Made by a program: the position numbers and the translations under genes. A stretch of DNA of 64,000 bases from Selenomonadaceae bacterium (lineage in GTDB: Bacteria > Bacillota > Negativicutes > Selenomonadales > Selenomonadaceae): contig JAFVEM010000038.1 in the NCBI GenBank assembly GCA_017476005.1, forward strand, positions 1 through 64,000. The letters are read 5' to 3'. Below are positions 1-64,000 of the stretch, in pieces. The notes beneath the pieces are model-generated. The model saw nothing but the letters and a program-made list of their open reading frames with translations, was not told where the DNA came from and did no database searches. The number at the start of each line of letters is the position of its first letter. Position 1 is the stretch's first letter.

Positions 1-72
1 AACGGCATAAATGTTGTATATGCCCTAGAATGCCTGTGCACAGGTAAGCCGTTATCTCTAACACAAATACTG

Positions 73-111
73 ACCAAAGACGCAGACCGGTAAAAAGTCT
101 GCGCCTTTGGT
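73..111. terminator. Rho-independent terminator-like hairpin
   Basis: A 15-bp near-perfect stem (73-87 with 97-111, one G-T pair) is followed on the plus strand by a T-rich stretch. It probably ends a gene lying left of the window. The rest of 1-142 shows no coding potential that I can support. Confidence 0.6.
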
Positions 112-142
112 ATGCTTATTTTATTGCCCGTGAATAGTAACC

Positions 143-206
143 AAGGGCGACAGACTGTTAAAAATTTTTTTCAACTTGGGGCTTGCCAAAGGTCACTACA
201 TAACAG
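143..206 (+). mobile_element. IS110-family 3' end remnant (left copy)
   Basis: This stretch ends in the sequence ctacataacag at 206 and matches, with a few indels, the minus-strand segment 4538-4478 that lies behind the IS110 transposase remnant. Both contain the blocks aagggcgacagactg, caaagg and cactacataacag. No transposase coding sequence remains here. The fragment directly abuts the truncated flgT-like gene start (207-256), so the element or a recombination event cut that gene. Confidence 0.6.
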
Positions 207-256
207 AAAGCATGGCATGCACCGGTCGTTAGATGTGGCCTTTTTGACCATTCCAT
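207..256 (-). pseudogene. Truncated 5' end of flgT-like gene
   Basis: On the minus strand a ribosome-binding sequence (270-257) and a start codon (256-254) are followed by codons for MEWSKR. From the ribosome-binding site through codon 5, 28 bases are identical to the start of the intact flgT-like gene at 55018. Similarity becomes weak after codon 6 and ends at the IS110 end. The relic lies directly downstream of the two flagellin genes and on the same strand, so it would have been the third gene of that operon. That this was once a full paralogue is inference; only the start region is visible. Confidence 0.6.
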
Positions 257-292
257 AGTCCATCACCCTCAATCCCTACATAAATCAAAACT

Positions 293-2131
293 CTACTGCA
301 ACAAACTCAGCACGCTGGAAATATCTTGATTGGCTTGCGCCAGCATAGACTGCGCCGCTTGGGAGAGTACATTGTGCTTGGTGTATTCCACCATTTCTTT
401 GGCCATATCGGCATCGCGAATGGTGCTTTCCGACAATTGGACATTTTCCCCCATGACGGTGAGATTGGAAATGGTGTAATCCAGTCTGGCAATGGCCGCC
501 CCCATGGTGGTCTGTTCCCCCAAGGCCACCTCCAGAGCATCGTCAAAGAGCGCGATGGCCGCTTCGGCGTTTTCTATCGGATTTACCTGCACCGTACTGC
601 GATCGGTGTAACGAATCCCTAACGCTTCGGCGCGTAAGTCGCCAAAGAGAATATTCATGGCTTGACCGGCTTTCGTGCCGATTTGCAATTTCAGCAAGCC
701 CACATCTTTCATATAACTGTCCGGCCAGATTACGGTCAGCCCGTAATCTTCGTAGTAGGTGGATGCCTCCGGCGGCAATGTCCAGCTGGAAATAGGGCCT
801 TGCTCGGGGACAATGCTTTCAGCGGTTTTGGTTTCGCTACCGCCTACGTCGGAACCGCTGATAGAGCCGGTGTCTTCGTTATCCATATAGATGCCGCAAT
901 AATTCTCTAAGAAAGCTTTGGCCGACGCGGTGCCCGTCCCCCCGTAGCTTTGCAAATCGTTTAAGTAGGCTTGCCTCAAGGCCGCTTCACTACCGTATAA
1001 TCCCCCGGAACAAGCGGCAAGGGCGCCGTCGTAATTGGCCTGCGCGCTGCCGGTGGCATTGTCCAAATAATTGATGAAATCCTGCATTACCTGTAACTGA
1101 GAATTGCCGGTGGCTGCGGCGGCGGTTTTCGTCAGATAATGCAACACGGAATAACCCACTGCGTAAGCCGAAGCCCCTTCGTCATAGGTGCCGTTAAGCA
1201 CCCCCGACACATTGCTGTACTGGCTTTGCATGGCGTAGTTTAATATCGTACCGTAACGAAAGTCGTCTATGCCGTGCATATATTCGGCGGAACCTTCCAC
1301 TATATATTTGGGCAAATCGCCGAAGTAGTTGATATTGGCCGCCATGGCCGCATGGGTCATCTCGTGCGCCAGTACTCGGTCAAGATACCCTGCGCCGCCT
1401 CCGGCATCGCCGTTGAGGTCGCCGGTGTTAAAATTGTCGTAATAGTGCATATTCACTACTAAACTTAGTGACGTGGCTTCACCGGCACTATTGGCCGTGT
1501 AGCTTACATAGGCCAAGGCGCTGCTGTCCGGCTCATCGCTGAAAGAAACGGTTATCGTGTCAATGGTGGTGCCGGCCTCATCAAAGGAAAGCCCGTAGGA
1601 ATCCTCGATTAGCCCGAGGCAAAGATCCATCCACTCGCTGTACATCCCCTTGACAATAGCCGCCTGTTTTCCGCTGAGTCCGTCGGTACAAACGATTTGT
1701 ATCATGGGGAGTTGCCCGTTGAGGAGAGTTTTGCCGTTGTAGCTGACGTTGGCGTTATGGTCTATCTGGTCGATTAACTCATCCACTTCTTTTTGAATGG
1801 TAGCTCTGTCAAGATCCGTGTTGTGATCGTTGGCGGCATTGATGGCCTTTTCTTTGAGGGTTTTCAGTATGTCAATGGTGGATTGCGCCGCTCCCTCGGC
1901 GGTGCGCAGGATATTCTGCCCGGTCTGGGCGTTTTGCACGTCTTGCCCGAGGCCGCGAATTTGCACGCGCATCCGCTCGGATATAGCGTATTCCGCCGCC
2001 CCGTCGCCGGCGCTGTTTATTTTCATGCCGCTGGAGATCTTGGCCAGCGCCTTATTAAGGCGGCTGTTGTTATTTCCCAAGGTTATCAACGACTGGGCGG
2101 CGGCCCCGTTGTGCATTATTTTCATGCTCAT
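293..2131 (-). CDS. Flagellin with inserted zinc metallopeptidase (flagellinolysin-like)
   Basis: A 612-residue flagellin. Residues 1-140 are the N-terminal D0/D1 helices (LNKALAKISSGMKINSAGDG). Residues about 500-612 are the C-terminal flagellin helices, ending in ANQDISSVLSLLQ. Between them lies a globular insert with HEMTH at 256-260 and downstream glutamates at 279 and 283 (EGSAEY), a gluzincin-type zinc site. This layout matches flagellinolysin, a known family whose flagellar filaments are proteolytic. The start is ATG at 2131, 32 bp after the stop of the upstream flagellin, so both should be co-transcribed. Its filament would carry many surface-exposed protease sites. The substrate cannot be told from sequence. 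The family call is secure; activity is inferred. Confidence 0.93.
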   Translation of the reverse strand: MSMKIMHNGAAAQSLITLGNNNSRLNKALAKISSGMKINSAGDGAAEYAISERMRVQIRGLGQDVQNAQTGQNILRTAEGAAQSTIDILKTLKEKAINAANDHNTDLDRATIQKEVDELIDQIDHNANVSYNGKTLLNGQLPMIQIVCTDGLSGKQAAIVKGMYSEWMDLCLGLIEDSYGLSFDEAGTTIDTITVSFSDEPDSSALAYVSYTANSAGEATSLSLVVNMHYYDNFNTGDLNGDAGGGAGYLDRVLAHEMTHAAMAANINYFGDLPKYIVEGSAEYMHGIDDFRYGTILNYAMQSQYSNVSGVLNGTYDEGASAYAVGYSVLHYLTKTAAAATGNSQLQVMQDFINYLDNATGSAQANYDGALAACSGGLYGSEAALRQAYLNDLQSYGGTGTASAKAFLENYCGIYMDNEDTGSISGSDVGGSETKTAESIVPEQGPISSWTLPPEASTYYEDYGLTVIWPDSYMKDVGLLKLQIGTKAGQAMNILFGDLRAEALGIRYTDRSTVQVNPIENAEAAIALFDDALEVALGEQTTMGAAIARLDYTISNLTVMGENVQLSESTIRDADMAKEMVEYTKHNVLSQAAQSMLAQANQDISSVLSLLQ

Positions 2132-2163
2132 GGTTACTTATCGCCTCAATTCTGCCGTATAGC

Positions 2164-4296
2164 TCATTCTAAAAGCGATAGTACGCTGGACATAGCTTGA
2201 TTAGCCTGCGCCAACATGGATTGAGAAGCTTGCGCTAGGATGTTGTGCTTGGTATGCTCCAGCATTTCTTTAGCTATATCTGCGTCTCTTATGGTGCTTT
2301 CAGAGGCTTGGGTGTTCTCACTGGCCGTGACTAAATTGCTCTCGGTGTACTCCAGCCGGGAGATGTAGGAACCGACGGTGGTAGCCTCACCTATGGCATA
2401 ATCCAGCGCCCCGTCAATCACGCGAATAGCCACGGTAGCATCGTGTTGGGTGGTTACTATGGCATCGGCTAACGACATACTCCCCGCCTCGTTCAAAATG
2501 GCTTTTAATTGGGGATTCTGCGCTAAGTCATACCCGTCTTCTGCGGTGGGAATTTCTCCCTTTAGCGCGTCAGATTGCATATCTCCAATATAGCAATAAA
2601 GTGCCTGACCGGATTTGGTGCCGTGATGAATCACCAAAGGATGCCCTGAGATGGGAGTAGCAATTTCGCCGGCAATAGCAGCATGCCCGTCTCTACCATT
2701 ACCGATTCCTGAATAGGGGAAAAAAAGTTGGGTATCATCGGTATAAGCGGTAGATGGGTCAATATTTGCCAGCGTATCTCCGTCTATACGTATCATGTTT
2801 ATATAGCCATTATATCCAGTACCGATCACCGCCCCATCTTCGCTGGTATGTTGGATTGTAACATCACTGCCAATAACTACGTCTTGGGCTGTACTTCCAT
2901 TCTGTCCTGAGCCTATACCTGCCCCTTTCGTAGAAAAAGACGTTATGTTCGTTCCGGGGTAAATTGATATGTTGCCACAGCTACTCGCATCGCCTGCCCC
3001 AATGCAAGCACTAAGATTCCCATGAAGCTCCAAATTTGAATTCGCAATTTCGATATTACCGCAAGTACAATTGGGAAAACCGGAGCCTATGCCGGTATCG
3101 GTACAAATTGTTGATATATCAGAATCGACAATTAAGATATCGCCGCAGGAGGCACCACCGGAGCCGCTACCTATGGCCGCATGGTAAGCGCCATTGCCAT
3201 ATCCATTGGCATCAACCGTTCCGGCATTGGAAGCTATAACCGAATTCTCAATTTGAATATTGCCGACTGTGCCACCTATACCACTACCTATTGACGCGCC
3301 TGCCCCACCACCGAAAGAGGTATTATCAAAAGTAATGTTTGCATCGCATATACCAATGTCGCCGCATGTTCCACCTTGGTCAGAGCCTATGCCTGCTCCC
3401 TGTTGATGCCCCGAAATGGTAAGCGTGCTTGTACCATCCCCCTGCACCACCAAGCCTCCGCCGACGTTTATGATCGCGGTACTCCCCGACGCAGAGCCTT
3501 TCAAGCTATTGTCGCCCCTAATGCTCAGTACATTGTTGTCACCTTGGAAATTAATGATGTTGTCATCATCTGAATTAGTTATATCGAGTCCGTCAATCCA
3601 AAGATTTGCTCCGCCGCCACTAGGCCCTATTATATTTACATTGGTCAACCCGGTTCCCGACAGCTGGACATTCTTGGCTTTTATATTGATTGTGCCGCTA
3701 AAATCGCTGGGGATGGTATAGACACCGTCGGAATCTATGGTTGCGCTTGTGGCGCCTGTGTCGGGGTCAACGTCAACCGTGAAAGTTCCCGATACAGTAG
3801 GTTGAGACACGTTTTTCCATACGGTACTGTAGTTTAGGGGGGGCATTGAAGAACTAGGTGTCGAGCGGCCATAGCCTCCACGCAGCAACACTTTTCCATT
3901 ATAATTCGTCGTATTGGCAATATCATCAATGGTGAACACTCGCTCATCGAACTCTTGCTGCAAGATTTGCCTGTCAGCATCGCTGTTATGGTCGTTGGCC
4001 GCATTGATTGCCAGTTCCTTCAGGCTTCTTAACTCGCTTACGATGTTCTCAATGCCACCGGCAGCCACGCGCAGCATCGAGCGGCCATTCTGTACGTTTT
4101 GCACATCCTGATAAAGCGCGCGCAATCGCACTTGCATTTTCGCGCTGATAGCAAAGCCTGAGGCATCGTCCCCGGCACTGTTTAGCTTCACGCCGGAGGC
4201 CAACTTCCTCAATGCCTCGTTGCGTCGATTGATATTCCTGTTTACTTCACCAATCGAGAGCGTAGCTGCCATATTGTTCATCACTTTCATTGACAC
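2164..4296 (-). CDS. Flagellin with repeat-rich beta-helix-like insert
   Basis: A 710-residue flagellin. N-terminal flagellin helices span residues 1-140 and the C-terminal flagellin domain about 610-710 (ISRLEYTESNL, ANQAMSSVLSLLE). The roughly 450-residue insert contains eight IGxG-type repeats near residues 303, 336, 375, 403, 432, 461, 491 and 531. Several read IGSGxxGxxCGDIxI. This pattern resembles the parallel beta-helix repeats of Cthe_2159-like carbohydrate-binding surface proteins, so a glycan-binding or adhesive role is plausible but unproven. Repeat-region cysteines (CGDI, CTCGN) are unusual for a flagellin. The GTG start at 4296 is chosen because GGGAG lies 9 nt upstream; an ATG at 4290 is possible. 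It is the first gene of the flagellin operon, behind the 68-bp promoter element. Confidence 0.9.
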   Translation of the reverse strand: MSMKVMNNMAATLSIGEVNRNINRRNEALRKLASGVKLNSAGDDASGFAISAKMQVRLRALYQDVQNVQNGRSMLRVAAGGIENIVSELRSLKELAINAANDHNSDADRQILQQEFDERVFTIDDIANTTNYNGKVLLRGGYGRSTPSSSMPPLNYSTVWKNVSQPTVSGTFTVDVDPDTGATSATIDSDGVYTIPSDFSGTINIKAKNVQLSGTGLTNVNIIGPSGGGANLWIDGLDITNSDDDNIINFQGDNNVLSIRGDNSLKGSASGSTAIINVGGGLVVQGDGTSTLTISGHQQGAGIGSDQGGTCGDIGICDANITFDNTSFGGGAGASIGSGIGGTVGNIQIENSVIASNAGTVDANGYGNGAYHAAIGSGSGGASCGDILIVDSDISTICTDTGIGSGFPNCTCGNIEIANSNLELHGNLSACIGAGDASSCGNISIYPGTNITSFSTKGAGIGSGQNGSTAQDVVIGSDVTIQHTSEDGAVIGTGYNGYINMIRIDGDTLANIDPSTAYTDDTQLFFPYSGIGNGRDGHAAIAGEIATPISGHPLVIHHGTKSGQALYCYIGDMQSDALKGEIPTAEDGYDLAQNPQLKAILNEAGSMSLADAIVTTQHDATVAIRVIDGALDYAIGEATTVGSYISRLEYTESNLVTASENTQASESTIRDADIAKEMLEHTKHNILAQASQSMLAQANQAMSSVLSLLE

Positions 4297-4404
4297 GCGC
4301 CTTCACTCCCTTGTCTCTCTGTGATCGTCATGGCCATCATCTCTTTCATCCCTGCTTCATTTCGCGAGCGAGCGGAAAAAGTCTATACACCTATTCGTAA
4401 TACT

Positions 4405-4472
4405 TATATCGTGAAGTTTCTTCATAAACTTAATACTATCTGTGGAAATTTTTCACATCTTTTGTCGCCAAT
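4405..4472 (-). promoter_or_regulatory. 68-bp element with sigma-28-like promoter, flagellin copy
   Basis: Read on the minus strand, this 68-bp block is identical at 64 positions, without gaps, to 54901-54968 upstream of the flgT-like operon. It contains TTAA (4433-4430), a 16-bp spacer and CACGATAT (4413-4406). This fits the SigD/FliA pattern TAAA-N15-GCCGATAT. The spacer holds a dyad, AAGTTT-N6-AAACTT; two of the four differences fall in the N6 loop, so the arms are conserved. It lies 109 bp upstream of the flagellin start. Promoter function is inferred. Confidence 0.6.
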
Positions 4473-4874
4473 CGTTACTGTTATGTAGTGGCCTTTGTCA
4501 AGCCTCAATTTAAAAAATTTTGTCAGTCTGTCGCCCTTGCCCGAAGGCATATTGAAAAATCGCTCATTGGCTTTATCGGCGTAGGCAATGACTTCAGCAG
4601 AGTTCCCGTACTGCCGCGCTTTCAGTGCTTTCGATTTGTAGCCAATTTTGCCGCGCCCGTAACATTGCGCAGCTTCCGTCAACAACCGTCTCAAATGTGA
4701 GTTCCCTGCTTTGGTGATACTCAGACGGTTTTGATTATCGCTACTGGAACGCTCTCCAAGGACAAGTCCCAAGAAGGACGCATATTGTTCTGGTTTTTGA
4801 AAACGGTGGAAATCTCCTGTTTCGACAACCAGTGCCAACGCCGTATGAGTGCGAATCCCAATCATGCCCCTCAA
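4422..4874 (-). pseudogene. IS110-family transposase, C-terminal remnant
   Basis: A 150-codon open frame encodes the C-terminal transposase_20 region of IS110 enzymes: IGIRTHTALALVVETGDF, YASFLGLVLGERSS and ITKAGNSHLRRLLTEAAQCYG are diagnostic. The N-terminal DEDD catalytic half is absent. The C-terminal end appears frameshifted after ADKANERFF and reads through the IS end (about 4478) into the 68-bp promoter element. The upstream boundary coincides with the tRNA promoter region. No function is expected. Confidence 0.85.
4478..4538 (-). mobile_element. IS110-family 3' end remnant (right copy)
   Basis: On the minus strand this is the 3' end of the IS110 element, ending with ctacataacag at 4478. 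It matches 143-206 on the plus strand. The two copies are inverted, with their 3' ends facing inward toward the flagellin pair. Confidence 0.65.
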
Positions 4875-4901
4875 AAAATTTAGCCGATGACAAAAAAACT
4901 C

Positions 4902-4930
4902 TTGACAAGGAGTAGGCAGCTAACTATAAT
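4902..4930 (+). promoter_or_regulatory. Sigma-A promoter of the tRNA cluster
   Basis: A consensus TTGACA (4902-4907) and TATAAT (4925-4930) are separated by exactly 17 bp. The first tRNA starts 17 bp downstream, so all four tRNA genes are probably transcribed from here. Confidence 0.9.
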
Positions 4931-4946
4931 AGCTCTTGTCAGTCAC

Positions 4947-5022
4947 GCGGAAATAGCTCAGTTGGTAGAGCATCACCTTGCCAAGGTGGGGGTCGCGAGT
5001 TCGAGTCTCGTTTTCCGCTCCA
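4947..5022 (+). tRNA. tRNA-Gly (GCC)
   Basis: A 76-nt cloverleaf with acceptor pairs GCGGAAA/TTTCCGC, anticodon loop TTGCCAA (GCC), T-loop TTCGAGT and encoded CCA. First of four clustered tRNA genes. Confidence 0.95.
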
Positions 5023-5031
5023 CTTTCTTAT

Positions 5032-5108
5032 GGGCCTATAGTTCAGTTGGTTAGAGCAACCGGCTCATAACCGGTCGGTCCTTGGTTCGAGTCCAAGTGG
5101 GCCCACCA
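5032..5108 (+). tRNA. tRNA with CAU anticodon (Ile2 or elongator Met)
   Basis: A 77-nt cloverleaf with acceptor GGGCCTA/TGGGCCC, anticodon loop CTCATAA (CAT) and encoded CCA. The body resembles Bacillus tRNA-Ile2, whose C34 is modified to lysidine by TilS, more than the elongator tRNA-Met. Sequence alone does not settle which amino acid it carries. Confidence 0.9.
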
Positions 5109-5136
5109 AAAAATTTCATACGGTTTTGCGCAATAT

Positions 5137-5214
5137 GACTCAGTAGCTCAGCTGGATTAGAGTATTTGACTACGAATCAAAGGGTCGGGGGTTCGAGTCC
5201 CTCCTGGGTCACCA
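5137..5214 (+). tRNA. tRNA-Arg (ACG)
   Basis: A 78-nt cloverleaf with acceptor GACTCAG/CTGGGTC, anticodon loop CTACGAA (ACG) and encoded CCA. A34 would be deaminated to inosine to read CGN codons. Confidence 0.93.
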
Positions 5215-5218
5215 TTGT

Positions 5219-5304
5219 GGGTAGGTGGCCGAGTGGTTAAAGGCAACAGACTGTAAATCTGTCATCTTCGGATTACGATGGTTCGAATCCATCCCTGCCC
5301 ACCA
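5219..5304 (+). tRNA. tRNA-Tyr (GTA)
   Basis: An 86-nt class II tRNA with acceptor GGGTAGG/CCTGCCC, anticodon loop CTGTAAA (GTA), a long variable arm around 5263-5279 and encoded CCA. Last tRNA before the terminator. Confidence 0.93.
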
Positions 5305-5316
5305 CCATGCCATTTA

Positions 5317-5342
5317 AGCGTCGCGAAGGCGGCGCTTTTTTT
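5317..5342 (+). terminator. Terminator of the tRNA cluster
   Basis: An 8-bp stem (5317-5324 with 5329-5336) with a GAAG loop is followed by seven T. Typical intrinsic terminator directly after tRNA-Tyr. Confidence 0.85.
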
Positions 5343-5354
5343 GTGCCGTAATAC

Positions 5355-5383
5355 TTGCCGTGGCGGCTGTTTTAGGTTATACT
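5355..5383 (+). promoter_or_regulatory. Sigma-A-type promoter for the 5430 gene
   Basis: TTGCCG (5355-5360) and TATACT (5378-5383) have 17-bp spacing. They sit between the tRNA terminator and the exported-protein gene and probably drive the run from 5430 to metA. Confidence 0.6.
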
Positions 5384-5429
5384 GAGGAGAATTTATAAAA
5401 CAAAGCGCAGTTATAGAAAGGCGGTTCCT

Positions 5430-6404
5430 ATGAACAAACGAATTTTGCTTTTGCCACTTATGCTGAGTACCATGACGCTACTTTTTGCACCGACTTCCGA
5501 CGTAAGCGGAGCCGCCGCTAAGGCGCAAGTCGTCGTGGAAGCTAAGGCCAGCAGCGCCGTCAAAAACGACCAGTCGCCGGCAACTAAGCTACCCAAGCAA
5601 ACCCAAGATCGCTGGTATTGGCTGTACTCCGACAAAAACTACAGCAAGTTCTTCGACCCCACCTCGGTGGTGGTAATGCACTCCGTTACGGGGAAGGACA
5701 AGAAAAAAATCCCCACGGAGATTCAGGCCATTATCAAAACCGGCTACAGTTACGGCGGCGCCAAGGAAACCATCGCCACCTTTGGCATCGGCGAAGTGGT
5801 CACAAGTCCCAATCAGCTGGCCTCCAGCATCGCCACCGTCAGTGTTAATCCCCAAAATCGCACGCTCCAGTACCTAAAAGAGGATTTCTACGATCCCCAA
5901 GGGCAGGTGGTCTGGTCCAGAGCCAACGGAGCCGCCAAGGAGGTAAACTCCCAAGAGTTTGATGAATCCTTCTACGCCGCCATTGTGGATGCGGTTTTCC
6001 GACAGGGAGAAATGGAACGCTGTCAGGCCAAAGACCGCTGGATTGACCTGTGGAAGGAAAGCGACGGCAAGGGTATGCTCACCTCCGCCACCGCCGACAC
6101 CAGCACCATGCGGCTCAGGGGCGACAACCTTATTTTCTGGGAGTGGCTGGAGCGTAAGGATGCCAAAAACAACGTGCTGGAAATAAAATTTATGAAGAAA
6201 GCCGTGAATCTCCCCAATAACACGGAACGGGTCATCATACTGAACTACTGGAGTCCCGGCACGAACTGGGAAACGGTGGAGGACGATATGGCCGGTTCCT
6301 ACCGCCTAATCCAGCTAAAGGATCCAGACTACAAGGGACTGGTGCGCTTGCAAGCCTTTGCCAAAGGCTATTCTTCTTGGGTGAAGCGCTACAGCTTGGA
6401 GTAG
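5430..6404 (+). CDS. Exported protein of unknown function
   Basis: 324 residues with a Sec signal peptide (MNKRILLLPLMLSTMTLLFA, cleavage near SGAAA). The mature part has two tryptophan/tyrosine-rich repeats that begin RWYWLYSDKNYSKFFDP and KDRWIDLWKES. These resemble the short surface-adhesin-like repeats of exported proteins in Negativicutes, but I cannot name a family. Expected in the periplasm or at the outer membrane. The start has a good upstream AAGGCGG. It is separated by only 4 bp from the next gene, so the two are coupled. Confidence 0.8.
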   Translation: MNKRILLLPLMLSTMTLLFAPTSDVSGAAAKAQVVVEAKASSAVKNDQSPATKLPKQTQDRWYWLYSDKNYSKFFDPTSVVVMHSVTGKDKKKIPTEIQAIIKTGYSYGGAKETIATFGIGEVVTSPNQLASSIATVSVNPQNRTLQYLKEDFYDPQGQVVWSRANGAAKEVNSQEFDESFYAAIVDAVFRQGEMERCQAKDRWIDLWKESDGKGMLTSATADTSTMRLRGDNLIFWEWLERKDAKNNVLEIKFMKKAVNLPNNTERVIILNYWSPGTNWETVEDDMAGSYRLIQLKDPDYKGLVRLQAFAKGYSSWVKRYSLE

Positions 6405-6408
6405 CAAA

Positions 6409-7167
6409 ATGTTAAAGACTTTGCCCCGGCTGGATTTTTGCAGAGACCACCGGGAGGATTTAGCTCCGGGCTACCGCCAATTCGGCAGACGGCGTTACCT
6501 CAGTATTCCTCGGGACATCGAGTTTGAACTCCGGGAAACGGATTTTTGCCATGATGTTTTGGTGGGGGCACTGCGCAGTCGTCGCCAGTTTCAAACGGCG
6601 CTTGCGGCTCGCTTCTACCACTTACCGGTTACTTGTCTCAGCAAAGACGACCTGCCTATAAGGTGGATTGCCCTTTATCAATCCAAAGCTATTTTCCGGC
6701 AAAAGTCCGGTATTCGCTACTACGGTCGGGTGACCGGAGTGCAAATCATGCCAAGGCGCGAGATAACGGAACTGCCGAAGAACTCCGGCGCGTGGTACTA
6801 TCGCTTCACGGTGGCCGCGTGGCAAGAGCTTTCGCCGCCGCTGGCCGCCATGGAGGTTGGGGTCATGCCCCTGCTGCTTACGAATTTCTTTCTTCTGCGG
6901 CACGGCGCAGCCACGCCGGAATTAACATTAAACACGGCTGAGGAATATCGTTTTTTTTATCTGTTGCGCCGGGGCGTTGCCCTAATGGCCGCCGGGGAAT
7001 ACATTACCCTAAGAATCCGGGAGGCCGAAGTGGTACTCAAGAATAACTATCTCCGACTGTACTCGGGTCAAAAACTGCTGGGCGCCCGGTCGGCCGGTGT
7101 GTATTATGTGTCCCCCGGAGCCGTTACCGCTTATTTTTATCGGCTGGCCACCGCTCAGAGGAGTTGA
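6409..7167 (+). CDS. Conserved protein of unknown function
   Basis: 252 residues, soluble, arginine-rich, without signal peptide or membrane segment. Recognisable blocks are [18 protein letters not shown] and [13 protein letters not shown] near residues 80-145, then a leucine-rich part with [10 protein letters not shown] and [12 protein letters not shown]. This pattern recurs in uncharacterised, sometimes nuclease-associated, Firmicutes proteins, but I cannot assign a function. Translation is probably coupled to the upstream gene: GGAG lies within the last codons of that gene and the stop is 4 bp away. metA follows after 7 bp. Confidence 0.7.
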
Positions 7168-7174
7168 TAACAAG

Positions 7175-8110
7175 TTGCCCATTAAGATACCCAATAACCT
7201 GCCGGCGGCGCAAGTGCTAGAGGGAGAAAATATTTTTTACATGGATGCGGAGCGCGCCTACAGCCAAGATATTCGTCCGCTGAAACTCCTGATTTTAAAC
7301 CTCATGCCCATTAAAAGCGTCACCGAAACCCAGCTTTTAAGACTACTGGGCAATACCCCCTTGCAGGTGGAAGCGGATTTTATTTACACCGAATCCTATA
7401 CCCCTTCCCATACCTCCCAAGATTACCTTACGGAGTTTTACGGCACTTTCGCCGAGGTCAGGCATCGGAAATACGACGGTTTTATCATTACCGGCGCCCC
7501 GGTGGAGCATTTGGCCTTTGAGGAGGTGGCTTACTGGGAGGAAGTGACCGAGATTATGGAGTGGAGTAAAACCCACGCCTACTCCACTTTTCACATTTGC
7601 TGGGGGGCGCAGGCAGGTCTCCATTATCACTATGGTCTGCCCAAATATTCCCTGCCCAAGAAAGTTTTTGGCGTTTTTAAGCATCATGTTTGCTTGCCCC
7701 ACGAAAAAATTCTGCGAGGCTTCGACGACGAATTTTATGTTCCCCATTCAAGACATACTGAGGTCAGGAAAGAGGATATTTTAAAGATACCGGAGTTGAC
7801 GATTTTGGCCGAAGCCGAAGAAGAGGCCGGGGTTTACATTATCGCCAATCTCGCCGAGCGGCAATTTTTCATTACCGGACACGCCGAATACGACCCCTTA
7901 ACGCTTAGAGACGAGTATGTACGGGATGTAAAAGCCGGGCTGGAGCCGGACATTCCGCGAAACTATTATCCTCAAGACGACGCTAACCGTCCTCCCATCG
8001 TGCGTTGGCGCAGCGTGGCTCACCTCCTCTTTGCCAACTGGCTGAATTACTACGTCTATCAGGAAACCCCTTACGAGCTGGACGAACTCAATAAACATCG
8101 AGATGATTAG
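7175..8110 (+). CDS. metA: Homoserine O-acetyltransferase (MetA type)
   Basis: 311 residues, the usual MetA length. It activates homoserine for methionine synthesis. The class-I glutamine-amidotransferase-like fold shows the catalytic Cys142 (FHICWGAQ) and the His/Glu pair in TGHAEYD (236/238). Residue 111 is Glu ([10 protein letters not shown]). In characterised MetA enzymes Glu111 goes with acetyl-CoA and Gly111 with succinyl-CoA, so acetyl transfer is predicted. The TTG start at 7175 follows AGAGGAG at a suitable distance; a longer frame from 7097 would overlap the upstream gene and lacks homology. No SAM riboswitch is visible upstream. Confidence 0.95.
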
Positions 8111-8143
8111 GGAAGCCGGGAAAGAGATGAACGGAGAAATGAA

Positions 8144-8737
8144 ATGAAGGCAAAAAAGTATGGATTGGGATTTTTGGCGGCGGTGACAATGCTGGTTACC
8201 GCCGGTCATACCGCCGCCGAGCCGCCGGTACTTCCCAAGGAAATTTACGAGTGGGTGCAATCAACGGCCAGAGCCGGCTATTATTTTAATCGTCAACAGA
8301 TGGGCTATGCCGTCAGGAAAGACGGTACCATTGACCTTAATATTCTCATCGTCCCCACGGTGAAACTCTACGATCAAGTGCAAATCGACGACGTAGTGGC
8401 CAAAAGGCGCTGGCGGATGCAGGATTGTCGCGGCTACGATGATTTGGTGGGGGCGGCGGATTACCTGCGGTTTGATTTAGCGGCAGGTACGGTGGAAGTT
8501 ACTGAGCATGACGATTTAGACTCGAAACTGGCCACGCTTTCCATGGAAACCACGGGCAAACCGGTGTCCCTAGAAAAATTTTCTTCTAAAGATGTCGATG
8601 GCAAATTTTACCGCGCCATTTTAGATTACGCCGCCCAAAATCGACGGATGTTAATCAATCGTTCATGGGGTAAACTGACCCCGGAAGATAAAGAACGGCT
8701 GGCAGCAGAAGAGACTCAAGCGGCGGAAAAGGAGTAA
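8144..8737 (+). CDS. Exported protein of unknown function
   Basis: 197 residues with a Sec signal peptide (LGFLAAVTMLVTAGHTAAE). The mature part is mixed alpha/beta with a charged C-terminus rich in Glu (KERLAAEETQAAEKE). It contains a single cysteine (MQDCRGYDD). No family recognised. It lies 33 bp after metA with its own GGAG-containing leader and ends before a strong terminator, so it is the last gene of the 5430-8737 run. Confidence 0.75.
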   Translation: MKAKKYGLGFLAAVTMLVTAGHTAAEPPVLPKEIYEWVQSTARAGYYFNRQQMGYAVRKDGTIDLNILIVPTVKLYDQVQIDDVVAKRRWRMQDCRGYDDLVGAADYLRFDLAAGTVEVTEHDDLDSKLATLSMETTGKPVSLEKFSSKDVDGKFYRAILDYAAQNRRMLINRSWGKLTPEDKERLAAEETQAAEKE

Positions 8738-8760
8738 ATTTTTCAGATTGGTTTCAGATA

Positions 8761-8814
8761 AAGAGGGTAAACCAAAAAAAAAAATTATTTTTTTTTGGTT
8801 TACCCTCTTTTTTT
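8761..8814. terminator. Long bidirectional terminator
   Basis: An inverted repeat of about 20 bp: the arms aagagggtaaacc and ggtttaccctctt enclose A- and T-tracts. It is followed by TTTTTT on the plus strand and preceded by A-tracts that act on the other strand. Confidence 0.85.
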
Positions 8815-8935
8815 CATGGATTTTTCAGATTCAAGTGGCAGAATACGCCTCGTGAGTTCGATGAAGATTGAATTTGCAAGGTGTATTTTTTTAATTATAG
8901 ATATGCTTTCAGTTAAAAATACAAGGAGGAATTCT

Positions 8936-9730
8936 ATGAGTTTGCAGCGTAAAAGAACCGCAGTATGTTTAGCGTTATCCGGCTTTTTGCTTTTATCTAC
9001 TGGTTTTACCCAGAACGGCGCTCAGCCGGTGAAAATTAACGTGGACGGTCGCGTTATCGAGACCAATACCACGACATTAAGTCCCGAACGTATCCTTAGC
9101 CGCGAAGGCATTACTTTAAGCGACAGGGACGAATATCAGATCACCAAAACTGACAGGGAAACGGAAATTACCGTTTATCGAGCCGTACCGGTTACGGTAG
9201 AGTTTCAAGGTGAGAGTCGCGAAGTTTTGACCAGTAAACCCACCGTGGGAGAAGTTTTAACGGAACTTGGTTATAACCTAAATGACGTGGAAGCCGATTT
9301 GGGCTTCGAAGCAAAAGTTACCGACGGCAGCCGCATAATCCTTACCGACAGCGCGGCTAAAATCGCCGAGCAGGAGCGTCTGGCCGAAGAAGAGCGGCAA
9401 CGGGCTTTAGCGGCGCAAAAAATAGAGACGGCGCAGGGCGAACTTAATTACGCCAGCGCCCTTACCATGGAGGCCAGTGCCTACTTGCCCTCCGATGGCG
9501 GTGGGAGTGGAATCACCGCCTCGGGAATGATGGCGCAACGCGGCGTGGCAGCGGTGGATCCTGACGTGATTCCGCTGGGGACGCGTCTTTATATACCCGG
9601 TTACGGCGAGGCTATCGCCGCTGACACCGGCGGAGCCATTATCGGCCACAAGATTGATTTATGCATGGAAGATTACGGCGAGGCGATGCAGTTTGGCCGT
9701 CGCGATATTACCGTTTATGTTTTAGCCTAA
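8936..9730 (+). CDS. Exported 3D-domain protein with DUF348 repeats
   Basis: 264 residues. A signal peptide (CLALSGFLLLSTGFT) is followed by two DUF348-type beta domains (residues about 30-70 and 80-125) and a coiled, Glu/Ala-rich linker (AEQERLAEEERQRALAAQ). The C-terminal 3D domain carries the DTGGAIIGHKIDLC signature, the last two aspartates of the 3D motif. Such proteins are cell-wall enzymes related to MltA/Rpf-type glycan-cleaving proteins; a lytic-transglycosylase-like role in peptidoglycan turnover is inferred. The ATG at 8936 is preferred over the in-frame upstream start at 8795 because it has AAGGAGG at ideal spacing and exposes the signal peptide. Confidence 0.88.
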   Translation: MSLQRKRTAVCLALSGFLLLSTGFTQNGAQPVKINVDGRVIETNTTTLSPERILSREGITLSDRDEYQITKTDRETEITVYRAVPVTVEFQGESREVLTSKPTVGEVLTELGYNLNDVEADLGFEAKVTDGSRIILTDSAAKIAEQERLAEEERQRALAAQKIETAQGELNYASALTMEASAYLPSDGGGSGITASGMMAQRGVAAVDPDVIPLGTRLYIPGYGEAIAADTGGAIIGHKIDLCMEDYGEAMQFGRRDITVYVLA

Positions 9731-9740
9731 AAAAATATAT

Positions 9741-9768
9741 GGCTGCGCAGGTTTTTCCTAGCGCAGCC
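9741..9768. terminator. Terminator hairpin between convergent genes
   Basis: An 8-bp GC-rich stem (9741-9748 with 9761-9768). On the minus strand it is followed by atatattttttt, so it best serves the AICAR transformylase gene; the plus-strand tail is less T-rich. Confidence 0.6.
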
Positions 9769-9810
9769 TATTTCTATTGCTCTATACTCGCGAAAGAAAA
9801 ACTATTCCTT

Positions 9811-10974
9811 TTAGTGATGGAAAAGGCGTATATGGGTCATGGCCATGGCGATACCGTATTTATCGCAGGTGGCGATTACATGGTCATCCCGAATGGAACC
9901 GCCGGCCTGCGCCACATAGTTTACGCCGCTCTTGCGCGCCCGTTCGATGTTGTCCCCGAAGGGAAAGAAAGCGTCGGAACCAAGGGACACCCCGGCGCAC
10001 TGCCGAAGCCACGCCTGTTTTTCCTCCGCCGTAAAAACGGGCGGCTTCTCCCGGAAAAACTCCGGCCATACTTCGTCTGCCAGCAAATCTTGGTACTCCT
10101 CGGAAATATACACATCGATGGCGTTGTCTCGATCCGGGCGGCGAATATCCTCTTTAAAGGGGAGGGCGAGAACCTTAGGGCTTTGCCGCAGGTGCCATAC
10201 GTCGGCTTTGTTACCGGCCAGACGCGTACAATGCACTCTGGATTGTTGCCCGGCGCCGATGCCGATGGCTTGGCCGTCCTTAGCGTAGCAAACGGAATTG
10301 GACTGGGTGTATTTCAGGGTAATCAGGGCGATAAGCAAATCTCGTTGCGCTCCCTCCGGGATAACCTTGTTTTGGGTGGGAATATCTTGGAGGCAATCGG
10401 CGGTGATGCGAACATCGTTGCGCTTTTGGGCGAAGGTCACGCCATAGACTTCCTTGGTTTCCATTTCCTCCGGCCGATAATTGACGTCCATGGTTAGCAC
10501 TAGGTAACTCCCTTTGCGCTTGCTCTTTAAGATTTCCAACGCCTCCTCGGTATAACCGGGGGCAATGATGCCGTCAGACACCTCCCGTTTTAAAAATTCG
10601 GCGGTAGGCGCGTCGCACACATCCGATAACGCCGCAAAATCTCCATAGGAGGACATGCGGTCGGCGCCCCGGGCGCGAATGTAAGCGGTAGCCATGGGGG
10701 TAAGCTCCACTCCCTCCACGAAGTAAGCCGCCTTCAGCTCCTCCGTTAAAGGCACGGCCACCGCCGCCCCGGCAGGACTGACGTGCTTAAAGGAAGCGGC
10801 CGCCGGCAGTCCCGTGGCCTCCCGTAATTCGCGCACCAACTGCCAAGCGTTCAAGGCATCCAGCAGGTTAATGTATCCCGGACGACCGTTTAACACCTTA
10901 AAGGGCATTTCCCCCTGTTTCATATACACCTGCGCCGGAATTTGGTTGGGATTGCAACCGTATTTCAGTTCCAT
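9811..10974 (-). CDS. Stand-alone AICAR transformylase (PurH C-domain type)
   Basis: 387 residues. Corresponds to the formyltransferase half of bifunctional PurH: [9 protein letters not shown] near the start, the catalytic Lys-His in [11 protein letters not shown], and the folate/AICAR-site block [24 protein letters not shown]. The IMP cyclohydrolase domain is absent, so another protein must close the ring in this organism. The ATG at 10974 has AAGGAG at good spacing; the open frame continues upstream only into the palindromic repeat. It is read in the same direction as the fliB gene beyond that repeat. Confidence 0.93.
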   Translation of the reverse strand: [387 protein letters not shown]

Positions 10975-10993
10975 GGTTATTCTCCTTTTTTTT

Positions 10994-11150
10994 TGGGGTT
11001 TCACCCCAAATCCCACAAGGGCGCTGCCCTTGACCTGCCAAAGGAGCTTCGCCCCTCTGGACTCCCATTTAAAAACTTTAAATCTATTAAATCTATCAAG
11101 GGGTGCAGGGGAAATTATTTCCCCTGCTGGGGCTTGGGGCAAAGCCCCAT
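10994..11150. repeat. Modular palindromic intergenic repeat, copy 1
   Basis: Contains the hairpin modules TGGGGTTTCACCCCA, AAGGGCGCTGCCCTT, GGTGCAGGGG...CCCCTGCTGG and GGGGCAAAGCCCC. The same modules occur at 26026, 40957, 45129, 48744 and 52783. Fills the space between fliB and the AICAR transformylase gene. Confidence 0.8.
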
Positions 11151-11153
11151 TAT

Positions 11154-12317
11154 TTATACTCCCAGCCCCAGCATAAGGGCGGCAAAATCGGCGGCAGACA
11201 TTCCCACCCAATGCTCCTCTGCGTAGCGTCGGATGGTTCCCATGCCCTTTTTGTTATGGTCGAGACTGCTGGCCAGCTTCCCGATGAGGGCGGTAGTGTC
11301 CTTCCTGTTCATGGGACTATCCTCCGGACGAGTGATGGCGGTGAGGCGCAGACCGAACTCCATCACCTTCCAGCCCGTAATAAAAATCTTGATGTTATGG
11401 AGGAAACTGCCGTTGAAAGCGAAGGGATACAGCCGCAACCAAAGCTCGTTGACGAGATAGTTCTCAATAATATGCGCGTAAGAGCCCCACACCTCGCGGT
11501 TATACCGCTCTTTGCCGGCGCGATAAGCAAAGAGGAGTTCGGGGATACGCTCTCGCCACTCGGCGCGGTCGTAAATGGTAGAGTACAACTCCGCCATTAT
11601 TTCCACATACCCTCGGTCTTGGTCTGGCTCCACCGGCGTAAAGGTGGGGGGCGCAAAATCTCGCATTTTGGCCAGCCACTCCTCGGTTTTGGCTTCTCGG
11701 TCGGCGAGCGCGGTAGCAGCCGTCACTTCGTCCAGCTCCGCCGCCATATTCAGGAGCATGGCCAGCCGCGCATCTAGGGGATGCTCTCGCCAACCGAGCA
11801 AAGCGGCGTAACGCTCTATGACGCCGCGCCAGCTATCACCCCAAGGCGCCAGTTGCTCCGTCAAATCCACTGCCCAACCGAGACGTTTGGGGGCTACCTC
11901 CTTTTCCTCTAGGGCAAGAGGCTTATCCGGCCACAGAATCAGCTCCGCCGCCACGGGACAGGTAACGGTGAGAGCTTGCCACAGGACGTTTCCTATCAGG
12001 TAGGTGATGCGTGGATAGGAAAAACAAATATCGGCTAAAAACTCTTCGCCCCACTCTTTTTGCAAACGACAAAGCCCCGTGGACAGAAGAAAGGGACAAC
12101 GCCCATCCGCCTTTAACCGCAGGGTAGCGCTGCCGTCCTCCGCCGGAGGTTCGAGGTGCGTCATAATTTCTGCGCCGACATCATCTGCAAGCTCGCGATA
12201 TTTGGCGACGGTAGCAGCGTCAAAAACCACTTGCCAACCTTGGCAACAATTACTTTGACAGGCCGCCCCGTCGCATTTAAATTTTTCTAAGTAGGTGGGA
12301 CGCAGATATAAAAGCAT
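11154..12317 (-). CDS. fliB: Flagellin lysine-N-methylase FliB, paralogue 1
   Basis: 387 residues. The N-terminal cysteine signature FKCDGAACQSNCCQGW and further conserved blocks CPFLLSTGLCRLQ, CFSYPR and TCPVAAEL define the FliB family. FliB methylates surface lysines of flagellin and is known to depend on a [4Fe-4S] cluster; the cysteines seen here would bind it. The C-terminal half is helical (ENYLVNELWLRLYPF). A second paralogue lies at 23472-24704. The flagellins at the left end are obvious candidate substrates, which is inference from genome content. Start ATG at 12317 with GGAGACG upstream. Confidence 0.88.
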   Translation of the reverse strand: MLLYLRPTYLEKFKCDGAACQSNCCQGWQVVFDAATVAKYRELADDVGAEIMTHLEPPAEDGSATLRLKADGRCPFLLSTGLCRLQKEWGEEFLADICFSYPRITYLIGNVLWQALTVTCPVAAELILWPDKPLALEEKEVAPKRLGWAVDLTEQLAPWGDSWRGVIERYAALLGWREHPLDARLAMLLNMAAELDEVTAATALADREAKTEEWLAKMRDFAPPTFTPVEPDQDRGYVEIMAELYSTIYDRAEWRERIPELLFAYRAGKERYNREVWGSYAHIIENYLVNELWLRLYPFAFNGSFLHNIKIFITGWKVMEFGLRLTAITRPEDSPMNRKDTTALIGKLASSLDHNKKGMGTIRRYAEEHWVGMSAADFAALMLGLGV

Positions 12318-12327
12318 GGTCGTCTCC

Positions 12328-12357
12328 TTGCAAAAGCTATTTTCCCGGTGCTATAAT
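12328..12357 (+). promoter_or_regulatory. Promoter for glucosaminidase-TPR gene
   Basis: TTGCAA (12328-12333) and TATAAT (12352-12357) with an 18-bp spacer, 80 bp upstream of the ATG at 12437, in the space between divergent genes. Confidence 0.6.
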
Positions 12358-12436
12358 TTTTCGTGGGGGAGAACCCTCCCCACCGCGTCATTATATATTA
12401 TCTCAAGCGGAAAATTCAACCCTAAGGAGTTTTAGT

Positions 12437-13723
12437 ATGCACAAGCTAAAAAAAATAATCATGCCGCTGGCCGTCGCTTGTTTTCTCTTTAACGATGTGG
12501 GCTGCGCGGCGCAAGAACCCCATGAACTTACCGAGCCTACCGAAGCTACAGAAGCTACAGAAGCGGAAATACAGAGGACGGCGCCTGATTTTCCTTCTGT
12601 TATGCCGCCGAAAATGAACAAAAAAGCGCTGAAAAAACTGGAGGGGATTGTCGCCCCCTCCTATAACGAGCCGATTCTCCCCAAGCAAGTAGCCGATAAT
12701 CAAATTTCCATTTTAGGAGAGGCGGAGGCTACCCAACGGCAGATGCTGAACTTTATTTTGAAGCGAAACCCTCAGCCTAAATTAAATTGTACTGCGGCGG
12801 ATATAGTGGCCGCCTATTATCAAGAGTGCGCCAAAGAAGGGATTCGCGCCGATATTGCCCTTTGTCAAGCCCTGAAGGAAACGGGCTTTTTTAATTATGG
12901 CGGCGACGTAGTGCCGGAGCAAAACAATTTCTGCGGTCTGGGGACCACCGGGGGCGGCGTAAAGGGCGCTTATTTTTCCACCCCTCTCCTAGGGGTGAGG
13001 GCGCACGCGCAACATCTCCTAGCCTACGCCAGCGCGAAACTACCCAGCGAAAAAATCGTTGATCCGCGCTATGACCACATCAGGTTCAATCGTCCGGAGA
13101 TTTACGGGAAAACCGGTTACTGGACGATGCTAAACGGCGTGTGGGCAGTACCGGGTAATAGATACGGCGAAAGCATTTTGGAGCTTTGGCGTACCGCCAC
13201 TGCCCCCGACGGCTCCCGAGAATCCCTGTACTACGCCTCTTTAGCCGTGAAGAGAGAAGGCACGGCCTACGCTTACGCCCTGCGAGGAATCAACTACGCC
13301 GCCCAAGGGGAAACGGCGGCGGCCATCGCCGATTACAGCGAGTCTTTGCAAAAAGAACCCAGCGCCGAGGTTTACTACAATCGAGCCTTGTGCTACGAGA
13401 CGATGGGCAAAACAGAGGCGGCGCTTCAGGATTACACCGCCGCTTTGGGCGAAGACCCGGAGTTTAGCGAAGCCCGTTTCAATCGCGCCAATATTAAGCT
13501 GGCGCAGGGAAATTACGACGAGGCTGTGGCCGATTTTGAAGAAATCCTGATTATCAGCCCTCGCACGGTTGGCGCCCGGAATAATATCGGCATCGCCCAC
13601 TTGCGGCAAAAAAAATACGCCGCAGCGTGGCAGGATTTTTACGAGTCCGGGCGAATAAATTCCACTGACAAAATCGTGGAGGAAAACCAACAGTCGTTGC
13701 TCAGTTGCGTGGCTTCACGCTAA
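12437..13723 (+). CDS. Exported glucosaminidase-domain protein with TPR repeats
   Basis: 428 residues. The N-terminal signal ends in NDVGCAAQ; a lipoprotein is possible but the box is imperfect because Asp is at -3. A short TEPTEATEATEAE repeat follows. Residues about 115-255 form a glucosaminidase domain with the probable catalytic Glu in ALCQALKETGFF, plus NFCGLGTTGGG and GVRAHAQHL. Residues about 270-410 are four TPR units (AYALRGINYAAQGETAAAI, VYYNRALCYETMGKTEAAL and so on). Expected to cleave peptidoglycan glycan strands in the periplasm while the TPR part binds a partner. It is monocistronic from the promoter at 12328. Confidence 0.85.
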   Translation: MHKLKKIIMPLAVACFLFNDVGCAAQEPHELTEPTEATEATEAEIQRTAPDFPSVMPPKMNKKALKKLEGIVAPSYNEPILPKQVADNQISILGEAEATQRQMLNFILKRNPQPKLNCTAADIVAAYYQECAKEGIRADIALCQALKETGFFNYGGDVVPEQNNFCGLGTTGGGVKGAYFSTPLLGVRAHAQHLLAYASAKLPSEKIVDPRYDHIRFNRPEIYGKTGYWTMLNGVWAVPGNRYGESILELWRTATAPDGSRESLYYASLAVKREGTAYAYALRGINYAAQGETAAAIADYSESLQKEPSAEVYYNRALCYETMGKTEAALQDYTAALGEDPEFSEARFNRANIKLAQGNYDEAVADFEEILIISPRTVGARNNIGIAHLRQKKYAAAWQDFYESGRINSTDKIVEENQQSLLSCVASR

Positions 13724-13771
13724 GGCGGCAGGAGCTAAGTTCTTTTTTGTTTTAATAGGGAGGCTAATATC

Positions 13772-14548
13772 ATGCAAGAACGGGAGATTCAGTTTCACAT
13801 TAAGTGCCAAAAGGGGGATGTGGGGCGCTACGTTATTTTGCCGGGAGATCCCGGACGCTCGGAGAAAATCGCCGCCTACTTTGATCAGCCCCATCAGGTA
13901 GCGAGCAATCGGGAATACAACATCTACACCGGCACCTTGTTGGGCGAGCCGGTCAGCGTGTGTTCCACGGGCATCGGCGGCCCCAGCGCGGTTATTGCCA
14001 TGGAGGAATTGGCGGCCATCGGCGCCGACACCTTCGTGCGCGTCGGCACTTGCGGCGGCATTGACCTCAGGGTGCAGTCCGACGACGTGGTTATCGCCAC
14101 CGCCTCCGTGCGGCAGGAGGGAACGAGTTTGCATTATGCGCCGATAGAATTTCCGGCAACGGCCGATTTCACCGTCGTCACGGCGTTGACGGCGGCCGCC
14201 AAAAAACTGGGTAAACCTTGGCATGCCGGCATTGTGCAAGCCAAAGACTCTTTTTACGGGCAACATTCCCCGGCGCGGATGCCGGTGAGCTATGAGCTTT
14301 TAAACAAATGGGAGGCTTGGAAACGGCTTCATGTGCTGGCCAGCGAAATGGAGTCGGCGGCGCTCTTCGTCTGCGCGGCGGCTCTCGACGTGCGTTGCGG
14401 CGCTTGCTTCCATGTGATATGGAATCAGGAACGGGAAGCGGCCGGTCTTGACCAAAAGGAAAGCCACGATTTAGAGGCCGCCATAGAGGTAGGCGTGGAG
14501 AGTTTAAAAGAACTCATCATCGCCGATCGCGAGAAAAAAACAAAGTAA
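13772..14548 (+). CDS. udp: Uridine phosphorylase
   Basis: 258 residues. Splits uridine into uracil and ribose-1-phosphate. The phosphate-binding motif [13 protein letters not shown], the GTCGGID block and the ribose-binding [10 protein letters not shown] are all present. First gene of a nucleoside salvage operon: DeoB follows after 9 bp and a nucleoside transporter after that. Start ATG follows AGGGAGG at good spacing. Confidence 0.95.
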
Positions 14549-14563
14549 AAAGAGGCTATGAAA

Positions 14564-15763
14564 ATGAAAACCAATATTAAGCGAGTATTCGTCATCGTTT
14601 TGGACAGCTATGGTATCGGTCAGGAACCCGATGCCGCCGACTTTGGCGACGGCGTATGCAATACCTTAAAATCCATTGTCAGCTCGCCGGAGTATGACAC
14701 GCCCAACATGCGTCGGTTGGGACTGTTTAACATCGACGGGGTAGGTTGCGGCGAAAAAGTTGCTTCGCCCACCGGCTCCTTTGCAAGGCTCCGGGAACTC
14801 TCCCGCGGAAAGGACACCACCATCGGCCATTGGGAGATAGCCGGCATCGTGGCGGAACAGCCCCTTCCCACTTACCCCGATGGTTTTCCGCCGGAGCTTA
14901 TAGCGGAACTGGAGACAGCCTTCGGACGAAAAATTCTTTGCAACAAGCCTTATTCCGGCACTCAGGTAATTCACGATTACGGTGAGGAACATGAAAAAAC
15001 CGGCGCCCTTATCGTCTATACCTCGGCTGACAGCGTTTTCCAAATCGCCGCCCATGAAGGTCACGTTCCCATTGAGGAGCTTTACGACTACTGCCGCAAG
15101 GCCAGAGCCATCTTGCAGGGCAAGCACGGCGTAGGCAGAGTCATCGCCCGTCCCTTTGAAGGCAGTTACCCCGATTATAAACGCACTCCTCGCCGCCATG
15201 ATTTTTCCTTGGATCCTACCGGTGAAACCATGCTGGATGCCTTGGCAAAAAAAGGCTTGGCTACCATCGGCGTAGGAAAGATTGCCGATATTTTTGCCGG
15301 GCGCAGTATCAGCCGTTCCCTTGGCATAAACAAAGACAATGTTGACGGCATGGAAAAAACCTTAAAAGTCATGGACGAAGATTTCACGGGGCTTTGTTTT
15401 GTCAATTTGGTGGATTTTGATATGCAGTACGGTCATCGTCGCGATATAGACGGCTATGCCAAGGCGGCCACGGTATTTGACAAGCAACTGGGCGAATTTA
15501 TGGCCAAAATGCAGGACACCGACGTGCTGATGATTACCGCCGACCACGGTTGCGACCCGGGGGCGCCGGGTACGGATCACACTAGGGAATACATTCCCCT
15601 CCTCATCTACGGTAAGCCCATCAAGGCCGGCGTGAATCTTGGTACTTATCCCACCTTTGCCATGATCGGCGCCACGGTGGCGGATATGTTTGATGCCGAT
15701 TTCAAAACCAAAGGCGAGAGTTTCCTCTTGCGTATCCTGAGCCAGTCTGAAACGCGCGTATAG
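14564..15763 (+). CDS. deoB: Phosphopentomutase
   Basis: 399 residues. Converts (deoxy)ribose-1-phosphate to the 5-phosphate. An alkaline-phosphatase superfamily enzyme: the metal/phosphorylation region is VLDSYGIGQEPDAADFGD and TTIGHWEIAG, and the second metal site is MITADHGCDPGAPGTDHTREY. An upstream ATG at 14558 is in frame, but AGAGG then lies only 2 nt away; from 14564 the spacing is 8 nt. Works directly downstream of uridine phosphorylase in the same operon. Confidence 0.95.
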   Translation: MKTNIKRVFVIVLDSYGIGQEPDAADFGDGVCNTLKSIVSSPEYDTPNMRRLGLFNIDGVGCGEKVASPTGSFARLRELSRGKDTTIGHWEIAGIVAEQPLPTYPDGFPPELIAELETAFGRKILCNKPYSGTQVIHDYGEEHEKTGALIVYTSADSVFQIAAHEGHVPIEELYDYCRKARAILQGKHGVGRVIARPFEGSYPDYKRTPRRHDFSLDPTGETMLDALAKKGLATIGVGKIADIFAGRSISRSLGINKDNVDGMEKTLKVMDEDFTGLCFVNLVDFDMQYGHRRDIDGYAKAATVFDKQLGEFMAKMQDTDVLMITADHGCDPGAPGTDHTREYIPLLIYGKPIKAGVNLGTYPTFAMIGATVADMFDADFKTKGESFLLRILSQSETRV

Positions 15764-15774
15764 GAGGGACGTTC

Positions 15775-16971
15775 ATGTTTTTGCTGATAAATATCGTGGG
15801 CATCTTCGCCTTTTTGGGGGTGGGCGTCCTCATTTCCAAGAATCGCCGCGCCATACCTTGGCGTACCGTAACGCAACTTTTGATACTAAACCTGATAATG
15901 GCCGGTTTTTTGAACATGGTGCCAATAGGTCGGGAGATTGTACGCCTAGCCGCCGAGGGATTCTCGCAGTTTATCAATATTGCCTTCGAGGGCATAAGAT
16001 TTGCGTTGCCGAACTGGGTCGATGCGCCGCAAATGAATTTCATCACGGCGGCGCTACTCCCCTTGCTCATGATTGTGCCGGTGTTTGACATACTCACCTA
16101 TATCGGCTTTTTGCCCTTCGTCATTCGTTGGATTGGCAGGGGACTTTCCATCATCGGACGCACGCCGAAGTTTGAATCCTTTTACGCCATTGAAATGATG
16201 TTCTTGGGCAATAACGATGCCTTGGCGGTGTCGCGCCTCCAAATACAGAACATGAAAATGGATCGGAACCAAACCTTGGCTATGATGAGTATGAGTTGCG
16301 TATCGGCGGCCATGGTGGGGGCGTATAGTCAGCTTATGCCGGCCGAATACGTTTTGGCGGCGATTCCGCTGAACGTGATCAACGCGCTTATAGTCACCAA
16401 CATCCTTTTTCCGGTGCAGGTGGCTCCGGAGGATGATGTTATTTACGGTCTAGATGAGAACAAAGAGAAGCCGCCTTTCTTTTCCTATCTCAGCGATTCC
16501 ATTATGAATGCCGGCCGACTCGTCTTCATCGTCACTTGCAGCGTCATCACCTTTGTGGCGCTGGCGGCTCTCATCAACGCCATTTTGGGAGTTTTCCATC
16601 CTGCTCTGTCGCTGGAAAATATCTTAGGGTGTATTATGTTCCCCTTTGCTTGGCTCTTGGGACTGCCAGTTGACGAAGCCTTTCAGTTGGCGCAGTACAT
16701 GGGTAAAAAACTCATAACCAACGAATTTGTGGTGATGCTCGATGTAAAGGATTATGTGCTGAGTTTCAGTCCTCATTTACGCGCCGTACTGACCATGTTT
16801 GTCACCTCTTTTGCCAACTTCGGCACCATAGGCATAATCGTGGGCATTTTCAAGGGGCTACTCCCGGATGAAAAGGCCGCCATTATCTCTCGCAACGTAC
16901 TGTACATGATGCTTTCAGGAATTTTGGTATCGCTCCTGACGGCGGCTCTGGGCGGCTTGTTTATTTGGTAA
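15775..16971 (+). CDS. CNT-family nucleoside transporter (NupC-like)
   Basis: 398 residues with about ten membrane segments. It shows the family's gate/nucleoside-binding features: a re-entrant-loop region near residues 125-160 (FESFYAIEMMFLGNNDALAV) and C-terminal TSFANFGTIGI. Imports nucleosides with H+ or Na+ to feed Udp and DeoB, the two genes just upstream (12 bp gap, AGGAGG before the start). A strong terminator follows. Confidence 0.9.
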   Translation: MFLLINIVGIFAFLGVGVLISKNRRAIPWRTVTQLLILNLIMAGFLNMVPIGREIVRLAAEGFSQFINIAFEGIRFALPNWVDAPQMNFITAALLPLLMIVPVFDILTYIGFLPFVIRWIGRGLSIIGRTPKFESFYAIEMMFLGNNDALAVSRLQIQNMKMDRNQTLAMMSMSCVSAAMVGAYSQLMPAEYVLAAIPLNVINALIVTNILFPVQVAPEDDVIYGLDENKEKPPFFSYLSDSIMNAGRLVFIVTCSVITFVALAALINAILGVFHPALSLENILGCIMFPFAWLLGLPVDEAFQLAQYMGKKLITNEFVVMLDVKDYVLSFSPHLRAVLTMFVTSFANFGTIGIIVGIFKGLLPDEKAAIISRNVLYMMLSGILVSLLTAALGGLFIW

Positions 16972-17020
16972 ACGGTCTCCTTGGGGCATTGGCTTTTCTG
17001 TGGATGAATTGCCCGGATAA

Positions 17021-17058
17021 AATAGGGGTGCTTGGCATAAAGACCAAGCACCCCTATT
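17021..17058. terminator. Bidirectional terminator between convergent genes
   Basis: A perfect 15-bp stem (17021-17035 with 17044-17058) between the nucleoside transporter and the NamZ-like gene. Confidence 0.85.
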
Positions 17059-17070
17059 TACGCTACCCAC

Positions 17071-18312
17071 TTATTCCTCATACAAAAGATAGGGCTTACG
17101 CTGCTGGCGGAAATTTTCCACGTCCTGTTGCCACATGGCGCGAATCTCGGCATTATCCTTGCCGGCTATGATGGCTTCTCGGACATAAGCCTGTCCCATG
17201 GAGAGGTCGAAATGCTCCACCTCGCCGAGGTCGGCCAATGTAACCTTGTGAAAGAATTTATCACCCAGTCCTTTTTGGACAAAGATCCGATAGGCATCAA
17301 TCACATAGCTCAAATCGATCTCCTTGTGGCGTAAATCGGCGTCGCTTACCTGTCTAAAATCTAAGCCGTAGCACACTTCGCCTTGGAGGGGCGGATTAGG
17401 CGCCGCCGGCACGCTTTGGGGAGTGAAACTGTAGCTGTATTCCCCCTTGAGAGCCGGATGGCCAAAACATTGAAAAGGATGGCTCGTCCCACGTCCTATG
17501 CTGACCGCCGTGCCTTCAAAAGGACACAACGAGGGGTAGAGGTAGATGGATTTCAGGTTAGGCAGGTTGGGCGAAGGCGGTACCGGCGGCGCATACGGCG
17601 TCTGGTGAGTATAATTTAGGCAGGGGATTACGTCAAAATTCAGTCCCTTCGGGATACTCAGCCAGTTTTCGCCAATGGCCATACGCATAAGTTCTCCCAA
17701 GGTCATTCCATGTACCACCGGTATGGGCAAGCGACCTATATGGCTTTTGAGACTCATGTCCAGTACGGGGCCATCCACATAATGGCCGTTGGGATTCGGC
17801 CTGTCCAGCAGGATAACTTCCTTGCCATAATCCGAACAGGCCTCCAGCAAATCGCAAATCGTGATGTAATAGGTATAATACCGTAGCCCCACGTCCTGAA
17901 TGTCGATTAACAGCACATCAAAGGTACCCATGGTTTCGGCAGAGGGTCTAACGGTGGTAGTGGTGCCGTCATACAGGGACATAATGGGAATGCCGGTAGC
18001 TTCATCCACTTGATCGGCTATGCTTGCGCCGGCAGCGGCCTTACCTCTGATGCCGTGTTCCGGCGCCAAGAGACCCGTTACCTGTACGCCCTCCTCCAAA
18101 AGCACTTCCAGCAGGTGTTTGTCTCCCACCAGCGCCGAGTGATTACAAAACAGCGCGACGCGTTTACCCGTCAAGCGAGGCAAATACTCATCCGTTTGCT
18201 GATCGCCCAAAACAACTTCGGCGGCCTCCGCCAAAGCAACATTTCCGCCCCAGAAAAGCGTCGCCAGCGTCAGCCACAGTCCCGCAAAAAAAGGCAAATG
18301 AAATTTTCTCAC
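17071..18312 (-). CDS. Exported DUF1343 protein, NamZ-like exo-N-acetylmuramidase
   Basis: 413 residues with a signal peptide (RKFHLPFFAGLWLTLATLFW). DUF1343 blocks are LFCNHSAL, LLAPEHGIRGKAAAG, DIQDVGLRYYTY, DRPNPNGH and PFEGTAVSIGRGTSHPF. The founding NamZ removes terminal MurNAc from peptidoglycan fragments, and Glu in PEHGIRG is expected to be catalytic; this role is by family. The GTG start at 18312 has GGAGG 8 nt upstream and starts the signal peptide; the longer frame to 18381 would put 23 residues in front of it. A TACAAT -10 lies at 18339-18334. Confidence 0.88.
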   Translation of the reverse strand: MRKFHLPFFAGLWLTLATLFWGGNVALAEAAEVVLGDQQTDEYLPRLTGKRVALFCNHSALVGDKHLLEVLLEEGVQVTGLLAPEHGIRGKAAAGASIADQVDEATGIPIMSLYDGTTTTVRPSAETMGTFDVLLIDIQDVGLRYYTYYITICDLLEACSDYGKEVILLDRPNPNGHYVDGPVLDMSLKSHIGRLPIPVVHGMTLGELMRMAIGENWLSIPKGLNFDVIPCLNYTHQTPYAPPVPPSPNLPNLKSIYLYPSLCPFEGTAVSIGRGTSHPFQCFGHPALKGEYSYSFTPQSVPAAPNPPLQGEVCYGLDFRQVSDADLRHKEIDLSYVIDAYRIFVQKGLGDKFFHKVTLADLGEVEHFDLSMGQAYVREAIIAGKDNAEIRAMWQQDVENFRQQRKPYLLYEE

Positions 18313-18438
18313 CCAAAACACCTCCACGAAAACATTGTACCCCAAATTTTTGACAGGGGCAAGGAATAAATACAAACTCATCAGTTTTTTGTATTTTTTG
18401 ATTCTTTGTCTGCTTATGAAAAAAGTGTTCGAAAATCT

Positions 18439-18558
18439 ATAGGTTTATGAACAGAAAAAATTCTTGACATGATTGACTATAGAGGGTAGTATTTTAATGA
18501 AAGAAATCATTCTGATTTTCCTTGGAAGTTGCGATTTTGTGGGTGTTCATAAACCTAT
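18439..18558. repeat. 15-bp perfect inverted repeat flanking a promoter
   Basis: ATAGGTTTATGAACA at 18439-18453 and its exact reverse complement at 18544-18558 flank the promoter and 5' leader of the small cysteine-rich gene. The right arm ends 12 bp before the start codon, over the Shine-Dalgarno region. Confidence 0.7.
18464..18492 (+). promoter_or_regulatory. Sigma-A promoter for the cysteine-rich gene
   Basis: TTGACA (18464-18469) and TAGTAT (18487-18492) with 17-bp spacing. Confidence 0.75.
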
Positions 18559-18569
18559 TGGGACAGAAA

Positions 18570-18848
18570 ATGCACAAAAAAGACGTTTGGCAATGGTATT
18601 CTGAGCATGGATATATTGATGTGCGTTCCAAAACTAACAGTTGCCAGTATCCCATAGTGAATAGTGCCGGCGAAAATGAATTATGCGGTATGTGTAATCC
18701 GTGTATAACGCTTATTCGCGGCGGTGTGTTGGAACCCTTTACCCAGAGCGGTCTTGAACGTTATCGCGATTACGAAGAAAATCACGAAAAAGAACCCGAA
18801 CGTTTCCAAATGAAAAATTTTAATTTATGTACATATCCCCAAATATAA
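18570..18848 (+). CDS. Small cysteine-rich protein of unknown function
   Basis: 92 residues, acidic, no signal peptide. Five cysteines include CGMCNPC, a CxxCxxC arrangement that could bind zinc or an Fe-S centre, plus flanking CQYP and a C-terminal CTYP. No family recognised. The ATG at 18570 is used; an in-frame TTG at 18522 would add 16 residues inside the inverted-repeat leader. It has its own promoter and terminator, so it is a single-gene unit. Confidence 0.7.
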   Translation: MHKKDVWQWYSEHGYIDVRSKTNSCQYPIVNSAGENELCGMCNPCITLIRGGVLEPFTQSGLERYRDYEENHEKEPERFQMKNFNLCTYPQI

Positions 18849-18866
18849 CCGCACACAGCAAGATCA

Positions 18867-18912
18867 AATCACTCCGGTTAAAGTCAGCCCTCTGATTTTA
18901 ACCGGAGTGATT
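18867..18912 (+). terminator. Terminator of the cysteine-rich gene
   Basis: A 16-bp stem (18867-18882 with 18897-18912) followed by a short T-containing tail and then the group II intron remnant. Confidence 0.8.
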
Positions 18913-18915
18913 TAT

Positions 18916-19015
18916 ATGGTGCGCCCGGCGGCGCACGTTTCTAACCGGTGCAAGTCCGAAATCCACCCGGTAGTGGGAAGGATATAGCCAAAGGCAAGGG
19001 TGTCTGGGGGCTGTT
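18916..19015 (+). mobile_element. Group II intron 5' (domain I) remnant
   Basis: Begins with GTGCGCC-type 5' sequence and continues with blocks typical of domain I of bacterial group II introns: aaccggtgcaagtccg, cacccggtagtggg, aaggatatagccaaaggc and aagggtgtc. No maturase ORF or domain V is present, so the element is a dead fragment. It lies right after a terminator hairpin, a location favoured by class C introns; the class is not established here. Confidence 0.6.
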
Positions 19016-19050
19016 GAAATGTCTATACCAGCTTTTATCGTGACGATTAC

Positions 19051-19077
19051 TATACTCGCGAGCAATGAAATTTACCA
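19051..19077. repeat. 27-bp dispersed repeat, copy A
   Basis: Matches 48039-48065 with one mismatch (tatactcgcg, then caatgaaatttacca). The first 11 bases also occur at about 9783. Origin unknown. Confidence 0.6.
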
Positions 19078-19098
19078 GTATATACCACTTTCACTCAT

Positions 19099-19944
19099 CT
19101 ACGAGGCTCTTAGCACCGAAAAAGCCCCTAAATGCTTTAGCCAGATGCTTTTATTTTTGACGGCCTCCACGGCTTCGGCGACAATTTCCTCGCCTATGTC
19201 CGTTTCCAGCTCAAGGAAAAAAATATAGGCGCCCAGCTCGGTTCTGGCCGGCCTAGATTCGATACGGGTCATGTTGACTTGACGGCGAGCAAATTCTCCC
19301 AGTACATCGTAGAGACTGCCGGCCTTGGCGCCGTCGATTTGACAGATGATGAGTACCTTTTGGGGATTTTTTATGGGATTAGTGCGCTCACGACGCTTTA
19401 CTTCAAAAAATCGGGTGCAGTTGTGGGGATTGTCTTGAATGCCCTCGGCTATCACCTGTAGGGAATGCAAGCGCCCACCTCGCTCGGTGCAGATCGCCGC
19501 CCAGCCGCTATCCTCCGGCGCCTCCTCTACCATCTCTGCCGCTCTGGCAGTGCTGGCTACTTTGACCGTTTCGGCATCAGGATAATGGCGCCACAAATAT
19601 TCGCGGCACTGGGATATTGGCTGGGGATGGGACAGGATACGCTTTATTTTAGCGGTAGAGCTTTTGCCCATGAGGAGATTCCGCACCGGCCAGATAAGTT
19701 CTTGAGTAACTATTAGGCGATCGCTTTGCGCCAAAACGTCTAAAGTAATGTTCACCGAACCTTCTAAAGAATTTTCCACCGGTACCAAGGCAGCATCCAC
19801 TTCTCCCCGTTCCACCGCTCGGAGAACTTCGTAAATCTCGGCGTATTCCTTGAGTTTGCGCTGCTTTCCCCCGTGTTCATTCAGATAAATAGCCGCCGCC
19901 TCGCTGTGAGTTCCCGGCGGGCCTAAAATGCCTAAAGTTTCCAC
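19099..19944 (-). CDS. pheA: Prephenate dehydratase
   Basis: 281 residues. Makes phenylpyruvate from prephenate for phenylalanine synthesis. The catalytic domain starts LGILGPPGTHSEAAA and contains the NCTRFFEV motif with the catalytic Thr. A C-terminal ACT domain (GSLYDVLGEFARRQVNMTRI, ESRPART) is the phenylalanine-sensing allosteric site. It lacks a fused chorismate mutase. The gene lies 4 bp after the OGT-like gene in a minus-strand run from 23311. Confidence 0.95.
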   Translation of the reverse strand: METLGILGPPGTHSEAAAIYLNEHGGKQRKLKEYAEIYEVLRAVERGEVDAALVPVENSLEGSVNITLDVLAQSDRLIVTQELIWPVRNLLMGKSSTAKIKRILSHPQPISQCREYLWRHYPDAETVKVASTARAAEMVEEAPEDSGWAAICTERGGRLHSLQVIAEGIQDNPHNCTRFFEVKRRERTNPIKNPQKVLIICQIDGAKAGSLYDVLGEFARRQVNMTRIESRPARTELGAYIFFLELETDIGEEIVAEAVEAVKNKSIWLKHLGAFSVLRAS

Positions 19945-19948
19945 GCCT

Positions 19949-21529
19949 TCACGTTCCCTTCTTTACCTTGGCCATAAACCATATTTGCCGATAAAAATCC
20001 TCCACCTCCGCCATGTAATCGGCGCCGTCCATCAGCCGAGAGTTTTGCATTTGCGGCCGCAGGTTTTGGCGCATGGCCGTCAAGAATTGGGTACTGGACG
20101 CCAGCTCGGCGGCTATTTTGATGTATTCGGTGAAACTCGCGCCAGCAAGTTTGGACAGCCCCACATTGTCCAAAATACTTCGCCCTACGTTACTGCCGGG
20201 ACGATGACCGTAAAGGCTTACCACAGGTACCCCCATGTAGAGCGCCTCGCAGGTGGTGACGCCCCCCGTGTATGGATAGGTATCCAGCGCCACATCCATT
20301 AGCGCGTATTCCGGCAGGTAATTTCGGCTAAATCCCCGGATTTCCACTCGGCTTAAGTCGTAGCCCAGCCCGGAGAGCCGCGCTAAAGTGTATTCTCGCC
20401 CTTCGTCGCTGTCAAACAGCCGATGTTTTAGCAGGAGCTTACTGCGAGGGACTAGGGTTAAAAGAAAATTCCAAGCCATGAGCATTTCGTCGGTGACTTT
20501 GCTGAAATTATTAAAGGTGCCAAAGGTGATATAGCCATTGGCGGCAAAAGGCGCCGGGCTAGGCTCCGGCATTTGGCCTTGGGGGGCGTAGCAAACGAAA
20601 CTTTTGAGACTCCTGCCCAGTGTTTCTGTGACGTAATCTTGGGCGAGGGGCGAATCGGCGTGATTATCGCTCCAATAGTAGTCGAGAACCTTGGTTCCCG
20701 TAGTATTCACGTCCCCCAGTCCCGTGATTTGCAGGGTAGCCGGATGGTACGCCAAAATAGCCAGCCGATTCCCTAAGGTGTGCCCCGTGAGGTCAAAGAG
20801 AATGTCCGGCTCGTCCTCCCGAATTTTGGCCGCCGCCGCCTCGTCGGAAAGAGCCGATAAGTCTCGTTGCTCCTCGGTTTCGGCCAGCAATTTGTGGGTA
20901 ATGGTATCCCAAGTGGCGGGTGGATTCAACGTGTAGGCGTAGAGCCGGAAATTTTTCCGGTCGTGGAAACGTAGCAGGGGATAGAGGAAATGCGCCAAGG
21001 GATGCATTTTAAAATCCGGGGAAAGGTAGCCCACGCGCAATTTGTCGTGACGGTAGAACACCGTCGGGTACGGCTCGATGTCGGACAAAAGAGCGTTGTA
21101 CTCTCGGTATAGGCGGCGATAATCCGCCGCTTGGTAGGTGCCGACGGAACTGGCGGCAAAAATAGCGTTGCTACACTCCTGCCGCCGCGCCGTCAAGTTT
21201 TTTTCGGCTCGGCTGGCCATGAGGAAGGCTTCTACCGCCTCGCGACATCTGCCTAAACGATAATAGGCGGAACCTAAACGGCTGTAAAATTCCGCCGCAT
21301 ATTCCGACCGTTCATCTTCGGCAAGTTCTCGCAGACCCTTGGTAAGCGCGTCAAGGACGGAAACGTATCGCCCTTGTTCAAAAAAGACTTGCGCCTTTAA
21401 AAGATTTAGTTTAGGCCAATGGGCGATGTATTCCTCCATTACCTCCAGCCCACGGAGAGCCGCCGTATAATCCTTGGCTTTATACAATTCGTAGGCGCGG
21501 TTATAATCCGCCAGAGCTTGGGGCATCAT
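19949..21529 (-). CDS. TPR protein with OGT/SPINDLY-like glycosyltransferase domain
   Basis: 526 residues. N-terminal TPR helices occupy residues about 1-150 (YNRAYELYKAKDYTAAL, YSRLGSAYYRLGRCREAV). The C-terminal GT41 domain has LRVGYLSPDFKMHPLAHF, DILFDLTGHTLGNRL, ITFGTFNNFSKVTDE, SRVEIRGFSRN, DVALDTYPYTGGVTTCEAL and GVPVVSLYGHRPGSNVGRSIL. Enzymes of this type add GlcNAc or another sugar to Ser/Thr of proteins. Bacterial homologues often sit near flagellin genes. Flagellin or another surface protein is a possible target, but this gene is 15 kb away from the flagellins. Confidence 0.9.
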   Translation of the reverse strand: MMPQALADYNRAYELYKAKDYTAALRGLEVMEEYIAHWPKLNLLKAQVFFEQGRYVSVLDALTKGLRELAEDERSEYAAEFYSRLGSAYYRLGRCREAVEAFLMASRAEKNLTARRQECSNAIFAASSVGTYQAADYRRLYREYNALLSDIEPYPTVFYRHDKLRVGYLSPDFKMHPLAHFLYPLLRFHDRKNFRLYAYTLNPPATWDTITHKLLAETEEQRDLSALSDEAAAAKIREDEPDILFDLTGHTLGNRLAILAYHPATLQITGLGDVNTTGTKVLDYYWSDNHADSPLAQDYVTETLGRSLKSFVCYAPQGQMPEPSPAPFAANGYITFGTFNNFSKVTDEMLMAWNFLLTLVPRSKLLLKHRLFDSDEGREYTLARLSGLGYDLSRVEIRGFSRNYLPEYALMDVALDTYPYTGGVTTCEALYMGVPVVSLYGHRPGSNVGRSILDNVGLSKLAGASFTEYIKIAAELASSTQFLTAMRQNLRPQMQNSRLMDGADYMAEVEDFYRQIWFMAKVKKGT

Positions 21530-21538
21530 GGCCTCCTC

Positions 21539-22429
21539 CTATGCTTTGCGCCCACGGGGGAAAGCGCCGGGATCGTTCATGATGCGCTCAAACCATTCGT
21601 CGCTACCCTCGTGATTGAAGCGAGCTAGGCATTTTTTTATTTGGGCTTCGGTGAGGCGCGGCTTTCCACCTCGTTTTTGCCGCAACCGTCGCACTCCCTG
21701 TACGAGGCAATTATCCAAAACCTCCAGCTCTTCCAAAACAAATATGGGGGTAATCTCTCCTTTGTAGAGGTGGGGGAACATGATAGTGGGATGATCGGCG
21801 GTATTCATTACCTCCCCCATAGCCTTCATAAAGGTTTTCTCTGCCGGACTGCGGCAGACGGACTCGTCGCCGATAATGATATTGACCCAACCGTTGACCA
21901 TGGCCGTCAGACTGCCGTCCTTTTTTTCGTCATCTAAGCCCTCCCTAATGGTGCGTTCGGCTCGTATCGTACCTTGCAGAGAGGTGTTGGACATAAAGTA
22001 AGGAAGAACCCCCTCCTCCACATCTTCAACTATGCGGATTAGCCCGGAAACATTGGCTCGTTCCGTAAGTAAGCTGCCGTCCGTTTTTTGGTAATGAGCC
22101 AAGCAGGGAATAGTATAAATATAATAGTTTATAGTGTTGATAAGGCCGTCGTCGCCTTCCTCTTGTCGCTCTATGGCTTCGGAAATTTTGATGTTTTCGC
22201 CGCTGCGTTCATAACCCACGCTGTCCAGCATTTCCAGCGCCTGCTCGACGGATCTATAGACCTGATACTTATCGCCGAACTCTTCGTGCATACAGGCTTC
22301 CATCTTGTCCTCAAAGACATGGGTTAAGGCCAGATACCTGGCAAAGGGGTCGCTCCCTACAATTTCGTAGGTCTCTTTAGCCGTTTCTACATCGTTTTCG
22401 TGTATCGTTAATATATTGCCTCCGAACAT
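21539..22429 (-). CDS. Protein of unknown function
   Basis: 296 residues, acidic, soluble, with no signal peptide or membrane segment. It opens MFGGNILTIHENDVETAKETYE and ends in a basic tail (RRLRQKRGGKPRLTEAQIKKC). Helical prediction is suggested by regular Leu/Ile spacing. No motif that I recognise. Start ATG preceded by GGAGGT at ideal spacing. It lies 9 bp upstream of the OGT-like gene, so a link with protein glycosylation is possible but unsupported. Confidence 0.7.
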   Translation of the reverse strand: MFGGNILTIHENDVETAKETYEIVGSDPFARYLALTHVFEDKMEACMHEEFGDKYQVYRSVEQALEMLDSVGYERSGENIKISEAIERQEEGDDGLINTINYYIYTIPCLAHYQKTDGSLLTERANVSGLIRIVEDVEEGVLPYFMSNTSLQGTIRAERTIREGLDDEKKDGSLTAMVNGWVNIIIGDESVCRSPAEKTFMKAMGEVMNTADHPTIMFPHLYKGEITPIFVLEELEVLDNCLVQGVRRLRQKRGGKPRLTEAQIKKCLARFNHEGSDEWFERIMNDPGAFPRGRKA

Positions 22430-22441
22430 TTCTTTACCTCC

Positions 22442-23311
22442 TCAATGGGATTTCTTTTTGAAACGACCGCCTACAATATCGTGTACGGCATTGATGGTCA
22501 CAAAAGCGTTTTCGTCCATGTCGAGGACGATTTCCTTGAGCTTATCCACTTCCAGTCTCGTCACCACGCAGTAGAGGACTTCCTTTTTGTCCCCGGTATA
22601 GCCGCCTTCGCCGTGGAGTATGGTCACGCCGCGTCCCAGTCTTTCGTTAAGCGCCGTCGTGACTTCGGCGTATTCGTCGGTGACGATCATCACCGCGTAG
22701 GATTCGTCCAGTCCCTTTATTACCACGTCAATCATTTTGGAAATGACAAAGTAGGCCACCAAGGAGTACATGGCTTTATCCCAGCCGTAGAGGAGTCCGG
22801 CGCTGGAGAGGATGAAGAGGTTAATGAACATGACCACCTCTCCCACGGAGAAAACGGACTTTTTATCCATGATAATGGCGACGATTTCCGTGCCGTCCAG
22901 TGAACCGCCGGCGCGAATAATCAGCCCCACGCCGATACCGTCGATGATGCCGCCGAAGATGGCCGCCAAGAAGGGGTCGCTGGTGACAGCCGGCACGGGC
23001 TTAAAAATCTCCGACCAGACGGACAAGAAGCAGATGGCGATAAGGGTAGCGATGGCAAAATTTTTGCCGATTTGCTTGTAGCCCATGTACAGGAAGGGAA
23101 TGTTAAATATTACCAAAAAAATACCCATAGACATCCCCGTAATGGTTTCGGCCATAATGGAAAGACCCACCACGCCGCCGTCGATAACATTGTTGGGGAT
23201 AAGGAAAATCTCCAGTCCCACCGCCGCAATAATGGCTCCCAAAAAGATGGTGAAGTATTTCTTGAAATAAGACGATGCCTTGCGCGCAGAATGTTTTGGC
23301 GCTACCTCCAT
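22442..23311 (-). CDS. YitT-family membrane protein
   Basis: 289 residues. Five to six N-terminal membrane helices (YFTIFLGAIIAAVGLEIFLI, GLSIMAETITG, FGGIIDGIGVGLIIRAGGSLDG) form the YitT membrane domain. The C-terminal DUF2179 domain (SYAVMIVTDEYAEVTTALNE, GVTILHGEGGYTG) is cytoplasmic. Function is unknown in the family. First gene of the minus-strand run leading to pheA, with its own promoter at 23385-23357. Confidence 0.88.
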   Translation of the reverse strand: MEVAPKHSARKASSYFKKYFTIFLGAIIAAVGLEIFLIPNNVIDGGVVGLSIMAETITGMSMGIFLVIFNIPFLYMGYKQIGKNFAIATLIAICFLSVWSEIFKPVPAVTSDPFLAAIFGGIIDGIGVGLIIRAGGSLDGTEIVAIIMDKKSVFSVGEVVMFINLFILSSAGLLYGWDKAMYSLVAYFVISKMIDVVIKGLDESYAVMIVTDEYAEVTTALNERLGRGVTILHGEGGYTGDKKEVLYCVVTRLEVDKLKEIVLDMDENAFVTINAVHDIVGGRFKKKSH

Positions 23312-23356
23312 TTACGTCATCCTTTCTCGTTGTGTTTTAAATCATTTACTGCGTTC

Positions 23357-23385
23357 ATTATATAATAGGAAATCTTGCCCTGCAA
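23357..23385 (-). promoter_or_regulatory. Promoter of the YitT gene
   Basis: On the minus strand TTGCAG (23385-23380) and TATAAT (23362-23357) are spaced by 17 bp, 46 bp upstream of the ATG. Confidence 0.75.
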
Positions 23386-23414
23386 GGTTTTACGGTCAGT
23401 GGGGCGGCAGATTG

Positions 23415-23462
23415 CGCCAAAAAAGCCAGTCCCTGTCGAAAAGGACTGGCCTGTTTGGCGCC
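23415..23462 (-). terminator. Terminator of fliB paralogue 2
   Basis: An inner 8-bp stem (23425-23432 with 23443-23450) lies inside an outer gcgccaaa/tttggcgc stem. On the minus strand the inner stem is followed by six T. Confidence 0.75.
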
Positions 23463-23471
23463 GGAGGGCGA

Positions 23472-24704
23472 CTAAAGATCAACCATACTCCCCATATAGC
23501 CGATGAGATCTCGGTTCTGTTCGCGTACCTCGGCCACAATTATGTTGTAGTATGGTTCGCAGTGATCAATGACGGCGCTGATATGCACAAAGAAATCCAT
23601 TAGCGCCTTATCCTCTAGGGGCATTTTTTTGGTATAAACCATGGCGGTGAGAATAAACTCCGTCAGCTTGTAGGCCGTCAGAAACACCTCGTAGTTCTCC
23701 GCTATGGTTCCTTGTACGCGGAAGGGATAAATGCTCACAAAGAACTCGTTGACCAGATAATTTTCCATTACATGCCGGTATTCGTTTATTATCTGCTTTT
23801 GCGTATCGCGAAATCCATGCTGAAAAACTTGTTCCAGCTCTTGGAGGGACAAGGTAGGCCGATCCTCCCCGTAACCGAAGGCCTCTGTCACGGCGCTAGT
23901 GAACAGGGGATCGCTGGCAAAAAAGCGAGAATCCCGGCCGTATAATTTCTCCAAGAGTATAAGCAACTGTTGCAAATAATCCGTGGGCTGAAAGCAAAGC
24001 ATATCCGTCAGCTCCGGCAAGTGCTGGCGAAAAGCCGCCGTCCCGTATCCTTGGGCGAGCGCGGTTACATCCTGTAACCTGCCCTCCGCCAGCAAATCCT
24101 CCAGTTGCAGGGTAAAGAAACCAAGAACCACCAAACGCTGATTTATACTGAGGTGACGATCCTGCAAAATAGCGATGCAGGCGCTTTGCATATTCCTTAA
24201 ATGCCGTTCCAGTGGGCGTTGCTCCTCGCTGGTAGTAAAATATTTCACCCTGCCAGCATTAACGTCGCAATTCACCTCAACAAACGGCATCGGTTCTTTG
24301 CCCAGCAACGCCATTTCTGCCGCCACCGGACAAGACATGGAAAGAGACCGTTCCATAAAGCCTTCATCTTGGAAAAAGTAGTTATAACGTGGGAAGGTTT
24401 GACAGATCGCGCAGAGATAGGCCGCGCCAAATTTCTTTTGGATTTGACAGAGTTTATCCTCGCGCAAAAAGGGACAGGCGCGTTTGTCGTCCAGCATGAT
24501 GGCGTAGTTCTCCCCGTCATCTTCCCGTTTTAGATGGGACAGAATACTTTGAGCTTGGCTTTTTGGCCTTATTTTGCCATACCGTTTGTAAGTCTCCTTA
24601 TCCACTATTATTTTCCAGAAGCGACAACATTTGGCATTACACTTCGTCCCGTCGCACTTGAATCTACTCACATATTCCGGCTGAAAACAGGGGCTTGTTC
24701 CCAA
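23472..24704 (-). CDS. fliB: Flagellin lysine-N-methylase FliB, paralogue 2
   Basis: 410 residues. Same architecture as the gene at 11154: FKCDGTKCNAKCCRFWKIIVD, CPFLREDKLCQIQ, CAICQTFPRYNYFF and SCPVAAEMALLGK, with the helical C-terminal half ending in ENYLVNEFFVSIYPF and following residues. By family it methylates flagellin lysines using SAM and an Fe-S cluster. The sequence is clearly diverged from paralogue 1, so the two may act on different flagellins or sites. The TTG start at 24704 has GAGGG about 8 nt upstream. It stands 27 bp downstream of serS in the same direction. Confidence 0.88.
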   Translation of the reverse strand: MGTSPCFQPEYVSRFKCDGTKCNAKCCRFWKIIVDKETYKRYGKIRPKSQAQSILSHLKREDDGENYAIMLDDKRACPFLREDKLCQIQKKFGAAYLCAICQTFPRYNYFFQDEGFMERSLSMSCPVAAEMALLGKEPMPFVEVNCDVNAGRVKYFTTSEEQRPLERHLRNMQSACIAILQDRHLSINQRLVVLGFFTLQLEDLLAEGRLQDVTALAQGYGTAAFRQHLPELTDMLCFQPTDYLQQLLILLEKLYGRDSRFFASDPLFTSAVTEAFGYGEDRPTLSLQELEQVFQHGFRDTQKQIINEYRHVMENYLVNEFFVSIYPFRVQGTIAENYEVFLTAYKLTEFILTAMVYTKKMPLEDKALMDFFVHISAVIDHCEPYYNIIVAEVREQNRDLIGYMGSMVDL

Positions 24705-24731
24705 GTATGTTTCCCTCTTTCTTATCTAATG

Positions 24732-26009
24732 TTAATCCTTCCGTATGACCTCCACGCCGCCCATATAGGGAATCAGCGCCTTGGGAATACGCACCGAGCC
24801 GTCTTCTTCTTGATAATTTTCGAGGATGGCCGCCACCGTCCTGCCCACCGCTAGGCCGGAGCCATTCAAAGTATGCACAAACTCCGGCTTTTCCTTGGGG
24901 GCGCGACGGAACTTGATATTGGCGCGTCTGGCCTGATAATCGGTGCAGTTGGAGCAGGAGGAAATCTCCCGATATTTTCCTTGGCTGGGGAACCAGACTT
25001 CAATATCGTAAGTCTTGGCCGAGGTAAAACTCATGTCGCCGGTGCAAAGTTGCACCACATGATAGGGAAGTTCCAAAATCCTCAGCACATCCTCCGCCGC
25101 ATCCACCATGCTTTCCAACTCATCCCAAGAAGTCTCCGGCGTACAGAATTTTATTAGCTCCACTTTGTTGAACTGGTGTTGCCGAATAAGCCCCCGAGTA
25201 TCGCGACCGGCGCTGCCCGCCTCGGCGCGGAAACAGGCGGTGTAGGCGCTGTAGTATTCCGGTAGCTTCGCTCCGTCCAAAATTTCCTCCCGATGATAAT
25301 TCGTGGTAGGGACTTCGGCTGTCGGCACCAAATAATAATCCAAGCCCTCCAGCTTGAACATATCTTCGGCGAATTTGGGAAGCTGTCCCGTGCCGATCAT
25401 GCTGTCCTTGTTCACGATGTAAGGCGCGAGCATTTCCGTGTAGCCGTGTTTGTTGGCGTGTAAATCCATCATAAAATTGATACAGGCTCGCTCCAGTCGC
25501 GCTCCCAGTCCTTTATAGAAGGTGAAACGCGCTCCGGTGACTTTCGCCGCCCGTTCCGCATCAAAAATGTCTAGGTTTTCGCCGATTTCCCAATGCGCCT
25601 TGGGGGTAAAGGAAAATTCCCGGGGTGTTCCCCATTTTCGTACTTCGGGATTTTCCGTATCGTCCTTGCCTATGGGGACATCCGCTTTGGGCATATTGGG
25701 TATATGGAGCAAAATATCCTTCAGCGCATCTTCCGTGCGTTTTAATTCTTGGTCAAGGGAGGTTATCTCCTCCCCCACCCCACGCATTTCGGCCACCAGC
25801 CCGGCGGCGTCCTCCCCGGCTTTTTTCAATCGGCTGATTTCTTTTGACACGGTGTTGCGCCGATTCTTTAGTTCCTCGGATTTCCCCAAAAGCTCACGCC
25901 GCTTCTTTTCTAATTCGGCAAAATCCGTTAAGTCCAAAGGATTGTGGCGATTCTTTAGCATCTCTTTAACCGCATCTAAATTATCCCGGACAAACTTCAT
26001 ATCCAACAA
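24732..26009 (-). CDS. serS: Seryl-tRNA synthetase
   Basis: 425 residues, normal length. The N-terminal antiparallel coiled-coil arm that grips the tRNA-Ser variable arm spans residues about 30-100 ([19 protein letters not shown]). Class II motifs follow: [35 protein letters not shown] (motif 2) and [17 protein letters not shown] (motif 3). The TTG start at 26009 has AAGGAG 9 nt upstream. No T-box leader is visible; the leader is a copy of the palindromic repeat. Confidence 0.96.
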
Positions 26010-26025
26010 AATTGCTCACTCCTTA

Positions 26026-26100
26026 TTGGGGCTTTGCCCCAAACCCTACAAGGGACGCTGTCCCTTGACTCTGCCAAAGGGCATTGCCCTTTGGAATCCC
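26026..26100. repeat. Modular palindromic intergenic repeat, copy 2
   Basis: Modules TTGGGGCTTTGCCCCAA, AAGGGACGCTGTCCCTT and CCAAAGGGCATTGCCCTTTGG follow each other. A separate hairpin (cctccctcttagagggagg, 26117-26135) lies beside it. Confidence 0.8.
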
Positions 26101-26168
26101 GATTGGTTTATTTTGCCTCCCTCTTAGAGGGAGGTGGCAGCCCATGGGGCTACCGGAAGGAGTCTCCC

Positions 26169-27659
26169 CTACGAGGTCGGCGAATGCCGGTAAAGTTTCA
26201 GTTTTGGCTTGTTTGGCGGCCATTCTGTTATAAATTGCCATTCTTCCTCTTTAAATTCGGTGGGAAAACGCTTAAAGGCATGTTCCTCCAGCACCAGATA
26301 CACGCTACCTTTTGACGGCAAATCCTCTTTGGCCATGAAGGGCATGACATTTTTGCTGTCCCAAGTCATAGTCTTGGTTTTTTTCGCGGCAATAGCCTCT
26401 CGGCTTTCTAAGGCGTACATGGGATGCCCCGTGTAATAAACCACCGAGGCCGGGTAGTCCCCCACGCTCACTAGGAGGTAGTCGGCGCTTGCCTCCTGCT
26501 TTACGGCGGCGGCAATATGCTTACCGGCAAAATGGCCGTCCTGCCACAGCTGAAAACCTAAAACCGACGTCACCAACAGGCACAATCCCACGCCTACCCC
26601 GGCGCAGATTTTTTTCATTTGGCCGTAGGGCGCGAGCCACCTAGCCGTTAAGAGTGCCAGCGGCAAAAAAGCCGGCAAGGAATACGTTGGATATTTCGTC
26701 GCCATGCATTGAAAGAAAGCGTTGACGAAAACCGCCCACACAATCAAAAATTGTGTAGCCGGAGACAATTCCGCCCAGAATCGGCGTAGCCTAGGAAGAA
26801 GTTCGCGTCCGACGCGCCTTTCCGCCCACATTTTAGTGACGGCAGTTTTTACCACGCCCACCGACCAAGGCAACATTCCGAGGAACCAAATGGTCAAGTA
26901 AAAATACCAATGGTTCCACTTTTCATGTTCCGAGACCGTTGCCCTAAGAACATTATGCACCCCGAAGAAAGTCCCGGTAAAATCCTCTCCGTGCAGCGCG
27001 TACATTTGCCAATACCAAGGAGCGGCCACTGCCAAGAAAATCAGCATCCCGGAAAAAATTTTAAGCCGTTTCAGCTCCCCTAAGTCGTGCCTCAAAGCTA
27101 GGTACAGCAGGATAATCAGCCCCGGCATCCCTAGGCCGATAGGGCCTTTGGTGAGGGTGGCCAGCGCCGCTAGAAAATAGCCGAGATAATACAAGCCTCG
27201 TTTTTTCCGACTGTACCCACCATAAAAGGCGATTAAAGCGCCGTTCATAAAGACGAAGAGGCTCATGTCCGTGATGATAATTTTGGCCACGAACCAGTAT
27301 ATGAGGGAAGTGGCGAGAATCACCGCCCCCCAAAAGCCGGTTTTTTCGTCGTAAATGCGCCGCCCGAAAAAATAGGTGAGCCACACGCCACCGGCGGCAA
27401 AGAGGGATGGGAAAAAACGCACCCCAAAGTCGCTTATCCCAAACAAACAGTAGGACAGAATTAACTCCCAGTAGAAAAACACCGGCTTGTCGTACCAGTA
27501 GTTACCGTAGATTTGGGGCGATACCCAGTCCCCGGAGCGCCACATTTCGGCGGCGGTCTGGGCGTAATTTACCTCCACCGGGTCGCTTACAGGGAGGGCA
27601 TTACTTCCCAGAAAAAACATGACCGACAGCAGGAGTAAGACGCCTAGGTGACGGGTCAT
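26169..27659 (-). CDS. ArnT/GT39-like membrane glycosyltransferase
   Basis: 496 residues with about ten membrane helices. The large first periplasmic loop carries the acidic motif SDPVEVNYAQTA and GNYWYDKPVFFYW typical of ArnT and PMT-type GT-C enzymes, which use polyprenyl-phosphate sugars. Further family blocks are ALATLTKGPIGLGMPG and ATKYPTYSLPAFLPLALL. Likely transfers a sugar to lipid A, a polysaccharide or a protein outside the inner membrane; the acceptor is unknown. Its start overlaps the next upstream gene's stop by 4 bp (ATGA). Confidence 0.88.
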   Translation of the reverse strand: MTRHLGVLLLLSVMFFLGSNALPVSDPVEVNYAQTAAEMWRSGDWVSPQIYGNYWYDKPVFFYWELILSYCLFGISDFGVRFFPSLFAAGGVWLTYFFGRRIYDEKTGFWGAVILATSLIYWFVAKIIITDMSLFVFMNGALIAFYGGYSRKKRGLYYLGYFLAALATLTKGPIGLGMPGLIILLYLALRHDLGELKRLKIFSGMLIFLAVAAPWYWQMYALHGEDFTGTFFGVHNVLRATVSEHEKWNHWYFYLTIWFLGMLPWSVGVVKTAVTKMWAERRVGRELLPRLRRFWAELSPATQFLIVWAVFVNAFFQCMATKYPTYSLPAFLPLALLTARWLAPYGQMKKICAGVGVGLCLLVTSVLGFQLWQDGHFAGKHIAAAVKQEASADYLLVSVGDYPASVVYYTGHPMYALESREAIAAKKTKTMTWDSKNVMPFMAKEDLPSKGSVYLVLEEHAFKRFPTEFKEEEWQFITEWPPNKPKLKLYRHSPTS

Positions 27660-28603
27660 TTTTTATCCTCGCTAAAGAGTCCGTCAAAATCCTTGACTTT
27701 CTTGGCCTTCTGTACCTCTGCCGGGATTTCCACCTTGTCAATTTGGTTGAAGGCTTCGCCGGTGGCTTCAAATTTTAGATTGATGGTTTCCGCCATGGCG
27801 GCGTATTTGAATTTATCGACGGTGGACATATCGGAGGCTTCAATCAAGGCTCTGGCTGCCCGACGTAGCGGCTCGGTGAGGTCGGCGTGAATAGCCGTAA
27901 TTTGCTTGGAATCAAGTTCCTCCGTCAGATTAAAAGAAAAATCCCCCCAGGCCTTGAGGGCGGTGTCTATCAGTTTGGCCTCATGGGGCTTCAATGTCAG
28001 CTTTTTATCTTTGCCCTTGTTCTGCGCTGCGATATTGCTTTGCACTGCGGCGGCAAATTTTTCCCCGTCGATGGTCACATTGTAAACGCGCTGATTGCCC
28101 TCTAGATTCGCCAACTGCACATCCTTGACCAAGGCCATAAAATTTTCGGCGTAGATAGCGGCTAAGGCTTTATCTGCGGCCTTTTTTTCTTCGGGGTTCT
28201 TCGTTTTGGCTTCTTTTTTCAAGTCCTTCTTGGTAATTATCTTGCGCCACTGGTCATTATATTGGCTGTAGAAAATAAGCTCCTTCTCTGTCTCCTGCCA
28301 GTAGAAGGGAACCTCCTTACTGAGGGGAGATAGAAGCTGGGTTGGGGTCAACGCCACCTGGGCGACTCCCTGCGAAACAATGAGCGGCGTTTCCTTCAAG
28401 GTAACGTCTAGGCTGGCCGTAGCCTCTCCCAAAGGGGCGCTGGCCGCTAAGAGCAGATGATAAGTGCCGCTGTCGGCGCCGTCTTCTTTTAAGACTTCCT
28501 CCAGTTGAGCCATGGGCGTAGCGTCTTCTGCCGCCCACGCAGTACCTCCGGTGAAGAGCAGACAGGCGGCGGCCAGACCGGCAATTTTTTGTTTCAAGTT
28601 CAT
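27656..28603 (-). CDS. Exported protein of unknown function
   Basis: 315 residues with a clear Sec signal peptide (IAGLAAACLLFTGGTAWA). The mature part is Ala/Lys-rich and includes a highly charged stretch (KKDLKKEAKTKNPEEKKAADK). Near residues 65-130 it has LxVTLKETPLIV followed by EKELIFYSQYNDQWRKI, a beta-strand pattern reminiscent of LolA/DUF-type periplasmic lipid binders, but this is weak. It is translationally coupled to the GT39 gene downstream. Confidence 0.72.
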   Translation of the reverse strand: MNLKQKIAGLAAACLLFTGGTAWAAEDATPMAQLEEVLKEDGADSGTYHLLLAASAPLGEATASLDVTLKETPLIVSQGVAQVALTPTQLLSPLSKEVPFYWQETEKELIFYSQYNDQWRKIITKKDLKKEAKTKNPEEKKAADKALAAIYAENFMALVKDVQLANLEGNQRVYNVTIDGEKFAAAVQSNIAAQNKGKDKKLTLKPHEAKLIDTALKAWGDFSFNLTEELDSKQITAIHADLTEPLRRAARALIEASDMSTVDKFKYAAMAETINLKFEATGEAFNQIDKVEIPAEVQKAKKVKDFDGLFSEDKK

Positions 28604-28616
28604 GGTGTTTTTCTCC

Positions 28617-29321
28617 TTATATCCTTACCTCAAAATGCTGAGGTTTTTCCTCGTTTTTAGGCGTTATTTTTTTTCGGAGCGGCTTCTGGGTTTCTAAATC
28701 CTTGAGGGCGTCGCCTACTTTTAAGCCTACGCTGTCGATATAGTTTTCTTCGGGCGGCGCAGATTTTTTTGGCAGGGTAGTTAGCTCCGGCGGCTCTTTC
28801 TTCTTCATAAAAACCTTGAAAAAAACCACGGCAAGAATAATGCCGCTGATAATGCTAAAACCCCAATAAAGGACGCCATGTTCGCCGCCGGCAGTGGGAA
28901 TGGCGCCGAGGCTTTTGGCGGTCAAGGCGCCGGTCTCCTGATTGTCTTCGGCAAAAACGGACATATCAACTTCTTGGCGTGGCGTCGGCGCAGTTTGGGT
29001 AGCCGGAGTAGCAACAGGCATATTTTTGGTTTCGGTACTGGCGTTGGTATTGGTATTATCTCGCTGTTCGTTTTGCTCGGCGGTCTCCTTGGACTGCTCT
29101 TTTTTTTCGGCACTCTCCGGCCTAGTCACCACTTTTTTGGTTAAAGCTCCCTTACCGTCGGCTACCGCTTGTCTGGCTTGATTTTCCAGCCGGGTGTCGT
29201 TGTCTTGTTTGCTGTTTTGGGGAACGGTACTTTCGTGGACGCTCCCCCCCTCCTGCAAATTCACTTTCGGGACGGTGGGAGGCGTAGGCGGCGTGGGCGG
29301 TGTCGGTACGGTAACAGCCAT
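28617..29321 (-). CDS. Single-pass membrane protein with Pro/Thr-rich N-terminus
   Basis: 234 residues. It starts with a Pro-Thr repeat (VPTPPTPPTPPTVPK), then a long polar, Asn/Thr/Glu-rich region. One membrane helix (GVLYWGFSIISGIILAVVFF, residues about 150-170) is followed by a basic cytoplasmic tail of about 60 residues. The layout recalls FliO, a short flagellar export protein with one helix and a basic tail, but the residues do not allow that call. The start overlaps the proC stop by one base. Confidence 0.7.
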   Translation of the reverse strand: MAVTVPTPPTPPTPPTVPKVNLQEGGSVHESTVPQNSKQDNDTRLENQARQAVADGKGALTKKVVTRPESAEKKEQSKETAEQNEQRDNTNTNASTETKNMPVATPATQTAPTPRQEVDMSVFAEDNQETGALTAKSLGAIPTAGGEHGVLYWGFSIISGIILAVVFFKVFMKKKEPPELTTLPKKSAPPEENYIDSVGLKVGDALKDLETQKPLRKKITPKNEEKPQHFEVRI

Positions 29322-30133
29322 TATCGCCCCAACTCTTTGGATTTTTCGGTGGCGGCTATAACCGCTTCCATCATGGCGCTACGCACTCCGGCTTTTTCCA
29401 GAACTCGCACTCCGGCAATAGTAGTTCCGGCCGGCGAGGTTACTTTATCGCGCAAGGCGTCGGGGTGTTCCTCGGTGTCCAAAACCATTTTCGCCGCGCC
29501 GTACATGGTTTGCGCCGCGAGGAGGGTCGCCACGTCGCGAGGAAGTCCTGCCGCCACACCGCCGTCGGACAAAGCGTCGATAACGAGGAAACCAAAAGCC
29601 GGGCCGCTGCCCGACAGTCCCGTCACCGCATCCAAGAGATTTTCCGGGAGTTTAACCACGCGCCCTACCGCGCCCCACAAATCCTGCACCAATTCTCCGT
29701 GCGCGGTTGTCGCGTTTTTCCCCAAGGCGAAAGCCGCCATTCCGGCGCCTACCGCTTGGGCAACATTGGGCATAATCCTGATAATGGGCTGACTTGCCCC
29801 GAAGTTCTTCTCGATATTTTTCAGCTGTAACCCGGCCACCACCGAAATTAGGAGAGTATTGGCAGAGATTTTATTGCTGATTTCCTCCATGGCAGTCTGG
29901 GCATCTTTGGGCTTAACAGCCAGACAAAGCGCCTCCACTTTCGAGAGAAAATCATCTGCGGTCGTGGCGGTATTTACCCCGTAACGGCTACGCAGTTCCT
30001 CGCCGCGCTCGGCGCGTCGCTCCGCCACAAAAATATTTTGCGCCGCCGTGAGTCCCGACGGCACCAAACTTTTTATTAAGGCTTCAGCTAAGGCGCCACC
30101 GCCGATAAAACCCAGTTTTAGATTTTTGTTCAT
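29321..30133 (-). CDS. proC: Pyrroline-5-carboxylate reductase
   Basis: 270 residues. Last step of proline synthesis (P5C to proline with NAD(P)H). The N-terminal Rossmann motif is LGFIGGGALAEALIKSL. The C-terminal signature DAVTGLSGSGPAFGFLVIDA and DKVTSPAGTTIAGVRVLE is complete. Part of the compact minus-strand run 34199-26169. Confidence 0.96.
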   Translation of the reverse strand: MNKNLKLGFIGGGALAEALIKSLVPSGLTAAQNIFVAERRAERGEELRSRYGVNTATTADDFLSKVEALCLAVKPKDAQTAMEEISNKISANTLLISVVAGLQLKNIEKNFGASQPIIRIMPNVAQAVGAGMAAFALGKNATTAHGELVQDLWGAVGRVVKLPENLLDAVTGLSGSGPAFGFLVIDALSDGGVAAGLPRDVATLLAAQTMYGAAKMVLDTEEHPDALRDKVTSPAGTTIAGVRVLEKAGVRSAMMEAVIAATEKSKELGR

Positions 30134-30137
30134 ATTG

Positions 30138-30959
30138 TTACCTCTCTCTGTGTTGCCAAATCCCCAGTTTAGCCATGGCCTCCGCTTTCCACAAGCGGAA
30201 TTTAAATTCCGTTAAACCGAAGTGGGGACAGGGGATGTTCACCCGTTGCAGGAGATAGGGATTGGTTTCCATGGTATTAAGTCCCCCATCCCCCGTCACC
30301 GCCGTCAAATATTCGTTTTCCTTGAGCAGTTCCGGCAAAGTGTCGTCATAGGCGCCGTTGGGATAGGAAAGGGAAAACACGGTGTCTATCCCATTCCATT
30401 CCATGAGGAGTTTGGATAAATAAACTTCGTCGCGCCTGTCCTCCGGCGAAAGCGCCGTCAAGGGGATATGATTGGCGGTGTGGCTACCGATTTCAATGCC
30501 CCGGCGTTGCATATCCCGAAGTTCGTCCCAAGTGAGGTAGCGCGGCTGGCCGATATTGTTGGTCACCATATAGACCGTGGCCTTCATGCCATATTCCTCT
30601 ATAATGGGGAGCATCTCGTAATAATTATCGGCGTAGCCGTCGTCAAAGGTGAGGACAATGGGTTTCTCCGGCAAAGTGAGCTTGCCCCGTTTGGCCTTCA
30701 TGTATTCCAGCAGGGAAATGGTGGTATAGCCTTCCCTTTGTAAATAGGCCAGCTCTTCCCTGAAGTCCTCCGGCGGCACGTTGTAGGCAGTTTCCTCAGG
30801 TTCTATCTCACCCGAACATACCATGTGATATTCCAAAATGGGAAATCCCTGCGGCGTGGGCGTTAAGTACAGATACCCTGCCCCAAAAAGTACCATCAGC
30901 CCCAGCAAAGCCGTCAGCGTCCCCACTATCTTGCCAAAGATGCCTTTTACCGGCACCAT
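30138..30959 (-). CDS. Membrane-anchored polysaccharide deacetylase
   Basis: 273 residues. An N-terminal membrane anchor (IVGTLTALLGLMVLFGAGYL) is followed by a NodB domain: LEYHMV, VLTFDDGYADNYYEMLP (catalytic Asp and metal Asp), IGSHTANHIPL (metal histidines) and SYPNGAYDD. Members remove acetyl groups from GlcNAc-type polysaccharides at the cell surface. The exact polymer is unknown. Tight spacing (1-4 bp) to neighbours on both sides. Confidence 0.9.
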   Translation of the reverse strand: MVPVKGIFGKIVGTLTALLGLMVLFGAGYLYLTPTPQGFPILEYHMVCSGEIEPEETAYNVPPEDFREELAYLQREGYTTISLLEYMKAKRGKLTLPEKPIVLTFDDGYADNYYEMLPIIEEYGMKATVYMVTNNIGQPRYLTWDELRDMQRRGIEIGSHTANHIPLTALSPEDRRDEVYLSKLLMEWNGIDTVFSLSYPNGAYDDTLPELLKENEYLTAVTGDGGLNTMETNPYLLQRVNIPCPHFGLTEFKFRLWKAEAMAKLGIWQHRER

Positions 30960-30960
30960 C

Positions 30961-31878
30961 TCACCCCCTCGCCAGTTCCATGAGTTTTCGCAACCGGTGA
31001 TTCAGCCCCGACTTGCTGACGCAAAGAATAGCCGCCAGTTCCGCGAGAGATGCCTCCGGATTATTTCGTCTGGCGGCGGCGGTCTCACGCAGAGTTTTGT
31101 TAAGGGTGGGCAAAAGCCCCACCTTATCCAGTTTGCCGATGGCCTCCATTTGTCGCGCCGCCGCCTCGCCGATTCTTTGCAGGTTGGCCGTTTCGCAATT
31201 CACCAGTCGATTTACCTGCCCCCGTACTTCCTTGAGATTTTTGGCTGATTCAAAGGCTTCCACCGCCGCTTCCGCCTTTAACATGCCCAAAAAATCCATT
31301 ACCGCCTCCCCTTCTTTAAGATAAACCACATAAGCGTCTTTGCGTTCGCTGTCACCGGGGGTAAAATCCAAACGCTCCAGTAAATCCCGTATGAGTGCCG
31401 CTAGAGGCTGGTTTTCCGTGGCTATTTCCAAGTGATAATCGGCGGTGGGGCGGCTGACGCTGCCTCTGGCCAGAAAGGCTCCTTTGAGGTAAGCCACTTG
31501 GCAACAGGTACGCCGCACTAGGTATCGGTCGAGGCTTTTTTTGTGTCGCCCTCCCTTGTCTGCTGGGTTCAGCAAGTTATTAAGGGTAGGCGAAGGAAGC
31601 AACATAATGGCGTAGCTGTTGGTTTTTTTCAAACGGCGACCGCGGCTGACGGCTATTTTAGTGAGAACTCCCGGCAGTTCGCTTTTGATGAGAGTTAAGA
31701 CCAGACGCGCCACCGCCGCGTTTTCCGTCACGAAACTTAGACTGCCCTCCGGACTTTCCGCCGGCCTTTGGCCGCCTAACCTAAGCAGCGCCGCCAGCTC
31801 TGCCCGGCGACAACACTCTTTCCTCGCCGGCTTTTGATGCGCCAACTCGTTTTTGACTTCCGTGGCAAAGGAGGGCAT
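30961..31878 (-). CDS. whiA: Sporulation/division regulator WhiA
   Basis: 305 residues. The N-terminal part is a LAGLIDADG-homing-endonuclease-like fold without nuclease residues (CCRRAELAALLRLGG, YLKGAFLARGSVSRP). The C-terminal helix-turn-helix is EASLAELAAILCVSKSGLNH. In Gram-positive bacteria WhiA affects cell division and chromosome segregation. The conserved whiA-yvcK-rapZ order is intact and is a Firmicutes/Actinobacteria hallmark. Confidence 0.96.
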   Translation of the reverse strand: MPSFATEVKNELAHQKPARKECCRRAELAALLRLGGQRPAESPEGSLSFVTENAAVARLVLTLIKSELPGVLTKIAVSRGRRLKKTNSYAIMLLPSPTLNNLLNPADKGGRHKKSLDRYLVRRTCCQVAYLKGAFLARGSVSRPTADYHLEIATENQPLAALIRDLLERLDFTPGDSERKDAYVVYLKEGEAVMDFLGMLKAEAAVEAFESAKNLKEVRGQVNRLVNCETANLQRIGEAAARQMEAIGKLDKVGLLPTLNKTLRETAAARRNNPEASLAELAAILCVSKSGLNHRLRKLMELARG

Positions 31879-31893
31879 GGCGATTTCCTTTCT

Positions 31894-33225
31894 CTAGGGT
31901 AAACGATGCCCCTTCGTCATAAGGGCGCTGATGTCGCCGGAGCGGAGGCCGTAAGCCATTTTGATTACGTTGTGGGAGAGCTTTTCCGGGTCATGGCGAA
32001 TAACATCCGTTTCGTTGATTATATCCGCCTTGATAAAACCGATGCCCAAATCATTGATGGCCTCTTCGTCGATAAGTACCGGATAGGCGCCCTTCTCGGC
32101 GTAATAGGCTTGCATTTCCGGGGAAATGGGATGGGAATTTACCAGCATATAATCAATAACACCTTGCCCGGCGTGGTCGATGATGGCCTTGGCGTGCATG
32201 GAAGCGGTGTAGCCGTCGGTTTCTCCCGGCTCGGTCATGACGTTGCAAATATATATTTTCACCGCTTTGCTTTGCCGAATTACCTCCGCCACTCCTTCCA
32301 CCATAAGGTTCGGCATGATGCTGGTGTAGAGACTGCCCGGGCCTAAAATGATGGTGTCCGCCGTGCGTAGAGCTTCCAAGGCAGACTCCACCGGCGCAAC
32401 TTTTTCCGGGAACAGGCGGATGCGTTTGATGCGTTTGTGTACTTTACAAATCTGGGATTCGCCTTCCACCACCGTGCCGTCTTCCATGATAGCGTCCAGT
32501 CGCACATGTTCTCGGCTCGACGGCAGAACCCGGCCTTTCACCGCCAAAACCTTGGAGGATTCTTTCAGGGCTTGCTCCATATCCCCGGTAACTTCCGCCA
32601 TGGCCGCGATAAAAAGATTGCCAAAACTGTGTCCGGCCAATTCGCCCTTGCCGGCAAAGCGATACTGAAAAAGTTTTTCCATCAAAGGCTCGGTATCGGC
32701 CAAAGCTACCAAACAGTTTCTTAGATCTCCCGGGGGGATAATGCCCAAATCCTCCCGTAGCCTACCGGAAGAACCGCCGTCGTCCGCCACGGTCACCACC
32801 GCCGTTACGTTGCTGGTGGCAGACTTTATTCCCCTTAACAGTACCGACAGGCCGTGTCCGCCGCCGATAACCGTCACCGTCGGGCCGCGACTAAGTTTGC
32901 GTTTTTCGTAGATAATATCCACGAGACGCTCCGAGTTTTCCGGTAGCAGTACGGTAATAACGGAACGAATGATATAGCGCATGGAAAGAAGCATGAGAGC
33001 GCTGCCCAGCACCACGATGATAATGCCCACCAAAGTGGTGGCGGTGTAATCATAACTGCCTCGCCAAGCGTAAACCGCCCAGAAAATCGCCTCCTCGATA
33101 TCTACCAAGTATTTATAGTTAAACACCAAAGCCAGTCCCAAACTGGCCAGCAAAACCCCTAAAGCAAACAGCCCCATCCAGCGCTTGAATTTAAGGCCGG
33201 GGTAAAGCCATTTCAAAAGGTGCAT
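31894..33225 (-). CDS. yvcK: Gluconeogenesis factor YvcK/CofD-like, membrane form
   Basis: 443 residues. Two N-terminal membrane helices (LFALGVLLASLGLALVFNYK and TLVGIIIVVLGSALMLL) precede the CofD-like domain: VTVIGGGHGLSVLLRGIK, VVTVADDGGSSGRLREDLGI, GDLRNCLVALAD and GPGSLYTSIMPNL. Bacillus YvcK binds UDP-GlcNAc and links carbon state to envelope growth but lacks the N-terminal helices; the membrane form is common in Clostridia and Negativicutes. Lies between whiA and rapZ. Confidence 0.95.
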   Translation of the reverse strand: MHLLKWLYPGLKFKRWMGLFALGVLLASLGLALVFNYKYLVDIEEAIFWAVYAWRGSYDYTATTLVGIIIVVLGSALMLLSMRYIIRSVITVLLPENSERLVDIIYEKRKLSRGPTVTVIGGGHGLSVLLRGIKSATSNVTAVVTVADDGGSSGRLREDLGIIPPGDLRNCLVALADTEPLMEKLFQYRFAGKGELAGHSFGNLFIAAMAEVTGDMEQALKESSKVLAVKGRVLPSSREHVRLDAIMEDGTVVEGESQICKVHKRIKRIRLFPEKVAPVESALEALRTADTIILGPGSLYTSIMPNLMVEGVAEVIRQSKAVKIYICNVMTEPGETDGYTASMHAKAIIDHAGQGVIDYMLVNSHPISPEMQAYYAEKGAYPVLIDEEAINDLGIGFIKADIINETDVIRHDPEKLSHNVIKMAYGLRSGDISALMTKGHRLP

Positions 33226-33269
33226 TTTAGTACGGCCTCCATGAAAAATTTAAGCTGACGAAAAAATTC

Positions 33270-34199
33270 CTACGCTTCCTCGCTGATATGTTCATGCACT
33301 TCGTTCTTCATAAGGTCGCGATGCTCCAGCTTGGTTTGATACCCCTTGGCCTTAGCCAAATCGTAGATGTGTTTGGCGATATAGACGCTGCGGTGCATAC
33401 CGCCGGTGCAACCCACTGCGATAACCAGTTGGCTCTTCCCCTCCTTGATGTACTGGGGCAAGAGAAAATCCAAGAGGCTATCCAAATGCCGCTCAAAATC
33501 TATCGTCACCGGCCATTTGGCAATATAAGCCGATACCTCCGGCACGGCGCCGCTCTTATGCCGCATGGAGTCAATGTAAAAGGGATTGGGCAGGAACCTA
33601 ACGTCAAGCACCATGTCTGCATCCAAGGGCATCCCGTACTTAAAACCGAAGGAGAGAACATTGACGCTCATTCTGTCTCCTTCGCTACTACCAAAGAGGC
33701 GATAAATTTTATCGCGCAAATCTACTTTTTTGAGGTCGGAGGAGTCGATGATGTAGGTGGCTTTACTGCGTACCGGCGCCAGCCGACTGCGTTCCCTTGC
33801 TATGCCGTCGGAAATGCGAGAAGAAGGCGCCATGGGATGCCGGCGGCGCGTTTCCTTGTAGCGTCTGATAATGGCTTCGTCCGTAGCGTCCATAAAAAGA
33901 ATTTCGTAGGACAGATCAAGTTTATCCATATCTTCCAGGACGGTCACAAAGGTATCGAAAAATTCGCGACTCCTGGTATCTACCACCAGCACCACTTTCT
34001 CCACATGCCCCCCGGCATGGGAACACAGTTCCACGAATTTGGGAATAAATACCGGGGGCAAGTTATCCACGCAAAAATACCCTAAATCCTCCATAAAGCG
34101 ACAAGCCTGAGTCTTGCCGCCACCGGACATACCCGTCACCATCACGAGCCGTGGCGCTTCTTTTTTGGTCGCGGCGGTGTCTTTTTCCATCTCTGCCAT
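33270..34199 (-). CDS. rapZ: RNase adapter / nucleotide-binding protein RapZ
   Basis: 309 residues. The Walker A motif is VTGMSGGGKTQACRF and the C-terminal domain has VAVGCTGGMHRSVYIAKHI. In E. coli RapZ targets a small RNA controlling GlmS; in Firmicutes the role is less clear. The longer open frame to 34250 is rejected because its extra 17 residues (MMCYHVERWQKKK...) lack homology. The ATG at 34199 has only a weak upstream purine tract, so the start is moderately certain. Confidence 0.93.
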   Translation of the reverse strand: MAEMEKDTAATKKEAPRLVMVTGMSGGGKTQACRFMEDLGYFCVDNLPPVFIPKFVELCSHAGGHVEKVVLVVDTRSREFFDTFVTVLEDMDKLDLSYEILFMDATDEAIIRRYKETRRRHPMAPSSRISDGIARERSRLAPVRSKATYIIDSSDLKKVDLRDKIYRLFGSSEGDRMSVNVLSFGFKYGMPLDADMVLDVRFLPNPFYIDSMRHKSGAVPEVSAYIAKWPVTIDFERHLDSLLDFLLPQYIKEGKSQLVIAVGCTGGMHRSVYIAKHIYDLAKAKGYQTKLEHRDLMKNEVHEHISEEA

Positions 34200-34370
34200 G
34201 ATTGCACCAACTTTCTTTTTCTGCCATCGCTCCACATGATAGCACATCATTCCCTAGGCTCGCAAGAATTTTGGACAGACTCGCTCCCCATTCCCCCCTC
34301 GCTTGGGCAGGATTTGGCCGCCCGGCGACGAAAATAATCCTTTAGAAAAAACCTGAAAGGAGATTTCTCG

Positions 34371-34877
34371 GTGAATAAAAAAAAGAAATGTTTACTTTCT
34401 CTTCTCTTGGTGGGAATCGCGCTTGGCCTCGCGCTTTTTGCCCGTTTTGCACAATTGCGTACAGAGGCGCAAACGGAGGCTTTAGCCGCCTTAAAGCCAA
34501 TCTGTCCCACCGGCGAATTGCACCTGACGAAACTGGCTTCCCTCGAGGAGGCGGAAACGAATCTTCGGGATTTTACCCTATACAAGCGCAATATGCTTCG
34601 GGAAAAATATCAGCAACGCGCCATTATCGCCGGGGATAGGGACAGTATTTTTCGCGTAGGAGAGCTAAAAAGTTTGCCGCTGGCTGTGACCGAAGCCTAC
34701 GGTCTGGAGGGCGTCATTACCAAAGAGCATATCGGGGAGGAGGGTAGCTCCTCGGAAATTGTTTCCGTTATTCGCGGCTACGCTTGCGCCGCGCGCCGTG
34801 CTTGGCCGGAGTACAGCCCCCTGCAACTAAGCTATACGGCGCTGGCCACCGCCGTAGAAGTTATTCCTACCCCCTGA
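34371..34877 (+). CDS. Membrane-anchored protein of unknown function
   Basis: 168 residues. It has an uncleaved N-terminal anchor or signal (KKKKCLLSLLLVGIALGLAL) and a mixed, rather polar domain ending in AVEVIPTP. No family recognised. The GTG start has AAAGGAG at good spacing. It is the only plus-strand gene between rapZ and priA and overlaps the 3' end of the convergent VanZ gene by 11 bp. Confidence 0.7.
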   Translation: MNKKKKCLLSLLLVGIALGLALFARFAQLRTEAQTEALAALKPICPTGELHLTKLASLEEAETNLRDFTLYKRNMLREKYQQRAIIAGDRDSIFRVGELKSLPLAVTEAYGLEGVITKEHIGEEGSSSEIVSVIRGYACAARRAWPEYSPLQLSYTALATAVEVIPTP

Positions 34878-35331
34878 TAGTTTTTTTGCCAACGAGGCGA
34901 ACGGCCAGCCACGCCAGAAACGACCCCAAGGCTACCCCCGTAAAATCCAAAGCCACGTCGCTAAGCTCCGAACTGCGTCCGGCGCTGAACCTTTGCAAAA
35001 ATTCGTCGGTCAAAGCCACCATGAGTCCCAGCCCTAAGGTGGCGCCTGTCGCCCGGGAATTTTTTCGACTTATCCCGGCGAAAAAGAGTCTGAGGAAAAA
35101 GCCCAGCCCGGTAAATTCCGTCAAATGCGCCGTCTTGCGTACTATGTGATCCATCTCGCCCCAAGACAAATGCCCGGGCAAATGGGCAAACAGCGGCCTC
35201 AGTAAGGTAACAAAAAAGCCGCTGTACTGGGCAGAGGTGCCGGAAGTTTGCAGAGAATGGAACCAAATGAAGGCGGTTATAGCTACGGCGGCGCCGAGGA
35301 AGATAAGGGTAAGAGGAAAAAAGCGCGTCAT
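34867..35331 (-). CDS. VanZ-family membrane protein
   Basis: 154 residues with four membrane helices. The VanZ-like signature is the acidic and basic residues between helices: MDHIVRKTAHLTEFTGLGFF and ALTDEFLQRFSAGRSSELSDV. The family is named from a teicoplanin-resistance protein; its general function is unknown. It overlaps the GT92 gene by 4 bp (ATGA), so they are co-translated. Confidence 0.88.
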   Translation of the reverse strand: MTRFFPLTLIFLGAAVAITAFIWFHSLQTSGTSAQYSGFFVTLLRPLFAHLPGHLSWGEMDHIVRKTAHLTEFTGLGFFLRLFFAGISRKNSRATGATLGLGLMVALTDEFLQRFSAGRSSELSDVALDFTGVALGSFLAWLAVRLVGKKTIRG

Positions 35332-36548
35332 AGAGGGACTTTCCCCGTGTCATGGAAAAATTGGGTGCGTCGCCAGAAGTAGGCCTCTTGCAAGGAATCG
35401 CCCTCCAAACGAAAATGTTCGATTATCTGCATGAGCCCCTGATAACAATCGGTTTTCAGCTCGTGGCCAAAGGTCGCTTGCGCCTCGTTTAGGCGAGCGA
35501 TAAGTTCCATGATTAGCTCAAATTCCCAAAAAACAAGCCCCTGTTTCATGTTCAAGGACAACATAAGGCTAAGTACTCGGCAGAGAATATCTGCCGCCGC
35601 CCCTTGTTGCGCCATGCTGTGAGCAAGGAAACAGCATAAATCCTCGGTGGATTCGGCAAATTTACCTTGCTTAGGATAGGCAGACAGTTCCTGTGTGAAG
35701 TGGTTAAGCAGTTCTGCGGCGACAGGTATCTGCCTGATCGGCATCGCGGCTTGCCTGCCTTGTCGCGCTCGCAAATATTGCCAGGCTGTGTCATCGTAAA
35801 TGTCATTGCGATCGTTCTTGTAAAATTCTTCCAACTGGCGAAACTGTCCCGTATCGGCGCGAGCGTAACTGCGACGCGAGAGCCACTCACCCTTGGTCTT
35901 GGTGAAATAATGGTTCACGGCCAGAATTTTGGCGGCGTTGCCCGGATTGTAGGGGGTGTTGATAATCTTTTGTCCGGCGTCATCTACGGCGTGCCAACCG
36001 TAGGTATAGATAGCATGGTGAGGCGTTCGCATATAACGAACCCGACGAGGATTGACCACGATTTTCACATGCTTATTTTGTGGGAAATCATCCGGTGCCC
36101 GGTGACAAAATCCTTGCAAGACGGAGGGGGGCGGCGAGTTTAACCCCGAAGAGCCGAAGAGCCGCCAGTTCATGGTTACTCCGGCGGCGGCTTTATCAAT
36201 GGCCAAGAGTTCCCTTACGATTTGCCCGATGGGCTTATTCACCCGGGGGACGATAAATTCGTCGAGGTCGAGGAAAGCCATATAGCGGCAGGTATAGCGA
36301 TACTGTTCCAAGGCGTGGGCGTAGGCAAAAAGTTGTTGCGCCTTTCCCGGCCATTTTTGGCAGGTGACAATACCCTGCGCCACATAGGGGGCGATGATGT
36401 CTTGAGTATTATCCTCGCTTTCGTTGTCGTACAAATAAAAATGTTCCACTCCTGCCGCCAAGTGGTAATCCAGCCACTCCCTAAGGTAAGCCCCCTCGTT
36501 CTTTATAATGGCCACGATGGCCAGTTCTATGGGAAAAGGAAATTCCAT
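35328..36548 (-). CDS. GT92-family glycosyltransferase
   Basis: 406 residues. The N-terminal GT-A fold contains AIVAIIKNEGAYLREWLDYH, FYLYDNESEDNTQDI, MAFLDLDEFIVPR (DxD metal site) and MRTPHHAIYTYGWH. Family GT92/DUF23 members make galactose or related linkages on glycoproteins or polysaccharides. The C-terminal 170 residues are a helical extension. No signal peptide, so it acts in the cytoplasm. Start ATG with GGAGAG upstream. Confidence 0.88.
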   Translation of the reverse strand: MEFPFPIELAIVAIIKNEGAYLREWLDYHLAAGVEHFYLYDNESEDNTQDIIAPYVAQGIVTCQKWPGKAQQLFAYAHALEQYRYTCRYMAFLDLDEFIVPRVNKPIGQIVRELLAIDKAAAGVTMNWRLFGSSGLNSPPPSVLQGFCHRAPDDFPQNKHVKIVVNPRRVRYMRTPHHAIYTYGWHAVDDAGQKIINTPYNPGNAAKILAVNHYFTKTKGEWLSRRSYARADTGQFRQLEEFYKNDRNDIYDDTAWQYLRARQGRQAAMPIRQIPVAAELLNHFTQELSAYPKQGKFAESTEDLCCFLAHSMAQQGAAADILCRVLSLMLSLNMKQGLVFWEFELIMELIARLNEAQATFGHELKTDCYQGLMQIIEHFRLEGDSLQEAYFWRRTQFFHDTGKVPL

Positions 36549-36560
36549 CTGCTTCTCTCC

Positions 36561-37271
36561 TTATTGCGAGCGTCGCGCCCCCATGGACATCTCAAACTGA
36601 AACATCCGCGTTACCGTTACGCGCAAGCCCTTTTTTTCAAAGTGACGGATTATCTCCCGGGTATCTAATTTATGCAAGGGTTCTCGGGGCGCCACCTCCT
36701 TCAGTAGAGCCTTGAGTTCATGTTTTTTCACGGTGATATGGTGTCCTTCTCGCACCATGGCCTCCCCCACCAGCTTCTCTAAACGCTTTATGGCTTCCCC
36801 CGTCAGGGTGTCTTGGGCTTTGACTCGTTTGTAGGCCTCCTCCCCGGCGTCAAAGAGCCTAGGACGCTCCGGCTTTTTTCCCAAGGGCAGGAAGGAAAAC
36901 AGGCGAGACATCGACGAGGGTTTTTCCTCCGGGTAGTGATAGGGGTTATAGTTCCACGCAATGCGCAGAAAACTGAATTTTTTTCCGGCGAAACCGGCGG
37001 CATCGGATTGATAAATTTTCACCCTAAAGCCTTGGGAGCGAAAATGGGTGGCCAGAGTCGCCAGTATCTTAGTCTCGTGCTGATGGTTTTTCACATGTTC
37101 AGCCACATAATCCTCGTAGTAATTGCCCGCCTGTATGGACACTTCTATTTTGTCGCTGGCGTTTTTTAGGTAGATATCCACGTCTTTGTAGGTGTAGGTT
37201 TTCGGCGCTTCGGGTGGCGCCGCTTTCTTTTCCGGCTCCGCCGGTTTTTCTAAACTGACATCTGCGGCCAT
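36561..37271 (-). CDS. Protein of unknown function
   Basis: 236 residues, no signal peptide. A Pro/Glu/Lys-rich N-terminus (EKPAEPEKKAAPPEAPK) precedes an alpha/beta domain (TYTYKDVDIYLKNASDK) and a basic C-terminal half with LEKLVGEAMVREGHHITVKK. No family recognised. The ATG at 37271 follows AAAGGAGAT and is preferred to the upstream in-frame start at 37301, which lies within the terminator region. It precedes the GT92 gene by 12 bp. Confidence 0.7.
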   Translation of the reverse strand: MAADVSLEKPAEPEKKAAPPEAPKTYTYKDVDIYLKNASDKIEVSIQAGNYYEDYVAEHVKNHQHETKILATLATHFRSQGFRVKIYQSDAAGFAGKKFSFLRIAWNYNPYHYPEEKPSSMSRLFSFLPLGKKPERPRLFDAGEEAYKRVKAQDTLTGEAIKRLEKLVGEAMVREGHHITVKKHELKALLKEVAPREPLHKLDTREIIRHFEKKGLRVTVTRMFQFEMSMGARRSQ

Positions 37272-37298
37272 GGTCTTATCTCCTTTTTCGTTAAACAA

Positions 37299-37343
37299 CA
37301 CCCCCCTTTGCCTTAGCTAAGTAACTAACGGCAAAGGGGGGTG
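37299..37343 (-). terminator. Terminator downstream of fba
   Basis: A perfect 14-bp stem (37299-37312 with 37330-37343) lies 11 bp after the fba stop codon. The T-tract on the minus strand is short. Confidence 0.7.
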
Positions 37344-37354
37344 ACGACAAAAAA

Positions 37355-38347
37355 TCAGCCTTTGATGAGCGCCATGATTTCGGGGGCGCGACCGTCGGAA
37401 CCCAACACTTCTTTAATCTTGTGTTCCACCAATTCCTTGATGTAGGTGCGACCGTCGGCTACATACTGACGCGGATCGAAATGCTCGGGGTGAGCGCAGA
37501 AATGCTCGCGGATACCGGCCGTCATGGCGAGACGCAGATCGGAGTCGATGTTGATCTTGCAGACTGCGGATTTGGCCGCCTTGCGGAGTTGATCCTCGGG
37601 GATACCCACCGCATCGTCCAGTTTGCCGCCGTTGGCGTTAATGATTTTCACATACTTGGGGATAACGGAGGAAGCGCCATGGAGAACGATGGGGAACTCA
37701 GGGATGCGTTTTTCGATTTCCGCCAAAATGTCGAAGCGAAGTTCCGGCGGTACCAACACGCCGTCGGCATTACGGGTGCATTGCTCGGGCTTGAACTTGA
37801 AAGCGCCGTGGGAAGTACCGATGGCGATGGCTAAGGAATCCACCCCGGTCTTTTCCACAAACTCCTGCACCTCGTCGGGCTGGGTGTATTTGGCGTTCTC
37901 CGCGGAAACGTTCACGTCGTCCTCAATACCGGCCAGCTGGCCAAGCTCCGCCTCTACCACCACATTGTGGGCGTGAGCGTACTCCACGACTTTCTTGGTA
38001 ACTTCGATGTTCTCCTTGAAAGCATAATGGGAGCCGTCGATCATAACCGAGGTAAAGCCGCCGTCGATGCAGGACTTGCAGGTCTCAAAGTCGGCGCCGT
38101 GATCGAGATGCAAGGCGATGGGAATGTCGTTGACCTCCAAGGCCGCCTTTACGAGATGAACGAGGTACTCGTGCTTGGCATACTTTCTGGCGCCAGCCGA
38201 ACACTGGAGGATGATGGGGGAATTGAGAGCGGCAGCCGCCTCGGTGATTCCCTGCACGATCTCCATGTTGTTGACGTTGAAAGCACCGATGGCGTAGCCG
38301 CCCTCATAGGCCTTCTTGAACATTTCCTTCGTTCCAACTAATGGCAT
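37355..38347 (-). CDS. fba: Class II fructose-bisphosphate aldolase
   Basis: 330 residues. Cleaves fructose-1,6-bisphosphate in glycolysis and runs the reverse step in gluconeogenesis. Zinc ligands are seen in LHLDHGADFETCK, VEAELGQLAG and VLHGASSVI. The catalytic Asp lies in HLDHG, and GASS and NIDSDLR bind phosphate. Single gene with its own promoter region (TATAAT at 38406-38401) and terminator. Confidence 0.96.
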   Translation of the reverse strand: MPLVGTKEMFKKAYEGGYAIGAFNVNNMEIVQGITEAAAALNSPIILQCSAGARKYAKHEYLVHLVKAALEVNDIPIALHLDHGADFETCKSCIDGGFTSVMIDGSHYAFKENIEVTKKVVEYAHAHNVVVEAELGQLAGIEDDVNVSAENAKYTQPDEVQEFVEKTGVDSLAIAIGTSHGAFKFKPEQCTRNADGVLVPPELRFDILAEIEKRIPEFPIVLHGASSVIPKYVKIINANGGKLDDAVGIPEDQLRKAAKSAVCKINIDSDLRLAMTAGIREHFCAHPEHFDPRQYVADGRTYIKELVEHKIKEVLGSDGRAPEIMALIKG

Positions 38348-38400
38348 TTCATATACCCCCTACAGATTGTGAATAAAGTTTCACCAAAAGAACTGCTCCG

Positions 38401-38406
38401 ATTATA
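38401..38406 (-). promoter_or_regulatory. -10 box of the fba promoter
   Basis: TATAAT on the minus strand, preceded by atttttgtgg. The 17-base string atttttgtggtataatc also occurs in the gltX promoter (54475-54457 region). No good -35 box is visible. Confidence 0.5.
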
Positions 38407-38535
38407 CCACAAAAATTTTGGCAAGTGTAGGGCATAAGCGAATTTTTTTACAAAATCTTATTTTTTTCGGCAGCCAAAACTTGTGGTACAATGAGGTGGC
38501 TGGAATACGAAAGCAAAAAACAAGGAGCGAGTCCC

Positions 38536-40950
38536 GTGAGAATAGCCGATGTGGCGGTGAACATTCCGCTTAAAAGCATAGCAAAAGCCTATTCATATCG
38601 CATCCCGGAGGAGTTTTCCCAAGTGGAAGTGGGGTGGCGAGTTTTTGTTCCCTTCGGTCAGCGACGGGTGGAAGGATTTGTCCTCGGCCTTAGGGAGGAA
38701 GATTCGCCGGCCATAGAGCTAAAAGATATAATCGGCCTCGTGGATGAGGAGGGCTGGTTCTCGCCGCCCCTTATCGCTGTTTGTCGAGAGCTGGCGGATT
38801 TCTATCTCTGCTCGCTGGCAGAAATCATGCGCCTCTTTATGCCCGGTAAAAGCGGCCTGAAAATTGGCGTCACCTACGCCGCCGAGGAAAATCCGCCGGA
38901 CAGCTCCTTGCTAACAGAATTTCCCTACGCCGCTGTTTATGACCTTATCCGCCGTAGGCAAGCCATGTCCCTGTCGGCAATCAAACAGACCCTGTCGTTA
39001 GACGATGCGGCGGTGGGAGCCGCCGTAAAAAAAATGTGTCACGAGGGGCTACTCAGTCGCGAGTATTCAGCCAAAAGACGAGGGGATGCCAAATACGAAA
39101 CATACGTTTCGCTGGGTGACGAAGTCACCCCGGAAATGATGGCCGACTTAAAGAGAAAGCCGGCGCAAAGGAGGCTGGTGGAATTTTTGCGCGAGCAAGG
39201 AGAGCAATCTCTTACCGTCCTGCGAGGGCAAAAATTTTCTTCCGGCGTGATTAAGGCTTTAGTCACCGGCGGTTTTATCCGGCTCGCTAAGCGTCGCCGT
39301 TGGCGCGACAGCTATGAAAAAGAAAGCGTAGGCACCGCCGAAGATTCCCCTCTGACCCCCGATCAGCAAACTGCGCTGCGCGCCATCGCCAAAAGTTTAA
39401 CTGCCGAAGCCTATCAAGGTTTTCTGCTCCATGGGGTAACGGGCAGCGGCAAGACCAGAGTCTATATAGAGGCCGTCAAAAAAACGCGAGAGCGAGGACG
39501 CCAAGCCATTGTTTTGGTGCCGGAAATAGCCTTGACGGGACAATTGGTTACCTCCTTTCAGAGCTACTTTCCGCAAGATATTGCGGTTTTCCACAGCCGC
39601 CTGTCCGTAAACGAGCGGAACGACGCTATTCTGCGCGTGCGACGTGGGGAGGCCGGCATTGTTATTGGCGCGCGCTCCGCCCTGTTTACCCCCCTAGACG
39701 ACGTGGGAATCATTATTTTAGACGAGGAACAGGATACATCTTACAAACAGGACGAATCCCCCCGTTATCATGCCCGGGTGGTGGCGGAGATGCTCGCCGT
39801 CGCTCACGGCGCCGTCCTCATCCTCGGGAGCGCCACCCCGTCGTTGGAAACTTTTTACCGCGCCCGTCAGGGAGAATTAAAATATCTGACCATGCCAAAA
39901 CGTATCGGCGATGTTCCCTTGCCGGAGGTCAGGGGCGTGGATATGCGGCAGGAACTTAAGGCAGGGAATCGGCGCGTTTTGTCGCGGCCACTGCAACAAC
40001 TTATCACCGCCACCTTGGAGAAACACGAACAACTCATTATCATGCTGAACCGCCGGGGCTACGCCACCTTTGTCATGTGTCGCTCCTGCGGCGAAGCCTT
40101 GAAATGCGCTCAGTGCGGTATGCCCTTGGTATATCATCGAGACGGGCGGTTGCTTTGCCATCACTGCGACATCAGCGAAGCGGTGCCGAGTGTCTGTCCC
40201 AAATGCGGTAGCCGTTACATAAAATACTTCGGCTCCGGCACGGAAAAATTGGAACAGGAACTAAAGGAGCTTGTCCCTCAAGGGCGAATTATTCGCATGG
40301 ACAGAGACACCACCACGGGGAAATTCGCCCATCAGGAAATCCTCGCCAAATTTCGCCAAGGAGAATACGACATTTTGCTGGGAACCCAGATGGTAGCCAA
40401 AGGCCACGACGTTTCAGGGGTAACCGCCGTAGGCATTGTCAGCGCCGATTCGGGACTTAATATGCCGGATTTTCGCGCCTCGGAGCGAGTCTTTATGCTC
40501 ATCACCCAAACAGCCGGCCGCGCCGGTCGCAGAGACAGGCAAGGGCGCGTGGTGGTACAAAGCTATAGCCCGGAGCATTACGCCGTGACCTGCGGCCTAA
40601 AGCAAGATTACGCCGGGTTCTACGCTAAGGAAATAGCCCGGCGCGAGGAGCTGTTTTACCCTCCCTTTAGCCGCCTTGTGAAACTCATTTTTCGTCACGA
40701 AAAAGCGGCCAAGGCTAAAGACAATGCTCAAGCCTTGGCCGCCGCCTTCCAAAAAAAATTCGCCGGGGACACAAACCAACGACTAATCGGCCCCTCTCCG
40801 GCAATTATAGCTTGCCTCCGGGGGATATATCGCTTTGTGGTGTTGATAAAAACCGCCGATTTAGCTACCCTGCGAGAATTTTTGCGAGAAGAGGAGGTGT
40901 GGCGACGGGACGATGTGGCCGTGGATATCGACCCTATCACGATGCTGTAG
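38536..40950 (+). CDS. priA: Primosomal replication restart helicase PriA
   Basis: 804 residues. The N-terminal DNA-binding domain opens VNIPLKSIAKAYSYRIPEEF. The helicase core shows GVTGSGKTRVYIEAV (Walker A) and IILDEEQDTSYKQDESPRYH (Walker B). The zinc-binding insert has eight cysteines (CRSCGEALKCAQCG and CHHCDISEAVPSVCPKCGS). The GTG at 38536 with AAGGAG is preferred; the in-frame ATG at 38491 would add 15 residues without homology. Confidence 0.95.
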   Translation: MRIADVAVNIPLKSIAKAYSYRIPEEFSQVEVGWRVFVPFGQRRVEGFVLGLREEDSPAIELKDIIGLVDEEGWFSPPLIAVCRELADFYLCSLAEIMRLFMPGKSGLKIGVTYAAEENPPDSSLLTEFPYAAVYDLIRRRQAMSLSAIKQTLSLDDAAVGAAVKKMCHEGLLSREYSAKRRGDAKYETYVSLGDEVTPEMMADLKRKPAQRRLVEFLREQGEQSLTVLRGQKFSSGVIKALVTGGFIRLAKRRRWRDSYEKESVGTAEDSPLTPDQQTALRAIAKSLTAEAYQGFLLHGVTGSGKTRVYIEAVKKTRERGRQAIVLVPEIALTGQLVTSFQSYFPQDIAVFHSRLSVNERNDAILRVRRGEAGIVIGARSALFTPLDDVGIIILDEEQDTSYKQDESPRYHARVVAEMLAVAHGAVLILGSATPSLETFYRARQGELKYLTMPKRIGDVPLPEVRGVDMRQELKAGNRRVLSRPLQQLITATLEKHEQLIIMLNRRGYATFVMCRSCGEALKCAQCGMPLVYHRDGRLLCHHCDISEAVPSVCPKCGSRYIKYFGSGTEKLEQELKELVPQGRIIRMDRDTTTGKFAHQEILAKFRQGEYDILLGTQMVAKGHDVSGVTAVGIVSADSGLNMPDFRASERVFMLITQTAGRAGRRDRQGRVVVQSYSPEHYAVTCGLKQDYAGFYAKEIARREELFYPPFSRLVKLIFRHEKAAKAKDNAQALAAAFQKKFAGDTNQRLIGPSPAIIACLRGIYRFVVLIKTADLATLREFLREEEVWRRDDVAVDIDPITML

Positions 40951-40956
40951 TTTTTT

Positions 40957-41068
40957 TGGGGCTTTGCCCCAAACCCTTTAATAAATTTTTATTATGGGGT
41001 GCAGGGGCGCAAGTCCCTGCTAGGAGTCCAGAGGGCAAAGCCCTTTGGTAGGGTTTGGGGCAAAGCCA
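40957..41068. repeat. Modular palindromic intergenic repeat, copy 3
   Basis: Contains TTGGGGCTTTGCCCCAA, GGTGCAGGGG, GGACTTGC-type, CAGAGGGCAAAGCCCTTTGG and TTTGGGGCAAAGCC modules between the convergent priA and AI-2E genes. Its first hairpin follows T-runs and may end transcription from both sides. Confidence 0.8.
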
Positions 41069-41083
41069 CAAGAAAAAATATGT

Positions 41084-42121
41084 TTACTGCCGAAGCCAAC
41101 GGGATTTGGCGCGATCTTCGTGTCGTTTGGCGCGGTCGAGATAAATGTCCTCGATAACCAGCTTGCAAATGACGATGAAGGGGACGGCGAGGAACATACC
41201 GGCGGCGCCCAATACCTCGCCCCCTAGAATAATGCCCAAAATAATGGCGATGGGGTGGAGATGCAGGGATTTGCCGATGAGAGTGGGGTAAATAATGTTG
41301 TGATTCACTTGGGTGAGAATGAGGTAGAAGCCTAAAGTTTGGAGAGAGAGCCAAGGATTTTGGGTGGCCGTAAGGAGGGTGCCGAAGGCGGAAGCTACCG
41401 TCGGCCCCAGTACCGGCACGAACTCGCTTACCCCCGACACCACCGCGAAAACCGAAGCGTAAGACAGTCCTCGGAAATAAAAATAGCTGAAGACAATGAG
41501 AGCCGTAATGAGGCAGATGGTCAGCTGGCTCAGCACATAAACGCGAAGCGCCGAGAGAATACGGTCAAAGAGATTAAGCACTCGTCCGTAATCGGCATGG
41601 GGGAAAAGTCCCGCCAGATACGACTTAATCTGTTCGCCGTCGGCCAGCAGGTAAAAGGTGACAAAAAAGATAATGACGAGGTCAATGAATTTGCCAAAGA
41701 TGGAAAGCAAAATGGTTAAGGAGGAACGCAAGGCTAACGCGCTGGCGTTCATGAGATTGCTCCATAAGTTGTCGATTTCTCCACGCAAAAAGGCCATGTT
41801 GTCAAAAATAGGCATGTTTTGGATTTTCTCCGTAAGCCTAGGAAAGTCCGTGACAAATTCCTTAAAGGTGGGGAGAAAAGAGCCGGAGATAACAGCCAGA
41901 AACAGGGCGGCCACAGTGACAAAGCAGGTGAGTACGACCCCTGCCGCCAAAGCTCGAGGGATTCTGTGCGCCAAAAAATCCACCGGCGGACGGAGCAACA
42001 GTTGCAACAGCAGGGACAGAAAGATGATAAAAGCCAAATCCGGCATATACCAAAAAGTAGAAAGGAGGATGGTAAAAGTAACAGCCAGCAAGATGGAGGT
42101 GCGATAATTTCGCCAATACAT
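41084..42121 (-). CDS. AI-2E-family (PerM/TqsA-like) transporter
   Basis: 345 residues with about seven membrane helices in the family order: two N-terminal pairs, a soluble segment (residues 95-140) and a C-terminal bundle with SEFVPVLGPTVASAFG and GKSLHLHPIAIILGIILGGEV, VPFIVICK. Family members export small molecules or ions, and some act as Na+/H+ antiporters; the substrate is not predictable. Confidence 0.9.
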   Translation of the reverse strand: MYWRNYRTSILLAVTFTILLSTFWYMPDLAFIIFLSLLLQLLLRPPVDFLAHRIPRALAAGVVLTCFVTVAALFLAVISGSFLPTFKEFVTDFPRLTEKIQNMPIFDNMAFLRGEIDNLWSNLMNASALALRSSLTILLSIFGKFIDLVIIFFVTFYLLADGEQIKSYLAGLFPHADYGRVLNLFDRILSALRVYVLSQLTICLITALIVFSYFYFRGLSYASVFAVVSGVSEFVPVLGPTVASAFGTLLTATQNPWLSLQTLGFYLILTQVNHNIIYPTLIGKSLHLHPIAIILGIILGGEVLGAAGMFLAVPFIVICKLVIEDIYLDRAKRHEDRAKSRWLRQ

Positions 42122-42218
42122 AATAATAATTTCCTTCCTTGATAGAGATAAAATATTCTGGGATTATTATATATATCAGGCGTTGGTTGGTCAAACGAAA
42201 GTGAAAGGAGCAGAAACC

Positions 42219-42887
42219 GTGCATTACAAAGGAGCGATTTTTGATTTAGACGGAACCTTGGTGGATTCGCTGGCGGACTTAGCCGACAGCGCCAATGAAA
42301 TGCTAAGATCCTACGGTTTTCCGGAACACGAGCTGGCCGCCTACCGCTACATGGTAGGCAACGGCGCCAGAAAACTTATAGAGCGTTGTTTGCCCCAAAA
42401 CGAGGGCGCCGACGAAAAATTTGTGACGGCGGCTTTAGCACGCTATAACGAGTGCTACGCCGGGCGGCTCTTAAACAAGACCAAGCCATACGCCGGCATC
42501 GTGGAAATGCTGGTCGAACTCAAAGCGCGAGGCGTCAAGCTAGGCGTATGTACCAATAAACAACAGTTTGCGGCGGAAGCCATCACGCAAAAATTGTTCC
42601 CGGTGGGAACCTTTGCTGCTTGCGAGGGGGACAAACAGGGACAGCCGCGCAAACCTGACCCCACCCGAGCGCTCAAAATGGCACAAGATTTTCAGGCAGA
42701 GCCGGCGCAGGTAGCTTTTGTGGGCGACACTGCGGTGGACATGGAAACGGCGAGACGCGCCGGTTTTCTCCCCGTAGGCGTTACTTGGGGCTTTAGGCCG
42801 CCAAGCGAACTTACGGAGAGCGGCGCGCAAGTTCTCCTAGAGAGTCCGGCGGAAATTTGGGATAAGGTGGCCTTTGCCCATGACTAA
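42219..42887 (+). CDS. gph: Phosphoglycolate phosphatase-like HAD hydrolase
   Basis: 222 residues. HAD motifs are FDLDGTLVDSL (nucleophile and acid Asp), CTNKQ (motif II), KPDPTR (motif III Lys) and FVGDTAVDMETARRAG (motif IV). The substrate class, phosphoglycolate or another small phosphoester, is inferred from similarity. The GTG at 42219 has AAAGGAG at good spacing. Its end overlaps the next gene by 8 bp. Confidence 0.88.
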   Translation: MHYKGAIFDLDGTLVDSLADLADSANEMLRSYGFPEHELAAYRYMVGNGARKLIERCLPQNEGADEKFVTAALARYNECYAGRLLNKTKPYAGIVEMLVELKARGVKLGVCTNKQQFAAEAITQKLFPVGTFAACEGDKQGQPRKPDPTRALKMAQDFQAEPAQVAFVGDTAVDMETARRAGFLPVGVTWGFRPPSELTESGAQVLLESPAEIWDKVAFAHD

Positions 42888-44244
42888 AAACATTCCCGTA
42901 ACGGTTGGTCAAGTCTGCACCGTAAAAATCGAATCCATGGGGGAGAGCGGCGAAGGAGTGGGACGTTATCAAGGGTTTACCCTGTTTATTCCTCAGGCGC
43001 TACCCGGCGAAGATGTTACCGCTACCGTTACCGCCGTCAAAAAAAATTACGCTCTGGGGCGTTTGCAAGGGATAATAACCGCCGCCCCCGGACGCGTGGA
43101 GCCGCCTTGCCCTCACTACCCCCGTTGCGGCGGCTGTCAGTTGCAACATTTAAGCTACCCGGAGCAATTAAAGGTGAAGCGGCAGAAGGTCAAAGACGCT
43201 TTGCGTCATATAGGAGGGTTGCCGAATGTCCCGGTTTTGCCCGTTTTAGGCGGCGAACCTTGGCATTATCGGAACAAAATGCAATTTCCCGTGGGGAAAA
43301 CTCAGGGGAAGATAGTTCTCGGCTGTTTTGCCGCCGGCAGTCACCAAATTATTGACACTCCGGCTTGTCTTATCCAACAAGAATACAACAACGAGCTGGC
43401 CACCGTCATGCGTCGCCTGATAGCCGAGCTAAAAATTACCGTCTATAACGAGGACAAACACACGGGACTACTCCGGCACGTCATGGGGCGCGTGGGCAGT
43501 GACGGCGAACTCATGGCCGTCCTAGTCACCGCCACGGAAAAATTCCCCCAAGCCAAAATGCTGGTAAAAAAACTCCGGGAAGCCTTGCCACAGCTCGCCA
43601 GCGTCCAACAAAACATTCAGACCTACCATAACAACGTCATCTTGGGAAGGGAAACCAAACTTCTTTGGGGGAAGCCCACCATCAGCGACCGCCTTGGCGA
43701 TCTTAGGTTTAATATTTCCCCTCGCTCCTTCTTTCAGGTGAATACGGCGCAGGCCACGACGCTTTATGGGCAGGTCTTGGCTTATGCGAATCTCCACGGC
43801 CGGGAGGAAGTCATCGACGCTTATTGCGGCACCGGCACCATTACCCTGTTTTTGGCCGCAAAAGCCGGCAGGGTTTACGGCACCGAAATTGTGTCCACCG
43901 CCGTGCAGGATGCCAAGAAAAACGCTCGCGACAATCGCCTAAAAAACGTGGAGTTTTTGTTGGGAGATGCCAAGCATTTGTTGCCCACCCTGCAAAAAAA
44001 AGGACTCAGAGCGGACGTAATAGTCACCGACCCTCCCCGAGCCGGGTGCGACGCCGCTGTACTCACGGCTTTTGCCCAAATGCACCCCCGGCGTATAGTT
44101 TATGTGTCCTGCAATCCGGCAACTTTAGCCCGGGATTTAAAAATATTGCAAGGCTTAGGCTACCAAACCAAGGAAGTACAGCCGGTGGATATGTTTCCCC
44201 AAACTACCCATGTGGAATGTGTGGCGTTACTCACTCGCGATTAG
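42880..44244 (+). CDS. rlmD: TrmA/RlmD-family RNA m5U methyltransferase
   Basis: 454 residues. An N-terminal TRAM domain (VGQVCTVKIESMGESGEGVG) is followed by the Fe-S cysteine motif CPHYPRCGGCQLQH. SAM-binding blocks are VIDAYCGTGTITLFLA and VIVTDPPRAGCDAA. The catalytic Cys is in IVYVSCNPATLARDL. It methylates a uridine in 23S rRNA or tRNA; which one cannot be told. The ATG at 42880 has AAGGTGG upstream; the TTG at 42874 is in frame. It overlaps the convergent acyltransferase gene by 4 bp. Confidence 0.93.
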   Translation: MTKNIPVTVGQVCTVKIESMGESGEGVGRYQGFTLFIPQALPGEDVTATVTAVKKNYALGRLQGIITAAPGRVEPPCPHYPRCGGCQLQHLSYPEQLKVKRQKVKDALRHIGGLPNVPVLPVLGGEPWHYRNKMQFPVGKTQGKIVLGCFAAGSHQIIDTPACLIQQEYNNELATVMRRLIAELKITVYNEDKHTGLLRHVMGRVGSDGELMAVLVTATEKFPQAKMLVKKLREALPQLASVQQNIQTYHNNVILGRETKLLWGKPTISDRLGDLRFNISPRSFFQVNTAQATTLYGQVLAYANLHGREEVIDAYCGTGTITLFLAAKAGRVYGTEIVSTAVQDAKKNARDNRLKNVEFLLGDAKHLLPTLQKKGLRADVIVTDPPRAGCDAAVLTAFAQMHPRRIVYVSCNPATLARDLKILQGLGYQTKEVQPVDMFPQTTHVECVALLTRD

Positions 44245-45107
44245 AACTCTTCGCGAATGGATTTCCAGCGATCATGTAGCCAAAACCACTCTTCGGGATA
44301 GCGGCGCACATGTTCCTCGATACGGTCGTTTATCACTTGGGTGGCCTTGCGAATGTCCCCTTTTTTATCGGCGGTGTGAGGTACTTCGATACGCTCTCCC
44401 ACTATAAGTTTATGGGTGCCGTCGGGCAAACGGTGCATAAAGGCGCTGTAGAGAGGCACGTCCCGGAATCTTGCCATGGATGCCGCCCCCGGGGTAGTAT
44501 TGGTAGGTTCGCCAAAAAAATTCAGCACAATGCCGTCGTGTTTATTGGTGTCCTGATCCATGATCAAACCGATGGCCCAGCCTTTCCCCAAAAAATCAAA
44601 CATCTCTCGCACTCCGGTTTTGTAAGTGATGTGCATCCCGATTAAAGCGCGGTACTCGTTGATAAAACGATCCGAGTCGGCAGATTTTTGCTTCATGGCC
44701 ACCCCCACCAAGGGAATACCGTTTTGCGCCAAAGCCCCTCCCATAAGTTCCCAATTACCGCTGTGGGCGGCGGCGATAACAATCCCTCCCCCCAAGGAGA
44801 GGCCTTCTTTCAGATGTTCCAGCCCTTCTATCGTCACATATTCGGCCATGCGCTTTTTTATGACGGGAAAACGCAAAACTTCCATGAGCATGGGGCCAAA
44901 ACGTACCGTGCTGGCCTTGGCGATACGCCGCGCCTCCTTATCGTCCGTTTGTAAACAACGCTTAATGTTATCCATGGCCATTTTTTTCCTTTTGGGAGGA
45001 ATGAGCGGCCAAGCGATTTCCCCTAGGAATCTACCGATAACCTCGCATAACGCTGACGGCAACAGGCACGCGAGACGGCTTACCGCCATGGCGATATAGT
45101 AGGACAT
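44241..45107 (-). CDS. LpxL/HtrB-like lipid A acyltransferase
   Basis: 288 residues. An N-terminal membrane segment (MSYYIAMAVSRLACLLPSAL) is followed by the acyltransferase motif AAAHSGNWELMGG (HxxxxE). KQKSADSDRFINEYRAL, GLIMDQDTNK and EEWFWLHDRWK are typical of lipid A secondary acyltransferases. Adds an acyl chain to Kdo2-lipid IVA on the inner membrane, and with LpxD nearby it shows that lipopolysaccharide is made. The ATG at 45107 is preferred to the longer frame, which would start inside repeat copy 4. Confidence 0.92.
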   Translation of the reverse strand: MSYYIAMAVSRLACLLPSALCEVIGRFLGEIAWPLIPPKRKKMAMDNIKRCLQTDDKEARRIAKASTVRFGPMLMEVLRFPVIKKRMAEYVTIEGLEHLKEGLSLGGGIVIAAAHSGNWELMGGALAQNGIPLVGVAMKQKSADSDRFINEYRALIGMHITYKTGVREMFDFLGKGWAIGLIMDQDTNKHDGIVLNFFGEPTNTTPGAASMARFRDVPLYSAFMHRLPDGTHKLIVGERIEVPHTADKKGDIRKATQVINDRIEEHVRRYPEEWFWLHDRWKSIREEF

Positions 45108-45128
45108 CTCTGCATCACCACCTTCTTG

Positions 45129-45290
45129 TTGGGGCTTTGCCCCAAACCCCACCAAAGGGTTTCACCCTCTGGACTCCCAGCAGGGACTTTCGCCCCTGCA
45201 CCCCATTATAGAAAAATATAAATTAAATGCTAATTTATTGCCGGGTCAAGGGGCTGCTAGCCCCTTGTGGGGTATGGGGCGACGCCCCAT
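45129..45290. repeat. Modular palindromic intergenic repeat, copy 4
   Basis: Starts TTGGGGCTTTGCCCCAAACC and continues with CTCTGGACTCC, AGCAGGG...CCCTGCACCCC, AAGGGGCTGCTAGCCCCTT and ATGGGGCGACGCCCCAT modules. The longest complete copy, between lpxD and the lpxL-like gene. Confidence 0.85.
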
Positions 45291-45310
45291 TATTTATTAA
45301 AATACAGCAA

Positions 45311-45342
45311 AGGGCAGTCACTGTTTATATGGTGACTGCCCT
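45311..45342. terminator. Terminator downstream of lpxD
   Basis: A perfect 11-bp stem (45311-45321 with 45332-45342) starts just after the lpxD stop on the minus strand. Confidence 0.7.
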
Positions 45343-45351
45343 CCTTTTGTT

Positions 45352-46374
45352 TTAATCTTGTTTTTCGTACTTGGCCAGTTTCTTTTCTAAGGCGCTCAGT
45401 TTTTTTCGCATTTCCGGTAAAGCCAAAATATTGGCTTGCAAACGTAGCCACTCGGCGTGGGTCTGCAAGGGGAAACCGGCGCCGAAATATCCTTCGGGCA
45501 TATCCTTGGTAATACCGGAACGAGCGGCATAAACCGAATTGGCGCCGATGGTTATATGGCCCACGGTACCCACCTGCCCACCGAAAGTCACGTTATGCCC
45601 CACGGTGGTGGAGCCGGAGATGCCGGTTTGCGCCACAATTAAGCAGTTAGCGCCTATGCGGCAATTGTGGCCGATATGCACCAGATTGTCTATTTTCGTA
45701 CCCCGGCCGATGACCGTAGAACCCATGGCGGCGCGGTCAATTCCCACATGAGCGCCGATTTCCACATCGTCTTCCAAGATGACATTGCCGACTTGCGGCA
45801 CCTTGGTATGCACGCCGTCTTTCGTGGTGAAGCCAAAACCGTCGGCGCCGATGACCGCCGAGCTGTTCAGGATGCAATTTTTGCCCACCACGCAATGCTC
45901 TCGTACCGTAACGCTGGGATAAAGCACCGTGCCGTCGCCGATTTCGGCGTACTGTCCCACATAGACATGAGGATAAATCAGTACATTGTCGCCAATCGTC
46001 GCGTGATCATCCACCACGGCAAAGGGCATAACGGTAACATTTTTCCCCAAAGTTACATCTTGACCGATATGCGCCTTATCGCTCACTCCCGACGGAAACT
46101 GAAGCGCCGGGGTGAACAGCGTCATAAGTTTGGCGAAGGCGGCTCTGGGGTCGGCCACATGGATAGCCGGTTTGGGAAATTCCAGCACGCTCTCCGGGAG
46201 CATTACCGCCGTAGCTTCGGTGGCTCTGGCCTTTTCAATGTACGGCTCCACCGCGAAGGTCAGTTCTCCGTCAGCGGCTCCCTCGATGTTGTTCAGTCCG
46301 TAGATGAGGATTTCGCCGTCGCCTACCACCCGGCCGCCTACATAATCGGCCAGTTCTTGCAAAGTTTTTTTCAT
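45352..46374 (-). CDS. lpxD: UDP-3-O-acylglucosamine N-acyltransferase
   Basis: 340 residues. An N-terminal uridine-binding domain (residues 1-100) is followed by a left-handed beta-helix of hexapeptide repeats ([28 protein letters not shown]) and a C-terminal helix ([13 protein letters not shown]). The catalytic His lies in [15 protein letters not shown]. Third step of lipid A synthesis in the cytoplasm. It follows the OmpH-like genes in the same direction with a 15-bp gap. Confidence 0.96.
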
Positions 46375-46389
46375 AACCGGTCGCCCTCG

Positions 46390-46824
46390 TTATTGCAGTT
46401 TCTGGATAACATCTTCGGTAACATCAATGCCGCCTAAAATAACGGTTTCTTGTCCCTCGATATTATCCACCACCGCATCCAGTTTGCGTTCCGTAGCAAT
46501 TTCCGCCAGCGCGGTGTCCAAGGTCTGTTGCAGCCGCGTGGTATATTGCTGATTCAGCCCCATCAGTTTGCGCTGGGCATCTTGCCCCAGCTTTTGTATT
46601 TCTTCTTCGCTCTTGCCGGCTGTGTCTTGGAGAGCCGCCTCCGCCTCCTGTTCCGCCGCCAAGAGCTTTTCGTTGCCCTCGTCCATGATGGTTTTAAGTT
46701 GCGGCGCCTCCTTGACGACTCGTTCGCCGTCAAAATAGCCCACCTTCACTTGACCGCAACCGGCCATGGTAACAGCCATAAATGCAGCCAACGCCAAGGC
46801 AAGGACTCTCTTTGGTAACTTCAT
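46390..46824 (-). CDS. OmpH/Skp-like lipoprotein
   Basis: 144 residues. The signal peptide ends in a lipobox (VTMAGC), so it should be a lipoprotein, unlike soluble Skp. The body is a coiled coil (LLAAEQEAEAALQDTAGKSEEE) with the OmpH C-terminal strand pair KLDAVVDNIEGQETVILGGI, DVTEDVIQKL. Skp holds unfolded outer-membrane proteins on the way to BamA. The start overlaps the upstream gene's stop (TAATG). Confidence 0.88.
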   Translation of the reverse strand: MKLPKRVLALALAAFMAVTMAGCGQVKVGYFDGERVVKEAPQLKTIMDEGNEKLLAAEQEAEAALQDTAGKSEEEIQKLGQDAQRKLMGLNQQYTTRLQQTLDTALAEIATERKLDAVVDNIEGQETVILGGIDVTEDVIQKLQ

Positions 46825-47936
46825 TACTCCGCACTACCCTCTTTCTGCGTCAAGTCCCGTATCTCTTTTATCATGGAATCGGTAATATCTACCGTGTCCA
46901 AAGCTATAACAGGGGCAAAATGCTCCGGCCGCGCTCCCTGCCATTTGTCCCAAGGTATCAGACTCTCTAAATTCGTGGCCGGATCGGCCAGCACCATGGT
47001 ATAGTGATGCAAAATGGCCAGTTTCGCCGCTCTGCCCGCAATATCGTTCATTATACGGCCTTCTACTCCGGCGTACTCCATTTCCTTGGCGGCCAGTTCG
47101 TCCTGCTTCTGCCACCTAGTTTTCTCCCTTTCGCCGATGGCCTTGATTCTTTCCTCCAAAGCCGCCATGTCTCGCGTCTGCGCTTCCGTCTGTTTTTGCG
47201 CCGCTTCGGCTTTCAGCGCCGCCGTGGTAGATTCCATCTGGGCGTGTAGCTCGGCGCGCCGCCCAGCCACTGCTTGTTCGGCGTAATCGGCTATTTCTTG
47301 TTCCCTCGCCCGGTAGAGCGTCAGTTGATTGGCGTTGCGTTCCTGTTTCAGCGCGTCCAGCTGATTTTGGAGTTCCGCCACGGTTTCTGCCGTGAGGCGC
47401 ATATTGTCGGCATTTTGGATTTTTAGTTGCAAATTTAGGATGGCGTTTAAATACAAGGCGTTGATTTCGTCTCGCTTTTTTTCGTAGTCCTGTTGGGTAT
47501 CCTTACGATAATCGATAGCCGCCTTTTTTTTGAGCCGTTCGATCTCCGCCACTTGGCTTAAAATATTTTGGGCGTTTTTTTGCCACACCGAATCGGTAAA
47601 GGGTTTGTCCTCTACCTGAGGCGGCTCCGGCTCGATAGGTTGCAAAGCGTCCAAAATCTCCTGCCGCAGGATTTGCTGCTGTGCCTTCAGCTGAGCGAGT
47701 TTCTCATAATCGCCGTGGGCGGCCATGACTTTTTTCAAGTCGATAAGCCCCACCGTCGCCTCTACCTTCGGCGGCGGTGGCGGAGGAGCCGGTTTGGTCA
47801 GCTGGTGCCAAAAATACACTCCCGTGGAAATAAGGCACAAACAGCCGAAAACAGCCGCCGTCCCCAGTGAGTAGCGATGTCGGTGCCAAAAGCCGCCGGA
47901 AGATTCTTTTTCGTTTTCCTCTTCTGTTGCCGCCAA
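46824..47936 (-). CDS. Membrane-anchored coiled-coil OmpH-like protein
   Basis: 370 residues. A short cytoplasmic N-terminus and one membrane helix (LGTAAVFGCLCLISTGVYF) lead to a proline run (KPAPPPPPPK) and an OmpH-type start (VGLIDLKKVMAAHGDYEKLA). A long Ala/Gln/Glu-rich coiled coil runs to about residue 290, and an OmpH-like end (VIALDTVDITDSMIKEIRDL) closes it. Much longer than Skp (about 160 residues), it probably projects through the periplasm. TTG start at 47936 with GAGGTG upstream. Middle gene of three OmpH paralogues. Confidence 0.8.
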   Translation of the reverse strand: MAATEEENEKESSGGFWHRHRYSLGTAAVFGCLCLISTGVYFWHQLTKPAPPPPPPKVEATVGLIDLKKVMAAHGDYEKLAQLKAQQQILRQEILDALQPIEPEPPQVEDKPFTDSVWQKNAQNILSQVAEIERLKKKAAIDYRKDTQQDYEKKRDEINALYLNAILNLQLKIQNADNMRLTAETVAELQNQLDALKQERNANQLTLYRAREQEIADYAEQAVAGRRAELHAQMESTTAALKAEAAQKQTEAQTRDMAALEERIKAIGEREKTRWQKQDELAAKEMEYAGVEGRIMNDIAGRAAKLAILHHYTMVLADPATNLESLIPWDKWQGARPEHFAPVIALDTVDITDSMIKEIRDLTQKEGSAE

Positions 47937-47985
47937 AGGTTACTTCACCTCGCTGCGCTTGGTATATTGATAAGCACTTTTAGAC

Positions 47986-48018
47986 AAAACGTACCGAACG
48001 CCATGGCTCGGTACGTTT
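47986..48018. terminator. Terminator-like hairpin
   Basis: An 11-bp stem (aaacgtaccga / tcggtacgttt) between the coiled-coil gene and the downstream repeat. It would separate transcription of the 48146 gene from 47936. Confidence 0.65.
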
Positions 48019-48038
48019 CGCACTCACTATATCATTCT

Positions 48039-48065
48039 TATACTCGCGAACAATGAAATTTACCA
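48039..48065. repeat. 27-bp dispersed repeat, copy B
   Basis: Same sequence as 19051-19077 with one mismatch. The following 48066-48140 shows no recognisable element. Confidence 0.6.
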
Positions 48066-48145
48066 AAATGGAAATGCTCGTCCGCGGTATATACGGAGAC
48101 CCTAAGACCTTCCTTCGGAATGTCCAATGCTCTCCAGTATACTTA

Positions 48146-48613
48146 TCACTTGGACAGCTTCTTGACCACGTCTTGGGTTATATCCTGACCGCCATACACC
48201 ACGGTGTTCTTGTCCAAAACCACGGACAGGCCTTTAGCGTCCGCCACGTTCTTCACCGCATCCTGCACCGACTTCTGGATGGGTTCCAAGAGATCCTGTT
48301 GCTTCTGCTGGAGGCGCTGTTGGGTCTGCTGATAATACTCGCCCTTCTCTTGGTCGTTCATGTTGGCGGATTTCTCCTCGAACTCCTTCTGAGCGTCGGT
48401 GACGGCCTGATTCATTTGCTGGTTGGCCGTCTGCAGGTCGGGGTGCTGATTCATCACCTGACGGAAATCAACCACCCCCACATTAGAGGAGCCGGCCGCC
48501 GAAGCTATCCCAGCCCCGGACTGGGTGAGGGCTAAGGCCACCACGCCGCCGATAAACATTACGGCGATAAGTACGCTGATAATCTTGACGGATTTCTTTT
48601 CTAACTTAACCAT
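48146..48613 (-). CDS. OmpH/Skp-family periplasmic chaperone
   Basis: 155 residues. An N-terminal signal or anchor (KKSVKIISVLIAVMFIGGVV) leads to the OmpH body: VGVVDFRQVMNQHPDLQTAN, a Gln-rich coiled coil (YYQQTQQRLQQKQQDL) and GLSVVLDKNTVVYGGQDITQ. The classical Skp of this organism by length. Start is uncertain: AAGGAG lies 3 nt before the ATG at 48622 and 12 nt before that at 48613. It follows bamA. Confidence 0.88.
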   Translation of the reverse strand: MVKLEKKSVKIISVLIAVMFIGGVVALALTQSGAGIASAAGSSNVGVVDFRQVMNQHPDLQTANQQMNQAVTDAQKEFEEKSANMNDQEKGEYYQQTQQRLQQKQQDLLEPIQKSVQDAVKNVADAKGLSVVLDKNTVVYGGQDITQDVVKKLSK

Positions 48614-48743
48614 GCTAAACATCTTCTCCTTTTTGAAAAACATGGGAGCTTATATCCACTAACAAAAAACAGGTGCATTATAACAAACAAACTTGGCACA
48701 TTCAATAGTTGCCCTACGAAAAAGTCCAAACTCTATCTATATA

Positions 48744-48845
48744 AGGGGTGCAGGGGATAAGCAGACTCTAGGAGCTTTAGCTCCGTAGAGGTCGCTTATG
48801 CAATGCAAATTATTTCCCCTGCTGGGGTTTGGGGCAACGCCCCAA
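48744..48845. repeat. Modular palindromic intergenic repeat, copy 5
   Basis: GGGGTGCAGGGG...CCCCTGCTGGGG arms enclose an unrelated hairpin (gactctaggagctttagctcc). It ends with TTGGGGCAACGCCCCAA next to the bamA stop codon. Confidence 0.8.
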
Positions 48846-48848
48846 GAA

Positions 48849-50831
48849 TCAGAAACTGCCCCCGACGCTGAAGTGAACCCGGCCGCCTTGCTGGCCGCGA
48901 CCATAGTCTAGACGAAGCGGCCCTAAGGGAGTGTTGAGCGCGAGTCCCACGCCTATACTGCCATGGAAACCGTCGGGAGACCAGCCGTCGCTCCACGCGC
49001 TGCCCCAGTCGGTAAAGATAGCGCCTTGCACTTTGCTGGCCAAGGGGAAACGATACTCCACCGTCCCCAACACCATTTTCGTGCCGCGATACTGGTCATC
49101 ACGATAGCCGCGTAAAGAGTCTTGACCGCCTAATTTGAACAGGTTAAACTCGGAAATTTCACCGTGACCGGCGCCGACCATGCCCCGGACGGCTACCACT
49201 TGGGCGTGTCCCACGGGGAAAAACCTCGTGTCCTCGATGCTGACCTTCTGGAAGTCAAAATCGCCGCCAAGACCGGCTACTTCGCCGGTTAAGGCCACGC
49301 GACCGCCGGTGGTAGGGGTGTAAATATTATCTCGGGTGTCGGTAACGTGTTGCAGAGTGACGCTACGGGTAATACCAAAATTATTGTCGCGCCAATTTTT
49401 ATAAGCCGGCAGACTGCGATCCCCGGCCGAACCGCCGGATACATGGCGCACATACTGGTCATCCCGTTGCCGGAAAGTAACATAGTTCGTGGAATACTCG
49501 CTCATGGGACGGCTCAAGGTAATTTCGCCGCCCACATATCTACGCATATATTCCTCCACCAAATCCCCTTCGGTGTCGTAATCATAATAGCGATAAGTCC
49601 GATTAAAATAACGCAGGGTGGCGGCGGTTTCCTTTTTATCCAGCCACGGGCGACGGTAAGCGAAGACAATACCGTGGGAATCGGTTTCACTGCCGCTACG
49701 CTCATAGGTAAGGTTAATGGCATCCCCGGTACCGCGGAAGTTCGTGTCGCCGATACTTACCATACCCAAAATGCCGTCTTGACTGCTGTATCCGGCGCCG
49801 ATACCGAAAGAACCGGTGCGTTTTTCCTTCACGTCAATTTCCAGCACTATGGCGTTCGGCTCCACCCCCGGCGTAGGCTTTAAGTTTACGTCGTCAAAGA
49901 AGCCCAAGTTCTGCAACCGTTGGAGACTGCGCCGGGCATCTTTAGCGTTGAAAGGCTCGCCGATTTTGGTACGCATTTCGCGAGTGATAACCCGTTCTTT
50001 GGTCTTGGTATTCCCCTTGACCTTGTAGCCTTCCAAGGAGCCTTCGTTGATTTTTAGAGTCAACACGCCGTCCCGATCAAAATTCATATCGGTGATTTTG
50101 GCAAAAATGTAGCCATCTTTACGGTATTGTTCTTGGATAGCGCGCACATTGTCGTGCATCTGGACGTTGTTTAAAATCTCGTTCCGTCGCATGGTGACAA
50201 GGGGATAAAGGGTCTCGTCGGTCTCCACCTGATTGCCTTCGATTTTTACGTCCTTCAGAATGGGATTTTCCAGCATTCGGTAAGTGAGAACGATGCCCTC
50301 CGGCACTTCCTCAAATATGGGATACACATCGTAGAAATAACCGGTGTTTAAGATAGCTTGTCTATCCTCTTCAGCGGCGGTGGCGGTAAAGGTGTCCCCC
50401 ACGCTCATGGACATAGCCGTTTTTACGGTGAGTAAGGTAGCCTCGGACGCGCCGTCAAGTACGATATCCACCACGGTCTTATCCGTATATTTTTGCATAT
50501 ACTCCACAATGAGTTCATCGGTAGGCCGGTTCTTCACCCACTCCTGCACGTTATCCGCCGCCGCCTCGCCTTCGGCCGGAGTAGCCGGCGCATCGGCAGT
50601 CTGCGCCTGTTCCGTTGCCGGGGCAGCGTTTTCTGCGGTAGAGTCTGCGGCAGGGGTAGCGTCCGCCGTCTCGGTAGCATCTGTGATAGCGGTGGCGCTA
50701 GCCGCCGTTTCGGCAGAAGCCTCCGTCGCCTGAGTAGCGTCAGCCTCCGGCGCAGCTTCGGCGGAGGCACTGACTAAAGCCGTAGCTAACGCCATAGCAT
50801 AAGCCAGCGACTTATATTTTTTTCTGCTCAA
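48849..50831 (-). CDS. bamA: Outer-membrane protein assembly factor BamA
   Basis: 660 residues. A signal peptide (LAYAMALATALVSASAEA) is followed by a 65-residue Ala/Thr/Glu-only stretch (about 27-92), then two to three POTRA domains (residues about 105-325; NPILKDVKIEGNQVETDETLY). The 16-strand Omp85 barrel has the lid-loop motif SLRGYRDD and a C-terminal Phe. It is shorter than E. coli BamA, with fewer POTRA domains. Inserts beta-barrels into the outer membrane. TTG start at 50831 with GGAGGG upstream. Its promoter is at 50922-50893. Confidence 0.95.
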   Translation of the reverse strand: MSRKKYKSLAYAMALATALVSASAEAAPEADATQATEASAETAASATAITDATETADATPAADSTAENAAPATEQAQTADAPATPAEGEAAADNVQEWVKNRPTDELIVEYMQKYTDKTVVDIVLDGASEATLLTVKTAMSMSVGDTFTATAAEEDRQAILNTGYFYDVYPIFEEVPEGIVLTYRMLENPILKDVKIEGNQVETDETLYPLVTMRRNEILNNVQMHDNVRAIQEQYRKDGYIFAKITDMNFDRDGVLTLKINEGSLEGYKVKGNTKTKERVITREMRTKIGEPFNAKDARRSLQRLQNLGFFDDVNLKPTPGVEPNAIVLEIDVKEKRTGSFGIGAGYSSQDGILGMVSIGDTNFRGTGDAINLTYERSGSETDSHGIVFAYRRPWLDKKETAATLRYFNRTYRYYDYDTEGDLVEEYMRRYVGGEITLSRPMSEYSTNYVTFRQRDDQYVRHVSGGSAGDRSLPAYKNWRDNNFGITRSVTLQHVTDTRDNIYTPTTGGRVALTGEVAGLGGDFDFQKVSIEDTRFFPVGHAQVVAVRGMVGAGHGEISEFNLFKLGGQDSLRGYRDDQYRGTKMVLGTVEYRFPLASKVQGAIFTDWGSAWSDGWSPDGFHGSIGVGLALNTPLGPLRLDYGRGQQGGRVHFSVGGSF

Positions 50832-50892
50832 AAGTCATATCCCTCCTAAATATGAAAATGGGATTATTAGCTCCAAAAGTTCAACGGGTGAC

Positions 50893-50922
50893 ATTGTACC
50901 AAAACTACCATGCTATATGCAA
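50893..50922 (-). promoter_or_regulatory. Promoter of bamA
   Basis: On the minus strand TTGCAT (50922-50917) and TACAAT (50898-50893) with an 18-bp spacer, about 60 bp upstream of the start. Confidence 0.65.
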
Positions 50923-50959
50923 GTTTTTTCGTTGTTGTCGTGAAAGGTAGCAACCCAAA

Positions 50960-50990
50960 AGGCAACACGCCGTAAACTCGCGTGTTGCCT
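50960..50990 (-). terminator. Terminator of the MsrA-like gene
   Basis: A perfect 11-bp stem (50960-50970 with 50980-50990) begins 7 bp after the stop codon and is followed by TTTT on the minus strand. Confidence 0.75.
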
Positions 50991-50996
50991 CTGTTT

Positions 50997-51551
50997 TTAT
51001 TCCACCGCCAAATTTAAAAACGTTTCCGTCTCCGGATGCTTTTTTAGATAGTCCTGATGCTCTTCTTCGGCGGCTTGAAAATTTTTCAGCCGTTCGGCGG
51101 TGGCACAAAGTTTACGGGTACGCCGTTGGTCGCTGTTGGGGTCGTTGACGATAATCTCGGTGCAAGCGCCGCCGGTGGGCGGTTTGCCTCGCGTGGCGAT
51201 GAAGTTTAGGTAGAGTTCTATCTGGGGTTCGTCCTCTGCCGACGTGTAAAATACCCCGGCGCGATACATTTCGCCTCTGGCCTTTCCTTGTCCGTCGGGA
51301 ACATAGGGATTAACGGCGGCAAAAAGTATGTCTAGGAGAGTGGATATATCGGTTTTCTTGGGGTCAAAAGCAACCTCCACGCCCATGCGCGCCTTAACCT
51401 TACCGGTAGCCACGGCGGCGAAATCGGCCTCACCCTCGGCATTGATATAGCCGGTTCTGGTTTCCGTGACGCCCCGTTGGTTGGCGAAAACCGCTTGCAA
51501 CTCATGAAAATCGCCGCCGGCGAAGTAAATTTTTTTCGTATAAAGCGCCAA
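50997..51551 (-). CDS. MsrA-like protein lacking the catalytic cysteine
   Basis: 184 residues. The fold of peptide methionine sulfoxide reductase A is recognisable: GVTETRTGYINAEG, KARMGVEVAFDPKKTDISTL, RGEMYRAGVFY and the ending FQAAEEEHQDYLKKHPE. The active-site motif GCFWG is replaced by GGDFH (residues 12-16), so the normal reductase reaction should be impossible. Two other cysteines (GACTE, KLCAT) remain. It may be a binding protein or a reassigned enzyme. TTG start with GGGAGTG; it follows meaB by 14 bp in the same direction. Confidence 0.85.
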   Translation of the reverse strand: MALYTKKIYFAGGDFHELQAVFANQRGVTETRTGYINAEGEADFAAVATGKVKARMGVEVAFDPKKTDISTLLDILFAAVNPYVPDGQGKARGEMYRAGVFYTSAEDEPQIELYLNFIATRGKPPTGGACTEIIVNDPNSDQRRTRKLCATAERLKNFQAAEEEHQDYLKKHPETETFLNLAVE

Positions 51552-51565
51552 AAAGTCTCACTCCC

Positions 51566-52750
51566 TCATGCTTCGGGGTGGAAAATGTCCACCTGTCGCT
51601 CGGCGGCTCTTTTTACGTCGAAGAGCTTGATGAGTTCGGCCACGGCTTGGGTGGGTGAAATCGTTCCTTGGAGTACCGCTTCTTTCACCTCGGGCATTCT
51701 GCCCAGTATCACCGCATCATCAAAGAAGAGATTGTGCAGATGCTCGTCAATCATGCTGTGCATCCAATCGAGCAGCTGTCCTTCCCGTCGTTTCTGCCAC
51801 ACGCCGCTTTTTTGAGTCATCTGCTGGAAAGCCTGAATAACCTCCCATAACTCCTTTAAGCCCGTATGTTCCAGCGCCGAACATAAATAGGCGTGGGTCG
51901 GCCAACCGGGAGTGGCGGGACGAATAAATTCGATCATGCGTTCATATTGTCCCCGGGAAACTTGAGCCTTCATGAGATTGTCGCCATCGGCTTTGTTAAT
52001 GACAATGGCGTCCGCCAGTTCCATGATGCCCTTCTTAATGCCTTGAAGTTCGTCCCCGGCGCCGGTAAGCACCACCAGCAAGAAGAAATCAACCATGGAG
52101 CGCACCGTGGTCTCCGACTGGCCTACGCCCACCGTTTCAATGATAATCACGTCGTAACCGGCGGCCTCGCACATGAGCATGGTTTCCCGGCTCTTTCGCG
52201 CCACGCCACCCAAGGTTCCCCCGGCTGGAGAGGGTCTGATGAAAGCCTCCGGGCGGCGCGAGAGGGTTCCCATGCGCGTCTTATCCCCCAAGATAGAGCC
52301 CTTAGTCACGGAACTGGTGGGATCCACGGCCAGAATCGCCACCTTATGCCCCAAATCGCACAACATATTTCCAAAGGCTTCTATCATGGTGCTTTTTCCG
52401 GCTCCCGGTACTCCCGTAATGCCGATGCGCAGAGCCTTCCCCGTCCGGGGCAAAAGTCTTTGCAGTACCTTTTGCGCCTTGGCGAAATGTTTGGGACTGT
52501 TGCTTTCTATCAGGGTAATGGCGCGAGACAAGGTCATGCGGTCGCCGCTCGCCACGCCCTCCACATACTCATCCTCGGAGAGAATCATCCGCCGCTTGGG
52601 CTTCAGGGCGCCGCTCATAATGGCCGGGTTAATATTCCCCACCGTGGTGTCCTTAATGCCCTCGATGCCCCCCATGACGCTACAGGCAAATTTTTCGTTG
52701 TCCTCTTCCGGCACCCAACTGGGCTTGCTGGTAGTATATTTTTGCTCCAC
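51566..52750 (-). CDS. meaB: Methylmalonyl-CoA mutase-associated GTPase MeaB
   Basis: 394 residues, somewhat longer than usual because of an N-terminal extension of about 70 residues. The G-domain has ITGVPGAGKSTMIEAF (P-loop), VDPTSSVTKGSILGDKTRM, IIETVGVGQSE and VINKADGDN. MeaB protects and loads the B12 cofactor of methylmalonyl-CoA mutase, a pathway common in propionate-forming Negativicutes; the mutase itself is not in the window. GTG start at 52750. Confidence 0.92.
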   Translation of the reverse strand: MEQKYTTSKPSWVPEEDNEKFACSVMGGIEGIKDTTVGNINPAIMSGALKPKRRMILSEDEYVEGVASGDRMTLSRAITLIESNSPKHFAKAQKVLQRLLPRTGKALRIGITGVPGAGKSTMIEAFGNMLCDLGHKVAILAVDPTSSVTKGSILGDKTRMGTLSRRPEAFIRPSPAGGTLGGVARKSRETMLMCEAAGYDVIIIETVGVGQSETTVRSMVDFFLLVVLTGAGDELQGIKKGIMELADAIVINKADGDNLMKAQVSRGQYERMIEFIRPATPGWPTHAYLCSALEHTGLKELWEVIQAFQQMTQKSGVWQKRREGQLLDWMHSMIDEHLHNLFFDDAVILGRMPEVKEAVLQGTISPTQAVAELIKLFDVKRAAERQVDIFHPEA

Positions 52751-52782
52751 GTTTTCACCTACTTTTTAGTTTTTGTTTTTTC

Positions 52783-52930
52783 TTGGGGCTTTGCCCCAAA
52801 CCCCAGCAGGGGGATAATCCCCCTGCACCCTTTAATAGATTTATTGATTGTCCTTGAATAAGCAACAAGCTCATGGTAAACGAAAAATAAAAACAACCGG
52901 GGATTCCAAAGGGACTGTGTCCCTTTGGCC
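52783..52930. repeat. Modular palindromic intergenic repeat, copy 6
   Basis: Modules TTGGGGCTTTGCCCCAA and AGCAGGGGGATAATCCCCCT, then an AT-rich centre, then CCAAAGGGACTGTGTCCCTT, upstream of meaB and downstream of gltX. Confidence 0.8.
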
Positions 52931-52950
52931 GCCGGAGGCAAAAAGAAAAA

Positions 52951-54417
52951 CTATACAGATAGCTTATCTAAGCTATCTCTTAGCCGCTCCAAGGAAATTT
53001 CTTTGCCCAGAAGGTAAAGTATCTCGGTAGCGCCCCCGGGGGTCACGGTCTGCCCGGCCAGCGCGATACGCAGCGGCCACATGGCCGTGCCTTTTTTGAG
53101 GCCGACCTTTTCAATGTGTTCGTTTAGCGCGGCGTAGAGATAATCGTTTGTCCAATTAGCCTCGTCAATCCCGGCTAAAATCTCGATAATAGGGGGCAAA
53201 ATCTCCAGCGACTTTTCCACCGTCACTTTGTTGCGCTTGTTGACGTAGAGAGCGGCAGCAAAGGGGGGCATTTCTTTCAGGAAAGCGATCTCGCCGGGAA
53301 TGTCGGCAAGTTTGGTGAGCCGCGTCCGAAGAAGGGCGGCCAAAAAATCCCACTTGGCCGCGAGATTTTCCGGCAAATCTCCGGCATAGGGGCGAGCTAA
53401 AGCCGCAAATTCGGCATCCGTCAGGCGCTTAAAATACTCGCCGTTAATCCAGCCCAGTTTATCGTAATCAAAAATCGCCGGGGATTTGGAAAGCCCTTCC
53501 AAGGAGAACAGCTCTTTCAGCTCCTCCATGGAAAAAATTTCCTGATTGGTGGTTTTGGGGTTCCAACCTAGGAGCGCCACATAGTTGGTAATGGCTTCCG
53601 GCAGGTAGCCCATGTTCACTAGGTCATTGAAGCTGGTGGCTCCGTGCCGTTTGGAGAGTTTCGACACCTGCCCCTCGGCGTCTTTGCCCATTACGGGCGC
53701 CAAGTGGATAAAGACGGGCAAATCCCAACCGTAGGCTTCGTACAAGAGAACGTGTTTCGGGGTGGAGGTGATGAACTCGGCGCCGCGAATGATGTGGGTC
53801 ACGCCCATGAGATGATCGTCGATGACATTGGCAAAATTATAAGTAGGAAGGCCGTCTCGTTTTAGGAGAACTTGATCCTCCAGTTCCTCGTTGGGAATGG
53901 TGATATTGCCGTGTAGCACGTCGAAATAGGTGGTTTCCCCGGCTAGGGGCATTTTCTGCCGAATGACATAAGGATCTCCGGCGGCGAGATGCCGTTCCAC
54001 CTCTGCGAGGGGAAGGTCGCGGCAGGTGCGTGGATAGCCCTTGAAACTGCCGGCTATCTCCTGCTCCTCCCGTTTGTCGTCGCAGAAGCAATAATAGGCG
54101 TGACCCGATTTCACCAAATCCTCGGCGTAGCGGCGGTAAATTTCCTGCCGCTCACTCTGCACATAGGGGCCAACGTCGCCGCCTATCCCCGGCCCTTCGT
54201 CCGGCACTATATGCGCCGCTTTTAGCGTGTTTTGGATAAACTCCACTGCATCCGCCACATACCGCGCCCGATCCGTATCCTCGATGCGCAAAATAAAATC
54301 GCCGCCCTTGGCCTTAGCAAAAAGGTAGGCGTACAGCGCGGTGCGCAGGTTGCCGATGTGCATATACCCCGTGGGACTGGGGGCAAATCGAGTGCGTACT
54401 CTTGTTTCTTGGTTCAA
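52951..54417 (-). CDS. gltX: Glutamyl-tRNA synthetase
   Basis: 488 residues, normal length. Class I motifs are FAPSPTGYMHIGNLRTAL (HIGH-type) and VSKLSKRHGATSF (KMSKS-type). A zinc-like cysteine set (YYCFCDDKREEQEIA) precedes the anticodon-binding C-terminus. It may also charge tRNA-Gln in organisms with GatCAB, which cannot be judged here. -10 TATAAT at 54463-54458. Confidence 0.96.
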   Translation of the reverse strand: MNQETRVRTRFAPSPTGYMHIGNLRTALYAYLFAKAKGGDFILRIEDTDRARYVADAVEFIQNTLKAAHIVPDEGPGIGGDVGPYVQSERQEIYRRYAEDLVKSGHAYYCFCDDKREEQEIAGSFKGYPRTCRDLPLAEVERHLAAGDPYVIRQKMPLAGETTYFDVLHGNITIPNEELEDQVLLKRDGLPTYNFANVIDDHLMGVTHIIRGAEFITSTPKHVLLYEAYGWDLPVFIHLAPVMGKDAEGQVSKLSKRHGATSFNDLVNMGYLPEAITNYVALLGWNPKTTNQEIFSMEELKELFSLEGLSKSPAIFDYDKLGWINGEYFKRLTDAEFAALARPYAGDLPENLAAKWDFLAALLRTRLTKLADIPGEIAFLKEMPPFAAALYVNKRNKVTVEKSLEILPPIIEILAGIDEANWTNDYLYAALNEHIEKVGLKKGTAMWPLRIALAGQTVTPGGATEILYLLGKEISLERLRDSLDKLSV

Positions 54418-54472
54418 TTTTCCAAGCCTCCCGTATAATTTGCGAATTTACAGGGAGATTATACCACAAAAA

Positions 54473-54850
54473 TCAAGACGACGAAGCGGCAAGGGAAGAT
54501 TTTTTTCGGCCGGGGGCATCGATACTCCACAAATAATTCACCTGAATATCTACGGCCTTTTGGTGTTCAGGCTTCAAGTCTCGATATTTTTCCACGAGAT
54601 CCGTTTCGCGACTAGAAAAAACAGGGGTCATAGCCCCTGTCATAAAATCTGTGTTCGCTGTCTCGCGTCCCAACAGGTAATCGGTGGATACCCCAAAGAA
54701 GTCGGCGAGCCTTGGCAAAATGCGTTTAATGCTACTGCCGTTCTCATACTTCACATAGGTAGTGCGGTCAATCCCCAGTTGCTTGGCGGCCTCCTCTTGA
54801 GAAAGCCGTCGTCTCTCGCGCAGGTCGCGCAATATCCGTGCGGTATCCAT
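54473..54850 (-). CDS. XRE-family HTH regulator
   Basis: 125 residues. The N-terminal HTH_3 domain is RRRLSQEEAAKQLGIDRTTYVKYE, extended by RLADFFGVSTDYLLGRE. The C-terminal part is charged and ends in SSLAASSS. It is divergent to the flgT-like operon with the 68-bp element between them, so it is the natural candidate to bind the dyad there; this is inference. Its Shine-Dalgarno (AAAAGGGGG) lies in a perfect inverted repeat (54855-54903). Confidence 0.88.
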   Translation of the reverse strand: MDTARILRDLRERRRLSQEEAAKQLGIDRTTYVKYENGSSIKRILPRLADFFGVSTDYLLGRETANTDFMTGAMTPVFSSRETDLVEKYRDLKPEHQKAVDIQVNYLWSIDAPGRKKSSLAASSS

Positions 54851-54854
54851 TGAG

Positions 54855-54903
54855 AATCCCCCTTTTCGTGTTTGCTAATCCTTCATTATAAAAAAGGGGG
54901 ATT
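54855..54903 (-). promoter_or_regulatory. Hairpin leader sequestering the XRE ribosome-binding site
   Basis: A perfect 12-bp inverted repeat, aatccccctttt (54855-54866) and aaaagggggatt (54892-54903). In the minus-strand transcript the second arm contains the Shine-Dalgarno 8 nt before the ATG at 54850. Confidence 0.55.
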
Positions 54904-54968
54904 GGCGGCAAAAGGTGTGAAAAATTTCCACAGATAGTATTAAGTTTGTGGAGAAACTTCACGATATA
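54901..54968 (+). promoter_or_regulatory. 68-bp element with sigma-28-like promoter, flgT copy
   Basis: 64 of 68 bases match the flagellin upstream element (4472-4405). TTAA (54940-54943), 16 bp, CACGATAT (54960-54967). The dyad AAGTTT-N6-AAACTT is conserved. The flgT-like start codon lies 51 bp downstream of the -10-like box. Confidence 0.65.
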
Positions 54969-55017
54969 CTGAAAGGGATGGGAGATCCTCAAACGTTAAA
55001 TTAGAGGGTGATGGACT

Positions 55018-56148
55018 ATGGAATGGTCAAAGAGGCGAGGCTTTGTCCGAATACTCACCGGCGCGCTACTTAGCGGCTGGTGTATTTGGACGTCCTCGCC
55101 TTTTGCTTTTGCCCAAACGGTGACGGTAACGGGGATGGGTTCCGACAGGAACAGCGCCTTGAACAACGCCAAGCGAGCCGCCGTCCGCGAGGTGGTGGGA
55201 ACGTACATCGATTCCCGGTCGCTGATGGAGAATGCGCGGATGGTGCTGGATGAGGTTTACGCTCGCACTCAAGGCTTCGTGCAAAATATCACCGTATTAA
55301 ATGAAGAACCTCGCGGCGACGACTATGTGATAAAAGCTCGCGTGGAAGTCAACACCCAGCCGGACTCCGCGCTGCTAAAAGAAATAGCCATGGTCAACGC
55401 CCTTAATGACCCACGCATAATAGTGACCATCGAGACGCAAGGGGGAGAGGATGGGAACAATTACGCCGCCTACTGCGTGGGCGCGATAAACGAACGCTTG
55501 GTAAAGGAAGGTTTTTCTCATGTTATCGCCGATGACCAATCAGCAACCGTCACTGATGAATTTGCGTCAATAAATAATGCGGTGAGCTATGAAGCGGATT
55601 ATCGCGTAGAGGGAAAACTGATTTTGCGTACGGGGGCGGTATTACTCCCCAAATACAGCGACCTAACCAATGAGAACGCCCAAGAGGCCAATGTGACCAC
55701 CGGACTTACTAGGACAACGGCCACCCTCGCCGCCAGAGTGGTGAAAGCAACTACCCGGGAGGTGCTGGGAGAATTTCAAGTAACCGGCGAGGGAATGCGA
55801 AATTCCGGCCACAGCGCCGAAGAGCAAGCCATATCAACCATGGCGCCCAAAGTAGCCGAAAAAGTACGGGAACTCTTTGCCCGGCACGCCTCCGGGATTA
55901 ACGGCAATGTGCAGGTAGTGGCGCGTACTGCGGATCCCAATGCCCTAACGGAACTGGAAAAGGCTCTGAAATCTCTAGCCGGGGTGCATAATGTGCGATT
56001 AAAAGACTATACGGGCGGCAAGGGGACTTTTTTCGTGGATACCGATTTATCCCCCAGCCAAATGTACCGCCGTTTGCGAGAAACGGGGACAGGGGTTTTC
56101 ATGGAGCGGTCTTCCGAGGGGGTGTTAGAAGTCAGCCTACAGGAATAG
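55018..56148 (+). CDS. FlgT-like exported protein
   Basis: 376 residues. Signal peptide to about residue 33 (PFAFAQ). Residues 34-115 match the FlgT N-terminal domain: VTVTGMGSDRNSALNNAKRA, VVGTYIDSRSL, ARTQGFVQNITVLNE, DDYVIKARVEV. The middle (about 125-290) has the CsgG/TolB-N-like alpha/beta pattern (PRIIVTIETQGG, RLVKEGFSHVIAD). In Vibrio FlgT builds the H ring around the flagellar basal body at the outer membrane; a related role is plausible in this diderm. First gene of an operon-like run with its own sigma-28-like promoter. ATG start with GAGGGTG upstream. Confidence 0.82.
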   Translation: MEWSKRRGFVRILTGALLSGWCIWTSSPFAFAQTVTVTGMGSDRNSALNNAKRAAVREVVGTYIDSRSLMENARMVLDEVYARTQGFVQNITVLNEEPRGDDYVIKARVEVNTQPDSALLKEIAMVNALNDPRIIVTIETQGGEDGNNYAAYCVGAINERLVKEGFSHVIADDQSATVTDEFASINNAVSYEADYRVEGKLILRTGAVLLPKYSDLTNENAQEANVTTGLTRTTATLAARVVKATTREVLGEFQVTGEGMRNSGHSAEEQAISTMAPKVAEKVRELFARHASGINGNVQVVARTADPNALTELEKALKSLAGVHNVRLKDYTGGKGTFFVDTDLSPSQMYRRLRETGTGVFMERSSEGVLEVSLQE

Positions 56149-56192
56149 TCTATTTAGCAAAAGAGAGCGAACCGTCAAATCGCCAACAAGCC

Positions 56193-56552
56193 ATGGTCAA
56201 TATGGCTCGTCAATATCTGGGAAGCCGGGAGTTTAACGGCTACTGCCAAAAATTTCTGCGTGTGGTGGGAGAACGGATTGGCTTGCCCTCGCATAAAACC
56301 CATTCGGCGTTGACGGCTTGCCGCCGCTGGCGCGTATCCACGGATAAAAATATCCCGGTAGGCGCCGCTATATATCTGCGCGGCAAAAAACGAGCCACCA
56401 ATGGCTATAAATACGGTCACGTTGGTATTTATGCCGGCGACGGTAAAGTAATTCATGCGCTGGCGACAGTACGCGAACAATCCCTAGAGGAAATATTGGA
56501 AACCTACAATTATTTAGGCTGGGGTTGGCAAGCAGGTGTTGATTTGCGCTAA
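56193..56552 (+). CDS. NlpC/P60-like protein without signal peptide
   Basis: 119 residues. MARQYLGSREFNGYCQKFLR holds the likely catalytic Cys and YGHVGIYAGDGKVIHAL the catalytic His, the NlpC/P60 order. No signal peptide is encoded and no Shine-Dalgarno lies near the ATG; a GA-rich tract (aaaagagag) is about 30 nt upstream. The frame stays open upstream to within the flgT-like gene but without a start codon. It may be a decayed remnant or be translated by coupling to the upstream gene, 44 bp away. Confidence 0.65.
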   Translation: MVNMARQYLGSREFNGYCQKFLRVVGERIGLPSHKTHSALTACRRWRVSTDKNIPVGAAIYLRGKKRATNGYKYGHVGIYAGDGKVIHALATVREQSLEEILETYNYLGWGWQAGVDLR

Positions 56553-56570
56553 ATATAAGGGGGTTATATT

Positions 56571-57740
56571 TTGGTAAAGTACAGAAAATTAACTTGGCTC
56601 CCGACAATTCTGGGAGTTATCTGCTGGGTGATGCTCTGGGCGACAAGTAGCGGCGAAGCCGCCAACATCAAGGACTACCCCAGAGTAGCCGTTATGCAGT
56701 TCGGCAACAAGGCGGTGATGAGCCAAGGACTTAGGGATCAAGACTTTAGCGCCGCTTCGGAGTATGCCATTTATCAGCTTTCGGCCAGCGGCTGGTTCGA
56801 TTTAATCGACTATGAACAACTCAGCACCATCGCCAAAATGCACAGCATAAATATGTCGGGCATGGTTGACCCGGCCACCGCCGTGGCCATGGGGAAATTT
56901 GCCGGAGCGCAGTTCATGGTGATAGGCAACCTCACGGGACTGACCACCAAGGAAAACGTGGTGGGCTACCAGCATGGACGGCGCGGTGAGCTGAATGTTA
57001 ATGAACATGTGGTAACGGCCAACGTAGCTATGCGTATTGTAGATATAGAAACGGGGCGTATTGTCGTAGCTGGACTTGGAAAGGGCAGTTCCACCAGTAC
57101 CTACAATGAAGTAGTATTCAAACGCTATCGCAATAAGAAAACGCGCAATACCCAAATCAATGACAGCGCCAACATTGGCAACAATGCCGGCACTGTCGAT
57201 AACGGCAATATTGATACTATTGACATGATAGACACGACGGATTCCCTGAATACCGGTGCCACTGATACCACCTACAACAGCGGCGAGGTGGTAGATCTCG
57301 GCACATTGGACAGTGGGGACACCACGGGAGGCACCGTTATCAATGATACCGTGGAGTTCCCGGCCGGTGACGGCGAAGACATGTATGTTGGCGATGAAAC
57401 GTATGGTGAAACATACAATGACACTTATGATGAAACCTATGCGGAGGGTGATGTTCCCGACCAGACTGGAGAAGACGGACTGGGGGGTGACAGCACTACC
57501 TACAGCACCAGCACCACTATCAATACCGACACCGGCACTTTCAGCCGTCAAGCAACGACCACAGTTACCGAAGAGGAGGAGGAAGAGGACTACAAAATAA
57601 AAATCGGCACCGTGGAAGTTTCGGACATACAAGTACGCAACGCCATCAGCAAGGCTGTCCGCGACGGTATTTACGGTAAGATGGGCTTGCTCACCACCCT
57701 TAACGGTGGGAAAGAGCTGAAGATAAAGACGGGATTTTAA
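56571..57740 (+). CDS. CsgG-like exported protein with acidic insert
   Basis: 389 residues. Signal peptide to about residue 31, no lipobox. The CsgG-type domain is PRVAVMQFGNKA, WFDLIDYEQLSTIAK, MVDPATAVAMGKFAGAQFMV and IVDIETGRIVVAGLGKGSS. It is interrupted at about 190-340 by a 150-residue Asp/Thr/Gly/Asn-rich low-complexity stretch ending in six Glu. The domain resumes with IKIGTVEVSDIQVRNAISKA. In CsgG this region lies near a membrane hairpin of the secretion pore. TTG start with AAGGGGG upstream. Second CsgG-fold protein of the cluster. Confidence 0.82.
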   Translation: MVKYRKLTWLPTILGVICWVMLWATSSGEAANIKDYPRVAVMQFGNKAVMSQGLRDQDFSAASEYAIYQLSASGWFDLIDYEQLSTIAKMHSINMSGMVDPATAVAMGKFAGAQFMVIGNLTGLTTKENVVGYQHGRRGELNVNEHVVTANVAMRIVDIETGRIVVAGLGKGSSTSTYNEVVFKRYRNKKTRNTQINDSANIGNNAGTVDNGNIDTIDMIDTTDSLNTGATDTTYNSGEVVDLGTLDSGDTTGGTVINDTVEFPAGDGEDMYVGDETYGETYNDTYDETYAEGDVPDQTGEDGLGGDSTTYSTSTTINTDTGTFSRQATTTVTEEEEEEDYKIKIGTVEVSDIQVRNAISKAVRDGIYGKMGLLTTLNGGKELKIKTGF

Positions 57741-57761
57741 AGTTTTAGAGGAGGGTGCAGT

Positions 57762-58739
57762 GTGCAGAAAAAATTTTTAATGCTATTGACGGCTTTGTTT
57801 CTGCTATCCGGTGTAGCTTATGCCGAGCAACCTGCGGCAGAACAGTATCGGCAGATGTTTAAGTCGGGGACGTTTTATGTGGAGTACAAAATAAGAAGTT
57901 ATACCGATTATCGCATGGCCGAAATCACCGAGAAATCCTTGAACAGTGGATTACTTGGTTTCTTGAACATATTTGGTGGCAACAACAAGGTAAAAATCGG
58001 AGACGATCGGGTTCATGTAATAGTTGATGAAAAGGATAATCGTCTAGTGGGAACCATTTTTGAAGAGAAAAGATCCGGCAGAGGGTTTGGTTTATTTGGC
58101 CTTGTCGGCAATTTAGGCGGTGGTAAGAAAAAATCGGTTGTTTATGATGTCATGTATAAAGACGGTAATTATTATCGTTTTTCGACCAGCCATGGTTGGC
58201 GCGCTTCGTTTTTTGGCGTGAGTCGCACAAATGAATTAAGAGCCTTCATGTTGCCGGTCGGTGAAATTAAAGCTGATTATTTGAATCCCGACGAACATTG
58301 GGACACTATAGAGCATGATTTGGCTTTGCCCGATGAATTGTCGGTCTTTGCTTGGCAGGATCGTTTTCACGTTGCCAAACCCGGTCAGCAAGCACCGCAA
58401 TTTAAAGAAAGCCTAAAATTAACCGAAGAAAAACAGGAATACGATTGTGACCGTTATGTGTCGGATATAAAAACTTTGGACGGCCAGGTTATTGCCCAAG
58501 TGACTTATGATTATTTGTACCAGGATGGAAAATTGGTAGCCGTGCGTACCTATTTTAATCGTAACGGTGTGGCTACTTTTGTTGGTGACATCGCTGTCGA
58601 AAAATTGGAAGAAACCTTGCCGGAGGACGCATTCAAGTTTAAGAAGAAAATTCCCGTATATGCTGCCGGTGTCGGTGATGCCAATGACTTATTGGGCAAT
58701 AAAGTGCAGATAGGTACGTTAGGAGATGATAAAAAATGA
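57762..58739 (+). CDS. Exported protein of unknown function (paralogue A)
   Basis: 325 residues with a signal peptide (LMLLTALFLLSGVAYA). The mature start AAEQYRQMFKSGTFYVEYKI and the end LYQDGKLVAVRTYF, EKLEETLPEDAFKF mirror the next gene. The beta-rich layout could be LolA-like, which is a guess. A Gly/Phe/Leu-rich segment (GRGFGLFGLVGNLGGG) lies near residue 110. The gene is more AT-rich than the window average. GTG start after GAGGAGG; it overlaps the next gene by 4 bp. Confidence 0.72.
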   Translation: MQKKFLMLLTALFLLSGVAYAEQPAAEQYRQMFKSGTFYVEYKIRSYTDYRMAEITEKSLNSGLLGFLNIFGGNNKVKIGDDRVHVIVDEKDNRLVGTIFEEKRSGRGFGLFGLVGNLGGGKKKSVVYDVMYKDGNYYRFSTSHGWRASFFGVSRTNELRAFMLPVGEIKADYLNPDEHWDTIEHDLALPDELSVFAWQDRFHVAKPGQQAPQFKESLKLTEEKQEYDCDRYVSDIKTLDGQVIAQVTYDYLYQDGKLVAVRTYFNRNGVATFVGDIAVEKLEETLPEDAFKFKKKIPVYAAGVGDANDLLGNKVQIGTLGDDKK

Positions 58740-59623
58740 TGAATATGTTGCGTTTCCTGTTTGTGGGTATATCGCTGTATGTTGTGGGCATACCTAACAT
58801 CAGCGAGGCCGCTATGTTAGATGCTTACAAGACCATGGTAGCCAACAAATCCTTTACCTTACGTTATCGGATTTTGGAAGAACCTAAGAGGCACTACGAA
58901 ACGGAATTGGATCTTTTTTTTGCTGACAGAAAAAAGGAAACTAATCCTTGGTGGCGTTCCATACCGTCCCATGGCATTTTGGTGGTGCGAGGCGATACTG
59001 TTTATACGGAAACCATCACTGGCTCGGAATGGCGCATTGGTAAAAAAAATACCGATGGCACATTAAATGAATATGAAAAGGATAAGGAGATTGGCGATTG
59101 TCGCTTGATAAAAAACGGTGAGGTATTTAATTTTCAACGGTTTCAACATTGGCATGAAGGTGTTGAGCAAAAACCTGATTATTATGGTGATGGTGTCGGC
59201 TATAACAAAGTGGAAGCAGGACGTGATGAATATGCCCGTTTTTTAGCTCCCTATGATATAATGGTGAAATATGCTAATTACGGTGATCCCACTCTAGATG
59301 CGTTGCTAGGCATAATCCATCATGACAGTAGCAGACAGATAGTATATACCCCTCAATACAGCCGAAAGGGGAGCGGCACCTTGCCAAGCGGTTTGGCCTA
59401 TGAAGATTATGCGGCGCAAGCTGGAGACGAATTTTATGCGGCCAGATTCTATTTTCAAAACGGTAAATTAGTAAGATTGGCATCGGCTGTTTATCCTACA
59501 TCACTCGATATTGAGAACAAGGGCTTCGAGCGTTTTGTCGTCAAAATTGACGAGTTTTCACCCACCCCCGAGGCACAGTATTTATCTCTGCCGGAAGGAG
59601 TAAAGGATATTACTAAACGCTAA
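58736..59623 (+). CDS. Exported protein of unknown function (paralogue B)
   Basis: 295 residues with a signal peptide (LFVGISLYVVGIPNISEA). MLDAYKTMVANKSFTLRYRI at the mature start and ARFYFQNGKLVRLASAVYP near the end correspond to blocks of the preceding protein, so the two are distant paralogues. Rich in Tyr, Arg and Asp, beta-type. Function unknown. Its start codon overlaps the upstream stop (ATGA), implying coupled translation. Confidence 0.72.
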   Translation: MMNMLRFLFVGISLYVVGIPNISEAAMLDAYKTMVANKSFTLRYRILEEPKRHYETELDLFFADRKKETNPWWRSIPSHGILVVRGDTVYTETITGSEWRIGKKNTDGTLNEYEKDKEIGDCRLIKNGEVFNFQRFQHWHEGVEQKPDYYGDGVGYNKVEAGRDEYARFLAPYDIMVKYANYGDPTLDALLGIIHHDSSRQIVYTPQYSRKGSGTLPSGLAYEDYAAQAGDEFYAARFYFQNGKLVRLASAVYPTSLDIENKGFERFVVKIDEFSPTPEAQYLSLPEGVKDITKR

Positions 59624-59643
59624 TTGTGAGGAGGGAAAGAGCC

Positions 59644-60390
59644 TTGTTATACATCAATCGTATGTCGTTAATAGCCTTAATCGTTTTAGTCGGTATGCTG
59701 TCAATGTTCGGTTTGGCTGAGGTGGCGGGTGCCGCTGACCAACCGTCCTGTGTTGTTATGAAGTTTTCCAATGACACTAGGTTCAAGAAAACTGATGCCG
59801 ACGCTGTACTGTCAGACTTAGTAGTTGAAAAAATGATAGCCAGCGGCAAGTTTCAAATGAAAGAGACCAGACCGCTTACCGCCGAAACAGAGGCATTGTT
59901 GTATGATGAAAACGCTCGCATGAAACAAGGTATGCGCGAAGTCATGCAAGGTGGCAGTTTTACTACACTATTTGAAGGTCCGGGTTTCAACAGCGTTGAG
60001 GCGTATTCCATAGCCTCTGCCGAACGTGGGCAACTCGTCAGCCCGGCCATAGTGAAAAAAATTGGACAGGATCACCAAGTTGATTATCTTGTCCAAGGCA
60101 CCATTGATTACATTGGTACAAGTAAAAAAAGTAATGAAGACTTTAGCACAGGGAAGATGACGGTGCGCTGTACTTTGCGACTGATACAGGCCAACACTGG
60201 TAAAGTCATTTGGATAAAATCACTGGATGCCAGCGATACCAACACAAGTATGAAAGTATCGTTTTTTACTATCGGTAGTAGCAAGTTGGATATGAATCTC
60301 TATTCTAAGATGCTAGATAAGGCCGCAAAAAAAATCGTAGAAAAACTGATAACTGATTTGGATGCCGGTTCCCTGTTAGCCGAGGCATAA
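59644..60390 (+). CDS. CsgG-like exported protein
   Basis: 248 residues with a signal peptide (SLIALIVLVGMLSMFGLAEV, cleavage near AGAAD). CSCG-fold features are CVVMKFSNDTRF, VVEKMIASGKFQMKETRP, QDHQVDYLVQGTIDY and TLRLIQANTGKVIWIKSLDA. More divergent than the neighbours at 56571 and 60404. The TTG at 59644 has GAGGAGGG about 9 nt upstream; the GTG at 59626 is in frame but would lack a ribosome-binding site and add basic residues before the signal. Confidence 0.72.
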   Translation: MLYINRMSLIALIVLVGMLSMFGLAEVAGAADQPSCVVMKFSNDTRFKKTDADAVLSDLVVEKMIASGKFQMKETRPLTAETEALLYDENARMKQGMREVMQGGSFTTLFEGPGFNSVEAYSIASAERGQLVSPAIVKKIGQDHQVDYLVQGTIDYIGTSKKSNEDFSTGKMTVRCTLRLIQANTGKVIWIKSLDASDTNTSMKVSFFTIGSSKLDMNLYSKMLDKAAKKIVEKLITDLDAGSLLAEA

Positions 60391-60403
60391 GGAGATGAAG
60401 GCG

Positions 60404-61063
60404 GTGGTATCTTGGAAGCGGATTGTTATTCTAGTAGCCATCTTTTTGCCGCTGACAGTTGGGGTGGCCGTAGCCGGTTTTGAATCGCATCCTACCGTCA
60501 TGGTGGCTGACTTTGGCATCAACGCCGGCGCGACGAGCCCTGAATTGCAGACGGCTAATGCCGGAAAAACAGCCAGTGAGGGCATTATCTATGCGCTCAC
60601 TAAAGACGGTCATTTTGATGTAGTGGACAGAGTACTGGTCGAAAAGCATATAGAAGCAGAGGGGTTGGATGTGGAGGGCTTGGTTGATCCTGACACCGCC
60701 AGACGACTCGGCCAGTTGCTCCACGCCCCATACCTTATCTATGGCAATGTAACTGATGTAAGTCTCAGTAGCACAGGGGTGCTGGCCAATGCGGAAGTGA
60801 GCGGTGGAGTAGGCGTGAGAACTGTCAAAGCCCATGTAACACTGCGCATGATGGACGTAGCCACCGGAGATATAGTAATGGCTGCCAAAGGAGAAGGCAA
60901 ATCAAAGTCTTCCACGACAATTATAGGAAAGGACATAGCCTATATCACGATTGGCACTGCAAAAGTCACTCAGGATGCCGTCCATAATGCACTGCAAAAA
61001 GCCGCGCAAAATGCGGTGGATATTTTGGTGGGGCGGTTGTACGGGGAAACTAATAAAAAATAA
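60404..61063 (+). CDS. CsgG-like exported protein, compact form
   Basis: 219 residues with a signal peptide (VILVAIFLPLTVGVAVAG), no lipobox. The CsgG-type domain is TVMVADFGINAGA, DGHFDVVDRVLVEKHIEAEG, LVDPDTARRLGQLLHAPYLI, VTLRMMDVATGDIVMAAKGEG and ITIGTAKVTQDAVHNALQKA. It lacks the insert found in the 56571 protein, so the two show where that insert lies. An ATG at 60395 is in frame, but GGAG directly abuts it; the GTG at 60404 gives 9-nt spacing. Confidence 0.82.
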   Translation: MVSWKRIVILVAIFLPLTVGVAVAGFESHPTVMVADFGINAGATSPELQTANAGKTASEGIIYALTKDGHFDVVDRVLVEKHIEAEGLDVEGLVDPDTARRLGQLLHAPYLIYGNVTDVSLSSTGVLANAEVSGGVGVRTVKAHVTLRMMDVATGDIVMAAKGEGKSKSSTTIIGKDIAYITIGTAKVTQDAVHNALQKAAQNAVDILVGRLYGETNKK

Positions 61064-61147
61064 GTCGTCCTATGGCGTTTTCCTAGATGAATGAAGCGAC
61101 CCCTAGTGGAAAAGAAGGTATGAAAGCAATATAACGATGCTGTCAAA

Positions 61148-61714
61148 ATCATTACCCATAGAAGATGGCTTGAGTTGATGTAATGCTTTTTGATGTAATG
61201 CTTGTTATTGAAAAGGTGATTTCATATGAAGAAATGCACTCTGTTGGCTGTGGTGCTTTTAGTTATTTCACTGATGGTTGCTAGCGTTGCTAGCGCAAAA
61301 TCCATCAACGTGGGAAAATACTATCGTGATAGTGCCACGTTTACTTTAAAAGACACCAGGAAGCCTGGGTATGTAAATCTACGTATACAGGGGTATGATA
61401 TGGGTAAAAACACCTTTTACATCAGAATGTTAGACCCCAACAGAAGAAATAAATTGATTTGGGAAGGTCGTTATACCGGGGGCGGTGTAAGCACAGGGAT
61501 GCGTTTAAACCTGGGCAACGATCATAAAAAATACACGATTCAAGTACGCACATCTGGCAGTAATGCTGTTGCTTATTTCGACGTTTATAATGATAGCAAC
61601 TTGACTTATTAGGCAGATGAGGGTCATCCAATAATTTGGATTAGCTTATTAGTTCATGAAATAGACATCAAAGCATAAATCTTTCAGCTCAAGCTATCTT
61701 CTATGGGTAATGAT
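61148..61714. repeat. 27-bp inverted repeats enclosing the small secreted gene
   Basis: The arms 61148-61174 and 61688-61714 are reverse complements with one mismatch (atcattacccatagaagat, then ggcttgag against agcttgag). Weaker complementarity continues inward (ttgatgtaatgctttttgatg against the complement of catcaaagcataaatc). The unit is 567 bp long and resembles a MITE-like or cassette structure; no target duplication is evident. Confidence 0.65.
61226..61612 (+). CDS. Small secreted beta-rich protein of unknown function
   Basis: 128 residues. A clear signal peptide (LLAVVLLVISLMVASVASA) is followed by about 105 residues with alternating strand pattern: YYRDSATFTLKDTRKPGYVN, TFYIRMLDPNRRNKLIW, KYTIQVRTSGSNAVAYFDVY. 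No cysteine in the mature part. No family recognised; a small extracellular beta-sandwich is likely. ATG start after AAAGGTG. It lies inside the inverted-repeat unit. Confidence 0.7.
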   Translation: MKKCTLLAVVLLVISLMVASVASAKSINVGKYYRDSATFTLKDTRKPGYVNLRIQGYDMGKNTFYIRMLDPNRRNKLIWEGRYTGGGVSTGMRLNLGNDHKKYTIQVRTSGSNAVAYFDVYNDSNLTY

Positions 61715-61780
61715 AATCGCCGCATAATGTATGAGTGCTATATACGTTCCAAAGGGATCAATCAAAAGGAGTGAAACATA

Positions 61781-63937
61781 GTGTTAAGCAAGAAGCTGAC
61801 GTTTATCTTTATGACAATGTTATCGTGTGCGTTGATGCTGTTGCAAAACGGTGAGGCCAGCGCCTTTAGCAGAGCCTATCCGGCTAACGGGGTTTATTCG
61901 CTTCAACCCAAATGCGCCCCTGGCGCGGAGCTTTCTACCGATGGGCAGAATAAGGGCTATGGCGCGAATGTAAATATTGTGCCGTATTCGGTGAGTAATC
62001 TAAAATGGCGGCTAACACGCATAGGAAGTACCCATTGGTATAAAGTAACCGTAGATGGTACCGACGATATGGGGCTAAATGTAGATAATGGTCGCAACAC
62101 TAGTGGTACCAATATTACAATATGGAAATATGGTGGAGCATGGCAACAATTTTGCTTTTGGGATGTTGGCGGAGGCTACTATCTTTTGCAAGGCAATATC
62201 GGTGCTAGTCAGGCAATGGTATTAGATGTAGCGGGCGGAGGCAGTGCTACCAGCGCCAATGTATGGAGCTATGGACACAATAACACCGACGCGCAACTAT
62301 GGAAATTGGTGCCTGCAAAGTCAAATCCTGCGCCCACTCCGACTAATAAGGTCACCAAAGGCGATGTAAATAATGATGGTAAAGTGGATCAGTCAGATGT
62401 AAATTTACTGGAAAGATACATCACCGGGCTGGTTTCCAGCCTACCCAATAAGGACGCAGCTGATTTAAATGGTGATGGAAGGATTACCCTTACGGATGTA
62501 ACAAGGTTGCAACAGTTAATACCAAGCTCTGACAATACCTACACCACAATGACCGATGGTTGGTACAGGATTTCGCCGCAACATGTTTTATCTATGTCGA
62601 TGGATGCCTTGGGTACTAACAATAATCTCCATATGTACAATAGCTTAGATGTCTCCCAGCAAAAATTTTACCTACAAAACAGAGGACAAGGGTGGTTTAG
62701 CCTTAAATCAGGATATTCCGATGTATATGTAACCGCCCAAGGTGGTAATGTCGGTGCTAATCTCTACATGTCAAAATGGCAAGGAACTGGCTCGCAATTG
62801 TTTAGAGTTGTTTCTGCCGGTAACGGATACTATCATATTATGTCATATCTAGGCTCCAATCTTAATTTCGATTGCGCCGGTGGTGGCACAGGCAACGGAA
62901 CCAACGTGCAGCTTTGGACGAAAGAAACTCAATCGCCGCATCATAAGTGGAAGTTTACTAAGGAGAGTGCGCCTGTCACTAGTCATAATCCTGAAGGGCG
63001 TGTTGAGAGCGTAGTGAGCAATGCCCCCGGGCAAATTACAGTCAGAGGTTGGGCTTTTGACAGAGATGATATGAATAGAGCCATTGAATTGCATGTGTAT
63101 GTGGGGAATACGAGGTCTGATAACGGTGGTGAAAAACACACTGGTATAATAGCTAACAGAGCTAACAGTTCTAGTCCCGGACACGGCTTTGAAGCTACTT
63201 TTGCTACAAATAAGACTGGCAATCAGCCTGTTTATGTTTATGGCATCAATATTGGTGGTGGGGCAGACGCTAATATGGCGGCATCACCAATGAGGGTTAA
63301 TATTCAACCAACAACTAACGTGAATCCTTATCGCCAAAATGCTTTGGCAACTGCGAAGGCCATGGTTGAAGTAGAATGGACTGCTCCTTGTGATTTTGTT
63401 ACTTGGTGTTCTTCAGGTGGTGGATATAATCCCGTAACTGCCGTTGATGGTACATCTGCTTATAAATTTATCGCAGGCAAAAGATACAAAGGTATTCCGT
63501 ATTCTATGGCTGGGCGTACATATACTAAGGACAGATTTTTAAGCTATTTGAGTTCTCACAATGCAACCTCTCAATATCAAAAGAAATACTACTCCCATGG
63601 AAAGGTTACTACCGGCGTGGGGATTGACTGTTCCTATTTTGTCTGGACGGCACTTAATGCTTCAGGAGCGTCCAGAAAAATAGGTGGCAACTATACCACT
63701 ACCGGTACATTACTAAATTCTGGATGTTTTTCAGCTCGTAGTTACGATAACATGAAACCGGGAGATATTTTTCTCAAGAGCGGTCATGTGATGATGTTGG
63801 TAGAGAAAAACGGTAACAATTTCGTAGTGTATGAGGCAGTGGCTACTAAGTCTAAATGTAGCCAAAGCACATACTCTCGTAGCTATCTTACAGGGCAAGG
63901 TTATAAAGGCTACACATTTACCGGGTACGGTGACTAA
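61781..63937 (+). CDS. Secreted ricin-dockerin-ricin-NlpC/P60 protein
   Basis: 718 residues. Signal peptide to about residue 27. Ricin-type beta-trefoil 1 at about 36-178. Type I dockerin-like module at 191-247 with calcium loops DVNNDGKVDQSD and DLNGDGRITLTD. Trefoil 2 at about 255-395. A beta-sandwich at 400-508 (GRVESVVSNAPGQITVRGWA). C-terminal NlpC/P60-like peptidase with Cys617 (GVGIDCSYFVW) and His669 (SGHVMMLVE). It should bind glycans and cleave peptide bonds in cell-wall or other glycopeptides outside the cell. AT-richer than the core genes, which suggests transfer. GTG start after AAAGGAG. Confidence 0.85.
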   Translation: MLSKKLTFIFMTMLSCALMLLQNGEASAFSRAYPANGVYSLQPKCAPGAELSTDGQNKGYGANVNIVPYSVSNLKWRLTRIGSTHWYKVTVDGTDDMGLNVDNGRNTSGTNITIWKYGGAWQQFCFWDVGGGYYLLQGNIGASQAMVLDVAGGGSATSANVWSYGHNNTDAQLWKLVPAKSNPAPTPTNKVTKGDVNNDGKVDQSDVNLLERYITGLVSSLPNKDAADLNGDGRITLTDVTRLQQLIPSSDNTYTTMTDGWYRISPQHVLSMSMDALGTNNNLHMYNSLDVSQQKFYLQNRGQGWFSLKSGYSDVYVTAQGGNVGANLYMSKWQGTGSQLFRVVSAGNGYYHIMSYLGSNLNFDCAGGGTGNGTNVQLWTKETQSPHHKWKFTKESAPVTSHNPEGRVESVVSNAPGQITVRGWAFDRDDMNRAIELHVYVGNTRSDNGGEKHTGIIANRANSSSPGHGFEATFATNKTGNQPVYVYGINIGGGADANMAASPMRVNIQPTTNVNPYRQNALATAKAMVEVEWTAPCDFVTWCSSGGGYNPVTAVDGTSAYKFIAGKRYKGIPYSMAGRTYTKDRFLSYLSSHNATSQYQKKYYSHGKVTTGVGIDCSYFVWTALNASGASRKIGGNYTTTGTLLNSGCFSARSYDNMKPGDIFLKSGHVMMLVEKNGNNFVVYEAVATKSKCSQSTYSRSYLTGQGYKGYTFTGYGD

Positions 63938-63955
63938 TCAATTATCATAAAGCAA

Positions 63956-63985
63956 ACACACCGGGGAGGACACTTCCCGGTGTGC
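63956..63985 (+). terminator. Terminator-like hairpin after the ricin-dockerin gene
   Basis: A stem of about 9-10 bp (cacaccggg / cccggtgtg) lies 19 bp after the stop codon. A T-tract is missing, so the termination call is tentative. Confidence 0.45.
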
Positions 63986-64000
63986 TTGCAATCATAAGGA

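Follow-up and report, generated by a model that had tools for sequence, protein, structure and literature searches.

The locus at 54901-61063 of the window (the whole 64,000-nucleotide stretch of Selenomonadaceae DNA analyzed here) raises the question of what genes related to flagellar FlgT and to the curli channel protein CsgG do side by side in a diderm Firmicute. An earlier note on this DNA had proposed that they encode a flagellum-associated ring or pore, given that a diderm Firmicute must pass its flagellum through an outer membrane.

Make-up of the cluster

All seven ORFs that had been listed as following one another are present in this region on the + strand (Table 1). Six of the seven form a conserved operon consisting of the FlgT-like gene, CsgGa, U1, U2, CsgGb, and CsgGc, and the identical six-gene order was seen in 12 other loci that we fetched, three Phascolarctobacterium genomes among them. 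The genes are tightly spaced with short intergenic gaps, and the start of U2 overlaps the end of U1 by 4 bases. The start of CsgGa at 56571 agrees with the earlier note. For CsgGb and CsgGc, the ORF table gives 59626 and 60395 as provisional starts, against 59644 and 60404 in the note. The window genome carries several sets of FlgT/CsgG paralogues, of which this cluster is one.

The window proteins encoded by the operon have Sec-type leaders and lack a lipobox. The description of the set as exported or envelope-associated holds for the six conserved genes but not clearly for the NlpC/P60 ORF. This ORF is not clearly exported because no signal peptide was seen, even when the frame was also read upstream, and because it is 68% identical to the C-terminal residues 535-653 of a secreted protein of 653 amino acids that is encoded elsewhere. 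It is absent from the corresponding position in relatives, and since the insertion was found at the window locus only, we rejected it as a cluster member; it is a lineage-specific local insertion that does not belong to the conserved operon.

Also as claimed, no member of the curli A, B, E, or F families was matched among the nine proteins scanned with Pfam. The operon encodes no outer-membrane barrel, ABC transporter, or LolCDE. Literature searches on FlgT/FlgO/FlgP/CsgG and on CsgG in Selenomonas and Negativicutes found no description of the cluster. These six genes are a real, conserved, multi-paralogue envelope cluster, and the envelope system appears to be undescribed in the literature.

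Table 1. Coordinates, strand, and basis of assignment of features in the window
Feature	Position	Strand	Basis
Second copy of promoter-region element	4405-4473	-	5' of flagellin 2164-4296
Shared 69-bp promoter-region element	54900..54968	+	94% identity between two copies, the sole copies in the genome
TAAGTTT-N14-CGATA within element	54941-54966	+	Exact motif match
FlgT-like exported protein	55018..56148	+	Family scans, FlgP PDB profile match, alignment
NlpC/P60 domain ORF	56193..56552	+	Pfam 22.6 bits vs cut-off 23
CsgGa, exported, CsgG domain	56571..57740	+	Pfam CsgG 46 bits, alignments
U1, exported, predicted LolA/RseB/LppX-type fold	57762..58739	+	AF2 model of ortholog L122
U2, exported, U1 homologue	58736..59623	+	hhalign, ORF table
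CsgGb, exported, divergent CsgG-superfamily	59626..60390	+	Pfam CsgG 22.4 bits
CsgGc, exported, CsgG-superfamily, no lipobox	60395..61063	+	Pfam CsgG 57.3 bits, AF2 model
Ricin-type lectin/dockerin/NlpC-P60-like secreted protein	61781..63937	+	Pfam, neighbourhoods

Distribution relative to flagella

A flagellar association, at least in the window species, is favored by the FlgT/FlgP-type domain of the first gene product, by the fact that the species is flagellated, and by the region upstream of the operon. The promoter element said to be common to cluster and flagellin proved to be real and stronger than claimed, with one of its two near-identical copies upstream of the FlgT-like gene and the other upstream of a flagellin. 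By contrast, no flagellin-type motif clearly above shuffles was found 5' of the FlgT-like gene in any relative checked. For this reason we rejected a conserved flagellin-type promoter; the operon may have acquired this promoter in the window species.

The distribution of the operon argues against a flagellar function. The earlier note had named occurrence of the cluster in many non-flagellated relatives as a result that would refute it, and the cluster does occur in such relatives. The complete six-gene order is present in Phascolarctobacterium genomes that have neither flagellin nor P-ring (FlgI) genes, and Mitsuokella, with no flagellum, retains the FlgT-CsgG pair, where flagellum absence in both genera is judged from genome searches. 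In a second family, all U1-bearing genomes (6/6) are without FliG. In the tree, the cluster has its nearest relatives in Phascolarctobacterium (support 100), and the FlgT-like gene is missing from many flagellated relatives. As for the idea that the cluster is needed for outer-membrane passage, the window genome already has FlgA and the canonical FlgH and FlgI. No flagellar structural genes adjoin the cluster; the only ones nearby are flagellins, 50 kb away. Because gut bacteria that lack a flagellum carry the full gene set as well, the cluster is not a flagellar ring, and we rejected such a ring as its conserved function. A flagellum-associated ring or pore restricted to the window species seems to be the least probable of the readings considered here. 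These data caution that neither an FlgT/CsgG annotation nor a flagellin-like promoter makes a gene flagellar.

FlgT-like and CsgG-like proteins

The FlgT-like protein has an FlgP/FlgT_N-type (SHS2) N-domain followed by a weak CsgG-like middle domain and then a C-terminal domain. Its identity as FlgT-like is upheld at the level of the family, where FlgT_N is matched weakly by 14 of 20 members, at a best E of 2.4e-5, and CsgG by 7 of 20, but the window protein itself falls below the curated FlgT_N cut-off in Pfam (16.2 vs 28.8 bits). In PDB profile searches the N-domain matched Campylobacter FlgP (9HMF) with an E of 1.4e-5, and the alignment to FlgP residues 86-168 is gap-free and spans the insert that has been linked to ring formation (PMC12222027). 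An FlgP/FlgT_N-type N-domain with this insert is thus shared with the Vibrio FlgO/FlgP/FlgT H-ring and the Campylobacter FlgP basal disk (PMC12222027, PMC6375700), and middle domains of the FlgT_M type, as in H-ring FlgT, are seen in the folds of CsgGb and CsgGc. Unlike these rings, the cluster exists without flagella, its genes form a separate operon that also encodes proteins with a predicted LolA fold, and the window FlgT-like protein has no FlgT_C match.

The three CsgG-like proteins were correctly recognized, all scoring above the Pfam CsgG cut-off of 20.8 bits. CsgGa has a long D/T/N/E-rich insertion at the position of the second membrane hairpin of CsgG. Relatives of CsgGb match CsgG in 16 of 16 cases and FlgT_M in 8 of 16, and a PDB profile search with CsgGb gave nothing significant. 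The AF2 model of CsgGc, which like our other AF2 model covers a single chain, has a pLDDT of 78.5 and long hairpin strands with a poorly defined tip. Structure comparison of this model with FlgT, CsgG, and PelC gave Z scores of 12-13, including 12.3 for PelC 5t0z_B over 134 residues (rmsd 3.0). The modeled fold of CsgGc is thus CsgG/FlgT-M/PelC/TolB-N-like. Together with the FlgP profile match, this supports the CsgG and FlgT folds that had been anticipated, but not the secretion pore that had been attached to them.

A CsgG-like beta-barrel pore in the outer membrane, exporting the secreted proteins encoded downstream, has several points in its favor. CsgGc spans most of the CsgG Pfam model and shares its overall fold, the model has the long hairpin strands noted above, and in some hairpin segments one face is about as hydrophobic as in E. 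coli CsgG. Lectin/NlpC-type secreted proteins recur 3' of the cluster in several relatives, and the one in the window is a possible client. However, no lipobox was found in any of 19 CsgGc proteins or in the three window CsgG-like proteins, in contrast to the lipidated cysteine of the curli channel. The hairpins of CsgGc are shorter than those of E. coli CsgG, the second is also less hydrophobic than its counterpart there, and the CsgGa relatives L039 and L044 have no room for both membrane hairpins. The cluster also differs from the curli system in having three divergent paralogues per operon and no CsgE, CsgF, or curlin. The missing lipobox, and the lack of space for membrane hairpins in close CsgG relatives, make a CsgG-type pore doubtful, if less so for CsgGc itself, and we regard the export-pore reading as quite unlikely.

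U1, U2, and a possible periplasmic complex

The remaining two proteins had been described as a related pair, and U1 and U2 are indeed homologous (hhalign E 6e-8, probability 94.7). PDB profile searches with either gave nothing significant, and Foldseek with the model of the U1 ortholog (pLDDT 82.1) gave weak matches only, none under E 0.001. The VIA comparison of this model had a best Z of 10.0, to a LolA-like protein, with RseB at 8.5, and nearly all of the best 50 rows were LolA/LolB/RseB/LprG/LppX/EPDR1-type folds. We therefore predict a LolA/RseB/LppX-type fold for U1, with an N-terminal helix and an open beta-barrel, and, by homology, a LolA-type fold for U2. LolA-type folds also act as sensors.

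The RseB match bears on a further reading, regulation of the cell wall or of envelope stress, in which the CsgG-like proteins are LpoB-type activators of peptidoglycan synthases and U1 and U2 are RseB-type sensors. LpoB belongs to the same superfamily by sequence and fold and is the best PDB profile match of the CsgG set (E 5.8e-6), and NlpC/P60 proteins lie near the cluster. But LpoB is an outer-membrane lipoprotein and the cluster proteins are not lipidated, conservation does not extend to the NlpC ORF, and no penicillin-binding protein, sigma, or anti-sigma gene was recognized within the cluster. This makes the LpoB/RseB reading rather unlikely.

Our preferred reading, held tentatively, is that this conserved, horizontally moving, non-flagellar operon encodes a complex that sits, in some Negativicutes, in the periplasm below the outer membrane. 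At least one ring or collar, perhaps hetero-oligomeric, would be built there from the FlgT-like protein and the three CsgG-like proteins, by analogy with PelC under PelB and with FlgT/FlgP around the flagellar rings. PelC, a component of the Pel exopolysaccharide exporter, assembles on PelB into a ring in the periplasm (PMC12141448) and resembles CsgGc in fold, but it is a lipoprotein with a barrel partner, and the operon contains no PelB-like barrel. Components that are lipid-anchored elsewhere have counterparts in the cluster that are soluble exported proteins. Like LolA and RseB, U1 and U2 may bind a client that is hydrophobic or lipidated, and may deliver or sense it at the ring to support surface export or the assembly of the outer membrane; the formation of the ring, its location, and its cargo are all inferred. 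The cluster itself shows that, in diderm Firmicutes, conserved operons combining FlgP/FlgT-type ring domains with CsgG-type proteins exist beyond flagella and curli, here with the proteins in lipid-free form.

The predicted fold of U1, and by homology of U2, also bears on the handling of hydrophobic cargo in the periplasm of Negativicutes, a class with no known LolA or LolB. LolA (PF03548) had no match in the window genome or in 20 relatives (21 Negativicutes genomes), in agreement with an earlier report that it is missing from Negativicutes (PMC5007114). A more specific version of our reading, in which U1 and U2 carry hydrophobic cargo along a route from periplasm to outer membrane that docks on the FlgT/CsgG-type ring, as a partial functional counterpart of Lol, is distinctly improbable. 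U1 differs from LolA and LolB in having no PF03548 match and no LolCDE in its operon, and because the proposed route is present in a minority of Negativicutes genomes (43 of 350), it is not a general replacement for Lol.

Gene content and order

All seven ORFs reported in an earlier note were found where it had placed them (55018–61063, forward strand), and each of its three CsgG-like proteins scores above the Pfam cut-off for the CsgG domain. The FlgT-like identity held at the family level, with FlgT_N found in 14 of 20 relatives (CsgG in 7 of 20), but in the window protein itself both Pfam matches, FlgT_N and LPP20, are sub-threshold. Among CsgGb relatives, CsgG occurs in 16 of 16 and FlgT_M in 8 of 16. 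No family was assigned to U1 or U2 in the Pfam scan of the window proteins; profile comparison showed that the two are homologous, as had been proposed. The family-wide scans thus make the FlgT-like, CsgGb and U1/U2 assignments firmer.

Features of the cluster, the shared element and related loci (window positions unless a locus is named)
Feature	Position	Strand	Domain score in bits (cut-off)
FlgT-like	55018–56148	+	
NlpC/P60-like	56193–56552	+	
CsgGa	56571–57740	+	46 (20.8)
U1	57762–58739	+	
U2	58736–59623	+	
CsgGb	59626–60390	+	22.4 (20.8)
CsgGc	60395–61063	+	57 (20.8)
Flagellin	2164–4296		
69-bp element, cluster copy	54900–54968	+	
69-bp element, flagellin copy	4405–4473	-	
IS116/IS110/IS902-type transposase remnant	4422–4874	-	62.9 (Pfam)
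LPP20/FlgP-like gene, window genome	L088:2647–3798	-	22.5 (25.9)
Cas2-like ORF, window genome	L039:10453–10743		29 (23.8)
Tandem U1-U2-CsgGb modules, genome G002	L086:555–6838		

The NlpC/P60-like ORF scores just below the Pfam cut-off, has no signal peptide on its reading frame and is not conserved at this position in relatives. Its sequence shares 68% identity with the last 119 residues of a lectin/SH3/NlpC protein of 653 aa from G002, and the ORF appears to be a domain that has become detached, or a fragment.

The other six genes form an operon encoding proteins with export leaders. Under strict ORF calls, their exact order (FlgT-like, CsgGa, U1, U2, CsgGb, CsgGc) recurs at 12 fetched loci, with intergenic gaps of mostly a few bases or 4-base overlaps. 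In genome G030 the contig starts within the FlgT-like gene, and the genes from CsgGa to CsgGc follow in this order. Genome G002 has two tandem copies of the U1-U2-CsgGb module, with a 237-aa ORF between them.

Shared promoter element and the flagellar link

The reported sharing of a promoter element was borne out. A 69-bp block with 94% identity lies upstream of a flagellin gene and of the FlgT-like gene, with no further copy elsewhere in the genome. It contains TAAGTTT-N14-CGATA; of five exact genome matches to TAARTTT-N14-CGATA, two are upstream of flagellins and one is upstream of the cluster. In relatives, sequence upstream of the FlgT-like gene matches the motif at best about as well as shuffled sequence does, so the element was apparently acquired locally. 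Because the 3′ end of a transposase remnant overlaps the flagellin copy, mobile DNA may have been involved.

A flagellar role specific to this species is one rival reading of the cluster. In a first survey, 25 of the 51 genomes with flagellin and 2 of the 9 without it had a FlgT-like gene. The window genome encodes FlgA, FlgH and FlgI, which are reported to be general in Negativicutes (PMC5007114). As a conserved role, the flagellar ring or pore proposed earlier is not supported, nor is the cluster restricted to flagellated relatives. The complete six-gene order occurs in three Phascolarctobacterium genomes in which searches found neither flagellin nor FlgI, and FliG was not found in six U1-bearing genomes of a second family, two of them rated 99–100% complete. 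Mitsuokella multacida and M. jalaludinii carry the FlgT-CsgG pair, and neither flagellin nor FlgI was found in them.

Elsewhere in the window genome, a sub-threshold LPP20/FlgP-like gene adjoins FlgF/FlgG-FlgA-FlgH-FlgI genes; as a candidate flagellar accessory it is stronger than the FlgT/CsgG cluster.

Folds and a putative periplasmic complex

The CsgGc structure model (19 sequences, pLDDT 78.5) matched CsgG (E 2e-8), GNA1162, FlgT, PelC and LpoB in Foldseek. In VIA, FlgT (Z 12.8, 176 residues, rmsd 4.4), CsgG (Z 12.7, 157 residues, rmsd 4.1) and PelC (Z 12.3, 134 residues, rmsd 3.0) were tied. The FlgT-like profile matched Campylobacter FlgP (9HMF) at E 1.4e-5, gap-free over chain residues 86–168, a stretch covering an insert connected with ring formation (PMC12222027).

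A CsgG-type pore is another rival, and the CsgG domain and fold are indeed present. However, all 19 CsgGc proteins lack a lipobox, and CsgGc hairpins are shorter than those of E. coli CsgG (MG1655). By comparison with the same reference, neither membrane hairpin can be accommodated in the CsgGa relatives at L039 and L044. The second hairpin of the window CsgGc has a charged residue in its best face. A pore is doubtful on these grounds, but it keeps a low probability because the model does not resolve the first hairpin's tip.

The U1 model (ortholog L122; 22 sequences including the window protein; pLDDT 82.1) reached a top VIA Z of 10.0 over 171 residues, and nearly all of the best 50 VIA rows were LolA, LolB, RseB, MucB, LprG, LppX, VioE or EPDR1; Foldseek alone was weak. 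The LolA family had no match in 21 Negativicutes genomes, consistent with its reported absence (PMC5007114). Cell-wall or stress regulation is a further rival, to be weighed with the LpoB and RseB matches.

Our preferred interpretation is a ring or collar complex in the periplasm, beneath the outer membrane. Its subunits would be exported, non-lipidated FlgP/FlgT-type and CsgG/PelC-type proteins, and U1 and U2 would bind a hydrophobic client in the manner of LolA or RseB. In relatives, secreted lectin/NlpC proteins are repeatedly encoded downstream of the cluster and are candidate clients. The analysis has shown the operon, its export leaders, the folds and the distribution; rings, location, cargo and direction are inferred from these. 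The cluster is real; within the reach of our searches it is an undescribed variant inside known superfamilies.

Distribution and related arrangements

Searches of 350 Negativicutes genomes found U1 in 43, all from two families. In a midpoint-rooted concatenated tree, the window and Phascolarctobacterium clusters grouped with support 100 amid Selenomonadaceae clusters, which suggests that the cluster moved between families. An expanded insertion lengthens CsgGa in Phascolarctobacterium (L091–L093) to 447–571 aa.

A sister set (FlgT-like, CsgGa, c2, CsgGd, c3), in which c2 is a distant relative of CsgGb, occurs at 14 loci, including Selenomonas ruminantium. Contig C29 of the window genome carries a similar set, and a 97-aa Cas2-like ORF lies there between FlgT-like and CsgG-like genes. 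The opposite order, with the CsgG-like gene ahead of the FlgT-like gene, is a second recurrent arrangement in Negativicutes (L040, L051, L053, L059); the CsgG-like protein there has an extra C-terminal domain, and some loci have a further FlgT_N/LPP20-type gene downstream. Distant FlgT-like/CsgG-like neighbour pairs in Geobacter, Desulfobacterales, Planctomycetes, WOR-3 and Marisediminitalea (L141–L169) hint that envelope operons of this kind form a wide family.
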